Positions 1-64,000 of a stretch of DNA of 64,000 nucleotides are shown here, in pieces. The notes beneath the pieces were generated by a model. It made no database searches. It had not been told where the DNA came from and saw only the letters and a list, made by a program, of their open reading frames with translations. The stretch is from Stigmatella aurantiaca DW4/3-1 (GTDB lineage Bacteria; Myxococcota; Myxococcia; Myxococcales; Myxococcaceae). Made by a program: the position numbers and the translations under genes. The DNA lies in assembly GCF_000165485.1 (NCBI RefSeq), contig NC_014623.1:1383501-1447500 (forward strand). Direction: 5' to 3'. Position 1 is the first letter of the stretch. Every line of letters begins with the position of its first letter.

Positions 1-3000
1 GGCTGACGTACCGGGAACTCGATGAGCACGCCTCGCGCGTCGCCTGGCGCCTGCGCCAGCTGGGCGTTCAGCGAGAGGCGCGCATCGGGGTGGGCATCGG
101 CAAGTCCGTGGAACTCATCGTGGGCATGCTGGGCGTGCTCAAGGCGGGGGGCGCATACCTGCCGCTGGACCTCAATTATCCAGCCGAGCGGCTCGCCTAC
201 CTCGTGAGAGATGCGTCGCCCGCCGCGATTCTCAACGTGGGGGTGGATCCGATCCCGGACACCGCCATCCCGCGCATCGACGTCTCCCAGGTCATGGCCG
301 GGGAGAAGGCGCCCCCTGGGTTCGTGCCAGAGCCCGTTCTGATGGAGAACCTGGCTTACGCCATCTACACGTCCGGTTCGACGGGGGCACCCAAGGGCGT
401 GCTCGTCTCGCACCGGAACATGATGAACCTGGTCGCCTGGTACGTCGAGGACGCCCAGCTCACCGCGGAGGACCGGGTCACGCAGGCCTGCAGCACCACG
501 TTCGACGTCTCGGTCATGGACATTTGGCCGACGCTCGTGACCGGCGCCGCGCTCTATCTCGTCTCGCCCGAGCTGCTCTTGAGCCCCTCGGAGTTGCCGC
601 GCTGGCTGACGGAGCGCCAGATGACGGTGAGCTTCCTTCCGACGCCGATTGCCGAGGCAGCGCTCGCGCTCAAGTGGCCCGAGTCCTCCAAGCTCCGGCT
701 GATGATCACGGGCGGTGATCGCCTCCACGTTTTCCCCCCGCCAGACGTCCGTTTTCAGCTCATGAACATCTACGGCCCTGCCGAGACGACCGTGGCCTCC
801 ACGGCCGCCATCTTCGAGCCGGGGCTTCAGGAGGGGCTGCCTTCCATTGGTCGGCCGGTCGCCAACGACCGCATCTACATCCTGGACCGCTCGCAGCGGC
901 CGGTCGCCCCTGGAATCCTGGGCGAGCTGTACATTGGTGGCATCGGTGTCTCCCGTGGATATCTGAACAGGCCCGAGCTCACCGCCACCCGGTTCGTGCC
1001 GGATCCGTTCTCCGGTGAGCCTGGGGCGCGGATGTACGCCAGTGGTGACCTCGCGCACTTCCTCCCGGATGGAAACCTGGCGTTCCACGGCCGCTTGGAC
1101 CGCCAGGTCCAGGTCCGAGGTGTCCGTGTGGAGCTCGGGGAGATCGAGGCCACGCTGGCCGAGCACCCTGGTGTCAGCGCCGCCGCCGTGGTGAGCGAGG
1201 GGCACCAGCAGAATGGCGACGTGCGTTTGATCGCCTTCGCCGCCTGCGCCGCGCCGAACCCGCCGGACGCCGATGCCCTCTCGGCTCACCTCTCGAAGAA
1301 GCTGCCCGACGCGTATCTGCCGAGGCGCATCATCGTGATCGGCGAGCTGCCGCTCACGCCGAACGGCAAGGTCGACTACATCAAGCTGGAAGCGCACGCC
1401 AAGGAGTTGCAGGACCGGAAGGAGCGCGTCGCGCCCAGGACGCCCCACGAGGAGATCCTCGCCGGGATCTGGAGCGCGGTGCTGGGACGGGACCAGGTGG
1501 GCGTGGAAGATGACTTCTTCGCGCTCGGCGGCCACTCGCTCAAGGCGACGCAGGTCATCGCGCGTGCCCGCGAGGCGTTCGGCGTCGAGCTGCCGGTCCG
1601 GGCGATCTTCGAACGGAGGACGATCGCGCTCCTCGCCGAGGCCGTCTCCGGGCAGGCGGGCGCCGCCGCGCCGATTCCGCGCATCGATCTGTCAGGGGAC
1701 GTCCACCTTGCCCCTGGGCAGGAGAGCCTGTGGTTCATTGATGCGCTGGGCGGGAGCAGCGCCGCGTACAACGTGCCGCTCGTGATGCAGCTCAACGGGG
1801 TGCTCGACCTCACGGCGGTCTCACGGGCGGTCTCGCTCCTCGTCGAGCGCCATGAGGCGCTCCGCACCACTTTTCATGAGCAGTTGGGGACACCCGTTCA
1901 GCGGATCCATCCAGCCCCCGTCTCCCCGCTCTCGTGCGAGGAGGTCTCCGCGGAGGTGCTCGAGCAGCGGATCGCGGAGGAGATCGCCACGCCCTTCTCG
2001 CTGACGGCGGGTCCGCTGTTCCGGGCCCGGCTCTTCCGGGTGGCGCCAGAGAAGCACACCCTGGTCTTCAACCTGCACCACATCGTGGTGGACGCATGGT
2101 CGCTCGGCGTCATGCTCCGGGAGTTCTGCACGGCGTACAGCGTGTTCACGGGCGGAGGCACGCCTGCGCTGCCCGCGCTGCCGATCCGCTATGCCGACTG
2201 GGCTGAGTGGCAGCGGCAACGGCTGATTGCGGGCCGGCTTGAAGAGGGCCTGGGCTACTGGAGACAGACCTTGCGGGGCGCCCCCCCGCTGCTCACGCTG
2301 CCAGGGGATCGCGCCCGTCCGACGCGCCAGAGCTTCCGGGGCAAGACACACGCCTTCGTCCTGGATGCCGAGATTGGGCGCCGCCTTGGGACGCTCTCGA
2401 GGAACTCGGGGGCCTCGCTGTTCATGACGCTCCTGAGCGCCTTCGCGGCGTACCTCGGACGGCTCAGCGGCCAGGATGATCTGGTGATCGGCTCGCCCTC
2501 GGCCAACCGGGACCGGAGCGAGACGGAGGAGGTCATTGGCTACTTCCTCAACACGATCGCGCTGCGCATGGATCTGTCTGGGGATCCGTCTTTCACGGAA
2601 CTCCTCCAGCGTGTCCGCAAGGTGGCGCTCGACGGCTTCGTGTACCAGGACATCCCCTTCGAGAAGGTGGTGGCCGCGCTCGAGCTGCCTCGTGCCCTGT
2701 CGCACAACCCCTTGTTCCAGGTGATGTTCGCCCTCCAGGGGCAGAGCGGGGGAGAGATTCAGCTCCCGGGGGTTCGCGCCACCCTGCCCACGCCCGACAG
2801 CCCGACGTCGAAGTTCGATCTCACGCTCTTCGTCGAGCCTCGGGAGGACGACGCCTTCGCTTGCCTCCTCGAGTACAACACCGACATCTTCGATGAGGAT
2901 CGGATCCACCGGATGGCCGCGCACCTGGTCCGGGTGCTCGAGGCCGTGGCCGAGGAGCCTGAGCTGCGCATCTCGGAAATCCCCCTCTTGTCCTCCGAGG

Positions 3001-6000
3001 AGCGGCAGCTGATCGCGCAGCTCGGCCAGCCGGGCCGCCCGTATGACGGCCGGACGCTGCTGGAGCTGTTCGAGAAACAGGCGGAGAAGACGCCCGATGC
3101 GGCTGCCCTCGAGCATCGGGGGGAAGTGAAGACCTATCGCCAGCTCAGCCATGAGGCTGGGCTCCTCGCTGACCGGCTCGCCGAGCTGGGGGCGGGCCCG
3201 GACGTCAGGGTGGCCCTCTGCCTGGATCGTTCGAGCACGGCGATGGTGTCCGTCCTTGCGATCTTCAAGGCCGGTGCCACGTATGTCCCGATCGATCCCA
3301 CCGAGTCACCCGAGCGCCTCCGTTTCATTCTGGGGGACGCGAAGGCCCGCATCCTCGTCACGGAGAAGAAGTACCGCGAGCTGAGCACCCTGCCCGGGGT
3401 CGAGTGCCTCTGGGTGGACGGCGGCGCTGCGCCCGCGGTGAAGGCCCCGCGGCCCAAGGTGGAGCCTCACCACCTCGCCTGCGTCCTCTATGCCTCGGGG
3501 GCTGGGGGGGAGCCCAAGGGCGTCGCCATGCCGCACCGGGCGTTGGGCAACCTGGTGGCGTGGCACACCGCTCAGTCCCGGCGCCTGCGGACGCTCCAGT
3601 ACGCCGTGCTCAACACGGGGGCCTCGCTCCAGGAGATCTTCTCCACCTGGTGTTCGGGAGGCACCCTGGTTCTGGACAGTGATGCCCACCGGCTCGCCCC
3701 TCTGGCGCTCGTTCAGCTCCTCGAAGAGGCTCGCATCCAACGCCTCTTCCTTCCGGCGGGAGCGCTCCATCCCCTCGCGCATGAGGCCGTGAACACGGCC
3801 CGGCCGGTGTCTCGCTTGGAGGAGGTCATCACCGCGGGCGAGCAGCTCCGGATCACCGAGTCCATCCGAGGGTGGTTCGCGGCCAGCAGCAAGAGGCTTC
3901 GCAGCCAGTACACCCTCGCGGAAGCCTCCGTCGCCGCGGCGCATGATCTCACCGGCAGCCCCGAAAGTTGGCCGGGGCTCCCCCCCATTGGCCGGCCGAT
4001 CCCCAACACCGCCGTCCACCTGCTGGACGCCCACCAGCGCCCTGTCCCCGTTGGCGTGCCTGGCGAAATCTACATCTCCGGGGCCTGCCTCGCCGATGGC
4101 TACCTGGCACGGCCAGAGCTCACCGCGGAGCGCTTCCTCGAGCTCAGCGTCGATCCTCCCGTTCGTGCGTTCCAGACGGGTGATCTCGGACGGCTGCGCC
4201 GGGACGGAACGATCGAGTTCCTTGGGCGCGCGGACGGGCAGATCCTTGTCCGCGGCATCCACGTCGAGCCCGGTGAGGTCGAGCGTGTGCTGTGCGCTCA
4301 TCCCAGCATCCTGGATGCCGTGGTTGTCGCCGCTGGAGATCCCTCGCGAGAGCAACGGCTCGTCGCCTACGTCACACCAGAGACCGCGCGGGCCGATGAG
4401 CTGCCCGCGTTTCTCTCGGCCCGAATCCCCGAGTACATGGTGCCCTCGCAGTTCGTGGCGCTCTCCGCGTTGCCCCGGACGCTGGGAGGCAAGGTGGAAC
4501 GCCGCGCGCTCCCCGCGCCCGGTCAGCCGGGACGGAGAGGGGCCGCCACCGGGCCTCGCACGGCGATGGAGGAACTCGTCGCCCAGGCCTTCGAGCAGGT
4601 GCTGGGGCGGAGCCCCGTGGGCCTCCAGGAAGACTTCTTCCAGATGGGGGGCAACCCCAGTCTGGCGCTGCAGGCCGTCGCGCGCATCAGCGCCGCGGTG
4701 AAGGCCGAGGTCCGGGTTTCGGATCTGCTCAAGAACCCATCCGTCGCTTCCCTGAGCCGGGTGATCAACGAGCGCCACGGCCTCCGGACACCGTCCACCT
4801 CCGGGCTCGAGCACGCCCCGGAGAGCGACCGCATCCCCTTGTCCTTCTCGCAAGAGCGGCTCTGGTTCCTTGAGCAGCTTTATCCGGGCACGGCGGTCCA
4901 CAACCTGTCCACGGCGCTCCGGCTCAGGGGCGCGCTGGATTCGGGCGCGCTCATCGAGAGCCTGACCGGCATCATCCAGCGGCATCCGGTTCTGGGGATG
5001 CGCTTCGTCGAGCGGGACGGCCATGTCTGGCAAGAGTCTCGGGGGCAGGGGGAGGCACCCTTCGAGCTGTCCGTGCCCGGCTCTGTCTCGGCCGAGGAGC
5101 TTCGCCGGTTGCTCGTGGAGGAGGCGGCGCGTCCCTTCGATCTGGCCAACGGTCCGCTTTTCCGCACGCGGCTCTTCCGGCTCGATGACCGTGAGCACGT
5201 CCTGGCCGTGACGATGCACCAGGCGGTGGGCGATCCCGCGTCGCTTCGCGTCTTCGTGCGGGAACTCTCCCAGTTCTACACCGCGCTTGCCTCGGGGCGG
5301 CCGGCATCACTCCCCAAGCTGTCCGTGGACTACCTGCGCTACGCGCGCGAGCAGCGGCGCTACCTCCAAGGGGAGGCGCTGGAGGCGCGGCTGGGTTACT
5401 GGAAGCAGACCCTCAACGGTGCGCCTGGGGCGCTGGGCCTGCCCGCGGACCGGCTGCGGCCGCCACAGCCCAGCTTCCGGGGTGCCACGCAACGGCTTGC
5501 ACTCAGCCGTGGTCTGAGCAAGGGGCTCGAGACGCTGAGCCATCGCTTGGGTGTGGCGGGAGTCGAAGTCCTCTTGAGCGGCTTCGCCGCCTATCTCTCG
5601 CGCATCACGGGACAGGAGGACATCGTCATCGGTCTGCCGGTGGCCCACCGTGAGCGTGCGGAGTTCAAGCCGCTGATCGGCCATTTCGAGGGGGCCCTGC
5701 CGATCCGTATCAACCTGTCCTCCAACCCCACCTTCGAGGAGCTCATTGCCCGCGTGCGCTATGCCACCCTGGGCGCGTACGCCAACCGGGACGTTCCGCT
5801 CGAGAAGATTGTCGAAGTGGCCGATACCGAGCGGGATCTGAGCCAGACGCCCTTGTTCCAGGTCGTGCTCGCGCTCCACGACGCGTCCGAGGGCCGCGTG
5901 AGCCTCCCGGCGCTCAGCTTGGAGCCGCTCAGCCTGGAGTTGGGGACCGCGAAGTTCGACCTCGCGCTCCTCTTCGAGCCTGTGGCCGGTGAGCTGACGG

Positions 6001-9000
6001 GCGTGATCGAGTACAGCACGGACCTCTTCGACGCGGACCGCATCGAGCGGATGGCGGGGCACATCCTGACGGTCTTCGAGGATGCCATGGCCTACCCTGG
6101 GAAGCGGCTCTCGGAGCTCTTGCTCCTCCCCGCGGAAGAGCGAAAGGCCGTCTCCGCGTTGGCCAAGGGGCGGGTGCTCCCTCCGGCCCGTCAGGTTCCC
6201 GTCCACAAGCTGGTGGAGGAGCAAGCGCAACGCGCGCCGGACTCGATCGCGCTCGAACTGGGCGGAGCGGTCCTGACGTACGGCGAGCTCAACGAGCGGG
6301 CGAACCGCGCCGCGCACCAACTCATGGACTTCGGGGCCGGGCCCGAGAAGCTGGTCGCGCTGGCGGTCCCGCGCTCCTTCGAGCTGATCATCGGCCTGCT
6401 CGCGATCTGGAAGGCGGGAGCAGCCTACGTCCCGCTCGACCTTTCGTATCCGAAGGCCCGGCTCGACACCATCTTCGAGGACTCGGGTGCCAGGCTCCTC
6501 GTGAGCACACACGCCGCCGAGGCCAAATGGCGTGCACCGCACGCGCGCACGCTCTGGCTCGATGATCCCCCGGCCTCCGGACGCGGTGGGAATCCGGACA
6601 GCGGCGTCCGCATGGAGAATGCGGCCTACGTCATCTACACATCGGGGTCCACGGGACAGCCGAAGGGCGTCATTCTCGAGCACCGAGGGCTCGCGAACGT
6701 CATCGAGATGCAGCGGCACGAGCTTGCCGCTGACTCCAGTTGCGTCATGCTTCAGTTCTCTTCGATCTCCTTCGACGTGTCGGTGTGGGAGATCGTCATG
6801 GCCCTGGCCAACGGGGGGAGGCTCGTGCTGGCCCCGGCGGACACGTTGCTCGCGGGTGAAGAGCTGGCCAAGGTGCTGATCAACCACCGGGTCACGCACA
6901 TGGTGCTGCCCCCGACTTCCTACGCGGCGCTGCCCGCCGATCGGGAGTACCCCTCGCTCCGGCTTCTGCTCTCGGCGGGCGAGGCCCTCCCTCCAGAGGT
7001 CGTGAACACGTGGGCCAAGCCCAGCGTGCAGTTCGTCAACGCGTACGGTCCGACGGAGGTGACCATCATCTGCACGCTCGGCCAGTGCAAGCAGGGGGAT
7101 CCCGGCGCTCCGACGATCGGCCGGCCTGCCTTGAACCTGGAAGGGTATGTCCTCGACAGCCACGGCGAACTGCTCCCCATCGGCGTTCCGGGAGAGCTTC
7201 ACCTGGGGGGCATCGGGGTGGCCCGGGGTTATTTGAACCGCGATGAACTCACCCGGCAGAAGTTCATCCCCCATCCGTTCAAGCCCTCCGAGCGGTTGTA
7301 CCGGAGTGGAGACTTGGTGCGGTGGCGCAAGGACGGCAACCTCGAGTACCTCGGGCGCATTGATCACCAGGTCAAGCTGCGCGGCTACCGGATCGAGCTG
7401 GGTGAGATCGAAGCGGTGCTCGCCACCCACGCAGGGGTCGCGAAGGCGGTGGTCATCGTCCATGCCGCTGGGGCCTCTGGCGGAGTGAAGCTCCTGGTGG
7501 CCTATGTGGTCCCGGCTGGGCCGGTGGACGCGCACGCCATCCGGGATCACGCCAGGAAGCGTCTCCCGGAGTTCATGGTGCCCTCCGAGATCATCCTGAT
7601 GGAGGAGCTCCCCCTCACCTCCAGTGGCAAGGTGGACAAGAAGCGTCTGCCGCCGCCGCGTCTGGAGGAGCACGAGGCCCGTGCGTCTTTCGAGGCCCCC
7701 CGTACTCCCACGGAGCAGACCCTGGCGGCGCTCTGGGAGGAACTGCTCGAGAGGCGCCCGATTGGCACTGGGGACAACTTCTTCCAGCTGGGGGGCCACT
7801 CGCTCCTGGCGGCCCAGGTGATGAGCCGTGTCCGGAGGGCCTTTGGCGTCGAGGTGCCACTCTCCGCCATCTTCGAGCAGCCAACGCTCGCGGCCCTGGC
7901 CTCGGTGATCGCGGCCAAGGAGGCCGCGCCGCAACTCCCGCCGCTGGTGCGGCTGAAAGGAACGGGAGACCGTCCGCTCTCGTTCTCGCAAGAGCGCCTG
8001 CGCTTCCTCGCGGAACTCGAGGGAGACAGTGCGGCGTACAACATCCCGATTGCGCTCTCCCTGCGAGGACAGCTCAACGAGGGCGCGCTGTCGCGCAGCC
8101 TCAAGCGGGTGGTGGATCGTCACCAGCCCCTGCGCACCCGCTTCCCGCTCGTGGATGGCCAGCCGGTGGCCCGTCTGATCGAGGGGGACCTGCCCCTGGT
8201 GACGGAGGATCTCCGCCGCCCGGGCGCGCCACCGCTCGACCAGCGCCTGAGGGAAGAGTCCTCCCGTCCCTTCGTGCTCGAGAGCGGTCCCGTTGTCCGC
8301 GCGCACCTGTTCAAGACCGCCGAGCAGGAGCATGTGCTCCTGGTGGTGATGCACCACATCGTGTCTGACGGCTGGTCGTTCGGCGTCATGATGCGCGAGA
8401 TCTCGCAGCTCTACGCGGCGGAGGTGCGAGGGGAGACGCTGGCGCTCCCAGAGCTTCCGATTCAGTACGCGGACTACGCGGCGTGGCAGCGGAGCTGGCT
8501 CGATGGACACGTCCGTGACCAGCAGCTCGCCTATTGGCGGGGCGCGCTCGCGGGGGCTCCGGCCGTTCTGGAGCTTCCGGCGGATCGGCCCCGGCCCATC
8601 GTCCGGAGCCATCGCGGCTCGGTCGAACCCCTGGAGTTGGAGCGCGGCGCGGTGCAAGCGCTCACCGCGCTCTGCCGCCAGGAGGGCGTGACGGCCTACA
8701 TGGCGCTCCTCGCGGCATTCGGCGCCTACCTGGGCCGTGTGAGCGGGCAGGACGATGTGGTCATCGGCTCGCCCTTCGCGGGCCGCCGGATCGCCGAGAC
8801 GGAGCCGTTGATTGGCTTCTTCGTGAACACGCTGCCGCTCCGCGTCGATCTCGGTGGGGATCCGTCCTTTGTCGAACTCATCCAGCGCGTGCGGCGCCAG
8901 GTGCTCGCGGCCCACGAGAACCAGGACGTTCCCTTCGAGAAGCTCGTCGAGGTGCTCAACCCGGAGCGTGCCCTGGGAACGAGCCCGATCTTCCAGGTCA

Positions 9001-11948
9001 TGCTGGCCTTCCAGCAGGCGCGTCCGGAAGGGTTGGAGTTGTCGGGCCTGGAGGTCAAGCCGGTGGTCATGCCGACTGGGACTTCCAAGTTCGATCTGAC
9101 CCTGTCGTTGGAGGAGACGGGGCAGGGCGTCCAGGGGTGGCTCGAGTATGATCTCGACCTGTTCGACGCCCGGCGCGTCCAGGCGATGGTGCGCCAGCTG
9201 ACCGGCTTCATCGCGCGTCTCACCGCAGCCCCCGGGGCGAGGATCTCGGAGGCGGATCTGCTGAGCGTCGAGGAGCGCGCGCGTCTCACCCCCAGCGCTC
9301 CCGAGGAGATGCCCCGCCTCCCGGCTGTCCACGAGGTCATCGCGGCGCAGGCGAAGAAGACCCCCGGGGCCGTGGCCATCGAGGCCGAGGACGGCACGCT
9401 CAGCTACGCGGAACTCGAGGCTCGCTCGGGAGCCATTGCCCAAGAGCTTGTCCGGAGGGGCGTTGCGCCGGGCACGCTGGTGGCCATCGCCGTGGAGCGC
9501 TCCCTGGGAATGATGGTGGGGCTGCTCGGGATCCTCAAGGCGGGGGCTGCCTACGTCCCGCTCGATCCTGCGTACCCGCGCGAGCGGCTGGCTTTCATGC
9601 TCAAGGACAGCGGCGCCCGGGTGGTCATCACTCAGGAGCACCTCGCGCCGATGTTCCCAGATGCCGAGGTGCTGGTGCTCGGCCAGTCCCCGCAGGGCTT
9701 GTTCGAGCCTCGGAGTGGATCGCTCGCCTACTGCCTGTTCACCTCGGGTTCGACGGGCCAACCGAAGGGCGTTCTGATCGAGCATTCGAGCCTCGCCAAT
9801 CACATGGAGTGGATGCGCGAGGCCTTGCCGCTCGGCCCAGAGGACCGCGTGCTCCAGCGCACCTCGCTCAGCTTCGATGCCTCGGTCTGGGAGCTGTTCG
9901 CCCCGCTGATGGCCGGGGCGCGTCTCGTGCTCGCACCGCATGGCTTGGGCGCGGACACGGAGCACTTGGCCCGCGTGCTGCGGGAGCGCGGCATCACCGT
10001 GCTTCAGCTGGTCCCCTCGTTGCTGACGGCGCTGGTGGAAGAGCCTGGACTCGCGGGCGTCACCACGCTCCGGCGCGTGTGCGTGGGAGGCGAGCCCCTG
10101 CCTTCGGCCACGGTGAAGAAGCTCTTCGGCGTCTGCAAGGTGGAGGTCTGGAACCTGTACGGGCCCACCGAGGCGACCATTGATGCGCTCGCGCACCAGT
10201 GTCGGCCCGAGCAGGTGGGCGCACACGGGGCGACCGAGCCCATCGGTCTGCCGATCCTCCGCATGAAGGCGCTGATCCTGGACGGCAAGCTTCGTCCCGT
10301 TCCGGATGGTCTGCCCGGTGAGCTCTACCTCGCTGGGCCCGGCTTGGCGCGCGGTTACTTGAACCGGCCCGAGCTGACCGAATCGCGCTTCATCGAGCAC
10401 ACCTTCCCAGGAGGCCCCAAGCTTCGGATGTACAAGACGGGCGACATCGTCCGGCGTCAGGCGGATGGAACGGTCCTCTTCACCGGCCGCGCCGATCGGC
10501 AGGTCAAGCTGCGCGGCTATCGGATCGAGCTCGGTGAGGTCGAAGCCGCGCTCGCCCGCCATTCGGCCGTGAGGGACGCGGTCGCGCTGGTGAGGGGCGC
10601 GAGCGGGGACGCACGGCTGGTGGCCTTCGTGGTGCCGAGGGCGGGTGAGAAGCGGCCCGAGGTGGCCGATCTCCGGAGCTTCGTGGAGCAGCAGCTCGCG
10701 GCACACATGGTTCCTGGACAGTTCGTCCTTCTGGAGACGCTGCCCCTGGCGCCCAACGGCAAGGTGGACTTGCGCGCGCTCGCCGCGATGGAGATTGCCG
10801 AGGAGCACGTCGCCTCGCGGGGCGGCCTCCCGCGCGATGCCCTGGAGCTCGAACTCGTGCGGTTGTTCGAGGAGATTCTCGGCATCCGCTCCGTGGGGAT
10901 CCACGACAGCTTCTTCGAGCTGGGGGGCCACTCCTTGCTCGCGCTCAAGTTGAAGCTCGCGGTCGAGAAGCGGTTCAACCTTCCGCTCCCCTTGGTGTCC
11001 CTGTTCCGGAACCCGGCGCCCGCGCAGCTCGCGGAGCTCCTCCGGGGAGGGACCTCGGCGGAGTCCCCGCTGGTTCCGCTCACGCCGTCCGCCCGCGCGC
11101 TCCTGGGCGCTGGACCCCCAGGCAGCGGGTCTCGCCGCGCGCCCACGCTCTTTCTGGTCCCGGGGGGCGGCTCCACGCCGTTCTATCTCCTCTCCCTGGC
11201 ACGGCACCTGGAAGGCGCCGCCGTGTTCGGCCTCCAGCCTCGCGGGCTCGATGGAGAAGCCCCGCCTTACGAGACGGTCGAGGACATGGCCACCGGGTAC
11301 GCGGACGCGATCCTCTCCGTTCAGCCCGAGGGGCCCTACTTCGTGGGGGGCCACTCCATGGGAGGACAGATTGCCTATGAGATCGCCCAGGAGCTCAAGG
11401 CGCGAGGCCACGAGATCGGCCTCGTGGCGCTCCTGGACACCCTGGCGCCATTCCCGGAGGTGACACGGCCGGTGGGACAGGGCTGGGATACCGCGCAATG
11501 GCTGCTCCACCTCGCCGCCATCATGGAGGGGTTCTTCAACGTCAAGATTGGCCTGGAGCTGAGCGAGGTGAGTGCGATGGGCGAGGCCGAGCGCCTCGAG
11601 TCCTTCGTGGAGCGCCTGCAGTCCGCCGGCATCCTGCCCGCCGGTGCGCAGCCCAGCCATGTGATGGGGATCCTCAACGTGGCGCGGGCCCATGACGCGA
11701 TGAACTACCAGCCCCGCCGCAGGCAGCAGGTCCCCCTCGCGGTGTTCCGCGCCGAGGACAGGGACGGGTCCGCCCCGCCAGAGCTCAAGGCGCTCTTCGC
11801 GGAGGACACGCTCGGTTGGAGCCGCTTCACGCGGGGGCCCAGCACGGCCTATCGCGTCCCGGGCTCGCACATGACGCTGATTCGAGAGCCCCACACCGAG
11901 GTTCTCGCCAAGCACCTGTGGGCGAGTCTGACCGGATCTCAGTCCTGA
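1..11948 (+). CDS. Nonribosomal peptide synthetase, C-terminal four modules plus thioesterase (5' partial)
   Basis: The frame is open from base 3, where an A1 motif (LTYREL) is already in progress, so the start lies upstream of the window. Order by nucleotide: A1 3-1400, PCP1 (Ser codon 1536); C2 about 1690-2950 (HHxxxD at 2076), A2 3050-4530, PCP2 (Ser codon 4659); C3 about 4830-6100, A3 6210-7660, PCP3 (Ser 7800); C4 7960-9230 (HHxxxDG at 8352), A4 9330-10790, PCP4 (Ser 10932); type I thioesterase 11130-11930 with GHSMGG (Ser codon 11355). The TE marks this as the last protein of the assembly line and would release the peptide. A1, A3 and A4 have good core motifs (YTSGSTG or FTSGSTG, YGPxE). 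A2 and C3 are degenerate: A3 motif YASGAGGEPKG, A5 replaced by SQYTLAEAS, C3 with HQAVGDP instead of HHxxxDG. No epimerization domain fits between modules. The A4 specificity residues read DAWQCGLIDK, close to a glutamine code; the other codes gave no assignment. Confidence 0.96.
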   Translation, partial: LTYRELDEHASRVAWRLRQLGVQREARIGVGIGKSVELIVGMLGVLKAGGAYLPLDLNYPAERLAYLVRDASPAAILNVGVDPIPDTAIPRIDVSQVMAGEKAPPGFVPEPVLMENLAYAIYTSGSTGAPKGVLVSHRNMMNLVAWYVEDAQLTAEDRVTQACSTTFDVSVMDIWPTLVTGAALYLVSPELLLSPSELPRWLTERQMTVSFLPTPIAEAALALKWPESSKLRLMITGGDRLHVFPPPDVRFQLMNIYGPAETTVASTAAIFEPGLQEGLPSIGRPVANDRIYILDRSQRPVAPGILGELYIGGIGVSRGYLNRPELTATRFVPDPFSGEPGARMYASGDLAHFLPDGNLAFHGRLDRQVQVRGVRVELGEIEATLAEHPGVSAAAVVSEGHQQNGDVRLIAFAACAAPNPPDADALSAHLSKKLPDAYLPRRIIVIGELPLTPNGKVDYIKLEAHAKELQDRKERVAPRTPHEEILAGIWSAVLGRDQVGVEDDFFALGGHSLKATQVIARAREAFGVELPVRAIFERRTIALLAEAVSGQAGAAAPIPRIDLSGDVHLAPGQESLWFIDALGGSSAAYNVPLVMQLNGVLDLTAVSRAVSLLVERHEALRTTFHEQLGTPVQRIHPAPVSPLSCEEVSAEVLEQRIAEEIATPFSLTAGPLFRARLFRVAPEKHTLVFNLHHIVVDAWSLGVMLREFCTAYSVFTGGGTPALPALPIRYADWAEWQRQRLIAGRLEEGLGYWRQTLRGAPPLLTLPGDRARPTRQSFRGKTHAFVLDAEIGRRLGTLSRNSGASLFMTLLSAFAAYLGRLSGQDDLVIGSPSANRDRSETEEVIGYFLNTIALRMDLSGDPSFTELLQRVRKVALDGFVYQDIPFEKVVAALELPRALSHNPLFQVMFALQGQSGGEIQLPGVRATLPTPDSPTSKFDLTLFVEPREDDAFACLLEYNTDIFDEDRIHRMAAHLVRVLEAVAEEPELRISEIPLLSSEERQLIAQLGQPGRPYDGRTLLELFEKQAEKTPDAAALEHRGEVKTYRQLSHEAGLLADRLAELGAGPDVRVALCLDRSSTAMVSVLAIFKAGATYVPIDPTESPERLRFILGDAKARILVTEKKYRELSTLPGVECLWVDGGAAPAVKAPRPKVEPHHLACVLYASGAGGEPKGVAMPHRALGNLVAWHTAQSRRLRTLQYAVLNTGASLQEIFSTWCSGGTLVLDSDAHRLAPLALVQLLEEARIQRLFLPAGALHPLAHEAVNTARPVSRLEEVITAGEQLRITESIRGWFAASSKRLRSQYTLAEASVAAAHDLTGSPESWPGLPPIGRPIPNTAVHLLDAHQRPVPVGVPGEIYISGACLADGYLARPELTAERFLELSVDPPVRAFQTGDLGRLRRDGTIEFLGRADGQILVRGIHVEPGEVERVLCAHPSILDAVVVAAGDPSREQRLVAYVTPETARADELPAFLSARIPEYMVPSQFVALSALPRTLGGKVERRALPAPGQPGRRGAATGPRTAMEELVAQAFEQVLGRSPVGLQEDFFQMGGNPSLALQAVARISAAVKAEVRVSDLLKNPSVASLSRVINERHGLRTPSTSGLEHAPESDRIPLSFSQERLWFLEQLYPGTAVHNLSTALRLRGALDSGALIESLTGIIQRHPVLGMRFVERDGHVWQESRGQGEAPFELSVPGSVSAEELRRLLVEEAARPFDLANGPLFRTRLFRLDDREHVLAVTMHQAVGDPASLRVFVRELSQFYTALASGRPASLPKLSVDYLRYAREQRRYLQGEALEARLGYWKQTLNGAPGALGLPADRLRPPQPSFRGATQRLALSRGLSKGLETLSHRLGVAGVEVLLSGFAAYLSRITGQEDIVIGLPVAHRERAEFKPLIGHFEGALPIRINLSSNPTFEELIARVRYATLGAYANRDVPLEKIVEVADTERDLSQTPLFQVVLALHDASEGRVSLPALSLEPLSLELGTAKFDLALLFEPVAGELTGVIEYSTDLFDADRIERMAGHILTVFEDAMAYPGKRLSELLLLPAEERKAVSALAKGRVLPPARQVPVHKLVEEQAQRAPDSIALELGGAVLTYGELNERANRAAHQLMDFGAGPEKLVALAVPRSFELIIGLLAIWKAGAAYVPLDLSYPKARLDTIFEDSGARLLVSTHAAEAKWRAPHARTLWLDDPPASGRGGNPDSGVRMENAAYVIYTSGSTGQPKGVILEHRGLANVIEMQRHELAADSSCVMLQFSSISFDVSVWEIVMALANGGRLVLAPADTLLAGEELAKVLINHRVTHMVLPPTSYAALPADREYPSLRLLLSAGEALPPEVVNTWAKPSVQFVNAYGPTEVTIICTLGQCKQGDPGAPTIGRPALNLEGYVLDSHGELLPIGVPGELHLGGIGVARGYLNRDELTRQKFIPHPFKPSERLYRSGDLVRWRKDGNLEYLGRIDHQVKLRGYRIELGEIEAVLATHAGVAKAVVIVHAAGASGGVKLLVAYVVPAGPVDAHAIRDHARKRLPEFMVPSEIILMEELPLTSSGKVDKKRLPPPRLEEHEARASFEAPRTPTEQTLAALWEELLERRPIGTGDNFFQLGGHSLLAAQVMSRVRRAFGVEVPLSAIFEQPTLAALASVIAAKEAAPQLPPLVRLKGTGDRPLSFSQERLRFLAELEGDSAAYNIPIALSLRGQLNEGALSRSLKRVVDRHQPLRTRFPLVDGQPVARLIEGDLPLVTEDLRRPGAPPLDQRLREESSRPFVLESGPVVRAHLFKTAEQEHVLLVVMHHIVSDGWSFGVMMREISQLYAAEVRGETLALPELPIQYADYAAWQRSWLDGHVRDQQLAYWRGALAGAPAVLELPADRPRPIVRSHRGSVEPLELERGAVQALTALCRQEGVTAYMALLAAFGAYLGRVSGQDDVVIGSPFAGRRIAETEPLIGFFVNTLPLRVDLGGDPSFVELIQRVRRQVLAAHENQDVPFEKLVEVLNPERALGTSPIFQVMLAFQQARPEGLELSGLEVKPVVMPTGTSKFDLTLSLEETGQGVQGWLEYDLDLFDARRVQAMVRQLTGFIARLTAAPGARISEADLLSVEERARLTPSAPEEMPRLPAVHEVIAAQAKKTPGAVAIEAEDGTLSYAELEARSGAIAQELVRRGVAPGTLVAIAVERSLGMMVGLLGILKAGAAYVPLDPAYPRERLAFMLKDSGARVVITQEHLAPMFPDAEVLVLGQSPQGLFEPRSGSLAYCLFTSGSTGQPKGVLIEHSSLANHMEWMREALPLGPEDRVLQRTSLSFDASVWELFAPLMAGARLVLAPHGLGADTEHLARVLRERGITVLQLVPSLLTALVEEPGLAGVTTLRRVCVGGEPLPSATVKKLFGVCKVEVWNLYGPTEATIDALAHQCRPEQVGAHGATEPIGLPILRMKALILDGKLRPVPDGLPGELYLAGPGLARGYLNRPELTESRFIEHTFPGGPKLRMYKTGDIVRRQADGTVLFTGRADRQVKLRGYRIELGEVEAALARHSAVRDAVALVRGASGDARLVAFVVPRAGEKRPEVADLRSFVEQQLAAHMVPGQFVLLETLPLAPNGKVDLRALAAMEIAEEHVASRGGLPRDALELELVRLFEEILGIRSVGIHDSFFELGGHSLLALKLKLAVEKRFNLPLPLVSLFRNPAPAQLAELLRGGTSAESPLVPLTPSARALLGAGPPGSGSRRAPTLFLVPGGGSTPFYLLSLARHLEGAAVFGLQPRGLDGEAPPYETVEDMATGYADAILSVQPEGPYFVGGHSMGGQIAYEIAQELKARGHEIGLVALLDTLAPFPEVTRPVGQGWDTAQWLLHLAAIMEGFFNVKIGLELSEVSAMGEAERLESFVERLQSAGILPAGAQPSHVMGILNVARAHDAMNYQPRRRQQVPLAVFRAEDRDGSAPPELKALFAEDTLGWSRFTRGPSTAYRVPGSHMTLIREPHTEVLAKHLWASLTGSQS

Positions 11949-11951
11949 CCG

Positions 11952-12434
11952 ATGAGCCTCCTCGTTCTGCTCAGGCTCGTGCACTTGGTCGCCGTGGTGG
12001 TGTTCCTGGGCGACATCGCCGTGACGGCCGTCTGGAGATTGCTCGCGGACCGGACCCGGGAGCCCCGGGTCATCGTCTATGCCCTGCGTCTGGTCCTGTT
12101 CACCGACAAGTATCTGCTGATGCCGAGCGTGCTGGTGCTCGTCGTCACGGGGTTCCTGAGCGCGCATCTCCAGGGCATCTCGCTCTGGTCAAACCCCTTT
12201 TACGCGCTGGGGCAGATCCTCTTCATGGCGTCCGGTGTGCTCTGGAACGTCGTGCTCCGTCCCGTGCAGAGCCGCCAGTTGGGCCTCGCCGAGTCCCTCG
12301 GCGCCTCGGAAGCGCTCTTCGCGGACTACTTGCTGCTCACGAAGAAGTGGCTCCGCTGGGGCCTCCTGACGATGGCGTGCGCCTTTGGGTCCATGGTCCT
12401 GATGGTGCTGGCGGGGGCCAGAGGCTCACCGTAG
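11952..12434 (+). CDS. Four-helix integral membrane protein (DUF2269-like)
   Basis: A 160-residue protein with about four hydrophobic helices: residues 1-25, 50-75, 80-100 and 130-158. The start (MSLLVLLRLVHLVAVVVFLG) and the general layout resemble small predicted membrane proteins of the DUF2269/CopD-like type, whose function is unknown. The ATG lies 3 bases after the NRPS stop codon, so the two are almost certainly on one transcript and possibly translationally coupled. That context suggests a role connected with the peptide, such as export or self-protection, but nothing in the sequence proves it. The DUF assignment is by resemblance only. Confidence 0.75.
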   Translation: MSLLVLLRLVHLVAVVVFLGDIAVTAVWRLLADRTREPRVIVYALRLVLFTDKYLLMPSVLVLVVTGFLSAHLQGISLWSNPFYALGQILFMASGVLWNVVLRPVQSRQLGLAESLGASEALFADYLLLTKKWLRWGLLTMACAFGSMVLMVLAGARGSP

Positions 12435-12496
12435 CGGGGGTTCACGCCTTCCGCGAGGGGTGATGCACCGGGAAGGGGGGCGGGCCTGCCTGGGCC

Positions 12497-13336
12497 TCAG
12501 AGCGCGGGAGGGGCTTCGTCGAGCTTCGCGGCGCCCAGGCTTTCGTTGCGCTTGCGCAGCGGGTGCAGGAACGCGCCCACCTCCAGGGCCAGCCGCGGTC
12601 CGCCCCGGTCCCGGGGGATGATGTGGTAGCCCTCCTGGAGGGACAGGATCCGCACCGAGGCGGCGCCGGTGAGGTGGTGGGCCAGCCACTGCCCACCCTC
12701 GGGGTCCACCACGTGGTCCTGCTGGGCCACTGCCACCAGCGTGGGGCAGCGCACGAGCGGGGCCTGGGCGAGGGCGGACGCCTGAAGCGTCCACAGGTCA
12801 TTCAAGCGCGCGCTGGGGAAGGCAGGCAGGATGGGGGCCTCCGCGAGGGCCACCGGATCGCTCAGGTCCGTGCTGTCCTTGAACACCCAGGGCTTCATCC
12901 ATTCCAGCAGGCCGGTGTGCCGCAGCCCTTTGAGCAGGGCCATGGTGGGCCCCTTGAAGCGGGCGGCTGGGGCGATGAGCACCAGCCCTCGCACCACCTG
13001 GGGGAACTGGGCCGCGAGCCCCAGGGCGAGCAGCGCCCCCATGGACAGTCCTGCGACGAACACCCGCCGGAAGCCAGTCAGGGAGCGCAGGGACTCGGCC
13101 GCGGCCTGCTCCCAGTCGCGGTGATTGACTTCCAGCAGGGCCTCCGGCGTGGTGCCGTGGCCGGGAAGGCGAGGCGCCTTCACGTACATACCTTGCGCCG
13201 CCAGGGCCTCGCCGAGCGGGAACATCTCCCAGGGACTGCCGGTAAACCCATGCAGCAGCAGACAGGCGTCGTCGCCTCGGCCCAGCTCGAAGGGGGCGGT
13301 TTTTCCGGTATCCATCCAGCGTCCGTGCGCGTTCAC
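12497..13336 (-). CDS. Alpha/beta hydrolase, carboxylesterase/monoacylglycerol-lipase type
   Basis: A 279-residue cytoplasmic hydrolase of the Est30/lysophospholipase type. Visible features: LLHGFTGSP oxyanion region (about residue 27), nucleophile elbow GLSMG with Ser98, probable acid Asp207 (QQDHVVD) and catalytic His238 (EGYHII). Length and spacing fit a thermostable-carboxylesterase-like family acting on short or medium acyl esters; the substrate is unknown. The start is uncertain: GTG at 13336 or an ATG seven codons later, neither with a convincing ribosome site. It converges on the NRPS operon with 62 bases between the stops, so it is probably unrelated to it. Confidence 0.88.
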   Translation of the reverse strand: MNAHGRWMDTGKTAPFELGRGDDACLLLHGFTGSPWEMFPLGEALAAQGMYVKAPRLPGHGTTPEALLEVNHRDWEQAAAESLRSLTGFRRVFVAGLSMGALLALGLAAQFPQVVRGLVLIAPAARFKGPTMALLKGLRHTGLLEWMKPWVFKDSTDLSDPVALAEAPILPAFPSARLNDLWTLQASALAQAPLVRCPTLVAVAQQDHVVDPEGGQWLAHHLTGAASVRILSLQEGYHIIPRDRGGPRLALEVGAFLHPLRKRNESLGAAKLDEAPPAL

Positions 13337-13434
13337 GTGGGGACGCTAGTCACGATAGCGCTGAAACGTTATGCCCAGTGACTTTTGTCAGACACTCTCC
13401 AGGGGTGCCGTGCCGCGTTACGTCCGGAGCGCTC

Positions 13435-14244
13435 ATGACGCGTAGCGCTGGCCTCCCGGCACGGTCCATCGCAGACTTGCGCCGCGTGTATTCCCTCCTC
13501 CCCTGGCTCTTCGTGGTGTTGATGGCGTCGACGGCTTCGGCCGCCTGTCCGGAGGACGGGGTGCAGATCTTTCCCCGGCCGGGGTCCGTGGTCCCCACCA
13601 ATACGCGCTTGTTGCTCGAGGGGATTGGGACGGCGCGGGGGCTGGTGGCGGACCTGCCGGGGAAGACGGTGCGCCTTCAGACGGCGGGCCACGAGGTGCG
13701 CGCCCGCATCCAGCGGGGGTGGACGAGCACCCTGGGCCGCGCCACCGTCTTGCTCAAGCTCGACGGGACGCTGTTGCCGGACAAGGTCTACATCCTGCGG
13801 CTGGATGATGTGCTGCCAGGGACGGTGGCGCTGCTCAACGGCGCTGGGCCGATGACCCTGCCCGAGTGGCGTTCCGGCAAAGGGCCCGACAAGACGGGGC
13901 CCTACTGGCTCAAGCGCCCGGCGGTCTCCGAGGGCTTCTCGCGCCGCAGCGAGCAGGGGACCACGCGCTACGTCCGGTTGACGCTGGCCGCGCGGGAAGA
14001 GAGCCCCACCTATATGGTGGTGACGCTGACGCGCAAGCGCTCGGGGGCCTCGGCCCAGCACTACGTGGTGCCAGTGGTGAATGGCACGGCCATGTTGGGC
14101 CACGAGCCGTGCAGCGGAGCCTTCGCCTTGGAGGATGGGAAGAGCTATCGGGCTCGGGTGGAGGTCTTCGACGCGGCGGGGAACCTGGCGCCGGCGGTGC
14201 CCCCCATGGACTTCGAGGCGCCTGCCGCGCCTCCCGGTGGATAG
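13435..14244 (+). CDS. Exported protein of unknown function
   Basis: The frame is open from 13378, but ATG 13435 gives a sensible protein of about 269 residues: a basic N-region, a hydrophobic stretch (LLPWLFVVLMASTASA) and a likely signal-peptidase I site before ACPEDG. An in-frame GTG at 13486 would also leave the signal peptide intact. The mature part has beta-rich character and no motif I recognise. The short repeats of aromatic and charged residues suggest an immunoglobulin-like or other beta-sandwich fold, but this is only an impression. hemF starts 8 bases after its stop, so the two are probably cotranscribed. Confidence 0.7.
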   Translation: MTRSAGLPARSIADLRRVYSLLPWLFVVLMASTASAACPEDGVQIFPRPGSVVPTNTRLLLEGIGTARGLVADLPGKTVRLQTAGHEVRARIQRGWTSTLGRATVLLKLDGTLLPDKVYILRLDDVLPGTVALLNGAGPMTLPEWRSGKGPDKTGPYWLKRPAVSEGFSRRSEQGTTRYVRLTLAAREESPTYMVVTLTRKRSGASAQHYVVPVVNGTAMLGHEPCSGAFALEDGKSYRARVEVFDAAGNLAPAVPPMDFEAPAAPPGG

Positions 14245-14252
14245 GAGGGTCG

Positions 14253-15176
14253 ATGACGTTGGACGTGGAGAAGGTGGAGCGGCTGAAGGTGCGGATGGCG
14301 GAGTTCATCCGGCAGCTGCAGGACGAGATCTGCGCGGGGCTGGAGACGCTGGATGGCAAGGGGCGCTTCCGGGAGGATGCCTGGGAGCGCGCGGGCGGAG
14401 GCGGCGGGCGCTCGCGGGTGCTGGAGGGCGGCTCGGTGCTGGAGAAGGCCGGGGTGAACACCTCGGTGGTGTACGGCCAACTGGAGGAGGCATTCGCCCA
14501 CAAGCTTCAGGGAGAGGGACGGTATTTCTGGGCCGGAGGGCTGTCGTTGGTGCTCCACCCGCGCAACCCGCACGTGCCCACCGTCCACGCCAACTTCCGC
14601 TTCATTCACCAGGGGCCCAAGGCGTGGTTCGGGGGCGGCGCGGACCTGACGCCCTACTACCTCTATGATGAGGACGCGGTGCACTTCCACCGCACGCTGA
14701 AGGCGGTGTGCGACCGGTACGATCCGTCCTACTACCCGCGCTTCAAGAGCACCTGCGACAAGTACTTCTACCTGCGCCACCGCGAGGAGTGCCGGGGGGT
14801 GGGCGGGTTGTTCTTCGAGGATTTGGGCGGACAGGACTTGGAGCGCGAGCTGGCGTTCGTGATGGATGCGGGCCGCGCGTTCCTGCCGGCGTACCTGCCC
14901 ATCGCCGAGCGCCGCAAGGACGTCGCCTCCACCGAGCCGCAGCGTTTCTGGCAGGAGGTCCGCCGTGGGCGCTACGTGGAGTTCAACCTCGTGTACGACC
15001 GGGGCACGGTGTTCGGCCTGGAGACGAAGGGGCGCACGGAGTCCATCCTCATGTCGCTGCCGCCCCAGGTGCGGTGGCTCTATGACCATCACCCGGTCCC
15101 CGGCAGCGAAGAGGAGCGGTTGGTCGACGTGCTGCGAAATCCCCGGGACTGGGCCGCGGGAGGCCAGGAAAGGTAA
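14253..15176 (+). CDS. hemF: Oxygen-dependent coproporphyrinogen III oxidase
   Basis: HemF converts coproporphyrinogen III to protoporphyrinogen IX using O2, the aerobic step of heme synthesis, in the cytoplasm. At 307 residues it matches the family length. Recognisable family blocks are VHANFRFI, the glycine-rich WFGGGADLTPYYLY, the FHRTLKAVCD region, GGLFFEDLG, the RGRYVEFNLVYDRGT block and the final LMSLPPQVRW region. The start ATG 14253 has a clear AGGAGGG ribosome site at 14243-14249. The neighbour upstream is an exported protein, and the next gene starts 9 bases downstream, which suggests a short operon of otherwise unrelated functions. Confidence 0.95.
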   Translation: MTLDVEKVERLKVRMAEFIRQLQDEICAGLETLDGKGRFREDAWERAGGGGGRSRVLEGGSVLEKAGVNTSVVYGQLEEAFAHKLQGEGRYFWAGGLSLVLHPRNPHVPTVHANFRFIHQGPKAWFGGGADLTPYYLYDEDAVHFHRTLKAVCDRYDPSYYPRFKSTCDKYFYLRHREECRGVGGLFFEDLGGQDLERELAFVMDAGRAFLPAYLPIAERRKDVASTEPQRFWQEVRRGRYVEFNLVYDRGTVFGLETKGRTESILMSLPPQVRWLYDHHPVPGSEEERLVDVLRNPRDWAAGGQER

Positions 15177-15185
15177 GGGGCGCCC

Positions 15186-15722
15186 GTGAAGACGACGCAG
15201 GACGGTCCGCGCCGGAATCCCCGGAGGACGCTGGCGCTCGTGTTGGCGCTGGTGGCTGGGGTGCCGCTGCTGGGGGGAGCAGGGGTCTTTCTCTACCTGT
15301 TGTGGAAGCGGGCCCAGGCGCCGGACCCGGACAACGCGCTGCGCGTGGCGGCGGGCGGGAACACGGCGCCCTCCGAGGAGGCCCGTATCAACGTGCTGGC
15401 TTTGTGCGACGCGGTGCAGATGTACCGTGCCGAGCACGGCACCTTTCTGTCCGCGGGGCCCACCCCCGCGGAGGTTCCCCGGGGCGGCAAGGCGGTGTCC
15501 TTTCCGCACGACGAGGCCTTCGAGCAGTTGGGGTTCGCCCCGGGCACGGCGGTCCGCTTCCAGTACCAGGTGGCGATTCAAGAGAACCCGGTGGGGGAGG
15601 CAGAGGTGACCTGCTACGCGCGGGGAGACCTGGACGGAGACGGCCAGAACGCCGTCTACCGGGTGATGCTGGACGCCAACGGGATGACGTCTCCGGTGGA
15701 GGTGGAGAGGGAAGGCGAGTAG
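15186..15722 (+). CDS. Membrane-anchored pilin-like protein of unknown function
   Basis: A 178-residue protein starting at GTG 15186, 9 bases after hemF. Residues 1-14 are basic and residues 15-40 form one transmembrane helix, so it is anchored with the C-terminus outside. The following segment (SEEARINVLALCDAVQMYRAEHGTF) looks like the alpha-helix/tyrosine pattern of type IV pilin-like or pseudopilin proteins, and DLDGDGQNA near residue 148 looks like a calcium-type loop. There is no prepilin peptidase site of the usual G/FTLxE form, so it is not a canonical pilin. Confidence 0.7.
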   Translation: MKTTQDGPRRNPRRTLALVLALVAGVPLLGGAGVFLYLLWKRAQAPDPDNALRVAAGGNTAPSEEARINVLALCDAVQMYRAEHGTFLSAGPTPAEVPRGGKAVSFPHDEAFEQLGFAPGTAVRFQYQVAIQENPVGEAEVTCYARGDLDGDGQNAVYRVMLDANGMTSPVEVEREGE

Positions 15723-15772
15723 CCGTACGTCCAACGCGCAACTTGTTGGCTCATCTGCCGAGAATTCGAGAG

Positions 15773-17149
15773 ATGGGGCATGTAGGGGAAATCAGCAGAG
15801 GCGGGCGCGGCGGGGGCGGTGACGCCACCCGCATCGGGCCCGCTCCCACTGCGGAGGGTCCCCGGGAGGGCCGGGGCCGGACGGGCGAGCGTCCGGCCCT
15901 GGGTTCCCACTCGGAGACGTCCCCGCGGGTGCGCCTGCCCGCAACCTTCGCCGATGCCCTCACGCAGGAAAAAGGAGGGCGGGGAACGGCCGTCATGGCC
16001 ACCCTGATCATGCCCCGGGTGGAGGTGCCTGCCGTCCCGGGAGGCAAAGTGGTACCCTCGGAATCTCCCCAGCAGGCCCCGCAGGGGCCCCCGGTCAGCC
16101 CCATGGATACGCCCATTGGTCGTGGCGGTGGCACCCGCATCGTCAAGATGCCCGAAGCCCCCGGGGGCAAGGACCGGACCGGGGCTGGCGAGGAGACCCT
16201 GCCCGGGCGTCCGGGCCGCCCCTCCAAGGGGGGAGGCACCACCGCGGGAGGCAGCCGCCAGACGCGGGATGGCTTCGGGGCCGTCCCCACGACAGGCAAC
16301 CGCCCCGCGCTGGGCCAGGGCGAGGCCCGGGGCCGGGTGCTCCCGGTGAAGGACCTGGTGCCCAAGGGGCTGGAGAAACTGTTGAGCCAGGAGGGCGTGG
16401 CCAAGCGGTTCGCCTCGGACCTGGCCCTGCTCCACCAGCAACTGCGGCCCTCGGAGATGCCCTCTTCGGAGCGGGCGCTGCGCGCCTGGGCCTTCTTCAC
16501 CGCCTACGCCGAGGCCGCCGCGGCCCATGAGCCCACCCAGGAGGGGCGAGAGACCTTCGACAAGGCCCTGAAAGACCAGGGCTTTGGCGAACTTCGGGAT
16601 GCCCGCACCGGCGAGGACGGGCTGCTGTCGGCCCAATGGGTACTGGAGGCCTCCAACCCCGAGGAAGCCCTGGCGCGGGCCGAGCAGATTCAACCCGAGC
16701 CTCCCCCGGAGGTGCGCCTCTCGGAGTCCGCGCAGCCGGAGACCCCGCCCAAGGCCCAGAAGAAGGAGGATGCGCCGCCCGCTCCCTCGCAGGAGAGCCG
16801 GGAGGACAACGCCTTCACCCAGGGACCCGAGCGCCCGGCGTTGGAGCGCACTCCGGGTCAGGCCGAGTTCGTCCGGGTGTCCCCCCCGGGCGTTTTCCCT
16901 CCGCCCCAGGTGATGGTGCCCGCCCGCACGGACGCCGAGCGCCTGGCGGACGAGGAGCCGCCCCTGGACCGCTGGAAGGGCCGCGCCAAGCGGCTGGGCC
17001 GGAACATGCTGTGGAATGTCCTTCACCGCTTCCGGGCGGGGCCCGAGGACAGCGCCATCGAAAAGGAGAAGTGGGATCAAATCGCCTTTGGCGCGGTGCT
17101 GGCCATCGTGGGGATGATGATCCTGATCATCCTGCTGGTGTGCTTGTAG
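15773..17149 (+). CDS. Pro/Gly-rich protein with C-terminal membrane anchor, unknown function
   Basis: The first in-frame ATG after the preceding gene is 15773, giving 458 residues; ATG 15995 is a good alternative because base composition becomes more coding-like there. Neither has an ideally spaced ribosome site. The N-terminal half is low-complexity and rich in Pro, Gly and Arg. A helical middle block (from ERALRAWAFFTAYAEAAAAHE, nucleotides about 16470-16690) could be a small folded domain. After another Pro/Glu-rich linker the protein ends in one hydrophobic helix (IAFGAVLAIVGMMILIILLV) at the extreme C-terminus, so it is tail-anchored with the bulk in the cytoplasm. I do not recognise a family. 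Confidence 0.65.
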   Translation: MGHVGEISRGGRGGGGDATRIGPAPTAEGPREGRGRTGERPALGSHSETSPRVRLPATFADALTQEKGGRGTAVMATLIMPRVEVPAVPGGKVVPSESPQQAPQGPPVSPMDTPIGRGGGTRIVKMPEAPGGKDRTGAGEETLPGRPGRPSKGGGTTAGGSRQTRDGFGAVPTTGNRPALGQGEARGRVLPVKDLVPKGLEKLLSQEGVAKRFASDLALLHQQLRPSEMPSSERALRAWAFFTAYAEAAAAHEPTQEGRETFDKALKDQGFGELRDARTGEDGLLSAQWVLEASNPEEALARAEQIQPEPPPEVRLSESAQPETPPKAQKKEDAPPAPSQESREDNAFTQGPERPALERTPGQAEFVRVSPPGVFPPPQVMVPARTDAERLADEEPPLDRWKGRAKRLGRNMLWNVLHRFRAGPEDSAIEKEKWDQIAFGAVLAIVGMMILIILLVCL

Positions 17150-17215
17150 GGCGGCCAGGAGGCAATCTTCCCGGCCGTTCACGGATTTGTTGGGAAAGTG
17201 TTCGCACGTGCTAGG

Positions 17216-17845
17216 GTGGCATCCCCCTTGGCCACCGACGACCTTACCCTCGTCAAGCGCGTTCGTGACGGCGACCAGCGCGCTTTCAAACTCCTCGTCG
17301 AGCGCTACCAGCGCAAGGTGTATGCCGTCGCGCTCGGCATGCTCAAGGACAAGGAGGAGGCGATGGACGTCTCGCAAGAGGCGTTCGTCAAGGTTTACAA
17401 GTACTTGGACCACTTCAAGGGGGACTCGTCCTTCTACACGTGGCTCTACCGCATCACCGTCAACATCTGCATCGATCTCATCCGCAAGCGCACCGGTGCG
17501 GGGGGCGAGGCGGTGGAGTTCGACGAGACCCAGGTGATGGACGTGTCCCAGGCCAACATTGGTGCGCTGGGCAGCCGCCTGGGCACCAATCCCCAGAAGA
17601 GCGCCCTGCGCCGGGAACTGGCCGAGAAGATCCAGGAGGCCCTGGCCACCGTGCCCGAGAAGCACCGGGCGATTCTCCTGCTGCGGGAAATCGAGGGCAT
17701 GTCCTACGAGGAGCTCTCGCGCACGCTGGACATCCCCAAGGGCACCGTGATGAGCCGGCTTTTCCACGCGCGCACCAAGGTCCAGAAAATCTTGAGTGAA
17801 TACCTGGAGTTGGATGAGGCAAAGAGCGGCGTGGGGAGTGAGTGA
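17216..17845 (+). CDS. rpoE1: ECF-type RNA polymerase sigma factor, RpoE1-like
   Basis: A 209-residue sigma-70 family protein with only regions 2 and 4. Region 2 shows DGDQRAFKLLVERYQRKVY, the EEAMDVSQEAFVKVYKYL block and the YTWLYRITVNICID helix. Region 4 shows LPEKHR-type and EGMSYEELSRTLDIPKGTV, with the SRLFHART recognition end. It closely resembles the RpoE1 sigma factor described in Myxococcus xanthus, which affects motility and development. GTG 17216 (reading MASPLATDD) is the preferred start because the residues before it look unconserved; GTG 17198 is possible. The anti-sigma gene lies 90 bases downstream. Confidence 0.92.
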   Translation: MASPLATDDLTLVKRVRDGDQRAFKLLVERYQRKVYAVALGMLKDKEEAMDVSQEAFVKVYKYLDHFKGDSSFYTWLYRITVNICIDLIRKRTGAGGEAVEFDETQVMDVSQANIGALGSRLGTNPQKSALRRELAEKIQEALATVPEKHRAILLLREIEGMSYEELSRTLDIPKGTVMSRLFHARTKVQKILSEYLELDEAKSGVGSE

Positions 17846-17935
17846 GGAGGCGTGGAATATCGGGCTGGAATCCCCGTCACACCGGAGCATCGTCACTTTT
17901 CTGAGGGTGGCGTCACCAACTTTTGAGAGAGTCCA

Positions 17936-18580
17936 ATGGCCGGTAATCCTGCATGCGAGCGGTTCATCCCGTTCCTGTCTCCCTACATTGATGGAGAGTT
18001 GACGCCGGCGGAGCGCGTCAACGTGGAGCGCCACCTGTCGGCCTGCAAGGAGTGCGTGGGGCGCACGGCGGACCTGCGCGCCGAGTCCGGGCTGCTGCGG
18101 GTGGGCCTGGACATGGCGGTGGATGACGTGGACTTCAAGGACTTCACCCAGAAGGTGATGGCCCGGATTACCCCCGAGAAGCCGCCCCTGCTGGAGCGCC
18201 TCAAGCTGTCGCTCTCGGAGATGTTCCTCTACCAGCGCACGGCGATGGTCTCCTCGCTGGCCACCGCGGCCGTGTTGACGCTGGTGGCCGTGCCCCTGCT
18301 GATGCGCGGCCGGGCCCCGGAAGGGTACGGCGCCGAGCGGATGACCGTGCAGCGGGTGAGCACCTATGAGCCCTCCCGGGTGGCGCCGGTGGTGATGGAG
18401 ACGGACAACGGCGGCGCCATCATCTGGCTTGTGGACCAAGACACACCGGGAAACCTCTCCGGGCAGGACGAAGACACCGTCCCCGGCCAGGGACTGGAGC
18501 GGGACGCGCCGAGGCAGGAAGATGCTCCCCGGCCGAAGAACCCGGCGGCGCCGCCGGACACCCAGGGAGGTTCCTTGTGA
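17936..18580 (+). CDS. Membrane anti-sigma factor with zinc-finger (ZAS) domain
   Basis: A 214-residue protein. The N-terminal cytoplasmic domain carries the ZAS zinc motif HLSACKEC (His-x3-Cys-x2-Cys, residues about 32-39), which in this family binds and holds an ECF sigma factor. A single transmembrane helix follows at about residues 100-122 (AMVSSLATAAVLTLVAVPLL), then a Pro/Asp/Glu-rich periplasmic tail of about 90 residues that could be the sensing or protease-sensitive part. It sits directly behind the RpoE1-like sigma gene and overlaps the next gene by GTGA. Its target is therefore inferred to be that sigma factor. It has no recognisable RseB-binding domain. Confidence 0.88.
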   Translation: MAGNPACERFIPFLSPYIDGELTPAERVNVERHLSACKECVGRTADLRAESGLLRVGLDMAVDDVDFKDFTQKVMARITPEKPPLLERLKLSLSEMFLYQRTAMVSSLATAAVLTLVAVPLLMRGRAPEGYGAERMTVQRVSTYEPSRVAPVVMETDNGGAIIWLVDQDTPGNLSGQDEDTVPGQGLERDAPRQEDAPRPKNPAAPPDTQGGSL

Positions 18581-19029
18581 GGACGCACACGCAGGTGGGG
18601 CTGACGCTGCTCTCGCTGGGGATGGTGCTCCTTCCCCTGACGGAGGCCCAGGCCCAGGCCCAGCAGGTGAAGGTTCAGGTGGAGGTGGTGCTTGCCTCCA
18701 ACAAGGGTGACGCCGTGGAGCCCCCCGAGCTGGAGAAGATGAAGGAGCTCTTCCGCAAGCAGAACTTCAGCTTCACCTCCTTCAAGCGGCTGTCGATCGA
18801 CACCGTCGCCGTCGAGGCCCAGAAGGCCACGGAGATCCGCCTGCCCAACGGCGTCAACGCCTCGCTCAAGCTGCTGGCGCTCAAGGACGGCACCGCCACG
18901 GTCCACGTGGACATTCCCCGGCAGTCCGCCATGGACGTGGAGCTGGGACGGCAGGGCTCGGTCTACCAGAAGGCCGGCCGGCATGTGGGCGGTGAGCTCA
19001 TCCTCGTGCTCTCCCCGCCCACGCAATAG
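18577..19029 (+). CDS. Exported protein of the sigma/anti-sigma operon, unknown function
   Basis: A 150-residue protein that starts at GTG 18577 inside the stop codon of the anti-sigma gene (GTGA overlap), so it is translationally coupled. It has a signal peptide (TLLSLGMVLLPLTEAQAQA) and a mature part of about 125 residues with alternating hydrophobic strands, no cysteines and no motif known to me. Coupling to the anti-sigma gene suggests it works on the periplasmic side of the same circuit, for example as a sensor or modulator, but that is inference. Confidence 0.75.
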   Translation: MRTHTQVGLTLLSLGMVLLPLTEAQAQAQQVKVQVEVVLASNKGDAVEPPELEKMKELFRKQNFSFTSFKRLSIDTVAVEAQKATEIRLPNGVNASLKLLALKDGTATVHVDIPRQSAMDVELGRQGSVYQKAGRHVGGELILVLSPPTQ

Positions 19030-19039
19030 GAGGGAGCCC

Positions 19040-19819
19040 TCAGACGGCCAGGCTCTCTTCGGCCTGCTCGGGAAGCTCCGCCCCCTGAGGCTGCTTCGGC
19101 TGGAGCGCCAGGGGAAGCACCGCCTGCTGGATGGCCACGGTGGGGGCCAGGGGCTCCAGGGCGGTGGCCACTTCCTGACGCAGCCCTTGCATCATCGCGT
19201 CGAAGGCCGTGTAGGTCCGCTCCACCAGGGCCAGCCCCTGCACGCGCAGCTCCTCGGGCAATTCCATGGCGCGCAGCCGCCGCTCCATCTCCTCCTCGAA
19301 CACTTCGTGCTGGGCCTCGACCTGCACGTGAAAGTCCGAGAAGTAACGCAGCTTCTGGCTGCTGCCCTTGGCGGCGACCAGCGTGGCGGTCCGGCTGAAG
19401 AAGACGTGGCTCGTGGCCTCCATCGTCAGCACCAACGCGATGCGCAGCCGGTCATCCATGGGCCGGTACACCTCGGAGATGAGCGCGTACGTCGCGTCGC
19501 GCGTGGAGGTGTGTGCCCGGCCAAACAGGGAGCTGACCGTGAGCTGCTTGCCCGTCAGCTCCGCGATGTCCTCGAAGAACCACCGGTCGTGGCCAATTTC
19601 CTCCGAGCGGTGTTGCATCGTCAGCTGCTTGAGGGCCGGGTCGCTGATGAAGTGCGCGTTGAGACGCAGCACGTCTTGAAAGGTCATCACCCAGAAGGCC
19701 AGCTTGGGGGCGAAGGCCATGATCTGCTCGATGGGTCGATCGAGCTTCAGATCCTCGAAGAAAGGGTGTTCGGCGAACAGATGCTGCCGCGCTGCGATGT
19801 ATTCCAGGATGACCTTCAT
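19040..19819 (-). CDS. Heme-oxygenase-fold / iron-containing redox protein
   Basis: About 259 residues from ATG 19819, chosen because GGGAGGAAG lies just upstream; the frame stays open to 19855. The protein is all-helical. Residues that could bind a di-metal or heme site are spread along the helices: HLFAEHPFFEDL, QHRSEEIGHDRWFFED, EATSHVFF and QVEAQHEVFEEE. This E-x(n)-ExxH type pattern suggests the heme-oxygenase-like / TenA-like superfamily. Substrate and partner are unknown. It converges on the sigma-factor operon with 10 bases between the stops. Confidence 0.6.
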   Translation of the reverse strand: MKVILEYIAARQHLFAEHPFFEDLKLDRPIEQIMAFAPKLAFWVMTFQDVLRLNAHFISDPALKQLTMQHRSEEIGHDRWFFEDIAELTGKQLTVSSLFGRAHTSTRDATYALISEVYRPMDDRLRIALVLTMEATSHVFFSRTATLVAAKGSSQKLRYFSDFHVQVEAQHEVFEEEMERRLRAMELPEELRVQGLALVERTYTAFDAMMQGLRQEVATALEPLAPTVAIQQAVLPLALQPKQPQGAELPEQAEESLAV

Positions 19820-19900
19820 GGACTTCCTCCCGACCTGCCGTTCGTGGCGCCTCACCCGGGTGAGGATGACTGCTATGTAAGGGGGTTCGGGTAAGGGCTA

Positions 19901-20434
19901 CTACCAGGTGATGATATAGGTGCAGGAAGCGTCACCCCGTCGACGGCAGCTCTTGGGATCGTGCTCGATGCGCACCCAGAGCGCGTCCTTGGGACGGAAG
20001 CGGTCACAGACCGCTTCGATCAACCCCAGGTCCAAATCACAGGGGTACGGGTTGTCACAGACCATTCGGGCGCTCCGGCGGTCGATTTGCTCGTACCGGT
20101 AGTCGCCAATCTTGTCGGTCCCGCGATGATTGAGGTGGTACGCCACGTCGATCGACCGCAGGCCCTTCTCCAGGGAATCCACGTTCGCTGGGAAGCGGGC
20201 ATTGTCTGGAATTTTCCGCCCGATGGCCCGGACCGTGCTGGGGCCGATCTTTTCGAAGATGAGCTGGAAGGAGTTGAGCAGGCTGGACATCGGGTACCAC
20301 ACGTCCGCCTTCAGCGGGGAGATCCCATTCTCCTCCAGGATGCGAAGCGCCCGCGCCTGGACCACTTCCATGCCGCCAACGATGGCGAGGATGGATTGTC
20401 CAACCACCTGGGAGTTCGGGTAGGGATCATTCAT
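19901..20434 (-). CDS. V4R-like / heme-NO-binding-like sensory protein
   Basis: A 177-residue soluble protein from ATG 20434 (GTG 20437 is adjacent). The C-terminal pattern, a Cys followed by RRRGDAxC and a final beta strand (TYIITW), is the usual end of V4R domains, which bind small hydrophobic or metal ligands in signalling and tetrapyrrole or hydrocarbon pathways. The N-terminal half (VVGQSILAIVGGMEVVQAR, then LLNSFQLIFEKIGP) fits the helical half of the same fold. No output domain is attached. It may be a stand-alone sensor; the assignment is by pattern only. Confidence 0.5.
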   Translation of the reverse strand: MNDPYPNSQVVGQSILAIVGGMEVVQARALRILEENGISPLKADVWYPMSSLLNSFQLIFEKIGPSTVRAIGRKIPDNARFPANVDSLEKGLRSIDVAYHLNHRGTDKIGDYRYEQIDRRSARMVCDNPYPCDLDLGLIEAVCDRFRPKDALWVRIEHDPKSCRRRGDASCTYIITW

Positions 20435-20855
20435 CACGGACTTGGCCTTGAGGGGGGGCGCGTTCGATTCCAGGGGTCAAGCACCTCAAGGCTCGCCCCA
20501 CACTCCATTGGAACGGTTAAAGCCGTCAAATGCAAATTGCCCAGGATGTAAGACGTTCTACCCGGGGCCGGGTAGCGCACTGCGGCGACACATGTGTTGT
20601 AGCAAGTTGTAAAGCATCGAATGTTTCTGGGGCCCTCGGTCGCGGGTGATCCGGTCATTCATTCCGATCATCGCCCGCCTTCTGAAAAAATGTCAGTGCT
20701 TTTTCGGCAGGACCGAACCTGGGATTCCTCGCCAAGTCCAATAAAAACAAGGCCTTAGGCCATGGCACAGGGGTTGCTGAAGAGTCTCCACGCAAGGCGG
20801 CGGCGGGTGGGCCGAGCAGGGAACAAGCAACCAGCACCCCAACGGAGAAGCGACC
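20435..20855. other. Divergent intergenic region, 421 bp
   Basis: This gap lies between the minus-strand V4R-like gene and the plus-strand small basic protein. It is more AT-rich than its surroundings (20510-20625 and 20690-20760), as expected of promoters. I found no open frame with coding character. The only strong signal is the sigma54-type promoter at 20763-20778, listed separately. An A-rich stretch (AATAAAAACAAGG) lies at about 20741-20753, just upstream of it. Confidence 0.6.
20763..20778 (+). promoter_or_regulatory. Sigma54-type (-24/-12) promoter
   Basis: The sequence TGGCAC-AGGGG-TTGCT matches the RpoN consensus TGGCAC-N5-TTGCW at every defined base, and the GG and GC doublets are 10 bases apart, as required. 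It lies about 78 bases upstream of the ATG of the small basic protein, leaving a leader of roughly 65 bases. An enhancer-binding protein site was not identified. Confidence 0.65.
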
Positions 20856-21095
20856 ATGGCAAAGGCTCAGCGGCGTGATCAGGTCATTCAGCGGAAGTCG
20901 CGGCAGACGAAGGCGAAGGTGGTCCGGGCGGCCCAGAAGGTGGCCCGTCCCGTGCGCCGGGTGCAGGTGACGCTGGGAGACTTGATCGCGGCGGCTTTCG
21001 ATACCGTCGGGGACGAGGTGAAGAAGGTGGCCAAGGTGGTCTCCTCCCCGAACATGACGCTCGCCACGGGCAAGAACATCGTCGTCGTCGGCTGA
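20856..21095 (+). CDS. Small basic protein, unknown function
   Basis: A 79-residue protein starting at ATG 20856 behind a good ribosome site (GGAGAAG at about 20843). The N-terminal 35 residues are strongly basic (MAKAQRRDQVIQRKSRQTK), and the rest is amphipathic with a hydrophobic end (GKNIVVVG). The basic tail could bind nucleic acid or acidic partners, but no domain is recognisable. It stands alone behind the sigma54-type promoter and is 55 bases upstream of the phospholipase D gene, which may be read from the same transcript. Confidence 0.75.
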   Translation: MAKAQRRDQVIQRKSRQTKAKVVRAAQKVARPVRRVQVTLGDLIAAAFDTVGDEVKKVAKVVSSPNMTLATGKNIVVVG

Positions 21096-21150
21096 ATCTT
21101 GCGCCACGTGGGTTGGTGCCTCGGGGGCAGGCCATCGGGAGAGGTTCACC

Positions 21151-22743
21151 TTGAAACGCATCCTGGAACCCGGACGCAACTGCTGGACACAGGCCGAAGC
21201 GCATGACGCGGGAGTGCTCGTCGACGGACGGGACTACTACCAGGCATTTTACCGCGAAGCGCTCCGGGCCAAGAGCTACATCGCCATCGCCGGATGGCAG
21301 TTCGACAGCGATGTGTCGTTGCTGCGAGGCGAGGATGCCCGCCAGGCCTCGGGCGAGCTGAGGATGCTCCCGCTGCTGCGAGCGCTGTGTGAAAAAAATC
21401 CGGACCTCCACGTCTACATCTTGGCGTGGGACTTCAACGTGCTGCTCGCGATGGAACGCGAATGGATGCAGCACACGCTCTTCAATGGGCACAGCGAGCG
21501 GCTGTCCTTCCGCTTCGATGCCTCGGCGCCCCTCTATGCGGCCCACCACCAGAAGCTCGTCCTCATCGATGGGCGGGTGGCCTTCACCGGGGGCATGGAC
21601 ATCTGCGACTGCCGCTGGGATGACCGCAGCCACCCGGCGCGCTCCACGCTGCGCTGTGACAATGGCAGAGATCCCCACGGCCCCTACCACGACGTGCAGG
21701 CGGTGCTCACGGGCCCCGTGGTGGAGACGCTGGCGGAGCTGTTCGAGGCACGCTGGTTCAACTCCGGTGGCGGCACGCTGCGCCTGCCTCCGCCCGTGTC
21801 GCGCGACGACGTGGACCTGAAGCCCACGGTGCCGCTGTTGCCCGGACCGGTGGCCATCTGCCGCACCTTCGGCAAGACGCTGGTGCCCTTCCAGGAGCAG
21901 GTGCAGGAGATCCGCGAGCTCTACCTGGATGCCATCGACGCGGCCGAGCACTTCCTCTACTTCGAGAACCAGTACTTCTCCTCGCGCATTCTCTTCGATG
22001 CGCTGGTGCGCCGCATGCGCGCGAAGGACCGGAGCCGGCTGAACATCGTCTTCATCCTGCCGCGGATGCCCGAGGCGCTGCGCGAGCAGCTCGCCATGGG
22101 CGTGGCCCAGGTCCGCCTGTTGCGCCTGTTGAAGCGCGTGGCGGCGGAGACGGGCCACTCGGTGGGCGTCTACTGCTCGGTGTCGCGCGATGACGAGGGC
22201 AAGGACGTCTATACCTACGTCCACTCGAAGCTGCTCGTGGTGGATGACTGCTTCCTCACGCTCGGCTCGGCGAACACCACCAACCGCAGCCTCGGGGTGG
22301 ACTCGGAGCTGAACCTGGCCTGGGAGGCTCCAGAGGAGGACGGCCAGCCCTTGTGCCGGGCCATCCGCCGGCTTCGGGTGAGCTTGATGTCGGAGCTCAG
22401 TGGCCTGGGGCGCGTGGCGGACCTGCGCCGGCTGGCGCGCACGGACGGGCTCGTGGCCTTTCTCGACGCGGTGGCGGCCCGCGGCCAAGCGCGCCTGCGC
22501 CCGCACCCGCTGGAGACGGTGGTGGACCAGAACCCGTTCTTCAAGCCGCTGGTGCCCGAGGAGCTCGTCTTTGATCCGGAGGACACGCTGGTGGACGAGA
22601 GCCTCTTCGAGTCGCTGAAGCAGGAGCAGAGCCTGGTGGCCTCCGGGGTCCGTTTCCTCGCGCGGTGGTTCGGAAGCCTCCCGGAGCGGCCGCACCCCGC
22701 GAGCCTTCCGGCGGTGAACCTGCTTCCGCACGAGCCACAGTAA
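21151..22743 (+). CDS. Phospholipase D family protein with two HKD motifs
   Basis: A 530-residue enzyme of the PLD superfamily. Both catalytic motifs are present: HxKxxxxD at H133/K135/D140 (HHQKLVLIDG) and H358/K360/D365 (YVHSKLLVVDD), each followed by the family Gly/Ser-Asn segment (FTGGMD; LGSANTTNRS). The start is probably TTG 21151 with GGGAGAGG just upstream; no ATG or GTG fits as well. There is no signal peptide, so the protein is cytoplasmic or exported by another route. It may hydrolyse phospholipids or transfer phosphatidyl groups, as cardiolipin synthases do; the region before the first motif is longer than in ordinary nucleases. Confidence 0.9.
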   Translation: MKRILEPGRNCWTQAEAHDAGVLVDGRDYYQAFYREALRAKSYIAIAGWQFDSDVSLLRGEDARQASGELRMLPLLRALCEKNPDLHVYILAWDFNVLLAMEREWMQHTLFNGHSERLSFRFDASAPLYAAHHQKLVLIDGRVAFTGGMDICDCRWDDRSHPARSTLRCDNGRDPHGPYHDVQAVLTGPVVETLAELFEARWFNSGGGTLRLPPPVSRDDVDLKPTVPLLPGPVAICRTFGKTLVPFQEQVQEIRELYLDAIDAAEHFLYFENQYFSSRILFDALVRRMRAKDRSRLNIVFILPRMPEALREQLAMGVAQVRLLRLLKRVAAETGHSVGVYCSVSRDDEGKDVYTYVHSKLLVVDDCFLTLGSANTTNRSLGVDSELNLAWEAPEEDGQPLCRAIRRLRVSLMSELSGLGRVADLRRLARTDGLVAFLDAVAARGQARLRPHPLETVVDQNPFFKPLVPEELVFDPEDTLVDESLFESLKQEQSLVASGVRFLARWFGSLPERPHPASLPAVNLLPHEPQ

Positions 22744-22878
22744 GGCAGGCAGGCAGGCCCTGGTGCACCTCCCGGGACGTTGCCGGGCGGACGGTGGATG
22801 CGCCGCGCGGGAGGGGAGACGGTGCGGCGCGGGCGTTTTGTCCGCGCGCCGCTTCCGAGCGCAAAGGAGGCGGGTAGA

Positions 22879-24210
22879 GTGGCGCGGATGAATGCCGCGT
22901 CCTTCTTGCTCCTGCTCACCGTGCTTCAGCAGACCTCGTCCGTGGAAGAGCTTCCCGCGGAGACACCCGACGACTCCCGCATCGAGTTCCGCGCGTTGCT
23001 CGAGTTGGGGCCCCTGAGCTTCCCCTCGGGAACCCCTGGGGGCGGGCAGGATCTCTTCGCCGCCGCCACCCCGGTGCTGCGCGTCGAGTCGGGGGAGAGC
23101 TTCGCCCTCGAACTGGGCGCCACGCTGCGCTTCCGCCTCCTCGATGAGGCGCCCAAGCAGACGGCGGATGACTACGGTGGGCACCTGCGCCGCCAGGACT
23201 GGGACACGCCGAGTGATCTCGGCCAGCTTCTCCGCGAGCTGCGGGTGGGCCGGGAGGACGGGACGCTGTTCTTCCGGGCGGGGCCGCTCACCACCTTCAC
23301 GTTGGGCGAGGGCCACTTGGTGGACCGCTACATCAACCAGCTCTCCGCCGACTACCACCCCGCGGGGGCCGTGGCCACCGGCTACTTCGGCCCCTTCCGG
23401 GTCCAGCTGGCTGCCAGTGACGTGCTGGCCATGCGGCTGTTCGCCGGGGAGTTGCGCTTGGACATCGGTCGGCTCGCGAGCACGGACGCGGCGGTGTTCG
23501 ACCGCTACCACGTCACCGCCTCCGTCGCGCACGACTTTGGCCGCGTGGGCGAAGAGCGCACGGAGCCCCTCTCCGCCGCGCTCGTGGGCGGCAACGCCGC
23601 GCTCTACAAGGGCGAGAGCTTCCAGCTGTTCGCCATCGCTGGCGCGGGCACCCGCGTGGACGTGAGCCCCCTGGACTTCGGCGGCTTCGTGGGCCTGTCC
23701 GCGCGCGGAATGGGCGACGCGTTCGACATCAGCGGCCGTCTGGAGGGGCGCTCTCAGGGCGGCAGCTTCCGCTTCGGGCTCTTCGGGCCCTCCTATGAGC
23801 TGGCGCGCTTCTCCGCCACGGGGCTCTCCGAGGAGCCCCTCGCGGAGGAGCGCCTGGAGCGGGCCTTCTCCGGCTATGGCGAGCTGCGGCTCGGGCTGGG
23901 CGGCGCCGAGGATGCGCTGTACGTCTCCGCCAGCGCCGCCGCCGAGTACTTCGGCTTTGGCCGCATCGACACGGACCTGGCGCTGATGCTCCAGCTGCCC
24001 GGCGGAAGGACGCGCATCACCGCGCGGGCCATCGCCGTGGGCCTCAAGATCCACCCGCGGTACTCCCTGCTGGCCGAGCTGCGCCAGCGCCTGCTCTCCT
24101 CGCTCTACGTGTGGGGCTCCACCGGCACCGTCCACTTCCCTCAGCCCGATGGCACCTTGGTCCGCGGCTTCACCGCGGGGGCCGGGGTGGGGGTGGACTG
24201 GGCGCGCTGA
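22879..24210 (+). CDS. Exported outer-membrane beta-barrel-type protein, unknown function
   Basis: About 443 residues from GTG 22879, which has AAAGGAGG 8 bases upstream; ATG 22888 is the alternative. A short signal peptide (MNAASFLLLLTVLQQTSS) is followed by a long run of alternating polar/hydrophobic strands with many Gly and aromatic residues (FGPFRVQLAAS, GGFVGLSARGMGD), as in outer-membrane barrels. It ends in VGVDWAR instead of the usual terminal Phe, so barrel assignment is tentative. No family recognised. Confidence 0.65.
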   Translation: MARMNAASFLLLLTVLQQTSSVEELPAETPDDSRIEFRALLELGPLSFPSGTPGGGQDLFAAATPVLRVESGESFALELGATLRFRLLDEAPKQTADDYGGHLRRQDWDTPSDLGQLLRELRVGREDGTLFFRAGPLTTFTLGEGHLVDRYINQLSADYHPAGAVATGYFGPFRVQLAASDVLAMRLFAGELRLDIGRLASTDAAVFDRYHVTASVAHDFGRVGEERTEPLSAALVGGNAALYKGESFQLFAIAGAGTRVDVSPLDFGGFVGLSARGMGDAFDISGRLEGRSQGGSFRFGLFGPSYELARFSATGLSEEPLAEERLERAFSGYGELRLGLGGAEDALYVSASAAAEYFGFGRIDTDLALMLQLPGGRTRITARAIAVGLKIHPRYSLLAELRQRLLSSLYVWGSTGTVHFPQPDGTLVRGFTAGAGVGVDWAR

Positions 24211-24215
24211 GCCCG

Positions 24216-24620
24216 CTACTCCGCGCCGTGCTCGGAGATGTTGAAGAACGATTTGATGACGCGCTCGCAGTGCACTTCCCAGATGACCACCTGGCCCTGC
24301 TGGATGAAGTAGCTGTCCCCGGGCCGGTACGTGTGGGTCTGTCCACTTTCATCGGTGAGGGTGACCTCGCCCTCCAGGATGGTGGCGTGCTCGGTGAAGG
24401 GGAACGTCACCTCCACCCGCCCCTGGGTCGCCATGAAGAGCCCCGCGGTCATCGGCCCCGCTCGGAAATCAACGCGCGTGAAAATTTCCGGCCGGCCTCC
24501 CAGGGTCTTGCCCCCGAGGTTCTCGGGCGCGCCCAATGAAACGAGCTGAGAAATGTCCTGGATGGTCCCAGGTGAGCACACGTTCATCCGGCGCGCACGT
24601 ACCGCATTGCTCGAGGTCAT
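24216..24620 (-). CDS. Small cupin-domain protein
   Basis: A 134-residue single-cupin protein. It has a beta-barrel core with RPGDSYFIQQG and the short-barrel style of the DUF861/EutQ-like cupins. Metal-binding residues are sparse: HATILEGEVTL and WEVHCER. These cupins often act on ureide-type or small carboxylate compounds, or serve as ligand-binding proteins; no substrate can be named. A good ribosome site (GGGAGGAG) precedes ATG 24620, and an AT-rich stretch (24650-24665) upstream probably carries its promoter. It converges on the barrel-type gene with 5 bases between them. Confidence 0.75.
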   Translation of the reverse strand: MTSSNAVRARRMNVCSPGTIQDISQLVSLGAPENLGGKTLGGRPEIFTRVDFRAGPMTAGLFMATQGRVEVTFPFTEHATILEGEVTLTDESGQTHTYRPGDSYFIQQGQVVIWEVHCERVIKSFFNISEHGAE

Positions 24621-24744
24621 GACTCCTCCCTAGGTAAAGCGGCGAGGATAATCTTTTTTTCAATCAGGTGACGATTGGCCGCATGCGGTGGACGACGGCT
24701 AGTCAAGGGCTCGCCTGATGCGACGGCCTGGAGTCCAGGAGCGT

Positions 24745-25389
24745 TCATGGGGGGCTCGTACCTTTGCCGTACGCGCGTGCGATTGCGCTGTCGGTGATGA
24801 GAAGGTGTCTGGGTTGGGCGCGGATTCGCTCGAACCACGCGTGGAGTGCCGGGTAGCCGCTCAAGTCAAAGCGTCCTTCGTGCGCCACGTGCGTGTAAGC
24901 ATACAGTGCGATGTCAGCGAGGCTGTAATGCTCACCGGCGAAGAAGGGGTGTTGTTGCAAATGCCCCTCCATGACGTCCAAAGCAGCATAGCCCTTGCGG
25001 GTGCGCTCTTCGACTTCGTGCTCCTTGCCCATGGGCACACCGAACAAGGAGTGCCATGCGCGCAACACGGCGATGTAGGGCTCGTGGCTGTACTGCTCGA
25101 AGAACATCCACTGGAGCATCCGTGCGCGCTCCCGCCGGCCGGTGGGAATGAAGGGCGTTCCTTCCGCGAAGTACCAGAGGATGGCGTTGGACTCGGCGAG
25201 GAAGACACCGGGCTCCAACTCCACGGTGGGCACCCGGGCCGCGGGGTTCTTGGCCTTGAACTCGGGCGTCTGGGCCGCGCCGGCCAGCAGGTCCATCTCC
25301 ACTGTTTCAAAGGGGAGGCCGAGCTGGTGCAGCAGCAGGCGGACCTTGTAGCAATTTCCGGAAGGTGCGTACTGGTAGAGCTTGATCAT
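24745..25389 (-). CDS. Glutathione S-transferase
   Basis: A 214-residue cytosolic GST. The N-terminal thioredoxin-like domain (residues 1-78) shows the active-site region YAPSGNCYKVRLLL and the cis-Pro motif ARVPTVEL plus LAESNAILWYF, which bind glutathione. The C-terminal helical domain follows (FFAGEHYSLADIALYAY, the usual N-capping/hydrophobic staple segment). The length is normal. It probably conjugates or reduces small electrophiles. It reads toward the cupin gene with 124 bases between, and the stop region of the adjacent TrkA gene lies 34 bases upstream of its start. Confidence 0.93.
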   Translation of the reverse strand: MIKLYQYAPSGNCYKVRLLLHQLGLPFETVEMDLLAGAAQTPEFKAKNPAARVPTVELEPGVFLAESNAILWYFAEGTPFIPTGRRERARMLQWMFFEQYSHEPYIAVLRAWHSLFGVPMGKEHEVEERTRKGYAALDVMEGHLQQHPFFAGEHYSLADIALYAYTHVAHEGRFDLSGYPALHAWFERIRAQPRHLLITDSAIARAYGKGTSPP

Positions 25390-25423
25390 GGCGGGGCGAC
25401 CGTATGCCTCTGCCGGGCCGCCG

Positions 25424-26557
25424 TCAGCGTCCGAAGATCCCTTTTCGTTTGGCGGTGGGCGTCCCGACTTGGGCGCGCGAGAGGCGCTGGCCGAGGATGC
25501 GGCTCATCTCCAGCGCCACCGAGGGGTTGGCCATCACCATGCCCCGGAAATCCTCGCGCCCCACCGCCGCCAGCTCGCACGCGCTGGAGGCCAGGGCCGT
25601 GGCCATGCGCGGCTCGCCGGTGAGCAGCGCCAGTTCGCCGAAGAAGCCGCCCGGGCCCACCATTCCCATCACCTGGCCTCCGTCGCCCACCAGCTTCACC
25701 TCGCCGGCCAGCACCACGAAGAAGGTCTCGCCCGGATCTCCCCGCTTGAAGATCTCCGCGCCCGCGGGCCGCTGGAGGAACTCCGCCCCCCGGGCCACCC
25801 CCGCCAGGTGCTCGTCGCTCAGCGGCGTGAGGAAGTCCACCTTGCGCAGGGCCTGCGTGAGCGGGGTGATGCTGGCGGCCAGCGAGGGCTCCGCCGTGAG
25901 AAAGTCCACCACCTGCGCCAGTTGGGCGCGGCGTGCCACGAGGATGACGGTGTGCCCGGCGCGCAAGAGGGTGTTTCCATCGGGCACCGCCGTGTGCCCC
26001 TCCGGATCCACCACGCCGATGAAGAGGCTCTCCTTGGGGAAGCCCTCCATGGCGCGCACCTGGGCCACCGTCTTGCCCGCCACCAGCGCCCGTCCGGGGA
26101 TGGCCAGCTCGAACAGGAGCGTCTGCCCATCGGCCAGCGGCAGCGAGCCCTCCACCTGCGGGAAGTCGATGGCCGTGGTCATCTTCGCCACCACCACCTC
26201 CGCCTCCGCCACCAGCTCCTTCACCCCGGCGAGCCGGTAGGCCTCGCGGTAGCGGGTGTCCAGCATGCGCACCATGAGCCGCGCCCCGGACATGCTGCGC
26301 ACCAGCATGGCGAAGGCCAGGTTCTCCGGATCCCTTGCCAGCACCCCGGCGGCCACGTCCGCCGTGGCGATGCCCGCGGACTCCAGCACGTGCGGGTCGG
26401 TGGCATCGCCGCAGACCGTCACCACCCCCACCTCATCGAAGAGCCGGGTGCAGATGGCGGCATCCCGCTCGATGACGGTCACGGTGTGCTGCTCGGCGAT
26501 CAATCGCGCCGACAGGACCGAGCCCACCCTGCCTCCTCCCGCGATGACGATCCTCAT
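25424..26557 (-). CDS. TrkA-type NAD-binding protein fused to a cyclic-nucleotide-binding domain
   Basis: A 377-residue cytoplasmic regulator. Residues 1-125 form an RCK_N/TrkA-N Rossmann domain (MRIVIAGGGRVGSVL; acidic residue of the NAD pocket at VIERD). Residues about 130-220 fit RCK_C. Residues about 245-365 are a cNMP-binding domain with the phosphate-binding cassette FFGELALL..EPRMATALA, including the conserved Arg. Its ATG overlaps the stop of the upstream antiporter gene (4 bases). The pair suggests an ion transporter gated by NAD(H) and cyclic nucleotide. Which nucleotide binds cannot be said. Confidence 0.88.
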   Translation of the reverse strand: MRIVIAGGGRVGSVLSARLIAEQHTVTVIERDAAICTRLFDEVGVVTVCGDATDPHVLESAGIATADVAAGVLARDPENLAFAMLVRSMSGARLMVRMLDTRYREAYRLAGVKELVAEAEVVVAKMTTAIDFPQVEGSLPLADGQTLLFELAIPGRALVAGKTVAQVRAMEGFPKESLFIGVVDPEGHTAVPDGNTLLRAGHTVILVARRAQLAQVVDFLTAEPSLAASITPLTQALRKVDFLTPLSDEHLAGVARGAEFLQRPAGAEIFKRGDPGETFFVVLAGEVKLVGDGGQVMGMVGPGGFFGELALLTGEPRMATALASSACELAAVGREDFRGMVMANPSVALEMSRILGQRLSRAQVGTPTAKRKGIFGR

Positions 26558-28143
26558 GAGGTCTTGCTCCCTCCGCCGGGCTCCCCATGCGAGGTGCCGC
26601 GCAGTGCGTGTTCCAGCTCCAACGTCCGTTCATCCAGCCGCGCGAGCATCTCCTCCGCGGTGGCCTCGGGGATGAGCCCGTTGCGCCGCGCCCCCAGCAG
26701 GGCGGTGCGCTCGGCGTCGATGAGGCGGCGCCGCACGGTGATGAGGCTCCGGGCCCCCTGGGCCAGGTGCTGCTCGTTGATCCGCCGCAGCTCCCGCTCC
26801 GCCCGGGCGATGTTCACCTGGTAGTCCCCGCGCAGGTGGTCATACGCCGCCCGGGGGATGAGCCCCTGACCGTGCAGCGTCTCCAACTCGTGGTGCGCGG
26901 CCCGGCTGGCGATGAGGCGCGCCTGTTGCTCGGCCACCTCGAAGGCCACAGGATCCTGCTCCAGCAGGCCCATGCGCCGCAGGAACCCGCCCAGCATCAG
27001 CCCCTGGCCCACCAGCGACAGGAAGGTGACGCCGAAGGCGATGGCCACCAGCAGTTCGCGCGAGGGGGTGTTCGCCGGCAACCCGAGCACCAGGCCGATG
27101 GAGATGGCGCCCTTGATGTTGCCCACCAGGAACACGTGCTGCCAGCGCAGGGGGATGGCCTCGGCGGGGCGCACCCAGCGCAGCAGCAGGAAGGGACGAT
27201 AGATGGCCACCGCGCGGCCGATGAAGATGCACACCACGGCGATGAGCGTCTGCGGCATGTACGCCAGCAGCGTCTCCGGCGGCGTGGAGAGCCCCATCGA
27301 CAGGAAGAGGAAGGTGTTCACCCCGAAGGCGGCGTACTCCCAGAAGGTGTGAATGGCCACCTGGCTCTGGGGGGACACGTCCCGGCGCAGCGTGCCACCC
27401 ACCGTCAACCCGGCGGTGACGCCCGCGATGGCGCCCGAGAGGTGGAACTGTTCGGCGGCGGCGAAGGAGGCGAAGGCCAGCGCCGTGGTGGCCATGATTT
27501 CGGCCAGGGGATCCTCGGTGCGGCGGATGACGAAGCTGGCCAGCAGGCCCAGGGACAGGCCGATGACGGCCCCGCCCAGACTGGCCAGCACCACCCGGCC
27601 GCCGATCAGCGCCAGCGAGGGGCTGTGTCCCCCGGCCACCACCGCGCTGATGGCGGCATAGACGACGAGCGCCGTGCCATCATTGAAGAGGCTCTCGCCC
27701 TGCATGATACCGGACAGCCGCTGGGGCACCGGGGCGCGGCGGAAGGCGTACAGGATGGAGACGGTGTCCGTGACGGCCAGCACGGAGCCCAGCAGCAACG
27801 CGGGCCCCCATGCCAGCGCCAGGGACCAGTGCAGCGTCGCGCCCGTGGCCCCGATGGCCAGCACCATCCCCAGCGTGGCCAGGAGCGCGATGGGCACCGC
27901 GTTGGCGCGCACGTTGGCCAGGTCCGCGGTGATGCCCCCCTCGAAGAGCAGCGCGGGCAGGCAGACCAGGAACACCACCTCCGCGCTCAGCGGGGGGATT
28001 CCGGGCAGCAGGCCGCTCACGGAGATGAGGAGCCCACCCACCACCAGCGCCACGTTGTAGGGAAGGCTCGCGCGCTTGGCGGCGATGGCCACGATGATGG
28101 CCACGACCATCAGGCCAATAATGACGGGCATCTCCAAGTGCAC
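26554..28143 (-). CDS. Sodium (or potassium)/proton antiporter, CPA1 family
   Basis: A 529-residue inner-membrane protein with 11-13 hydrophobic segments in residues 1-410 and a cytoplasmic helical tail of about 120 residues. The ion-binding motif FNDGTALVV, part of the ND motif typical of CPA1 antiporters, lies at about residue 150, after LAVTDTVSILYAF. The tail (AEQQARLIASRAAHHELETL and following) is helical and could carry the regulator. The next gene downstream overlaps by 4 bases and encodes the TrkA/cNMP subunit, so these two probably form one regulated transporter. The minus-strand start ATG 28143 diverges from the subtilase gene. Confidence 0.9.
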   Translation of the reverse strand: MHLEMPVIIGLMVVAIIVAIAAKRASLPYNVALVVGGLLISVSGLLPGIPPLSAEVVFLVCLPALLFEGGITADLANVRANAVPIALLATLGMVLAIGATGATLHWSLALAWGPALLLGSVLAVTDTVSILYAFRRAPVPQRLSGIMQGESLFNDGTALVVYAAISAVVAGGHSPSLALIGGRVVLASLGGAVIGLSLGLLASFVIRRTEDPLAEIMATTALAFASFAAAEQFHLSGAIAGVTAGLTVGGTLRRDVSPQSQVAIHTFWEYAAFGVNTFLFLSMGLSTPPETLLAYMPQTLIAVVCIFIGRAVAIYRPFLLLRWVRPAEAIPLRWQHVFLVGNIKGAISIGLVLGLPANTPSRELLVAIAFGVTFLSLVGQGLMLGGFLRRMGLLEQDPVAFEVAEQQARLIASRAAHHELETLHGQGLIPRAAYDHLRGDYQVNIARAERELRRINEQHLAQGARSLITVRRRLIDAERTALLGARRNGLIPEATAEEMLARLDERTLELEHALRGTSHGEPGGGSKTS

Positions 28144-28326
28144 GGTGCTTCGCTACCTCCAGTGGAAGGCGAATGGGAGGAGCCTCTCATCCTTCCGGTG
28201 CTGCCGCACGCCCGGAGGTGGGCCCCTCTCCGCCTCGCGGACGACTGTACGGACTGCAAGTGAATCTGTCATCCTTCCGGGACATCCTCGAAATACATCG
28301 TGATTGTGAAAATAGGAGGAAGGCCG

Positions 28327-31300
28327 ATGTCCACGTCGCCTCGAACCCTCGCTGCCCTGCTCGGTGCAGGCATGCTGCTCTCGTGTGGAGAGCGCCCTGA
28401 ACCGGGACCCGCGCCCGGAGCGGGGGTGTCCTCCTTCTCACGGGCGCTCGACGCGGCCCCAAGCCGAGGCACGCGGCTCCACCGGGCTGGAGAGGCGGGC
28501 ATTGCAGGCCGATACATCGTCGTCTTCTCCGGCCAGGAGTCCCAGCGGCTGAGGGCCTCGCCGATGGAGGTGCGCAAGGCCTCGGAGACGCTCTCCCGGG
28601 CCTATGGCGCCTCCGTGCGGCGCGTGTATTCGAGCGCCCTGAAGGGCTTCTCCGCCGAGCTCTCGGAGGCCGAGGCGCTGCGCATGAGCGAGGATCCGCG
28701 CGTGCGCTACATCGAGCAGGAGCGCGTCTTCACCCTCCATGGAACGCAGAGCGGCGCCACCTGGGGCCTGGATCGCCTGGACCAGCGCGAACTGCCGTTG
28801 GATGGCCAGTATCATTATGAGTACACGGGGGCGGGGGTCCACGCGTATGTGCTCGACACGGGCATCCGGGACACCCACGTCGAGTTCACCGGACGGATGG
28901 GCAACGGCTTCGATGCCGTCAGCGGCCAGAACCCCACGGACTGCCATGGCCATGGTACCCACGTGGCGGGCACGCTGGGCGGCACCACGTATGGCGTGGC
29001 CAAGGACGTGACGCTCCACGCGGTGCGGATGATCGACTGCTCGGGAGAGGGGACCTTGGAGCAGCTCCTGTCGGGCATCGACTGGGTCTCCGCGAACCAC
29101 GTGAAGCCGGCCGTGGTCAACATGAGCCTCGGGGCCGAGGGCACCCAGGCCGTCGATGACGCGGTGACGGAGTCCATCGCGCAGGGCATCACCTACGTGG
29201 TCTCGGCGGGCAACGAGGGCTGGGACGCGTGCGCCAAGTCGCCCGCGCGCACCCCGCAGGCCCTCACCGTGGGCGCCACGGACAGCTTCGACCAGCGCTC
29301 CTTCTTCTCCAACTTCGGCACGTGCGTGGACCTGTTCGCCCCGGGCGAGGAAATCACCTCCGCCTGGCACACCTCGGACACGGACACGGTGGCCGAGAGC
29401 GGCACCTCCATGGCCTCTCCGCACGTGGCGGGCGCCGCCGCGCTCTACCTGGAGGGGCACCCCCAGGCCACCCCCGCCGAGGTCAACGAGGAGCTCATTG
29501 CCCGTTCCACGCGAGGGCTGGTGGTGGATCCCGGGGATGGTTCGCCGGATGTGCTGCTCCATGCGGCCTGCATGGGCTCGGGCGACAGGGTGAAGCCTCA
29601 GGTGACGCTCACCTCCCCGGAGGAGGGCGCGGTGCTCACCGGACTGGTGACGCTCTCGGCCACCGCCAGTGACGATGTGCTCGTCACCCGCGTGGAGTTC
29701 TACCGGGACGGGCAGCTCCTCGGCACCGTCACGCAGGCCCCCTACACGTGGAGCTGGGACAGCAACGAAGCGGACAACGGGGCCCACACGCTGGGCGTGA
29801 GGGCCTTCGACGCGGGCTGCAACAGCCACTACGCCTCGGTCAACGTCACCCTTCAGAACGCGGGCAAGGCCGCCTTCGACGAGGCCCTGGGAACGCCTCG
29901 CTGCGCGGTGGTGACCAGCCAGTGTGACTCGGCGGGCCTGCTGGTGGGCCGTGGGGCGATGGGCCCCGAGACGCATGCGCCCAACACCCTGTTGAGCGCA
30001 TGCCCGGATGGGGACGAGGGCTGGTACCAGTTCGATGGCTCGCTCGAGCGGCTCAAGGTGGTGCGGCAGGATGGGACGCTGTTCGCCGCGGGCAAGCAGG
30101 TGAACATCGAGACGACCTTCTACGCGGGGCTCTTCGGTGAGGTGGAACGGCTGGACCTGTACTCCGCCTCCAACATCCATGCGCCCGACTGGCGGTACAT
30201 CACCACGGTGATGCCGGTGGACTACGGGCTGAACACGCTGTCCACCCGCTTCATCCTCCCGGGGGGCAGCGAGCAGGTGATCCGCGCGGTCTACCGGACG
30301 ACGGGGAACCCGGGCCCCTGCGTGGTGGGCCCCATGAATGACCATGACGACCTGGTGTTCATGGTGGGCGAGGAGCAGGACACCGTGCCTCCCACGGCCA
30401 AGCTCACCGCTCCCGCCGCGGGTGCCACCCTCAAGGGCACCGTCAAGCTCACCGCGACGGCGAGCGACAACTTCGGCGTCACCCACGTGGAGTTCTACGC
30501 CGGGAGCACGTTCCTGGCGGCCACCTCCACGGAGCCCTTCGCCTTCTCCTGGAACACGGCGCTGGTCCCCAATGGGCCCACGCAGCTCTCCGTCCGGGCC
30601 TATGACGCGGTGGGCCTGGTGGGCAGCTCGGCTCCGATCACGGTGACCCTCGACAACGATCTGACGCCGCCCGAGGTCAGCTTCACGGCCCCCGCGGCAG
30701 GCGCCGTCGTCAAGGACTCCGTGACCCTGTCCGTGACGGCCACCGACAACGTGCGGGTGGCCCGCGTGGAGTTCTACAAGGACGACACGAAGCTGGGGAG
30801 CGACACCACCGCCCCCTACAGCTACACCTGGTCCACCCGTTCGAGCGCCAATGGCCCCTACACGCTGAGCGCCAAGGCCTTCGACGCGGCAGGCAACGTC
30901 GGCACCGCCGTGCGGACGGTCACGGTCGAGAACGACTACGTCCCTCCCACCGCGTCCCTGACCAGTCCGGTCGCGAGCCAGAGCGTGAAGGGCACGGTGA
31001 CGTTCACGGCGTCGGCCAGCGACAACGTGGGCGTGGTGCGGGTGGCCTTCTTCATCGACGGCGTTCAGGCGGGGTCGGACAGCACGGCGCCTTACTCCCT
31101 GAGCTACAACACCCGGCTCAAGGCCAACGGTGTCCGGTTGCTCCAGGCGAAGGCGTACGACGCCATGGGGAACGAGGGGGAGTCGGAGCCGGTGAGCGTC
31201 ACGTTCGACAATGACCTCACCCCCCCCACGGTCGTGCTCACCAGCCCCGGGGAAGGCGAGACGCTGACGGGAACCGTGACCTTCACGGCCGATGCCAGCG

Positions 31301-31773
31301 ACAACGTGGGGATCTCCTGGGTGAGCTTCTGCATCGATGGCTCGCAGTTGGCCACGGACAGCACGCCTCCCTTCACCCTGAGCTACAACACGCGCGGCAA
31401 GGCCAACGGGGTGCGGGTCATCACGGCGAGGGCCTACGACGGGGTGAACCCCGTGAGCATCTCGCAGGAGGTTCGGGTGACGTTCGACAATGACCTGACC
31501 TTGCCCACCACGAGCATCCTTTCGCCCGTGAGCGATGCGACGGTGTCGGGCACGGTGCTGATCGAAGCGGAAGCCAGTGACGACCGGGGCGTCACCTTGG
31601 TGGAGTTCTATGTAGGAGGCGCGTTGAAGGGCTCCGCCACCGCGCCGCCGTACACCTATTCCTGGGACACCTCCAAGTCGGCCGTGGGCACCGTGCGGCT
31701 GATGACCAAGGCCTGGGACGCGGCAGGGAACTTCAAGACCAGCGCGACCCTCCCGGTAAAAGTGGTCCGCTGA
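28327..31773 (+). CDS. Lipoprotein subtilisin-like serine protease with Ig-like repeats
   Basis: A 1148-residue protein from ATG 28327, which has TAGGAGGAA just upstream. A lipoprotein signal (lipobox LLSC, Cys at about residue 20) precedes an inhibitor I9 propeptide (GRYIVVF to about residue 135) and the S8 catalytic domain with the full triad: D177 (VLDTGIRD), H209 (GHGTHVAG) and S361 (GTSMASPH). Six Ig-like repeats of about 90 residues (pattern SPxxGAxxxGTVTLxAxASDNxGVxxVEF) fill the rest, but an unrelated Cys-containing block of about 150 residues separates the first from the other five. The enzyme is probably surface-attached, feeding on external protein. A strong hairpin follows its stop. 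Confidence 0.93.
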
Positions 31774-31787
31774 GCACGGACCGTGCG

Positions 31788-31818
31788 CCTCGGCCGCAGA
31801 GCAGGCCTGCGGCCGAGG
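31788..31818 (+). terminator. Hairpin terminator after the subtilase gene
   Basis: A perfect 11-bp inverted repeat, CCTCGGCCGCA and TGCGGCCGAGG, encloses a 9-base loop, 14 bases after the subtilase stop codon. There is no T tract, so termination may be weak or need Rho. It also lies in the upstream region of the PfpI gene. Confidence 0.6.
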
Positions 31819-31905
31819 GGAGGGTTGCTTGGGCAGAAGCCCTCCGTTGTCGCCTCCTCAGACGTGGGCACCTTCTTGGGAGGACCCATTCACCAGGAGG
31901 GACGC

Positions 31906-32457
31906 ATGGCTCGGATCATGTTCATCGTGGCTTCTGACTTCGAGGACTCGGAATTCCGTGTTCCCTATGACCGGGTGAAAGAGGCGGGGCACGAAGCGGT
32001 CATCGTGGGCTCGGAGGCGGGCAAGAAGCTCAAGGGCAAGAAGGGCAAGGAGTCCATCATCGTGGACCGGGCCGCCCGTCATGTGTCCGCCGAGGAGTTC
32101 GACGCGCTCGTTATTCCGGGAGGTTACTCGCCGGACCACTTGCGCATGGACGCGGATGTGGTGGGGCTGGTCAAGGGCTTCTTCCTGGCGCGCAAGCCCA
32201 TCGCCGCCATCTGCCACGCAGGCTGGATGCTGGCCGAGGCGGGCATCGTCTCGGGGCGGACGGTGACGTCCTACCCCTCCATCAAGACGGACCTCATCAA
32301 CGCGGGCGCGCACTGGGTGGATCGCGAGGTGGTGGAGGATGGTCCCCTCATTACCTCGCGCAAGCCGGATGACCTGGAAGCCTTCTGCGATGCGCTGTTG
32401 CGCCAGGTGGATCAGGGGCGCGTGTCCCAGGCGGAAACGCCACCCGCCCTTCATTGA
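31906..32457 (+). CDS. DJ-1/PfpI-family protein
   Basis: A 183-residue protein of the DJ-1/PfpI superfamily. The nucleophile is Cys103 in the elbow AAICHAGW, with the family opening MARIMFIVASDFEDSEF, the glycine-rich VIPGGYSPDHLR and the partner Glu near residue 14. Such proteins include intracellular peptidases, glyoxalases and chaperones, and the exact activity cannot be told. ATG 31906 is preferred over earlier in-frame codons because CAGGAGGG lies 4 bases upstream. Its 3' end overlaps the minus-strand relic of a MerR regulator. Confidence 0.92.
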   Translation: MARIMFIVASDFEDSEFRVPYDRVKEAGHEAVIVGSEAGKKLKGKKGKESIIVDRAARHVSAEEFDALVIPGGYSPDHLRMDADVVGLVKGFFLARKPIAAICHAGWMLAEAGIVSGRTVTSYPSIKTDLINAGAHWVDREVVEDGPLITSRKPDDLEAFCDALLRQVDQGRVSQAETPPALH

Positions 32458-32820
32458 CCGAGGGCACGCGCGGCGTTGGCCTGAAAGGCCTCCCGCGTGA
32501 ACTGCGCGAGCCCGGGGCGCACCCGGTCGATGTTCTGCGTGAACCGCGAGTCGCTCACGTAGAGCTCGCCGAGCCCCCGGTGCATCTCGGAGGTGTCCGG
32601 TCTTTTCGAGCAGCAGCCGCCGCTGGGTCTTCAAGGTGGCCCGGAGATCGAAGTCCGGGTCGTTCAAGACGCGGATGATCTCCTCCAGCGGGAAGCCGAG
32701 TGCCTTGAAGAAGCGCACCTGCTGGAGCCGTTGAAGGTCCTGCGCTTCATAGCGCCGGTACCCCGCCTCGCTCCGCCCGGAAGGCTTGAGCAGGCCGATC
32801 TCGTCATAACCCCCTTGCGC
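32451..32820 (-). pseudogene. Decayed MerR/TipAS-type transcription regulator
   Basis: On the minus strand, from 32808 the frame reads YDEIGLLKPSGRSEAGYRRY and continues through FFKALGFPLEEIIRVLNDP to LKTQRRLLLEKT, the winged-helix and dimer-helix part of a MerR regulator. The start codon and first helix are missing. After about 32615 the match continues only in another frame (MHRGLGELYVSDSRFTQNI, then a segment ending in AFQANAARALGQ and a stop at 32451), which is the very end of a TipAS-type effector domain. About 60-100 residues of that domain appear to be missing between the two parts. 5' truncation, internal loss and a frameshift make function unlikely. Confidence 0.75.
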
Positions 32821-32890
32821 CGGCCCCCCCCTGCGAAAGGGGAGGAGAGTGCGCTACAAAGGGGGGAGGGACCCACCCGGAGGTGACCCA

Positions 32891-33115
32891 GTGGCTACGG
32901 ACACGAACCGCCGCACCATCGCCGCCCGAGCCGTGGGCCGAGTGCTCAGTGGGCAGGACCGCTACGAGAAAGAGGCCCTGGAGGGAGACCCCGCGAGCCC
33001 GCTCGCCGAAGTGGTGCGGGAGCAGCGGCGCGCGGCGCTCCCGGCCCTTCCCTCCAAGACGAGCTTCGCGGACAAGCTCCAGCAGTCGGCGGCGGGCAAG
33101 AAGCGCACGCCCTGA
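32891..33115 (+). CDS. Small charged protein, unknown function
   Basis: About 74 residues from GTG 32891, chosen because CGGAGGTGA lies 4-5 bases upstream; the frame is open back to 32849. The protein is polar, alanine-rich and positively charged at both ends (TNRRTIAARAVGRVL; SAAGKKRTP at the C-terminus), probably helical, with no cysteine and no membrane segment. No family is recognised. It ends 10 bases before the stop of the convergent sensor kinase. Confidence 0.6.
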   Translation: MATDTNRRTIAARAVGRVLSGQDRYEKEALEGDPASPLAEVVREQRRAALPALPSKTSFADKLQQSAAGKKRTP

Positions 33116-33125
33116 GCGCGGGCCT

Positions 33126-34979
33126 TCAGACCGCGGTGCGCTGGGCCGGGGGGGCGACGGGCAGCTCGATGGTGACGGTCGTCCCGACGCCCTCGTCACT
33201 TTGGATGGAGATCTTCCCGCCATGCACCTCGATGACGCGGTGACACACGGCCAGGGACAATCCCTTGTCGGACCACTGCTGCTTGGTGGTGAAGAAGGGG
33301 TTGAAGAGCCGGTCGAGGTGCTCCCGGGGAATGCCCCGTCCGGTGTCGCTCAGCTCCACGCGCACCGCCTGCCGCTCGATGACGTGGGTGACGAGGGTGA
33401 TGCGGCGCTCCGGGCGGCCTTCCATGGCGCTGAGGGCATTGCCGAGCAGCCGGTGGAAAACATCGTCCAGCGCCTTCCCATCGCCCAGCACCATGGCCTG
33501 GCCCGCATGGAAGCGGCACACCACGTGGACCCCCGCGGTGTCCAACTCCTGGATGCGGGCCTCCACGGCGCGCTCCACCACGGGGTGCAGGTCCACCGGC
33601 GCCATCTCCCCGCGCTGCCGGGCCTCCAGGGCGCGGAGCTCGCGGATGATCTCCGCCATGCGCAGCGCCTGCCGGTGTGCCGCGGTGAGCATGGGCCGCG
33701 CCGGTGAGCCCTCGGGCTCCTCGACGAGCAGCAGCTGAAGGTTCGCGGTGATGACGGACAGCGGCGTGTTCATCTCGTGGGCCATGCCGGCGGCCAGGTC
33801 TCCCACGGCCACCAGGCGCTGGCTGCGCAGCAGTTGCTCCTGGGCCTGCTTCAGGTCCCGCGTCTGTTCTTCCACCTGGGCCAGGAGCTTGCCGTTGACG
33901 TGCACCAGCTCGCGGTGGGCGTTCTCGAGGCTGCGGCCCATCTCGTTGAAGGCGTCCGCCAGATCTCCCAGTTCGTCCTTGCGCGCCAGCTCGATGCGGT
34001 ACTTGAGGTTGCCCTGGGCCAGCTGCCTCGCGCCATTGGCGAGTTGGGCCAGGGACTGCCCCATGGAGCGGAACGTCATCAGCGCCAGCCCCAGGCCGCC
34101 CGTCACTACCAGGGCGAGCAGCCAGGGGGTGGCGGGGTTCAGCCCGCGCAGGGAGGCGAAGGGGGCTTCCTGGGGATGTGCGGCCACCGCCATCCAGCCC
34201 AGCTCCGGCACCGGGCTGAAGGCCGCGAGCCAGGGGCGGCCTCCCTCTTCGTAATGGAAGGTGCCTCCCTGGCGCGCGAAGGACGTGGCCTGGAAGTGGG
34301 CGGAGTGGCCGTCCTGGTCCGAGCTCCCATCGAGCATGAGCCGGCCCGCGCCATCCAGGAGAAACACGCGGCTCTCCCCCTGGTTCGTGGTGGCGAGGCG
34401 GTGGGACAGCTCGTCCAGGCTCAGCTCGGCGACGAGGCTCGGGCCCTGCCCGTCAGGGGCATGCCCGGCCACGAGCACCGCCGGGCGTTGCTGGAGAACG
34501 GTCATGTAGGGCTCGGAGACGGAGTACGCGCGGCCCGAGTGGGCTCGTGCCAGCAACGCCTTCGTCCTGCGCTGGAAGTCCTCCGATTCTTGGGGCTCCA
34601 GCAGGGGGCGCCCCCCGCGAGCGGCGTCCTGCCGGCTTCCGGTGGAGACGGCGGCGGTCATGCGCGCCTGGCCGTCGAACAGCCCCACCACCCGCATGCG
34701 CTCCTGACTTCCGTAGAGCGAGGTGAGCCACTCCTCCGCCTGCGCGGTCTCGCTCGGGATGTTGTTCGGCACGGCGAGGGACTCCGAGAGCCGCTCGGCC
34801 ACCGCGCGGACATAGGTGGCCACATGCTCCGCCTCCCCATGCGCCGTCCGCAGGTGTTGCTCGGCGAGCGCCTGCGCGAGTTGCTCCTCCATGTCGCGCC
34901 GGATGAGCAGGCCCGTCACCAGGGCTGGAGCAGCGGCGGTGAGGGCGAGCAGCAGCAGGAACTTGTGACGGAGGCTCAT
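33126..34979 (-). CDS. Membrane sensor histidine kinase with periplasmic sensor and HAMP
   Basis: A 617-residue kinase from ATG 34979, preferred because the residues before it look non-coding although the frame stays open to 35087. Layout: transmembrane helix 1 (FLLLLALTAAAPALVTGLL), a periplasmic double-Cache-like sensor of about 240 residues, transmembrane helix 2 (LLALVVTGGLGLALMTF), HAMP, a coiled coil, HisKA with phospho-acceptor H401 in MAHEMNTP, and an HATPase domain ending about 10 residues before the C-terminus. No receiver is attached and no response regulator is adjacent, so its partner is unknown. Confidence 0.92.
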   Translation of the reverse strand: MSLRHKFLLLLALTAAAPALVTGLLIRRDMEEQLAQALAEQHLRTAHGEAEHVATYVRAVAERLSESLAVPNNIPSETAQAEEWLTSLYGSQERMRVVGLFDGQARMTAAVSTGSRQDAARGGRPLLEPQESEDFQRRTKALLARAHSGRAYSVSEPYMTVLQQRPAVLVAGHAPDGQGPSLVAELSLDELSHRLATTNQGESRVFLLDGAGRLMLDGSSDQDGHSAHFQATSFARQGGTFHYEEGGRPWLAAFSPVPELGWMAVAAHPQEAPFASLRGLNPATPWLLALVVTGGLGLALMTFRSMGQSLAQLANGARQLAQGNLKYRIELARKDELGDLADAFNEMGRSLENAHRELVHVNGKLLAQVEEQTRDLKQAQEQLLRSQRLVAVGDLAAGMAHEMNTPLSVITANLQLLLVEEPEGSPARPMLTAAHRQALRMAEIIRELRALEARQRGEMAPVDLHPVVERAVEARIQELDTAGVHVVCRFHAGQAMVLGDGKALDDVFHRLLGNALSAMEGRPERRITLVTHVIERQAVRVELSDTGRGIPREHLDRLFNPFFTTKQQWSDKGLSLAVCHRVIEVHGGKISIQSDEGVGTTVTIELPVAPPAQRTAV

Positions 34980-35344
34980 GCTCGGACGCGGCTCTCTGCG
35001 GTCACAGGAATGCCCGGCGAAGGTGGCTGCTTCCCACGGGTGTCCTGCTTGAGTCTTGATCAACTGGCCGGCCTCCCCCATGCACACCGCTGCCGCGTGT
35101 GCTCCCCACTCGTCCGGTCTTTAGCGTGAGGTCCTTCAAGGATAACCTGTTTACCTCGTTTCTGCAGAGGAGGCTACCTTGTAAGTCGTCTGGAACTGGT
35201 CAAAAGCAGGGGGGAGAAGCCAGGTAGCGCACGAAGCGGCACCCGGGGGCGACCCAGGGAAACCTGCCCGGTAGGCAAGCGCTGTCGGCCGCAGCGTGAA
35301 CAGAGGGTGCGCGAGCCCCGGGATTCCGCTAGCACGTCAAGTGC
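34980..35344. other. Divergent intergenic region, 365 bp
   Basis: This gap separates the minus-strand sensor kinase from a plus-strand membrane protein. AT-richer promoter-like sequence lies at about 35120-35180 (AAGGATAACCTGTTTACC). The stretch 35200-35330 is GC-rich with many short complementary segments that could fold as an RNA leader, but it matches no RNA class I can name. No coding frame with convincing character was seen. Confidence 0.45.
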
Positions 35345-36229
35345 GTGCGAGATCGTGAGGGTGTAGGAGCCGCCAGCAGGAAGGCCGCCCGGTCGGCGGG
35401 GCGGGCGGCTCAGCGCCTCAACGCCCGCTCGTGGGCCCTCACGCTCGTCATTGCCGCGGGGCTGGGCCTGCTTCTGGCGGTCGCGACCACCAGTTTGCCT
35501 TACCTGGTGTCTTCTCCAACCACAGATCCCCACTTTGGCGCACTCAACCATTGCCTCACGGAGGCCTTGCGAGGCCCACGGCTGGGGTGGGCGGTGGCGC
35601 CCGATGCGTCGCGCGCGGCCATCTTCGATGCCCAGGCCGTGGCGGTCTGCGGCCCCCAGGGACGGCCTTCTGTCAGCGCCCTGGCCGGAGTGACCGCCCT
35701 GACGTTCGATGGCGCGGGACGGCTCTGGGTGGCCACCGGGGAGCGGCTGCTGCGCGAGGAGGCCGGGCGCCTGCGGGCCCTGGGCGAGCTGGGCGCGGTG
35801 GCGCTGGCCGGACAGGGCGAGGGGGTCCTGGCCCTGGACAGCAAGGGGCAGCTGATCTCCGTCTCTCCAGAGGGGGAAGTCCTGGCCCAGGTGCTGCTGC
35901 CCCCAGGGGGGACCCTGTCCGTCGGCCCCGGGGGGGAGCTGGCCGTGGTCCTCGCCGAGGGGGGGCTGTGGGCCTTCGAGGCGCGCACCCTCACCCCGCT
36001 GGCTGTCCAGGCGCCCTGTCCTGTCGAGGGGCTCTGGTGGTTGGCGGGATCCGGGCGCGTCTTGCTGTTGTGCGGGGCGGGCGCCGGTGAAGCCTACACG
36101 TTCGATCTCAGAGGGGGAGGGCAGGAGCCCGCCTCCCGTCCTCCGCAGCCACCTGCACGCTTGCTCCTCGGCCGGTCGCTTTATGTCCAAGGCTGCGAGG
36201 GGCTTCCCTGTACTGCATCCCCCCCTTGA
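35345..36229 (+). CDS. Single-pass membrane protein with beta-rich extracytoplasmic domain
   Basis: A 294-residue protein from GTG 35345; another GTG lies 4 bases upstream out of frame, and no ribosome site decides. Residues 1-28 are basic, residues 29-52 form one membrane helix (TLVIAAGLGLLLAVATTSLP), and the rest lies outside. The external part contains repeated short strands with Gly turns (LWVATGERLLREE, LALDSKGQLISVSPEGEVLA) that resemble beta-propeller blades, and a few cysteines near the end (QGCEGLPCTA). Function unknown. It is transcribed toward the poly-HAMP kinase and could be its membrane partner, though a 208-base gap separates them. Confidence 0.65.
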   Translation: MRDREGVGAASRKAARSAGRAAQRLNARSWALTLVIAAGLGLLLAVATTSLPYLVSSPTTDPHFGALNHCLTEALRGPRLGWAVAPDASRAAIFDAQAVAVCGPQGRPSVSALAGVTALTFDGAGRLWVATGERLLREEAGRLRALGELGAVALAGQGEGVLALDSKGQLISVSPEGEVLAQVLLPPGGTLSVGPGGELAVVLAEGGLWAFEARTLTPLAVQAPCPVEGLWWLAGSGRVLLLCGAGAGEAYTFDLRGGGQEPASRPPQPPARLLLGRSLYVQGCEGLPCTASPP

Positions 36230-36239
36230 AGCGTTATTG

Positions 36240-36249
36240 GGACATGTCC
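36240..36249. repeat. Palindrome GGACATGTCC upstream of the poly-HAMP kinase
   Basis: A perfect 10-base palindrome lies 11 bases after the preceding stop codon and about 190 bases upstream of the kinase start. It could be an operator half, but a site this short occurs by chance. Confidence 0.3.
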
Positions 36250-36320
36250 AAGGCCGGTGCGGGTATATGCCCACGCGGATCCACGTCCAAAAACGAATGG
36301 GGTTGAGTTTTGAACCGTTG

Positions 36321-36342
36321 TCCTGAGCGGCTTCGCTCAGGA
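36321..36342. promoter_or_regulatory. Hairpin in the leader of the poly-HAMP kinase
   Basis: A perfect 9-bp stem, TCCTGAGCG and CGCTCAGGA, with a 4-base loop (GCTT), lies 96 bases upstream of the kinase start codon. It has no T tract. It could be a weak terminator for the membrane protein upstream or a structured leader of the kinase mRNA. Confidence 0.45.
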
Positions 36343-36437
36343 GTCGACAAGACACTCCACTCCTCGGAAGTTGAGCCCATCGGACATGCGCCCCTACGAG
36401 GCGGCGCGTTCCTCATCCTCGCAGAGGTTTCCATCTC

Positions 36438-43889
<7,452 letters not shown>

Positions 43890-43986
43890 GTTGGATAGCA
43901 CACGGCTGGTCTTCTGGGCCTGTTGCCCGGCCCAGGAGCATGCCTAGCGTTCGCCTGTCATCCTTCAGGGCCCCTGCTTGCTCAGC

Positions 43987-45972
43987 ATGATTCCCACCGA
44001 AGCCACCCCCGATCGCAGCCCCGAGAGCGCGCCCCGCTCGCGGGCCAGCATCTTGATGGTGGATGATCACCCCTCCAACCTGCTGGCGCTCGAGGCCATC
44101 CTGGAGCCCTTGGGCCAGGAGCTCGTCAAGGCCACCAGTGGCGAGGAGGCCCTCAAGTTTCTGCTCCAACGGGAGTTTGCTGTCATCCTCATGGATGTGC
44201 AGATGCCGGGGTTGGATGGCTTCCAGACGGCGGCGCTCATCAAGCAGCGCGAGCGCACGCGCACCATTCCCATCATCTTCCTCACCGCGCTCAGCCGGGA
44301 CGCCGCCCACATCTTCAAGGGCTACGAGCATGGCGCGGTGGACTACCTGCTCAAGCCGTTCGACCCTGAAATCCTCCGCTCCAAGGTCGGCGTCTTCGTG
44401 GACCTGTCGCTCAAGGAGCAGCAGCTCCAGCGCCAGAGCGCGCTGTTGCGGCAGAAGGAGCGCGAGGCGCTGGAGCGCGAGAGCGAGCTGCGCTACCGGC
44501 GGCTGCTCAACGCGCTGCCGGAGGCCATGTGGGCCGCCGGCGCGGATGGGAAGCTCAACTACGTTAACCAGGTCTGGCGGGAGTACACCGGCCTGGAGGC
44601 CGAAGAGCCGTCGCTGGAGGTCTTCCTGAAGGTGGTCCACCCGGCGGACCGCGAGCACATGCGCCGCGAGTGGACCGAGGCGGTGCGTCAAGTCTCCCGG
44701 ATGGAGCGCGAGTTCCGCATGCGGCGCCATGACGGCACCTGGCGCTGGCACCTGGGCCGCGCGGTGCCCGAGCGGGACGGGACGGGACGGCTCGTGGGCT
44801 TCATCGCCGTGGCCACGGACATCGATGACAAGAAGCGGGCCGAGGCCACGCTGGAGCGCTTCAAGGCCACGCTGGATGCCACGCTCGACTGCGTCCTCAT
44901 GTTCGAGCCCGAGCACCTCACGCTCACCTACGCCAACGTGGGCGCCACGAAGCAGCTCGGCCTGGAGCGCGAGCAGCTGGTGGGCACCCGCATGCTGGAG
45001 GTGGAGGACGCGTTCGACGAGGAGGCCTTCCGCAAGATCCTGGCGCCGCTGCAGAGCGGAGAGCAGCCCAGCCACACCTACTCCACCACGCACCGGCGGC
45101 GGGACGGCACCGAGATTCCCGTGGAGGTGGTGCTCCAGTACGTGGCGGCGGGCGGCGGCCCCGGCCGTTTCGTCTCCGTGGCGCGTGACATCACCGAGCG
45201 CAAGCGGGCCGAGGAGGCCCTGCTGCTGGCCAGCGAGGCCAAGGATGCCTTCCTGGCCGCGGCCAGCCACGAGCTGCGCACCCCGCTGGCGGCCGCCAAG
45301 GGCCATGCCCACCTGGCCCTCCTCAAGCTGGGCGGCGAGGGGGAGACGGGCACCGGCAAGTCGCTGAAGATCATCAACCGGCAGATCGACCGGATGACCA
45401 AGCTGGTGGAGGACTTGCTGGACATCAGCCGGCTCCAGGCGGGCCGGCTCTCGTTGGACCTCGAGCGCTTTGATCTGGGCACCTTGATTCGGGAGACGTG
45501 CGACCGCATGGGGGTGCTCTCCCAGTTGCACCCGCTCCGGGTCGAACTCCAGGAGCAACTGGAGGGGCTCTGGGACCGGGGGCGCCTGGACCAGGTGCTG
45601 ACGAACCTGCTGTCCAACGCCATCCGGTACTCCCCCGAGGGGGGCGAGGTGCTGGTGAAGGCGGCGGCCGACGGCGAGGGCGTCCAGCTGTCGGTGAAAG
45701 ACTGCGGGGTGGGCATCCCGCCCGAGAAGCAGGGGCTCATCTTCGAGCGCTTCGGGCGCGCGCATGGCTCGAAGTACGGCGGGCTGGGCCTGGGGCTGAC
45801 GATCAGCCAAGGCATCGTCGAGCAGCACGGGGGCCGTATCTGGGTGGACTCGCAAGGCTGCGCGGGCGATGGTTCCACCTTCCATGTCTGGCTGCCACGT
45901 GAGGCGGTCCAGACGGGCCCGGAGACGCCCTCGGCGTCTTCCGATGAGCACTCCCGAGCGTCGGCGGTCTGA
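43987..45972 (+). CDS. Receiver-PAS-PAS sensor histidine kinase
   Basis: A 661-residue cytoplasmic kinase from ATG 43987 (TTG three codons earlier is less likely). An N-terminal receiver (residues 20-140) has its phospho-acceptor at D70 (LMDVQMPG) and Lys in YLLKPFD. Two PAS domains follow (about 160-285 and 290-410; the first ends in IAVATDIDDKKRAEA, the second in VARDITERKRAEEA), then HisKA with H428 in ASHELRTP and HATPase (LTNLLSNAIRYS to GGLGLGLTISQGI). The receiver at the front suggests input by phosphotransfer from another kinase, with the poly-HAMP protein 98 bases upstream a natural candidate (inference). The gene overlaps the next by 29 bases. Confidence 0.94.
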   Translation: MIPTEATPDRSPESAPRSRASILMVDDHPSNLLALEAILEPLGQELVKATSGEEALKFLLQREFAVILMDVQMPGLDGFQTAALIKQRERTRTIPIIFLTALSRDAAHIFKGYEHGAVDYLLKPFDPEILRSKVGVFVDLSLKEQQLQRQSALLRQKEREALERESELRYRRLLNALPEAMWAAGADGKLNYVNQVWREYTGLEAEEPSLEVFLKVVHPADREHMRREWTEAVRQVSRMEREFRMRRHDGTWRWHLGRAVPERDGTGRLVGFIAVATDIDDKKRAEATLERFKATLDATLDCVLMFEPEHLTLTYANVGATKQLGLEREQLVGTRMLEVEDAFDEEAFRKILAPLQSGEQPSHTYSTTHRRRDGTEIPVEVVLQYVAAGGGPGRFVSVARDITERKRAEEALLLASEAKDAFLAAASHELRTPLAAAKGHAHLALLKLGGEGETGTGKSLKIINRQIDRMTKLVEDLLDISRLQAGRLSLDLERFDLGTLIRETCDRMGVLSQLHPLRVELQEQLEGLWDRGRLDQVLTNLLSNAIRYSPEGGEVLVKAAADGEGVQLSVKDCGVGIPPEKQGLIFERFGRAHGSKYGGLGLGLTISQGIVEQHGGRIWVDSQGCAGDGSTFHVWLPREAVQTGPETPSASSDEHSRASAV

Positions 45973-48913
45973 TCAAGTGTCTGTCGTGGTGAAGGCCGCC
46001 GGTTTCCCCGGCCCGAGTGAGATGCATGCGCGCGTGAGCGCCCATGACTGGGCTTCGACGCCACTGGGGCCTCCCGAGTCCTGGCCTCCCAGTCTCCGGG
46101 CGCTGATCCGCACGCTGCTCTCGTCGAGCTACCCCATGGTGCTCACCTGGGGGCCTCGGTTCTGCCAGTTCTACAACGATGCCTACTCCAAGCTGATCGG
46201 CACCAAGCATCCATCGGCGCTGGGCGAGGACATCCGCGTCACGATGGTCGAGTCCTGGGACACGCTGGGGCCGATGATTCAGAAGGTCATGGCCACCGGC
46301 GTCGCCAACTGGACGCCCGCCCTCATGTTGTTGATGGAGCGGGGCGGCTACCGCGAGGAGGCCTATTTCAGCGTCTCGCACGCGCCCGCCGAGGACGACA
46401 CGGGCGCCATCGCGGGGATGCTGGCGGTGTGCAGCGAGGTGACCCAGCAGGTGATTGGCGACCGGCGCCTGCGGCTGCTGCGGGACCTGAGCGCCAAGGC
46501 GGGGGAGAGCCGCGGCGTCCAGAAGGCCAGCCAGGAAGTGCTGGCGGCGTTGTCCGCGTCTCCGCTCGACGTGCCCTTCGCGCTGCTCTACCTGCGCACG
46601 AAGGAGGACGGCCCGGTGACGTTCGCCGGTGCCGTGGGCGTGGTGTGGGAGGCGGCCGCCAGCCCCTGGCCCCTGGAGCAGGCCCTGGCCGGAGAGACGG
46701 TGCGGGTGGACGATGTGGCGCGGCACCTGCCGCTGGCCGGGGGGCCCTGGGGAGAGCCGGTGACCTCGGCGCTCCTCATGCCCATCGCCTCGTCCGGACA
46801 GGGGGCTCCGCTGGGCGTGCTGGTTGTGGGCATCAGCCCCAACCGCGCGCTCGATGAGGGCTACACCTCCTTCTATGAGCTGTTGGCCAGCCAGGTGTCC
46901 CTGGCCTTGCGCAATGCCCAGGCCTATGAAGAGGAGCGGAAGCGGGCCGAGCAGCTCGCGGAGCTGGACCGCGCCAAGACGGCCTTCTTCAGCAACGTCT
47001 CCCATGAGTTCCGCACGCCCCTGACCTTGATGCTGGGGCCGCTGGAGGATGTGCTGGCCTCGGGCACGTTGCCCGAAGCCGCGGCGCGGGAGCTGGACGT
47101 CGTCCACCGCAACGCCACGCGGCTGCTGCGCCTGGTCAACACGTTGCTGGACTTCAGCCGCTTGGAGGCGGGCCGCCTGGAGGCGAGTTTCGAGCCGGTG
47201 GACCTGGCCGCGTACACCGCGGATCTGGCCAGCAGCTTCCGCTCGGTGGCGGAGCGGGCGGGGCTCACGTTGACGGTGGACTGTCCGCCGCTCCCGGCGC
47301 CGTTCTACGTGGACCGGGAGATGTGGGAGAAGATTGTCCTCAACCTCCTGTCCAACGCGTTCAAGTTCACCTTTCAGGGCACCATCACCGTGCGCCTGCG
47401 GGCGAGGACCGGGCAGGCCTGGTTGGAGATCCTCGACACCGGGACGGGCATCCCCCCGGAGGACCTGCCCCACCTCTTCGAGCGCTTCTACCGGGTGAAG
47501 GGCGCCCAGGGCCGGACCCACGAGGGGACGGGGATTGGCCTCGCGCTCGTGCAGGACCTGGCGCGGCTGCAGGGTGGAGAGGTCCGGGTGGAGAGCGTGG
47601 AGGGCCAGGGATCCTGCTTCACCGTGGTCCTCCCCGAGGGCCGGGAGCACCTGGCGCCGGAGCGGATTCACGTCCCCAGGCGCCAGGCCTCCACGGCGGT
47701 CAAGGAGGAGACCTTCCTCGCGGAGGTCCGGAGCTGGTGGGAGGTTCCCTCCTGGGAGGCGCCGCCCCCGGCGCCCCGGCCGCCGTCCGGCTCGAGCGTG
47801 GGGCCGGTGCGCCCCCTGGGCCGCCTCCTGCTGGCGGATGACAACGCCGATATGCGCGACTACGTCCGGCGCGTCCTTTCCTCTTCTTTCGAGGTAGAGG
47901 CGGTGCCAGACGGGCAGGCCGCGCTGGAGGCGGCGCGGGCGTGCGTGCCGGACCTGATCCTCACCGATGTGATGATGCCGCGCCTGGATGGCTTTGGCCT
48001 GCTGCGGGAACTGCGCCGGGACCCCCTCACGCGCACCGTGCCGGTGGTGATGTTGTCCGCCCGGGCGGGGGAGGAGTCCGCCGTCGAAGGGTTGGAGGCC
48101 GGCGCGGATGGCTACATGGTGAAGCCCTTCAGTGCCCGGGAGTTGGTGGCCCGGGTCTGCTCTACCCTGGAGCTGTCGCGCATGCGCCGGGAGTCCAGCC
48201 TCCAGGAGGCGCGCGCGGAGGCGCTCAAGCGCGCGGTCCAGGTGCGCGATGAGTTCCTGTCCATTGCCAGCCACGAGCTGAAGACCCCCCTGATGGCCTT
48301 CCGGCTTCAGCTGGAGCTCATCGAGCGCAGCCTCGGTCCGGAGAGCCGCCTCAGCCTGGCCTCGCGCCTCTCCGTCGCGGGCCGTCAGGTCCAGCGCCTG
48401 AACACCTTGGTGGAGACTTTGCTGGATGTCTCCCAGCTCTCCATGGGCCGACTGATGCTGCACCTGGAAGAGGTGGACCTGGCGGAGGTGGTGGGGGAGA
48501 CGGTGGAGCAACTGCGCGGCTCACTGGAGCGGGCGGGGTGTTCTCTGACGGTGGAGGTGGAGCGGCCGCTGGTGGGACGGTATGACCGGGTCCGGTTCGA
48601 GCGGGTGGTGATGAACCTGCTCGACAACGCGCTCAAGTACGGCGAGGGCAAGCCCCTCCGGGTGCGCGCCTGGAAGGAGCAGGGCATCTCGCGGCTGACG
48701 GTGGCGGACCAGGGGATGGGCATCTCCCCGGAGGATCAGGCCCGTATCTTCGAGCGGTTCGAGCGAGCGGTGCCCGGCCGCCAGTACGGCGGGCTCGGGC
48801 TGGGATTGTGGATTGCCCGGCAGGTGGTGGAGGCCCATGGGGGCCACATCCAGGTGGACAGCACGCCCGGGCAGGGCACCACGTTCACCGTTCAGATTCC
48901 CCAGAACCGGTGA
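45944..48913 (+). CDS. Hybrid histidine kinase with two transmitter cores around a receiver
   Basis: A 989-residue cytoplasmic protein from ATG 45944, inside the end of the preceding gene; GTG 45977 is an alternative. Order: PAS-like domain (about 15-150, starting HDWASTPLGPPESWP), GAF (about 175-325), first HisKA with H354 (VSHEFRTP), HATPase (LNLLSNAFKFT, GTGIGLALVQDL), receiver with D675 (LTDVMMPRLDG), second HisKA with H777 (ASHELKTP), and a second HATPase (MNLLDNALKYG, GGLGLGLWIA). Two complete transmitter modules in one chain allow an internal H-D-H relay. Its 3' end overlaps the convergent exporter gene by 29 bases. Confidence 0.94.
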   Translation: MSTPERRRSDQVSVVVKAAGFPGPSEMHARVSAHDWASTPLGPPESWPPSLRALIRTLLSSSYPMVLTWGPRFCQFYNDAYSKLIGTKHPSALGEDIRVTMVESWDTLGPMIQKVMATGVANWTPALMLLMERGGYREEAYFSVSHAPAEDDTGAIAGMLAVCSEVTQQVIGDRRLRLLRDLSAKAGESRGVQKASQEVLAALSASPLDVPFALLYLRTKEDGPVTFAGAVGVVWEAAASPWPLEQALAGETVRVDDVARHLPLAGGPWGEPVTSALLMPIASSGQGAPLGVLVVGISPNRALDEGYTSFYELLASQVSLALRNAQAYEEERKRAEQLAELDRAKTAFFSNVSHEFRTPLTLMLGPLEDVLASGTLPEAAARELDVVHRNATRLLRLVNTLLDFSRLEAGRLEASFEPVDLAAYTADLASSFRSVAERAGLTLTVDCPPLPAPFYVDREMWEKIVLNLLSNAFKFTFQGTITVRLRARTGQAWLEILDTGTGIPPEDLPHLFERFYRVKGAQGRTHEGTGIGLALVQDLARLQGGEVRVESVEGQGSCFTVVLPEGREHLAPERIHVPRRQASTAVKEETFLAEVRSWWEVPSWEAPPPAPRPPSGSSVGPVRPLGRLLLADDNADMRDYVRRVLSSSFEVEAVPDGQAALEAARACVPDLILTDVMMPRLDGFGLLRELRRDPLTRTVPVVMLSARAGEESAVEGLEAGADGYMVKPFSARELVARVCSTLELSRMRRESSLQEARAEALKRAVQVRDEFLSIASHELKTPLMAFRLQLELIERSLGPESRLSLASRLSVAGRQVQRLNTLVETLLDVSQLSMGRLMLHLEEVDLAEVVGETVEQLRGSLERAGCSLTVEVERPLVGRYDRVRFERVVMNLLDNALKYGEGKPLRVRAWKEQGISRLTVADQGMGISPEDQARIFERFERAVPGRQYGGLGLGLWIARQVVEAHGGHIQVDSTPGQGTTFTVQIPQNR

Positions 48914-49889
48914 GGGCCGTGCGGCCCTCCGGGAACGGCTCGCGCGCCACGGCGGCCGACGCGGGCCGGGCGGTGGGCGTCTTCCGGGTGATGAGCATGA
49001 CCGCCCCGAGGATGGCGGCCATGGCCACCAGCGTGTAGGGGCCCGGCGTCTCTCCGGCCAGGAGCCACCCCAGCAGCACCGCCACCATGGGGTTGACGTA
49101 GGCGTAGCTGGTGGCGAGCGCGGGCCTGGCGTGCTTCAGCAGGTAGCCATAGGCGCTGAAGGCGACGAGTGAGCCGAAACCCACCAGGTAGAAGAAGGCG
49201 AGCAGGGCGCGCGGGGTGGGCAGGGCCGTCATCCGTTCCCCCAGGAGCGTGCTCAAGCCCATCAGCATGACGCCCGCGCACAGCATTTGCGTGGCGGTGG
49301 CCATCAGCCCCGGGGCCATGTGGGGTTGGCGCTTGCTCCAGATGGAGCCGAAGGCCCACGAGATGGGGGCCAGCACGAGGCCCGCGAAGGGCAGCCAATG
49401 TGTGCCCAGGTCCCCGCCCCGGTTGAGGACGGCAATGCCGAAGAAGCCCAGGGCCAGCCCCCACCGCTCCAAGGTGCCCGGCCACTGCCCATCGGCGAGG
49501 CCGCCGAAGAGCGCCGCCCACAGCGGCATGCTGCCCACCACCAGCGCGGCCACCCCCGAGGGCACCCACTGCTGGGCGATGGCCACGCCCCCGTTGCCAA
49601 TGACGAGCAGCAACAGGCCGGTGAAGGCCCCGGCGGCCCACTGGCGTCTCGTCGGCGTGGCAAAGCCCTTCAGGCGCAGCAGTGTGTAGAGGATGGCGCC
49701 GGCCAGGATGAAGCGGCTGCCGCCCAGCATCAGCGGCGGGAAGCCGCCCATGAGCGCGAAGCGCATTCCCAGGTAGGTCGAGCCCCAGATGACGTACAGG
49801 GCGAACAGACAGAAGAAGAGCCATTCCCGGCGGGGGGCCTGGGAGACGGACTCCGTAAGCAACGCGGAGGCGGAAGGGGGGGAAGACAA
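48885..49889 (-). CDS. EamA/DMT-family exporter (YedA-like)
   Basis: A 334-residue inner-membrane protein with ten hydrophobic helices in two EamA halves (about residues 22-150 and 170-305). The opening WLFFCLFALYVIWGSTYLGM and the GNGGVAIAQQWVPSG segment match the RhaT/EamA group that exports amino acids or drugs, of which E. coli YedA is an example. The substrate is unknown. The tail is disordered and overlaps the end of the convergent kinase gene by 29 bases. The stop of the minus-strand gene upstream of it lies 63 bases away. Confidence 0.9.
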   Translation of the reverse strand: MSSPPSASALLTESVSQAPRREWLFFCLFALYVIWGSTYLGMRFALMGGFPPLMLGGSRFILAGAILYTLLRLKGFATPTRRQWAAGAFTGLLLLVIGNGGVAIAQQWVPSGVAALVVGSMPLWAALFGGLADGQWPGTLERWGLALGFFGIAVLNRGGDLGTHWLPFAGLVLAPISWAFGSIWSKRQPHMAPGLMATATQMLCAGVMLMGLSTLLGERMTALPTPRALLAFFYLVGFGSLVAFSAYGYLLKHARPALATSYAYVNPMVAVLLGWLLAGETPGPYTLVAMAAILGAVMLITRKTPTARPASAAVAREPFPEGRTALTGSGESER

Positions 49890-49952
49890 GGCGCGTCGTT
49901 GTAACGCGTCCCCGGGTGGGGCGCGATGTGCGCAAGCGTCCGGGAAGTCCTC

Positions 49953-50429
49953 TCAGAGGGGGTAGACGTGGGTCCCCGACAGCCGGCACATCTCGAAGAT
50001 GACATCCATGCGCTCGAAGAGGGGCTCGGGGCGCAGCAGCACCTGGGCTTCCAGCCGGCCCACGCTCAGCAGGTCCACCTCGCCCTCGTCCACCGCGTGG
50101 TAGACGGCGTAGTTGGCCCGTACCAGGACGCGCCCCGTGCTTCCCTGCTCCACCTGGACGTTGGTGTAGAGGTGGCGGCAGGCGTACGGCACGGTGGCCT
50201 GCACCCGGTACAGGGACTTGACACGCTCCTCCATGGCGGCCCGGGAGGTACAGTGCAGGAGCGCCACCGGGACGCCCTGGAGGAAGTTTTCCCTCGGGAT
50301 GAGCCGGTAGTGGCCCTCGTCGGTGAAGCAACGCGGCCAGTGCGCCAAGGGCCCATCATCCAGGCTGGTGGCATACCGGTACAGCAGGGACGCAGCGGCT
50401 TGGTGGGTTTCGAGGGGGTCATCGTACAT
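49953..50429 (-). CDS. Ring-hydroxylating dioxygenase beta-subunit-like / SnoaL-fold protein
   Basis: A 158-residue protein with the cone-shaped NTF2-like fold: an N-terminal helix (AASLLYRYATSLDDG), CFTDEGHYRLIPRENF, then strands VRANYAVYHAVDEGE and LLSVGRLEAQVLL. The pattern best fits the beta subunit of aromatic-ring-hydroxylating dioxygenases, which has a structural role. No alpha subunit, ferredoxin or reductase gene lies nearby, so a stand-alone SnoaL-like function is equally possible. It diverges from hrcA with 213 bases between them. Confidence 0.7.
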   Translation of the reverse strand: MYDDPLETHQAAASLLYRYATSLDDGPLAHWPRCFTDEGHYRLIPRENFLQGVPVALLHCTSRAAMEERVKSLYRVQATVPYACRHLYTNVQVEQGSTGRVLVRANYAVYHAVDEGEVDLLSVGRLEAQVLLRPEPLFERMDVIFEMCRLSGTHVYPL

Positions 50430-50642
50430 GGCCCGCCATCTCAGGCTGTTCTGGCGCCTCGCTTCAAGGGCGGAAGTCCCGTCCTGCGGGTGGGGAGCAC
50501 TCCCAGGGGCCGTTGCTTGACTGCTTGGTGGTGGGGCCGGGATTGAACCGCTCCAAAGACCTTCTTACACTTCGGGTCCTCGTCGTCCGTGCGGCCCTCC
50601 TGGCCGAAGGGCGAAGCGGGGCAGTCGGGACTGTGAGCCGGG

Positions 50643-51680
50643 ATGTCGGAAGAGATAGGCGATCGCGAAAAGGAAGTCCTCCGGGCGGTTGTGCAGGAGT
50701 ACATCACCACGGGCGGACCGGTGGGCAGCCACCAGCTCAGCCGCAAGTCCGGGTTCGATGTCTCTTCGGCGACGTTGCGCAACGTGCTGGCGGATCTCGA
50801 GGAACTGGGCTTCCTGGAGAAGCCCCATACCTCGGCGGGGCGGGTGCCCACGGACCAGGGCTACCGCTTCTACGTGGACACACTGGTGCGGCTCAAGGAG
50901 CCGGCCCCGAGGGACCGGGAGTTCATCCACGCGGGGCTCGGCCAGGAGAAGAATGTCGGGGAGATGCTCTCCGAGGCCAGCCGGGTGCTGCACTCGCTCA
51001 CCCGGCACGCCAGCGTCGTCATTACCCCCCGCCCGGATGCCTCGGTGTTCCACCGCATCGAGTTTGTCCGGCTGCGCGAGGACCGGGTGCTCGCGGTGCT
51101 CGTGGGCAACGGCGGGCAGGTGCAGAACAAGGTCATCACCGTCGACTTCCCCATCACCTCGGACGAGCTGCTCAAGGCCTCCAACTTTTTGTCGGAGCTC
51201 TTGCGCGAGGTGCCCCTGGAAGAGGCGCGTGAGCGCATCCGCCAGGAGATGGACCAGGAGCAGGCGCTCTACAACGTGCTGACCTCCAAGGCGCTCAAGC
51301 TGGGCGCGGCGGCCACGGACCTGCAGACGCCCGAGTCCGAGCGCGTGCGCATCGAGGGCACCAACTCCTTCCTGGAACAGCCCGAGTTCGCCGACGTGGA
51401 GCGCATGCGCGCGCTCTTCAAGATGCTGGACGAGAAGCACAAGCTGCTGCAGCTGCTCGACCGCGTCCAGCGGGCCCGGGAGATGCAGATCTTCATCGGC
51501 GCCGAGAGCGAGTTCTCCGCCGCCGGGGAACTCACCGTGATTGCCAGCCCCTATGGCAGCCGCGAGCAGGTGCTCGGCTCGGTGGGGGTGATTGGGCCCA
51601 CGCGGATGAACTACCAGCGCGTCATCCCCCTGGTGAACTTCACCGCCCAGGTGCTCTCGCGCGTGCTGGGGCAGGACTAG
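50643..51680 (+). CDS. hrcA: Heat-inducible transcription repressor HrcA
   Basis: A 345-residue repressor that binds CIRCE operators to control groE/dnaK-type chaperone genes. The N-terminal winged helix is clear (VLRAVVQEYITTGGPVGS, SSATLRNVLADLEELGFLEKPHTSAG), followed by RVPTDQGYRFYVDTLV and the C-terminal GAF-like dimerization domain (IFIGAESEF, VIGPTRMNYQRVIPLVNF), all typical of HrcA. The usual grpE and dnaK neighbours are absent here, and no convincing CIRCE lies upstream. A stem-loop follows the stop codon. Confidence 0.95.
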   Translation: MSEEIGDREKEVLRAVVQEYITTGGPVGSHQLSRKSGFDVSSATLRNVLADLEELGFLEKPHTSAGRVPTDQGYRFYVDTLVRLKEPAPRDREFIHAGLGQEKNVGEMLSEASRVLHSLTRHASVVITPRPDASVFHRIEFVRLREDRVLAVLVGNGGQVQNKVITVDFPITSDELLKASNFLSELLREVPLEEARERIRQEMDQEQALYNVLTSKALKLGAAATDLQTPESERVRIEGTNSFLEQPEFADVERMRALFKMLDEKHKLLQLLDRVQRAREMQIFIGAESEFSAAGELTVIASPYGSREQVLGSVGVIGPTRMNYQRVIPLVNFTAQVLSRVLGQD

Positions 51681-51681
51681 C

Positions 51682-51702
51682 CCCGGGGACTTCCTCCCCG
51701 GG
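51682..51702. terminator. Hairpin between hrcA and the GH16 gene
   Basis: An 8-bp perfect stem, CCCGGGGA and TCCCCGGG, with a 5-base loop lies just after the hrcA stop, between convergent genes. No T tract is present on either side. Confidence 0.5.
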
Positions 51703-51739
51703 CGGCGGAGAGCGCCACCCGGGGGAGTGCTTCACACGC

Positions 51740-52945
51740 CTACTGGCGCTGCCACACCCGGACGTAGTCGACCTTCATGTACATCGGGAAGTCGGCCGGG
51801 TTGGGCTCCAGGTAGCCGGTGAAGATGCCGCTCAGGGCCAGGTTCAGGATGATGTGGAACGGCTTCTGGAACTCCTCCTTGTTGCCGGCGGTGATGTCCA
51901 CGGTGTGGACCGGCGAGGGATTGGTTTCCCGGTCCACGTACCAGCGGATCTGCGTGGGCTCCCACTCGATGCTGTACAGGTGGAACTGGGTGACGTTGCC
52001 CACGTTGATGTTGCTGGGCTGCTCGTTGTTCTGGCCGTCGGCCCAGGGGAACAGGCCGGTGCGCGAGTCCCAGAACACGTTCTGGAAGGTGCGCGTCTCG
52101 GTGTTCTTGTGCTCCATGATGTCGATCTCCCCGCAACTCGACCAGTTGGAGGCCATCGTGTCGTAGCGGTCCGCCGCGGGGGTGTAGGTCGTGGTCACCG
52201 TGTCATCGCACGCGGTGCCCATCATCCAGAAGGCTGGCCAGGTGCCCACGGCGCTGGGCATGGCGATGCGGGCCTCGACGCGGCCGTACTTCCAGGACTT
52301 CTTGCCCTTGGTCGTGATGCGGCCGGAGAACTGGAACCAGTCCCGGTTCTGGAGCCGCGTGGCGGTCTTGTTGTAGTCGGCGCGGATGACGAGGTTGCCG
52401 TCCTGCACGTACGTGTTCGACGGCCGGTACCACTCCCACTCGCCGTTGCCCCAGCCCGAGAAGCTCTGGTTGCCCGGGTTGAAGCCATTGCCCGCGTGGT
52501 AGCTCCAGTTGGCGGCGTTGGGCTGCCCATTGGTGCTGAAGGTGTCTTCCCAGACAACGGCCCAGCCACCCGTGGGGGGCGGCGTGGTGCCCCCGCCCAT
52601 GGTGAACTGCGCCCACGCGGTGTCCGTGGCGCCGCCGCTGGTGTTGCCAATGGTGAAGAAGTAGCGCACGGCCGCGCCGCTCGGCACGCCCGTGACGGTG
52701 TAGAGGTTGTTGTTGCCGCTGCGCGTCATCCGGAAGTTTTGCTGGCTGCCTCCGTTGAGCTGGTAGTGCAGGTCGGCCCAGGGCGCGTCGTTGACATAGA
52801 ACTGGATGCTGCTGCTGGAGGGCAGGGTATAGCCCGACGTGGCCGCTGAGGCCGCCGTCGCGAACAGCAGACAGAGGGACAGGGCGATGCCTTGGACCGT
52901 CACGAGCCGTTGGCTCCTGAGTTGGAGTGCTTTGCTACCACGCAT
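51740..52945 (-). CDS. Secreted GH16 endo-beta-1,3-glucanase with probable CBM56
   Basis: A 401-residue exported enzyme. The signal peptide ends near FATAASAA (residue 34). Residues 36-115 (SSSSIQFYVNDAPWADLHYQ onward) resemble the beta-1,3-glucan-binding CBM56 module. After a Gly/Pro/Thr linker comes a GH16 jelly-roll with the catalytic ExDxxE motif: E273, D275, E278 (GEIDIMEH). Motif and domain pairing suggest laminarinase-type cleavage of fungal or algal beta-1,3-glucan, useful for a predator or saprophyte. The ATG at 52945 has GAGGAG upstream. A pair of direct repeats lies in its promoter region. Confidence 0.93.
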   Translation of the reverse strand: MRGSKALQLRSQRLVTVQGIALSLCLLFATAASAATSGYTLPSSSSIQFYVNDAPWADLHYQLNGGSQQNFRMTRSGNNNLYTVTGVPSGAAVRYFFTIGNTSGGATDTAWAQFTMGGGTTPPPTGGWAVVWEDTFSTNGQPNAANWSYHAGNGFNPGNQSFSGWGNGEWEWYRPSNTYVQDGNLVIRADYNKTATRLQNRDWFQFSGRITTKGKKSWKYGRVEARIAMPSAVGTWPAFWMMGTACDDTVTTTYTPAADRYDTMASNWSSCGEIDIMEHKNTETRTFQNVFWDSRTGLFPWADGQNNEQPSNINVGNVTQFHLYSIEWEPTQIRWYVDRETNPSPVHTVDITAGNKEEFQKPFHIILNLALSGIFTGYLEPNPADFPMYMKVDYVRVWQRQ

Positions 52946-53072
52946 GGGAAACTCCTCATGAAAGCGGGTGGGCGTGAGCTGGAAACACAGACAGGCGGTC
53001 CGTGACTCTGCTCTCGGGCTTCATCCGCTTTTTGAATTTTGGCGGGGAGTACAGCAAGAACGACTGTTGCAT

Positions 53073-53099
53073 GTTTTAAAGCTTTGGTCACGTTTTAAA
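53073..53099. repeat. Direct repeat GTTTTAAA x2 upstream of the GH16 gene
   Basis: Two copies of GTTTTAAA begin at 53073 and 53092, 19 bases apart (nearly two helical turns), in the AT-richest part of the region upstream of the GH16 start codon (52945). Such a spacing suits a dimeric regulator, so an operator is possible. Confidence 0.4.
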
Positions 53100-53148
53100 C
53101 GAAACCGAGAAGGCGTATGGGAATGACCCGGTGTGTCATGGACAGGCG

Positions 53149-54123
53149 TTAGCCTTCACCGCGTTTCACCTGCTCCCAGGCCGCCAATACGTAGTCCAAC
53201 TCGGACTGACTCAGGGGCGGCCTCCAGGCGGAGGCCACCACCACGGGGGTGTATTTCAGACCCAGGCCAATGTCCTCGACGAGGCTGGCTTGTTGCTCGG
53301 GGTTGAGTTCCAGGAAGGACTGGCCCCGGGCAAAGCCCGGGCGCCATGCATAGGCCGCGTTGCGTGAGCCTGTGCGGAGCGTGGAGAGGAGCTGGGCCAG
53401 CAGCGCGCGGTGGACGAAGCTTCCGCCGCTGTTCTGGTTCTGCCAGACGTGGGCGGCCTCGTGGATGAGCGTCTCCCGGCACGCTTCGGTGAGGGTTCCG
53501 TCCGGGTGAAAGAGGGCGCCGCCCCAGGCACAGGGCAGATAGAGGGTGTTGCCCACCACATGCGGGGCCAGGCGCACCCAGTCCGTGGAGCCCCCCCGCT
53601 TGAGACGCACCACCGCGCAGTCGAGGGAGTCCCCGAAGATGCGTGCCAGCAGTTGGCGCTCGGCGGGGAGGAGGGGGCGCGAAGGGGGTTCCAGACAACC
53701 CAGGGTCAGCACCGCGTTGGTGGTGCCTTGGAGGGCGCGGATGAAGATGTCCACAGCGCCCCCCACCAGCCGGAGGCCTGTCTTCCAGAGGCCGTGCGCG
53801 AGCCGTCTCGCGGCGTGGCGTCCCTGTCCCTGGGATGCCAGCCGGAGTGCGTCCTTCACCCCCAGGGCAAGACAGAACGGCGCTTCGAGGAGGGTTCGGA
53901 ATACGTCCCGGAGGATGCCCGTGGCCACGTCCACCAGCGTCAGCGTGGCGTCCAGGAGCCGCGTGCCGAACTCCCGCACGGGCTTGGAAAGCGGCCCCAG
54001 GCTTGGGCTGTGCCGTTCAAGCAGGCGCTGGGCGGCGCCGAGGGCGTGGGTGGCCCCCCGGATGGGTGCCTGGAAAAATGCCTTGTCGGCCTTGCGCACG
54101 AGCGATGGAAAAGGCTCCGCCAC
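53149..54123 (-). CDS. HExxH protein resembling DUF4157 peptidases
   Basis: A 324-residue protein from GTG 54123, with no signal peptide. The C-terminal part shows a zinc-metallopeptidase motif, H221-E222-x2-H225 in HEAAHVWQNQ, with the preceding IFGDSLDCAVVRL and NTLYLP segments. This arrangement is like the DUF4157 domain, often found near contractile injection systems as an effector-associated protease. The N-terminal half is helical and of unknown function. No injection-system genes are in the window. It is followed closely by the lipid kinase on the same strand (28 bases), read into it. Confidence 0.65.
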   Translation of the reverse strand: MAEPFPSLVRKADKAFFQAPIRGATHALGAAQRLLERHSPSLGPLSKPVREFGTRLLDATLTLVDVATGILRDVFRTLLEAPFCLALGVKDALRLASQGQGRHAARRLAHGLWKTGLRLVGGAVDIFIRALQGTTNAVLTLGCLEPPSRPLLPAERQLLARIFGDSLDCAVVRLKRGGSTDWVRLAPHVVGNTLYLPCAWGGALFHPDGTLTEACRETLIHEAAHVWQNQNSGGSFVHRALLAQLLSTLRTGSRNAAYAWRPGFARGQSFLELNPEQQASLVEDIGLGLKYTPVVVASAWRPPLSQSELDYVLAAWEQVKRGEG

Positions 54124-54151
54124 CCTTCCAGGCTAACCGAACCGGGGGCGC

Positions 54152-55135
54152 TCAGTTCGGGGAGGTGGGTGGGGCCGGGGCGAAGACACGCAGGGCGGAA
54201 GGGACCAGCTCGAAGCGCATGGGCGTCTGGCCGATGAGCTCGCCGTCCGCGTTCACTTCCTGCGAGGGCTCTGCCTCCACGAACAGCCGGGAGGTCTGCA
54301 AGGTGGTGACGGCGGGATGGTCCACGTGCTCGCCGCTGCGCAGCGAGAAGGCCACGCGCGCCAGGGTGGAGAGATCCTGGATGTGGCCCAGGCCGGTGCC
54401 CTCGCGGCCGGCCTCGGCGGAAGGGGCGGTGATGGCATAGACGTGCAGCATGCGGTCATCGAGCGCGGCATCGGGCGCCACCATGTTGCCCGCGCCGTGG
54501 TAGCGGCCATTGCCCACCACGAGCTGCAACACATCGAGTTCGAGCGTGTCCGTGTCGGTCTTCAGCCAGACGCGGAAGGGTTGGTGCTCCCAGGCCTCGG
54601 CGGCGGCGGCGATGGGATAGGCCAGCTTGCCGATCCGCTGCTTGAGGCGCTTGTTGAGCCGCTTGGCGATGGCGGTGGCGAGGCCGAGGCTCGCCGCGTT
54701 GAGGAAGGGCCGGCCATTGGCGAGCCCCACGTCCACCCGGGCCGTGTAGCCCTGGGCGATGATTTCACAGGCGGCCTCGATGGAGGCCGGGATGCCCAGG
54801 GAGCGGGCGAAGTCATTGCCGGTGCCGAGCGGCAAAACGCCGAGCGTCACGTCCCGGCCCAGCAGGGGCGTGATGACCCCGCTCAGGGTGCCGTCTCCTC
54901 CCCCGATGAGAATGCGCCGGGCGCCTTGTTGAACGGCCTCGGCCAGGACCTGGGGCATGCGGCGCGGCTGGGTGAGCGCATGGCAGCCCATCAGCGTGAC
55001 GCCTTGGGCGGTCAGCGCCTGGCGGGCTGCTTCAAAGGCCTCCCGCCCCGAGCGGGACTTGGTGTTCACGACCAGTACGGCGGGCCCCTCGTCGAGAGCA
55101 TGCCGCTTCGGGGGAGCGATGAGAGCCGTTTCCAG
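54152..55135 (-). CDS. Diacylglycerol kinase-type lipid kinase, probable CTG start
   Basis: A 327-residue kinase of the DgkB/YegS family. Visible: N-terminal ABC motif VLVVNTKSRSG, nucleotide-binding GGGDGTLSGV, and LPLGTGNDFARSL. It phosphorylates diacylglycerol or a related lipid in membrane turnover. The first GTG (55069) would cut off the first beta strand. The open frame upstream has only a CTG at 55133-55135 as a plausible initiator, preceded by a strong AAGGAGGG site (55143-55150) with 7 bases of spacing; an in-frame stop lies 15 codons further up. CTG initiation is therefore inferred. Confidence 0.88.
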   Translation of the reverse strand: METALIAPPKRHALDEGPAVLVVNTKSRSGREAFEAARQALTAQGVTLMGCHALTQPRRMPQVLAEAVQQGARRILIGGGDGTLSGVITPLLGRDVTLGVLPLGTGNDFARSLGIPASIEAACEIIAQGYTARVDVGLANGRPFLNAASLGLATAIAKRLNKRLKQRIGKLAYPIAAAAEAWEHQPFRVWLKTDTDTLELDVLQLVVGNGRYHGAGNMVAPDAALDDRMLHVYAITAPSAEAGREGTGLGHIQDLSTLARVAFSLRSGEHVDHPAVTTLQTSRLFVEAEPSQEVNADGELIGQTPMRFELVPSALRVFAPAPPTSPN

Positions 55136-55214
55136 GGTGAGACCCTCCTTCTTTCCGGCAATGGAAGGTGCGCACGCTCACACTGAAGGAGAAGGGGGGC
55201 CTCCCTTTCGGGGA

Positions 55215-55831
55215 TTACCGAGGGTGAACGCTCCCGGTGACCGTGGCCTCGATGCTGTTCGATGGAGAACCGAGGAGGAATTCCAGGACGCTGGGAACGC
55301 CGTGGAGCGGGAAGGGCTGCGGCTTGGGGACTCCGTCCAGGTCCAGGGCTCCGGGGAAGGGCGCGCCGTTGAAGAGGGTCATGTGGAAGGGCGCGGGGCC
55401 GCGCGGCAGCTCGATGGGGGTGAAGGTGACCTGCCCGTTCACCTGCTCCAGCTGGAACGTAAGGCCGTAGCCACTCTCCAGCGCGGGAATGACGCGGTCC
55501 TGGAGCACCTGGGAAGGCGTGCCTCCGAACTGAACCGTGACGGGGCTGGTGTCGACCTGGAGTGCCGGTGGGGAGCCGGTGTACCGGGTGAACGTGGCCG
55601 CCTCGAAGCTGATGGTGAACGGGACGCTCTGGCCCACCAGCTCCGCGAAGAGTAGAGTTGTCCGTTCGGGCCCGGCGAGATCAATGGAAGTTCCAGCCTG
55701 CCCGTGGCTGACGGCGTGGCCGTTCCGGCCGCTCCACCACAGGCCAGGATCATCCATGCGAGCACACACGTACCAAGCTGCCAGGTTCTCAAGGGTCGCC
55801 CTTTTCTGGTGGCCGTCTTCTTCCAGGGCAT
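55215..55831 (-). pseudogene. Lipoprotein gene with an apparent frameshift
   Basis: From ATG 55831 the minus strand encodes a basic start (MPWKKTATRKGRPLRTW), a hydrophobic stretch and a good lipobox (ILACGG), then ATPSATGRLELPL. The mature protein seems to continue in another frame (from about 55680: TLLFAELVGQSVPFTIS to the stop at 55215), where codon use and folding pattern look coding. Neither frame has a stop across the junction, so the switch point lies somewhere about 55660-55700. It may be a true frameshift or a base-call error. I do not recognise the family; the ORF in the second frame alone lacks a signal peptide. Confidence 0.6.
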
Positions 55832-55939
55832 GGGAGGGGATTGCGCGCTCTGCGACAAGCACATCGCGCGGCCGAAGGGGGGGGCGAATCCTGCCATCTC
55901 TGAACGCTGGCATTCAGCCCGACTGTGGCGCTCAGCCCG

Positions 55940-57049
55940 TCATGGCATTGCCAGAGCTGTGGCCATGCCCGGCTCCTGGGCGAGTTCCTGGAGCCGGTGC
56001 GCCAGGAAGTGCATCATGCTCCGGCGGATGATCTCCCGGTTCATGGATTGCGGCACGTACGCATCTCCGAGCACCTGCTTCAGCCTGTCCGTGCGGAAGT
56101 GCCACGTCGAATCCGCGAAGGGTTTGTTCTTCTTGATGATGCGGTGAATCTCGGCATCGACCTCGAGCTGCGGAGGCCCGAACACCACGCGCAATCCCAA
56201 CAGGGACCCCGCGGGTTCCAGCGCCTCCGCCACCCGGAGGCTCTCGTCCCCGACGCAGTGGAAGATCTCCACGGGTTGGCGATGGGCCTCCGCTCTCAGG
56301 AGTTCCCGGGCGCGGCGGACCACCGTGTCGATGCACACCAGGTTCAACCGGGCATCCTCTTTCAGATCGAGATGGATCTGCCCGGCGTTCCTCCGCTTCC
56401 CATGCAGGATGCCCTCCGCGAGGCAAAACAATCCAAAGCTCACCCCCGTGGACCAGCCCGTGGCCTGGTGGCCGATAACGGCGCTCGGTCTGAAGAGCGT
56501 CAACGGTAATTTCATCTCTTGGTGATGCTGAAAGAGGTTCGTCTCGGCGGCCCACTTGCTCAGTTGGTAGGCATTGATGAGCCTGGGCGTGAAATGGAGG
56601 GCCTCGTGCACCTCCTCGACATCAAACCCGGCGGTATAGGCGGTGGAGACATGGTAGAAGCGCTGGCAGCGGCGCGCGTGCCGTGCGGTCAACGCATACA
56701 GCGTGGAGGACGCCATCACGTTCTGCTCCATCGCGGGCAGGATCTTCTTGAGCGAGTAGCTCATCTCCGCGGCGGAGTTCCACACATGTGTCACGTCTTC
56801 GAGGATGCGCGGGTGGAGCGTGCTCCGGAGGTCGCGGAAGTCCACCTCCACGGTGGACAGCAATTCCCAGTGCCTGTCATTCAGGATGAGGCCAAAACCT
56901 CGCGCTGCTTCCCCGGCTGCCGCGCGGACCCGGGCTCCTGCCGGATCGTTCCGCGACAAGGTCTTCACGCGATGGCCCTCTGCCAGCAGGCTCGCTACCA
57001 AGGCGCTGCCAAGAAACCCCGTCGCACCCGTGATCAGAATCGTCCTCAT
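55940..57049 (-). CDS. Extended-SDR / thioester-reductase-like NAD(P)-binding protein
   Basis: About 369 residues from ATG 57049; the frame continues upstream but those residues look non-coding. The Rossmann GxxGxxG motif is at ITGATGFLGSAL, with the SDR catalytic pair in NAYQLSKWAAE (Tyr, Lys) and the motif FRPSAVIGH. These belong to the thioester-reductase / fatty acyl-CoA reductase branch (NAD_binding_4), which reduces acyl thioesters to aldehydes or alcohols. It stands alone, with no carrier-protein domain, so its acyl donor is unknown. It diverges from a small lipoprotein gene. Confidence 0.82.
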   Translation of the reverse strand: MRTILITGATGFLGSALVASLLAEGHRVKTLSRNDPAGARVRAAAGEAARGFGLILNDRHWELLSTVEVDFRDLRSTLHPRILEDVTHVWNSAAEMSYSLKKILPAMEQNVMASSTLYALTARHARRCQRFYHVSTAYTAGFDVEEVHEALHFTPRLINAYQLSKWAAETNLFQHHQEMKLPLTLFRPSAVIGHQATGWSTGVSFGLFCLAEGILHGKRRNAGQIHLDLKEDARLNLVCIDTVVRRARELLRAEAHRQPVEIFHCVGDESLRVAEALEPAGSLLGLRVVFGPPQLEVDAEIHRIIKKNKPFADSTWHFRTDRLKQVLGDAYVPQSMNREIIRRSMMHFLAHRLQELAQEPGMATALAMP

Positions 57050-57321
57050 CAGAGTATTTACTGGGTCTCCTGTTTCTGGAACATCACCTCTCAGGCACAG
57101 GGATGTGTCGGACCATTCGCGCTTTGCGTGACAACCGCCTGGGAAGCCAGGTGCTGGCGAACCTCGTCGCCCTGCGGCTTCGCCCATGAGGCCCCATGGC
57201 TCAATGCAGGAGCGGGAGGCAATGATCACCTCCCACTGGTCCAGGGAGGGTGTTCTCACCGATACTCGGCGGTTGGCACAGGGCGTTCCATGCTCTGGCC
57301 GTTCACCCGAGGAGAGCTGTC

Positions 57322-57669
57322 ATGCACCGGAAGAGGATGCTCTGGGGAGTTGCCGCTTGCTTCGCGCTGGCCCTCGCCGCTTGTGGGACCCCGGAACTCG
57401 AGGGGGAAGCGGCTGTTTCAGCGCCGGAACTGGAGCAGGGCATTGGCGTGACGCCTTTGTGCCCGAGCGACATGTATTACGTGGGCACCATTCAATCCAA
57501 GACGGAGTGGGCGGCCTCCTGTGGTGGCTGCACCACCTCTGGGCTCGCGGGGCGCAAGGGCACGGTCTATGAGCGTTGCTGCCGCCAGGACCGGGCGGGG
57601 GACGCGGGACCGGTGTGTGGGGCCTGGACGCTGATCAAATCCGTCTGTCAGGTGTGCGGGCCAGAATGA
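57322..57669 (+). CDS. Small Cys-rich lipoprotein
   Basis: About 115 residues from ATG 57322 with GAGGAGAG upstream. A lipoprotein signal with lipobox ALAAC is followed by a mature part of about 95 residues rich in cysteine: CPSDMYY, CGGC, CC and CQVC, enough for four or five disulphides. Gly-rich loops suggest a small disulphide-stabilised extracytoplasmic domain. No known family. A hairpin follows the stop. Confidence 0.75.
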   Translation: MHRKRMLWGVAACFALALAACGTPELEGEAAVSAPELEQGIGVTPLCPSDMYYVGTIQSKTEWAASCGGCTTSGLAGRKGTVYERCCRQDRAGDAGPVCGAWTLIKSVCQVCGPE

Positions 57670-57678
57670 CGCCCGCCG

Positions 57679-57713
57679 CAGCCCCTCTTCCCGAGGTTGG
57701 GGATGAGGGGCTG
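57679..57713. terminator. Bidirectional hairpin between lipoprotein and HAD genes
   Basis: Stem CAGCCCCTC with GAGGGGCTG (9 bp), one T:T mismatch, then TCCC with GGGA (4 bp) and a 7-base loop. It lies between two convergent genes, 10 bases after the first stop and 9 before the other. There is no T tract. Confidence 0.55.
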
Positions 57714-57721
57714 GCTGTGGC

Positions 57722-58441
57722 TCAGCGGGGCTCTTCGTCCTCGGGCGCTGCGTTCAGGCCCGCCTCGCCCCAGGGCCATGTGCGCGGCGAGGCTTCGTAG
57801 CGCTCCAGCAACTCCGCTGGATCCTTCATCAGCACCCGGCAGCCCGCCGCTTCCAGGTCTCTGGCGGAGAAGCCACCGCACAGCACGCCCACCGTGGGCA
57901 GGCTCAGCTTGCCGGCGGCGATCGCGTCATAGGGCGTGTCGCCGACCACCCCGGTGGTGCTGACATCGGGACGGCCCAGCCGCTGCAGCGCCGCTTCGAA
58001 GATGTCCGGGTGCGGCTTGCTCTTGTCCGCGTCGTCCTTGGACGTGGCCTCCTCGAACAGCCCTTCGATGCGGCACAGCGCCACGTAGTGCTTCAGCTCG
58101 TCTCCCTTGGCGCTGGAGGCCAGGGCAATGCGCACGCCTCCCTCGCGCAGCCGCTCGAACAGCTCCCGCACCTTCGGGAAGGCGCGTATCTTGGGCAGGA
58201 ACTCCTTCAGAAAGAGCTGGGCGCGGTACTCGTCCAGGTCTTTGCCAAAGCGCTCCAGCTCTTCGTCCGTGAAGAACACCGGCAGAAGCTGATCGGCACC
58301 CTTGCCGATCTGGCTGCGCACATGCGCGAAGGGCACGTCCCGGCCAAACTCCAGGAACGCCCGCCGCCATGCCTCGGCATGCTCATCCACCGAGTCCACC
58401 AACGTCCCATCCACGTCGAAGATGATGTTTTCCACCATCAT
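57722..58441 (-). CDS. HAD-superfamily phosphatase (beta-phosphoglucomutase-like group)
   Basis: About 239 residues from ATG 58441, which follows a GGGGAGG site. HAD motif I is FDVDGTLVDS (nucleophile and acid Asp in DVD), motif II is LASSAKGD, the Lys/Pro motif is KSKPHPDIF, and motif IV is VVGDTPYDAIAAG. The cap insertion between motif I and II is of the helical C1 type, as in phosphoglycolate phosphatase and beta-phosphoglucomutase. Substrate not predictable from sequence. It reads away from a lipoprotein gene on the same strand whose stop is about 57 bases upstream. Confidence 0.9.
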   Translation of the reverse strand: MMVENIIFDVDGTLVDSVDEHAEAWRRAFLEFGRDVPFAHVRSQIGKGADQLLPVFFTDEELERFGKDLDEYRAQLFLKEFLPKIRAFPKVRELFERLREGGVRIALASSAKGDELKHYVALCRIEGLFEEATSKDDADKSKPHPDIFEAALQRLGRPDVSTTGVVGDTPYDAIAAGKLSLPTVGVLCGGFSARDLEAAGCRVLMKDPAELLERYEASPRTWPWGEAGLNAAPEDEEPR

Positions 58442-58497
58442 CTGCACCTCCCCGGCGGGAAGGTGGGGATGGGTTCATCCAAAGACAAGGTGGGAGT

Positions 58498-59280
58498 TTA
58501 CTTTACCTCGGAGTTCACGAGTGTCCGGGTCTGCACGCTGTAACCCTCGGGGGCCACGAGGGTGAAGGTGTCATGGGGCAGCACGGGGTTGAGTTCGATC
58601 CGGGAGAGGGTTGTCTCGCCCACCTGTTGGCCCCCCACCCAGCGGGTGAGGCGCTTGGGAACGCAGAGCGAGAGGGTCTCATCACAGCGCTCCTCCTCCA
58701 TGCGTACCTCCAGGGTGGTGCCATCCTCCAACCGAGAGCTCCGGGCCAGGAAGTCCAGGGTGGGCCAGCGCAGGGTATAGGTGACGCGCAGCCCCTGGGC
58801 GGAGGGCGCATCGTCCTTCGACGCCAGCTCCACCGCCTCGGGCGCCCGCGCGTGGGAGACGCGCGTCACGCTCAGGCTGCCGGGCAGCAGCGGGGCCCGG
58901 AGTCCTTCGGGCGTCAGGGGGGAGAACACCTCGGTGAGAAAACCTGCTTGCCGCTCGGGAGACAGCTCCATCTTGAAGGTGGTGAAGCTCCGGTCCGCGT
59001 CGCTCTGCTCGAAGAGGCGCTCGCCATCCCAGGAGAAGGTGCGCAGCAGCGGAGCGCCCAGCCAGGCACGCAGGCGCTGGGGGGCACGGTAGGCGAAGGC
59101 ATAGGCCACCGGGGCCGCCTCGCCCTCACGGGTCTGCCCTTCCAGGCGGTAGCTGGCAAGCCGGGCGTCTCGTTCGGACAGGCGCCGCTTCACCTCCGTG
59201 AGGAGGGCCGTGGAGGCATCCCCCGGCTTGGAGCAGCCGGCCAGGGCCAGCAGGACGAGGGTCGGCAGGAGAAGGCGCAT
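58498..59280 (-). CDS. LolA/LolB-like lipoprotein
   Basis: A 260-residue lipoprotein with lipobox ALAGC at residue 16. The mature part has the alternating strand pattern of the LolA/LolB/RseB half-barrel: YRLEGQTREGEAAPV, YAFAYRAPQRLRAWL, FSWDGERLFEQSD, then FTTFKMEL and a C-terminal DTFTLVAPEGYSVQT. Such proteins bind lipid or lipoprotein acyl chains in the periplasm. Which partner is unclear, and the assignment is by fold pattern only. Confidence 0.7.
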   Translation of the reverse strand: MRLLLPTLVLLALAGCSKPGDASTALLTEVKRRLSERDARLASYRLEGQTREGEAAPVAYAFAYRAPQRLRAWLGAPLLRTFSWDGERLFEQSDADRSFTTFKMELSPERQAGFLTEVFSPLTPEGLRAPLLPGSLSVTRVSHARAPEAVELASKDDAPSAQGLRVTYTLRWPTLDFLARSSRLEDGTTLEVRMEEERCDETLSLCVPKRLTRWVGGQQVGETTLSRIELNPVLPHDTFTLVAPEGYSVQTRTLVNSEVK

Positions 59281-59301
59281 GGGGGGACGGGGGCTGGGGA
59301 C

Positions 59302-59333
59302 AAAAGAAAAGGCCCCGCTGTCACCAGGGGGCC
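59302..59333 (-). terminator. Rho-independent terminator of the minus-strand lipoprotein gene
   Basis: Read on the minus strand, a stem GGCCCC/GGGGCC with an 11-base loop is followed directly by TTTTCTTTTG. It lies 30 bases after the stop codon of the gene ending at 59363, the clearest intrinsic terminator in the window. Confidence 0.7.
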
Positions 59334-59362
59334 CTGACCGGAGAAGCAGCGGCTCCGGAAGC

Positions 59363-59713
59363 TTACTTGACGGCGACGCCCACGGCGGACGAGCTGGTCA
59401 CGCCGATGATGGTGCCGGCCAGCGCGAAGATGCCGTGGCGGGGCGTGGTGCCCGCGCTCTTCAGGTCCACCTTCGAGGCGCCCATGGCCTTGGCCTCGGC
59501 CACCAGGAGCTTGTTCACCACGGTGTCGAGGTCGCTCTGGACCAGGTCGACGATGTGAAAGATGGCCGTCAGGCCCAGGGACTTGGCCTGGATCACCGCG
59601 ATGGCCTCACCGCCAGTGGCGGAGAACTCGGAGCCCGAAACCACGGCGCTCTCAACGCTGGTGCACGCTACGAGGCTGCTCGCTGCGACGGCGGACAGAA
59701 TGGCCTTCTTCAT
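59363..59713 (-). CDS. Small exported lipoprotein, unknown function
   Basis: 116 residues from ATG 59713 with GGGAGGAAA just upstream; the open frame upstream is not used. The lipobox is LVAC at residues 14-17. The mature part has a central helix-rich segment (AIAVIQAKSLGLTAIFHIVD) and ends in a glycine-rich hydrophobic stretch (HGIFALAGTIIGVTSSSAVG) that could sit in or near the membrane. I do not recognise a family. It has its own terminator and probably its own promoter. Confidence 0.7.
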   Translation of the reverse strand: MKKAILSAVAASSLVACTSVESAVVSGSEFSATGGEAIAVIQAKSLGLTAIFHIVDLVQSDLDTVVNKLLVAEAKAMGASKVDLKSAGTTPRHGIFALAGTIIGVTSSSAVGVAVK

Positions 59714-59929
59714 TGCGTTTCCTCCCGAAATGGACGGCTTGAAGGAGTGATGGGGAAGCAACGAAGCGGTCCCCCTCTTGAGTGGTGCCCCCAAGCGCGC
59801 GGCGTTCGTAGCAGAAGCTTGGTGTGTGTCAAGCAGGGTTCGGGAGAAGGTCGGCTGGTGCTCACGAGGCGGGAGGCCGCATTGCAAAGCAGGGGTCCCC
59901 TTGGTACCCACCCACCCCTGGCGCCCTCC

Positions 59930-60919
59930 ATGGAGACCGCTCTCGTCCGACCCCTCTCCCGGCCTTGGCTTCACCTCCTCCTGCTGGTGGTGACGCTGGC
60001 CTCGGCGTTTGTCTCATTTGCTTTTTTTCTTGGAGGACAAGGAGAAGAGTTGGGCCTGCCAGGGTGGGTGGGTGGCTCCCTGTCCTTCGCCCTGGCCCTG
60101 CTGTCCATCCTCGGGGCCCACGAGATGGGCCACTACGTGTTGGCCCGTTTTCACGGCGTGGACACCTCGCTGCCTTATTTCATCCCCTTGCCCCTGCTGA
60201 GCATGGTGGGGACGCTGGGGGCCGTCATCGTCATCCGGGGGCGCATCCCGCACCGCAATGCCCTGGTGGACATCGGGGCCGCGGGGCCCTTGGCGGGGCT
60301 GGTGGTGGCCGTGCCCGTGCTGTTGTGGGGGCTGGCGCACTCACCCATCGTGGAGGCGCCTCTGCCAGAAACCGGACTCATGGGGGAGGGCTCCTTGTGG
60401 GTGCTGGCGCAGCGGTTGTTCGGGTGGCTCATGTTGCAGCTCACCCACGCCTCGGCCCCGCCTGGCGTGGAGTCCGAGGGGCTCTGGCAGGTGCTGTTTG
60501 GGGACAGCTTGTTGATGCAGGGGCTGCGCTGGCTGGCGGTGGGGCCGTTGCCCGCGGGCAAGCAGCTCTACGAGCACCCCGTGGTGGTGGCCGGCTGGTT
60601 CGGCTTGCTCATCACCATGCTCAACCTGATGCCCGTGGGGCAGCTGGATGGGGGGCACCTCTCCTTCGCCCTGTGGGGGCGGCACGCCCGGGGGTTGGGG
60701 CGGTGTGTGGCGCTGGTGCTGCTGCTGCTCACCGTGTTCGCCTCGGCCTCCTGGGGCGTGTGGTTGCTGGTGACGGTCAAGCTGGTGGGCTTTGGCCATC
60801 CGGAGGTGATAGAGCCTGGGGTTCCGCTGAGCCGGGGGCGCAAGTGGCTTTGCCTCCTGTGTTTCCTCGCGTTGGTCGGCTGTGCCATGCCCATTCCGCT
60901 GCGTCAGGTGCTGTCATGA
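59930..60919 (+). CDS. Site-2-protease-like M50 membrane metalloprotease
   Basis: A 329-residue inner-membrane protein with 6-8 hydrophobic segments. The zinc-binding HExxH is H64-E65-x2-H68 (GAHEMGHYVLARF) in a membrane helix, and the second metal motif is NLMPVGQLDGG near residue 240, as in the S2P/RseP class, which cleaves membrane-spanning regulators. ATG 59930 lacks a good ribosome site; upstream in-frame codons exist but look non-coding. The stop overlaps the start of the zinc-ribbon gene (ATGA), so the two are translated together. It therefore sits at the head of the RegB/RegA-type operon. Confidence 0.88.
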   Translation: METALVRPLSRPWLHLLLLVVTLASAFVSFAFFLGGQGEELGLPGWVGGSLSFALALLSILGAHEMGHYVLARFHGVDTSLPYFIPLPLLSMVGTLGAVIVIRGRIPHRNALVDIGAAGPLAGLVVAVPVLLWGLAHSPIVEAPLPETGLMGEGSLWVLAQRLFGWLMLQLTHASAPPGVESEGLWQVLFGDSLLMQGLRWLAVGPLPAGKQLYEHPVVVAGWFGLLITMLNLMPVGQLDGGHLSFALWGRHARGLGRCVALVLLLLTVFASASWGVWLLVTVKLVGFGHPEVIEPGVPLSRGRKWLCLLCFLALVGCAMPIPLRQVLS

Positions 60920-61650
60920 GGTTCCTCTGTGATGTGTGTGAGCGGCTCGCGCCCCCCGCGGCTTTCCGGATAGAGCTGGGGGTGCTGGTGATGACCTGCG
61001 CACGCTGCGGCAAGGAGAGCCGCGCGCGGCCCGAGGAGGCGCTCGTGGTGGCGGTCACCCAGGAGAGTGAGCCCGTGCCGCCCGTCCAGCAGCGGTTCAC
61101 CCCGGTGCCGGCCCTGAAGGTGGTGGCCCTGCGGCCCTCCGACGAGCAGGTGCGCGGGGCAGCGGCCATGGCGCGCTCGGAGGATCCCTTCGCCGTCCCC
61201 CCGGGCTTCTGCCCCAAGTGCATCGCGGCGCGCCGGGAGGGCGCGGAGTCCTGTGCCTCCTGCGGGCTGGTCTACGCCAACTTCAGCCCCGAGGAGCAGC
61301 GCCCCTCGGAGGACTTGCAGGCCGCGTGGCTGTCCGTCCTGGGACGGTGGGACGACCGCGATGCGCACGACCGCTTGCTGTCGCTGGCGGTGGGGCGCGG
61401 CGAACTCGCCATGGCGGGGCGTCTGTACCGCATTCGTCTGGCCCAGGCGCCGGAGGACCTGTACGCCCAGCGCGGACGGGACGAGGTGGTCCGGCTCGCC
61501 TCGGCCTCGCCGGTGGCCTTCGCGCCCGCGGCCCCTCCGGGCTTGTCCTCGAGGACGCAGCTCGTGGTGGCGATCATCTTCTTTCTCTTCCTCCTGGTGT
61601 CGGCGCTGCTCATCTTCCGGCAGTTCCGGCTGACGTTCGGGAGGCCGTGA
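60916..61650 (+). CDS. Zinc-ribbon protein with C-terminal membrane helix
   Basis: A 244-residue protein that starts at ATG 60916 in the stop codon of the M50 gene. Two zinc-ribbon-like elements are visible: CDVC...CARC (residues 5-33) and CPKC...CASC (near residue 100). An alpha-helical middle block looks TPR-like (LAVGRGELAMAGRLYRIRLAQ). One hydrophobic helix (LVVAIIFFLFLLVSALLIF) at the C-terminus anchors it with the zinc ribbons in the cytoplasm. Function unknown; tight linkage and a single membrane span make it a possible substrate or partner of the M50 protease (inference). Confidence 0.72.
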   Translation: MRFLCDVCERLAPPAAFRIELGVLVMTCARCGKESRARPEEALVVAVTQESEPVPPVQQRFTPVPALKVVALRPSDEQVRGAAAMARSEDPFAVPPGFCPKCIAARREGAESCASCGLVYANFSPEEQRPSEDLQAAWLSVLGRWDDRDAHDRLLSLAVGRGELAMAGRLYRIRLAQAPEDLYAQRGRDEVVRLASASPVAFAPAAPPGLSSRTQLVVAIIFFLFLLVSALLIFRQFRLTFGRP

Positions 61651-61651
61651 G

Positions 61652-62971
61652 GTGCGGGACGCGCACGCCATCAACCTGTCATGGTTGCTGCGCCTGCGGT
61701 GGGGCGCCGTGGTGGCGCAGACGGTGCTCATCCTGGGCGCGCACTTCGTGCTGGAGATGCATCTGCCGCTCGTGCCGCTGTTCACCACCATCGGCGTGGC
61801 GGTGCTGAGCAACGCGGTCCTGGGTGTGTGGAGCCGCAAGCCCCGGGCTGTCCACGAGTGGACGCTGTGGGGGGTGATGGCGCTGGATGTGGTGCTGCTC
61901 ACCGTGTTGCTGGCCTTCAGTGGTGGGGCGTTCAACCCCTTCAGCACGCTGTACCTGGTGCACATCGCCCTGGCGGCGGTGGTGCTGCGGGCCCGGTGGA
62001 CGTGGACGCTGGTGGCCCTGGCCCTGGGGTGCTTCGGCGCGCTCTTCGTCCGCCACCTGTGGATGCCGGGCGCGGATGCGCACGCCGCGCACCACCACAT
62101 GGATGCGGTGCGCATGCACCTGGAGGGCATGTGGGCGGCCTTCGGGCTGGCCGCGGCCGTCATCGTCTACTTCGTCCAGCGCGTCACCCGGGCGCTGGCC
62201 GAGCGTGAGGCGGAGCTGGAGGCCTCCCGCGCGGTGACGGCTCGCAACGAGAAGCTGGCTGCCCTGGCCACGCTGGCCGCGGGGGCCGCGCACGAGCTGT
62301 CCACGCCCCTGTCCACCATCGCCGTGGTGGCCCGGGAACTGGAGCGCCACGGGGAGCTGTCGCCCGCGAGCCGCGAGGATGCGCAGCTCATCCGCCAGCA
62401 GGTGGCGCGCTGCCGGGACATCCTCGTCCAGATGGCCGCCGATGCCGGGGCCAGCCATGGTGAGGCCTTCGTCCCCCTGTCCCCCGCGCTGCTGCTGGAC
62501 GGGGCCTTGGAGGGGCTGCGGGGCCGTGAGCGGGTGCAGGTGGACATGCAGGGCACGCCTCCGCAGGAGGTGATGTCCGTGCCCGCTCGGGCCCTCACGC
62601 ACGCCATCCGGGGCGTGGTGAAGAACGCCCTCCAGGCCTCCCCCGAAGGCGCGCCGGTGCAGTTGGCGTTGAGCCGGAAGGAGGCGGGCTGGCGGCTGCT
62701 CGTGAAGGACGAGGGCTCGGGGATGGCCGACGAAGTGCTTTCCCGGGCGGGCGAGCCGTTCTTCACCACGAAGCCGCAGGGCGAGGGCATGGGGCTGGGC
62801 CTCTTCCTGGCCCGCGCCGTGCTGGATCAGCTCGGCGGGAGGTTGGAGGTCCGCTCGGTGCCGGGGAAGGGGACGCACGTGGAGCTGACGTGGCCGGCGC
62901 GGAGCCTGCGACAATTTGACCCGTTGTCCCCCGGGCCCCGGGCAGCGAGCCTGCTCGAGCCGGGCATCTGA
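61652..62971 (+). CDS. regB: RegB/PrrB-type redox sensor histidine kinase
   Basis: A 439-residue membrane kinase from GTG 61652, 1 base after the zinc-ribbon gene. Residues 10-185 form about six membrane helices with the quinone-site motif GGAFNPF (after LLAFS), as in RegB. The HisKA site is H214 (AHELSTPLSTI). Cys254 in RQQVARCRDIL lies 40 residues after it, the same distance as His225 to the redox-active Cys265 of Rhodobacter capsulatus RegB. HATPase follows (GMGLGLFLARAVLD). The pattern supports control of respiration or redox genes through quinone and thiol state. Its cognate regulator is the next gene. Confidence 0.9.
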   Translation: MRDAHAINLSWLLRLRWGAVVAQTVLILGAHFVLEMHLPLVPLFTTIGVAVLSNAVLGVWSRKPRAVHEWTLWGVMALDVVLLTVLLAFSGGAFNPFSTLYLVHIALAAVVLRARWTWTLVALALGCFGALFVRHLWMPGADAHAAHHHMDAVRMHLEGMWAAFGLAAAVIVYFVQRVTRALAEREAELEASRAVTARNEKLAALATLAAGAAHELSTPLSTIAVVARELERHGELSPASREDAQLIRQQVARCRDILVQMAADAGASHGEAFVPLSPALLLDGALEGLRGRERVQVDMQGTPPQEVMSVPARALTHAIRGVVKNALQASPEGAPVQLALSRKEAGWRLLVKDEGSGMADEVLSRAGEPFFTTKPQGEGMGLGLFLARAVLDQLGGRLEVRSVPGKGTHVELTWPARSLRQFDPLSPGPRAASLLEPGI

Positions 62972-62984
62972 GCCTGGTCTCGCC

Positions 62985-63542
62985 ATGGCCCCTTTCCGGA
63001 ATCCCGACGCTCCTTCGCTGCTCCTGGTGGACGACGACACGGTCTTTCGTGAGCGCCTGGCCCGGGCCTTCCGGGAGCGGGGCTTCGAGGTGGCGACCGC
63101 GGGCTCCGTGGAGGAAGGGCTGGCGGTGGCTCAGCACGAGTCCCCGGAGCTGGCGGTGGTGGACCTGAGAATGCCGGGGCGGGGCGGGCTGGAGCTGGTG
63201 CGCGAGCTGCGCGCGCTGGATGCCTCCACGCGCATCATCGTCCTCACGGGCTACGGCAGCATCGCCACCGCCGTGGATGCGGTGCGGCTGGGGGCGCTCA
63301 ACTACATCCCGAAGCCCGCCGACGTGGATGACCTGTTGGCGGCACTGGCCCGGGGGCTGGGGGAGCCCAGTCCCATGGTGGCCGAGGCGTTTCAGGCGCC
63401 TTCCCTGGCCCGCGCCGAGTGGGAGCACATCCAGCGCGTGCTGGCCGACTGCGAGGGCAACATCTCCGAGGCGGCGCGGCGGCTGGGGCTTCACCGGCGC
63501 TCCCTCCAGCGCAAGCTCCAGAAGTACCCCCCCGCGCAATGA
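62985..63542 (+). CDS. regA: RegA/ActR-type response regulator
   Basis: A 185-residue regulator from ATG 62985, 13 bases after the kinase gene. The receiver (residues 8-125) has phospho-acceptor D60 (VVDLRMPGRGG), Thr in VLTGYGSIATA and Lys in YIPKPAD. A Pro-rich linker leads to a Fis-type HTH (CEGNISEAARRLGLHRRSLQ), as in RegA/PrrA/ActR, which bind GC-rich DNA and control redox, respiratory and nitrogen or carbon fixation genes. Pairing with the adjacent RegB-like kinase is clear from context. Target genes are not evident in the window. Confidence 0.92.
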   Translation: MAPFRNPDAPSLLLVDDDTVFRERLARAFRERGFEVATAGSVEEGLAVAQHESPELAVVDLRMPGRGGLELVRELRALDASTRIIVLTGYGSIATAVDAVRLGALNYIPKPADVDDLLAALARGLGEPSPMVAEAFQAPSLARAEWEHIQRVLADCEGNISEAARRLGLHRRSLQRKLQKYPPAQ

Positions 63543-63659
63543 GCGCCCGGGCGCCCCTGGGCGCCTGGTGGCCATCCGGTCAGGCGGGGGGCCTCCGGAA
63601 AGGAGATCGTCCGTGTTCCGGACCTGGGCGTGGAGGGCTGTTATCCTCTCCGCTCCCGA

Positions 63660-64000
63660 ATGGCGCTCTCCCTCGTCCGCTCGTACAACGTCGATACCCT
63701 GCTCGGTCCAGGAGGTGCCCTCCAGGCGGCGCTGCCTGCCTATGAGCACCGTCCCGAGCAGCTCCAGATGGCGCGCGCCGTGGAGCGCGCCTTCTCCGAG
63801 CGCAGCTACCTGCTGGCCGAGGCGGGCACGGGCACGGGCAAGACGCTCGCCTACCTGGTGCCCGCGTTGCTCTCTGGGCGGCGCGTGGTGGTGTCCACGG
63901 CGACGAAGACCCTGCAAGAGCAGATCTTCTTCAAGGATTTGCCGCTCCTGAAGGAGCGGATGGGGCTGGAGTTCGAGGCCGCGTACCTCAAGGGCCGGGG
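63660..64000 (+). CDS. DinG/YoaA-type ATP-dependent helicase (3' partial)
   Basis: The gene starts at ATG 63660 and runs past the window end. The first 113 codons show YEHRPEQLQMARAVERAF, Walker A AGTGTGKTLAY and motif Ia VVVSTATKTLQEQIF, the arrangement of XPD-like superfamily 2 DNA helicases of the DinG type, which act in repair and R-loop removal. The four-Cys iron-sulfur region would lie beyond the window. 117 bases separate it from regA, so it has its own promoter or is read through. Confidence 0.88.
   Translation, partial: MALSLVRSYNVDTLLGPGGALQAALPAYEHRPEQLQMARAVERAFSERSYLLAEAGTGTGKTLAYLVPALLSGRRVVVSTATKTLQEQIFFKDLPLLKERMGLEFEAAYLKGR

Follow-up and report, generated by a model that had tools for sequence, protein, structure and literature searches.

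The probable skipped proline module of Stigmatella mchC is degenerate in all four mchC genes found in the genus yet kept under purifying selection

In the literature, including a 2025 paper (PMC12192607), myxochromide S is named as the first example of a natural NRPS skipping a module, of which very few are known. According to papers citing Wenzel et al. (2005, ChemBioChem; 2006, Angew. Chem.), module 4 of the myxochromide S synthetase, the proline module, is skipped and the product is a pentapeptide. Myxochromides S1-3 were reported as the products of the cloned Stigmatella aurantiaca cluster, for which Corallococcus macrosporus GT-2 serves as a heterologous host (PMC2636758). As for the mechanism, a passage of a review (PMC4849084) proposed that the Leu chain is transferred from PCP1 to PCP2 and then elongated with Ala from PCP3. 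The 2025 paper quotes the C-domain motifs HHxxxDAWS in the skipped module and HQxxxDPAS in C5, the C domain of module 5, and links HHxxxDA in C2 with skipping. The degenerate stretch analysed here is very probably this skipped proline module, known since 2005; the new finding is that it is shared by the mchC genes found in the genus and is still strongly conserved.

The window, i.e. the whole 64,000-nucleotide stretch of S. aurantiaca DW4/3-1 that was analysed, has a GC content of 68.1%. Its NRPS gene occupies positions 3–11948 including the stop codon and starts upstream of the window. A PKS gene, whose start lies outside the fetched stretch, is followed in order by an NRPS gene with C-A-MT-PCP-C-A-PCP-E and by this gene with four modules and a thioesterase (TE), where the E of the second gene is our reading of a third condensation-type domain; this is the layout given in PMC9581180 for the A-type mchA-C. 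Four AMP-binding stretches and a Pfam Thioesterase domain were detected in the protein. Both published mch C-domain motifs, HHxxxDAWS in module 4 and HQxxxDPAS in module 5, are matched in the window, so that the cluster is very likely the myxochromide S cluster of S. aurantiaca DW4/3-1, and we hold with high confidence the joint reading that the gene is mchC and that its degenerate stretch is the skipped proline module. No difference was seen from the published S. aurantiaca MchC, whose module 4 is reported as inactive and skipped, the sequence-level comparison being made with the motifs quoted by the citing paper. A glycopeptide cluster with inactive modules had been the first candidate and was dropped, as the gene layout indicates myxochromide. 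Among 145 genomes from the order, 13 contain the mchC TE at E ≤1e-60, this genome being one of them.

All domains of mchC lie on the plus strand. A1 (3–1418, an AMP-binding domain that begins upstream of the window), which belongs to module 3 of the assembly line, is intact, with its motifs kept in 13/13 orthologues; it is followed by the intact PCP1 (1431–1658, GGHSL) and by C2 (1686–3023), which is the condensation domain belonging to the skipped module 4 and retains its active site (HHIVVDA). Then come A2 (3096–4523), PCP2 (4536–4778) and C3 (4806–6143), the last being the C domain of module 5. The remaining domains are intact as judged by motifs, family-invariant residues, pockets or the Pfam match, namely A3 (6231–7673, alanine position, pocket DVWTLAAII), PCP3 (7686–7913), C4 (7956–9293, HHIVSDG), A4 (9336–10778, glutamine position), PCP4 (10806–11033) and the TE (11121–11945, GGHSMGG), with which mchC ends.

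The original prediction that A2, PCP2 and C3 lack key catalytic residues while the other domains are intact was borne out both by the motifs and by counts of family-invariant residues, defined as those at least 98% conserved across a Myxococcus reference set of 34 domains per type. A2 keeps 77 of 96 such residues against 89, 95 and 95 in the A1, A3 and A4 of the same protein, C3 keeps 39 of 47 against 43, 46 and 45 in C1, C2 and C4, and PCP2 keeps 9 of 14 against 14, 14 and 13 in PCP1, PCP3 and PCP4, the 14 PCP positions being too few to say much; as read from these sequence counts, the degeneracy exceeds chance. The individual motifs were all recovered, i.e. in A2 the A3 loop YASGAGGEPKG (3489–3521), TGASLQE (within 3609–3644) and SQYTLAEAS (3903–3929), in C3 HQAVGDP without the second His (5217–5237), and in PCP2 GGNPSL (within 4635–4688). 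The last had been taken for a motif one residue longer than usual, which is wrong: GGHSL aligns to GGNPS without a gap, and the attachment Ser is replaced by Pro (codon 4656–4658). Module 4 has neither the PCP attachment Ser nor the A-domain P-loop and pocket Asp of an active C-A-PCP elongation module. The catalytic residues of A2 and PCP2 are lost in the sequence itself, while the absence of Pro from the product is taken from the papers; the expectation of a product one residue short, or of a skipped module, agrees with the account of myxochromide S in the citing papers.

A comparison of 13 mchC genes, four from Stigmatella including this genome and nine from Myxococcus, divided the two genera: the module is dead in all four of the former, while A2, PCP2 and C3 are intact in all nine of the latter. 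The same losses recur in four genomes that differ from one another by many synonymous substitutions, which refutes a sequencing error or assembly artefact, whose probability we regard as negligible. The degenerate residues occurred in otherwise normal modules in none of the 13 genes, and all nine intact ones are canonical. The pocket of the dead A2 reads G[A/T]QGIAQVA in Stigmatella (GAQGIAQVA in this gene) and DVQVIAHVV in 9/9 intact Myxococcus A2 domains, pointing to the descent of the dead A2 from a proline-type A domain; 1AMU is among its PDB sequence relatives. In PCP2, Pro stands for the attachment Ser in 4/4 Stigmatella genes, and the Ser next to the site in this genome is not shared by the other three, which have Arg, His and Arg there. 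Loading in trans, which had been suggested, is rejected because the attachment Ser is missing in all four. The same residues tell against a passage of the chain over PCP2, which is so worded in the cited passage of PMC4849084 and which we consider very improbable. Left out of the counts were four entries from genomes already included (L003, L004, L005 and L007), the weak relatives L008-L011 with 27–47% identity, and L006, a MAG labelled Acidobacteria in which the A2, PCP2 and C3 motifs are unbroken.

Although dead, the module remains open in frame in all four Stigmatella genes, and codon models placed its domains under purifying selection, in line with the suggestion that the loss may be maintained. 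Within the genus, dN/dS was 0.10–0.17 for the dead domains versus 0.02–0.11 for the ten other domains, with crown values of 0.160 for A2, 0.097 for PCP2 and 0.126 for C3; ω = 1 was rejected in the crown with 2ΔL of 298, 76 and 306, respectively, and also in an earlier set of codon models (2ΔL 70–287), in which κ was kept fixed at its estimate in the ω = 1 runs. These values and the open frames refute, as stated, the idea that the module is a decaying relic free of any constraint and still awaiting deletion, which we rate as quite improbable even with the loss of core-motif residues in A2, the significant relaxation of A2 (2ΔL 31) and the variation among the four relatives of 10/96 family-invariant positions in A2 (A1, 8/96; A3 and A4, 1/96 each) on its side. 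A weaker form, in which the only constraint is to keep so large a protein from misfolding, may still hold. In C3, 6/47 family-invariant positions vary, no more than in C1 (6/47), and outside such positions the dead domains were not more variable than the active ones (A2, 122/402; C3, 111/412; PCP2, 14/69). Among nine domains tested for relaxation (A1, PCP1, PCP3 and PCP4 were left aside), only A2, C3 and C2 gave significant results; PCP2 showed no crown relaxation (2ΔL 0.01), and its stem ω of 0.261 was the highest among ten domains. Searches of open-licence papers returned none on myxochromide together with purifying selection, and none that joined at least three of the subjects NRPS, module skipping, purifying selection and inactive adenylation domain.

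A dead module that is common to the genus and under selection lets one ask how skipping works, in particular which of the C domains catalyses bond formation and whether the inactive module is required or is a passive insert. The losses in the Stigmatella lineage comprise the substrate pocket and P-loop residues of A2, the attachment Ser of PCP2 and the active-site motif of C3, so the Leu-ended chain on PCP1 cannot stop on PCP2. Most likely C2, which retains its active site, would accept this chain from PCP1 and condense it directly with the Ala on PCP3, A2-PCP2-C3 lying between as an insert that is folded but inert. We infer that the Leu-Ala bond is probably made by C2 rather than C3, because across the four Stigmatella genes C2 keeps 45–47 of 47 family-invariant residues and C3 keeps 39–40. 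The opposite assignment, in which C3 makes the bond despite HQxxxDP, taking the Leu chain straight from PCP1 and leaving C2 idle, appears unlikely: C3 has lost the second His in 3/4 genes, and both the Gly and the Trp that follow its Asp in 4/4. In its favour, C3 is under purifying selection, one Stigmatella gene (G077) retains both His (HHAVGDH), and C2 is relaxed relative to Myxococcus to a similar degree (ω 0.107 versus 0.060, 2ΔL 10.7) as C3 (0.126 versus 0.066, 2ΔL 11.9), so dN/dS does not separate the two. Catalysis by C2 would also require it to reach PCP3 across ∼1,000 residues. The insert may be kept for folding or geometry; more specifically, and only tentatively, the dead A-PCP-C could be a structural part, kept folded by selection, that spaces or docks PCP1, C2 and PCP3 for condensation by C2, and if so, clean removal of A2-PCP2-C3 would hurt production.

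The Myxococcus genes come in two forms. Seven orthologues (L016-L022) have four modules, in keeping with A-type myxochromide; they share the domain order of this gene with a mean per-domain identity of 54–83% and differ in having intact A2, PCP2 and C3. Their C2 likewise carries HHxxxDA, a motif present in all 13 orthologues; being found in the C2 of 9/9 genes with intact A2, PCP2 and C3, it is by itself no mark of skipping in this mchC family. The other two (L023 and L024), which agree with the C-type of PMC9581180, have one module fewer than the four-module form; their A2, PCP2 and C3 motifs are intact, and they were shortened by deletion of A3, PCP3 and most of C4, as opposed to the inactivation in this gene. 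In L024, the deletion junction lies inside the C-terminal part of a C domain.

The degenerate stretch A2-PCP2-C3 is a real and already known feature of what is very likely mchC, the myxochromide S synthetase gene (window 3-11948, plus strand), whose frame comprises 4,474 codons stop to stop in the genome (10,260,756 bases in one contig; window GC 68.1%). The window begins inside this gene and holds its last 3,981 residues, on which Pfam identified four A, three C and four PCP stretches and a TE, with one more C domain in the same frame upstream. Every motif quoted in the original prediction for A2, PCP2 and C3 was found in the window sequence, but PCP2 is not one residue longer as had been claimed: GGNPS aligns gap-free with GGHSL, and therefore Pro stands in place of the attachment Ser.

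The upstream PKS gene encodes KS, AT, DH, KR and ACP in the portion examined, its start lying outside that portion, and the upstream NRPS reads C-A-MT-PCP-C-A-PCP plus a third condensation-type stretch, read as a putative E domain. This is the same PKS/NRPS/NRPS layout as the A-type mchA-mchB-mchC described in PMC9581180. Likewise, the motifs HHIVVDAWS and HQAVGDPAS of the window both match those given for the mch cluster in PMC12192607, i.e. HHxxxDAWS for the skipped module's C domain and HQxxxDPAS for C5. PMC5984369 and PMC4849084, both citing Wenzel 2005 and 2006, report that module 4 is skipped, and the organism is very likely the one in which this skipped module was described. To this can be added that the module is dead in all four mchC genes found in the genus, that its proline-type pocket has decayed and that purifying selection has lasted on a catalytically dead module.

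By searching 145 genomes of the order with the TE (E ≤ 1e-60), matches were obtained in 13: four of the seven own-genus genomes listed, and nine of one other genus, taken to be Myxococcus. All 13 mchC genes were aligned with none left out. In 4/4 own-genus genes A2 has lost its A3 loop, FD in A4 and most of YGPTE in A5, PCP2 has lost its Ser, and the C3 motif reads HQxxxDP in this genome, HHxxxDH in the relative G077 and HQxxxDH in the relatives G078 and G079; the same A2, PCP2 and C3 sites are canonical in 9/9 Myxococcus genes. The A2 pocket is DVQVIAHVV, which we take to be proline type, in all nine Myxococcus genes, and GAQGIAQVA or GTQGIAQVA in all four of the own genus. Seven Myxococcus genes have four modules and two (L023 and L024) have three, lacking A3, PCP3 and most of C4. 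On L024 the deletion junction maps to the C-terminal part of a C domain; such a deletion represents another way to a shorter peptide. An mchC relative with intact motifs (TE 69% identical), not included in the counts, was also observed in a MAG labelled Acidobacteria (L006:1-20861), and another mchC on BNCN01000004.1, labelled Comamonas sp. KCTC 72670, possibly wrongly.

Of the residues invariant across 34 Myxococcus domains per type, the four relatives (this genome included) kept 75-77 of 96 in A2 (A1, 89-95; A3 and A4, 94-95 each), 9-10 of 14 in PCP2 (PCP1 and PCP3, 14; PCP4, 13) and 39-40 of 47 in C3 (C1, 43; C2, 45-47; C4, 45-46). Twenty-four A2 columns are altered in at least one relative, 13 of them inside core motifs A3, A4, A5, A7 and A8; all four relatives retain the A10 Lys, the P-loop Lys and the A7 Asp. 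Among the four, 10 of the 96 family-invariant A positions vary in A2 (A1, 8; A3, 1; A4, 1), and six of the 47 C positions in C3 (C1, 6; C2, 2; C4, 2).

Codon models on the four own-genus genes yielded dN/dS (ω) of 0.166 for A2, 0.104 for PCP2 and 0.133 for C3. The ten other domains gave 0.023-0.107; PCP2 falls inside that range, yet above the other PCPs (0.023-0.058). ω = 1 was rejected for every domain (twice the log-likelihood difference, 2ΔL, 284, 70 and 287 for A2, PCP2 and C3), and four of the seven four-module Myxococcus genes gave 0.022-0.066. In a branch model of the four own-genus genes plus three of the seven, ω since the own-genus common ancestor (the crown) was 0.160, 0.097 and 0.126 for A2, PCP2 and C3, with ω = 1 again rejected (2ΔL 298, 76 and 306) over a crown whose neutral-scaled length was 3.1-3.6 per codon. 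Since the losses are common to all four relatives, the death of A2 and PCP2 predates the crown by parsimony, so the constraint acted after death and recent loss is not the explanation; for C3, the order of the second-His loss relative to the crown is not fixed, G077 still having that His. Of the nine domains tested for it, the crown is significantly relaxed versus Myxococcus in A2 (2ΔL 31), C3 (11.9) and C2 (10.7), and not significantly in C1, PCP2, A3, C4, A4 or TE. Relaxation of C2 alongside A2 and C3 is a point against a simple picture.

A dead A2-PCP2-C3 would leave C2 and A3-PCP3 as a single working module carrying an insert. Because C2 retains its active site and C3 does not, C2 would then be the domain that forms the bond; dN/dS fails to separate the two in this role. 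Passage of the chain over PCP2, as worded in PMC4849084, is unlikely, because PCP2 lacks the attachment Ser. The C2 motif HHxxxDA occurs in 13/13 orthologues, including those with intact A2, PCP2 and C3, and thus alone is no sign of skipping.

The A1 pocket (A1, window 3-1418) is DVMPIGIVA in this genome and G077, and DAW[AV]LGNVV in G078, G079 and 9/9 Myxococcus genes. Over frame residues 481-780, identity between this genome and either G078 or the gene of one Myxococcus genome (G107) is 58-67%, and between those two 70-83%; from these alignments, part of A1 looks to have been replaced in this lineage. Directly after mchC lies a small DUF2269 membrane protein (11952-12434). The window also holds an open frame with coproporphyrinogen III oxidase (13866-15176), and an ECF sigma factor with a putative zinc-finger protein next after it (17198-18580), the latter perhaps its anti-sigma factor.
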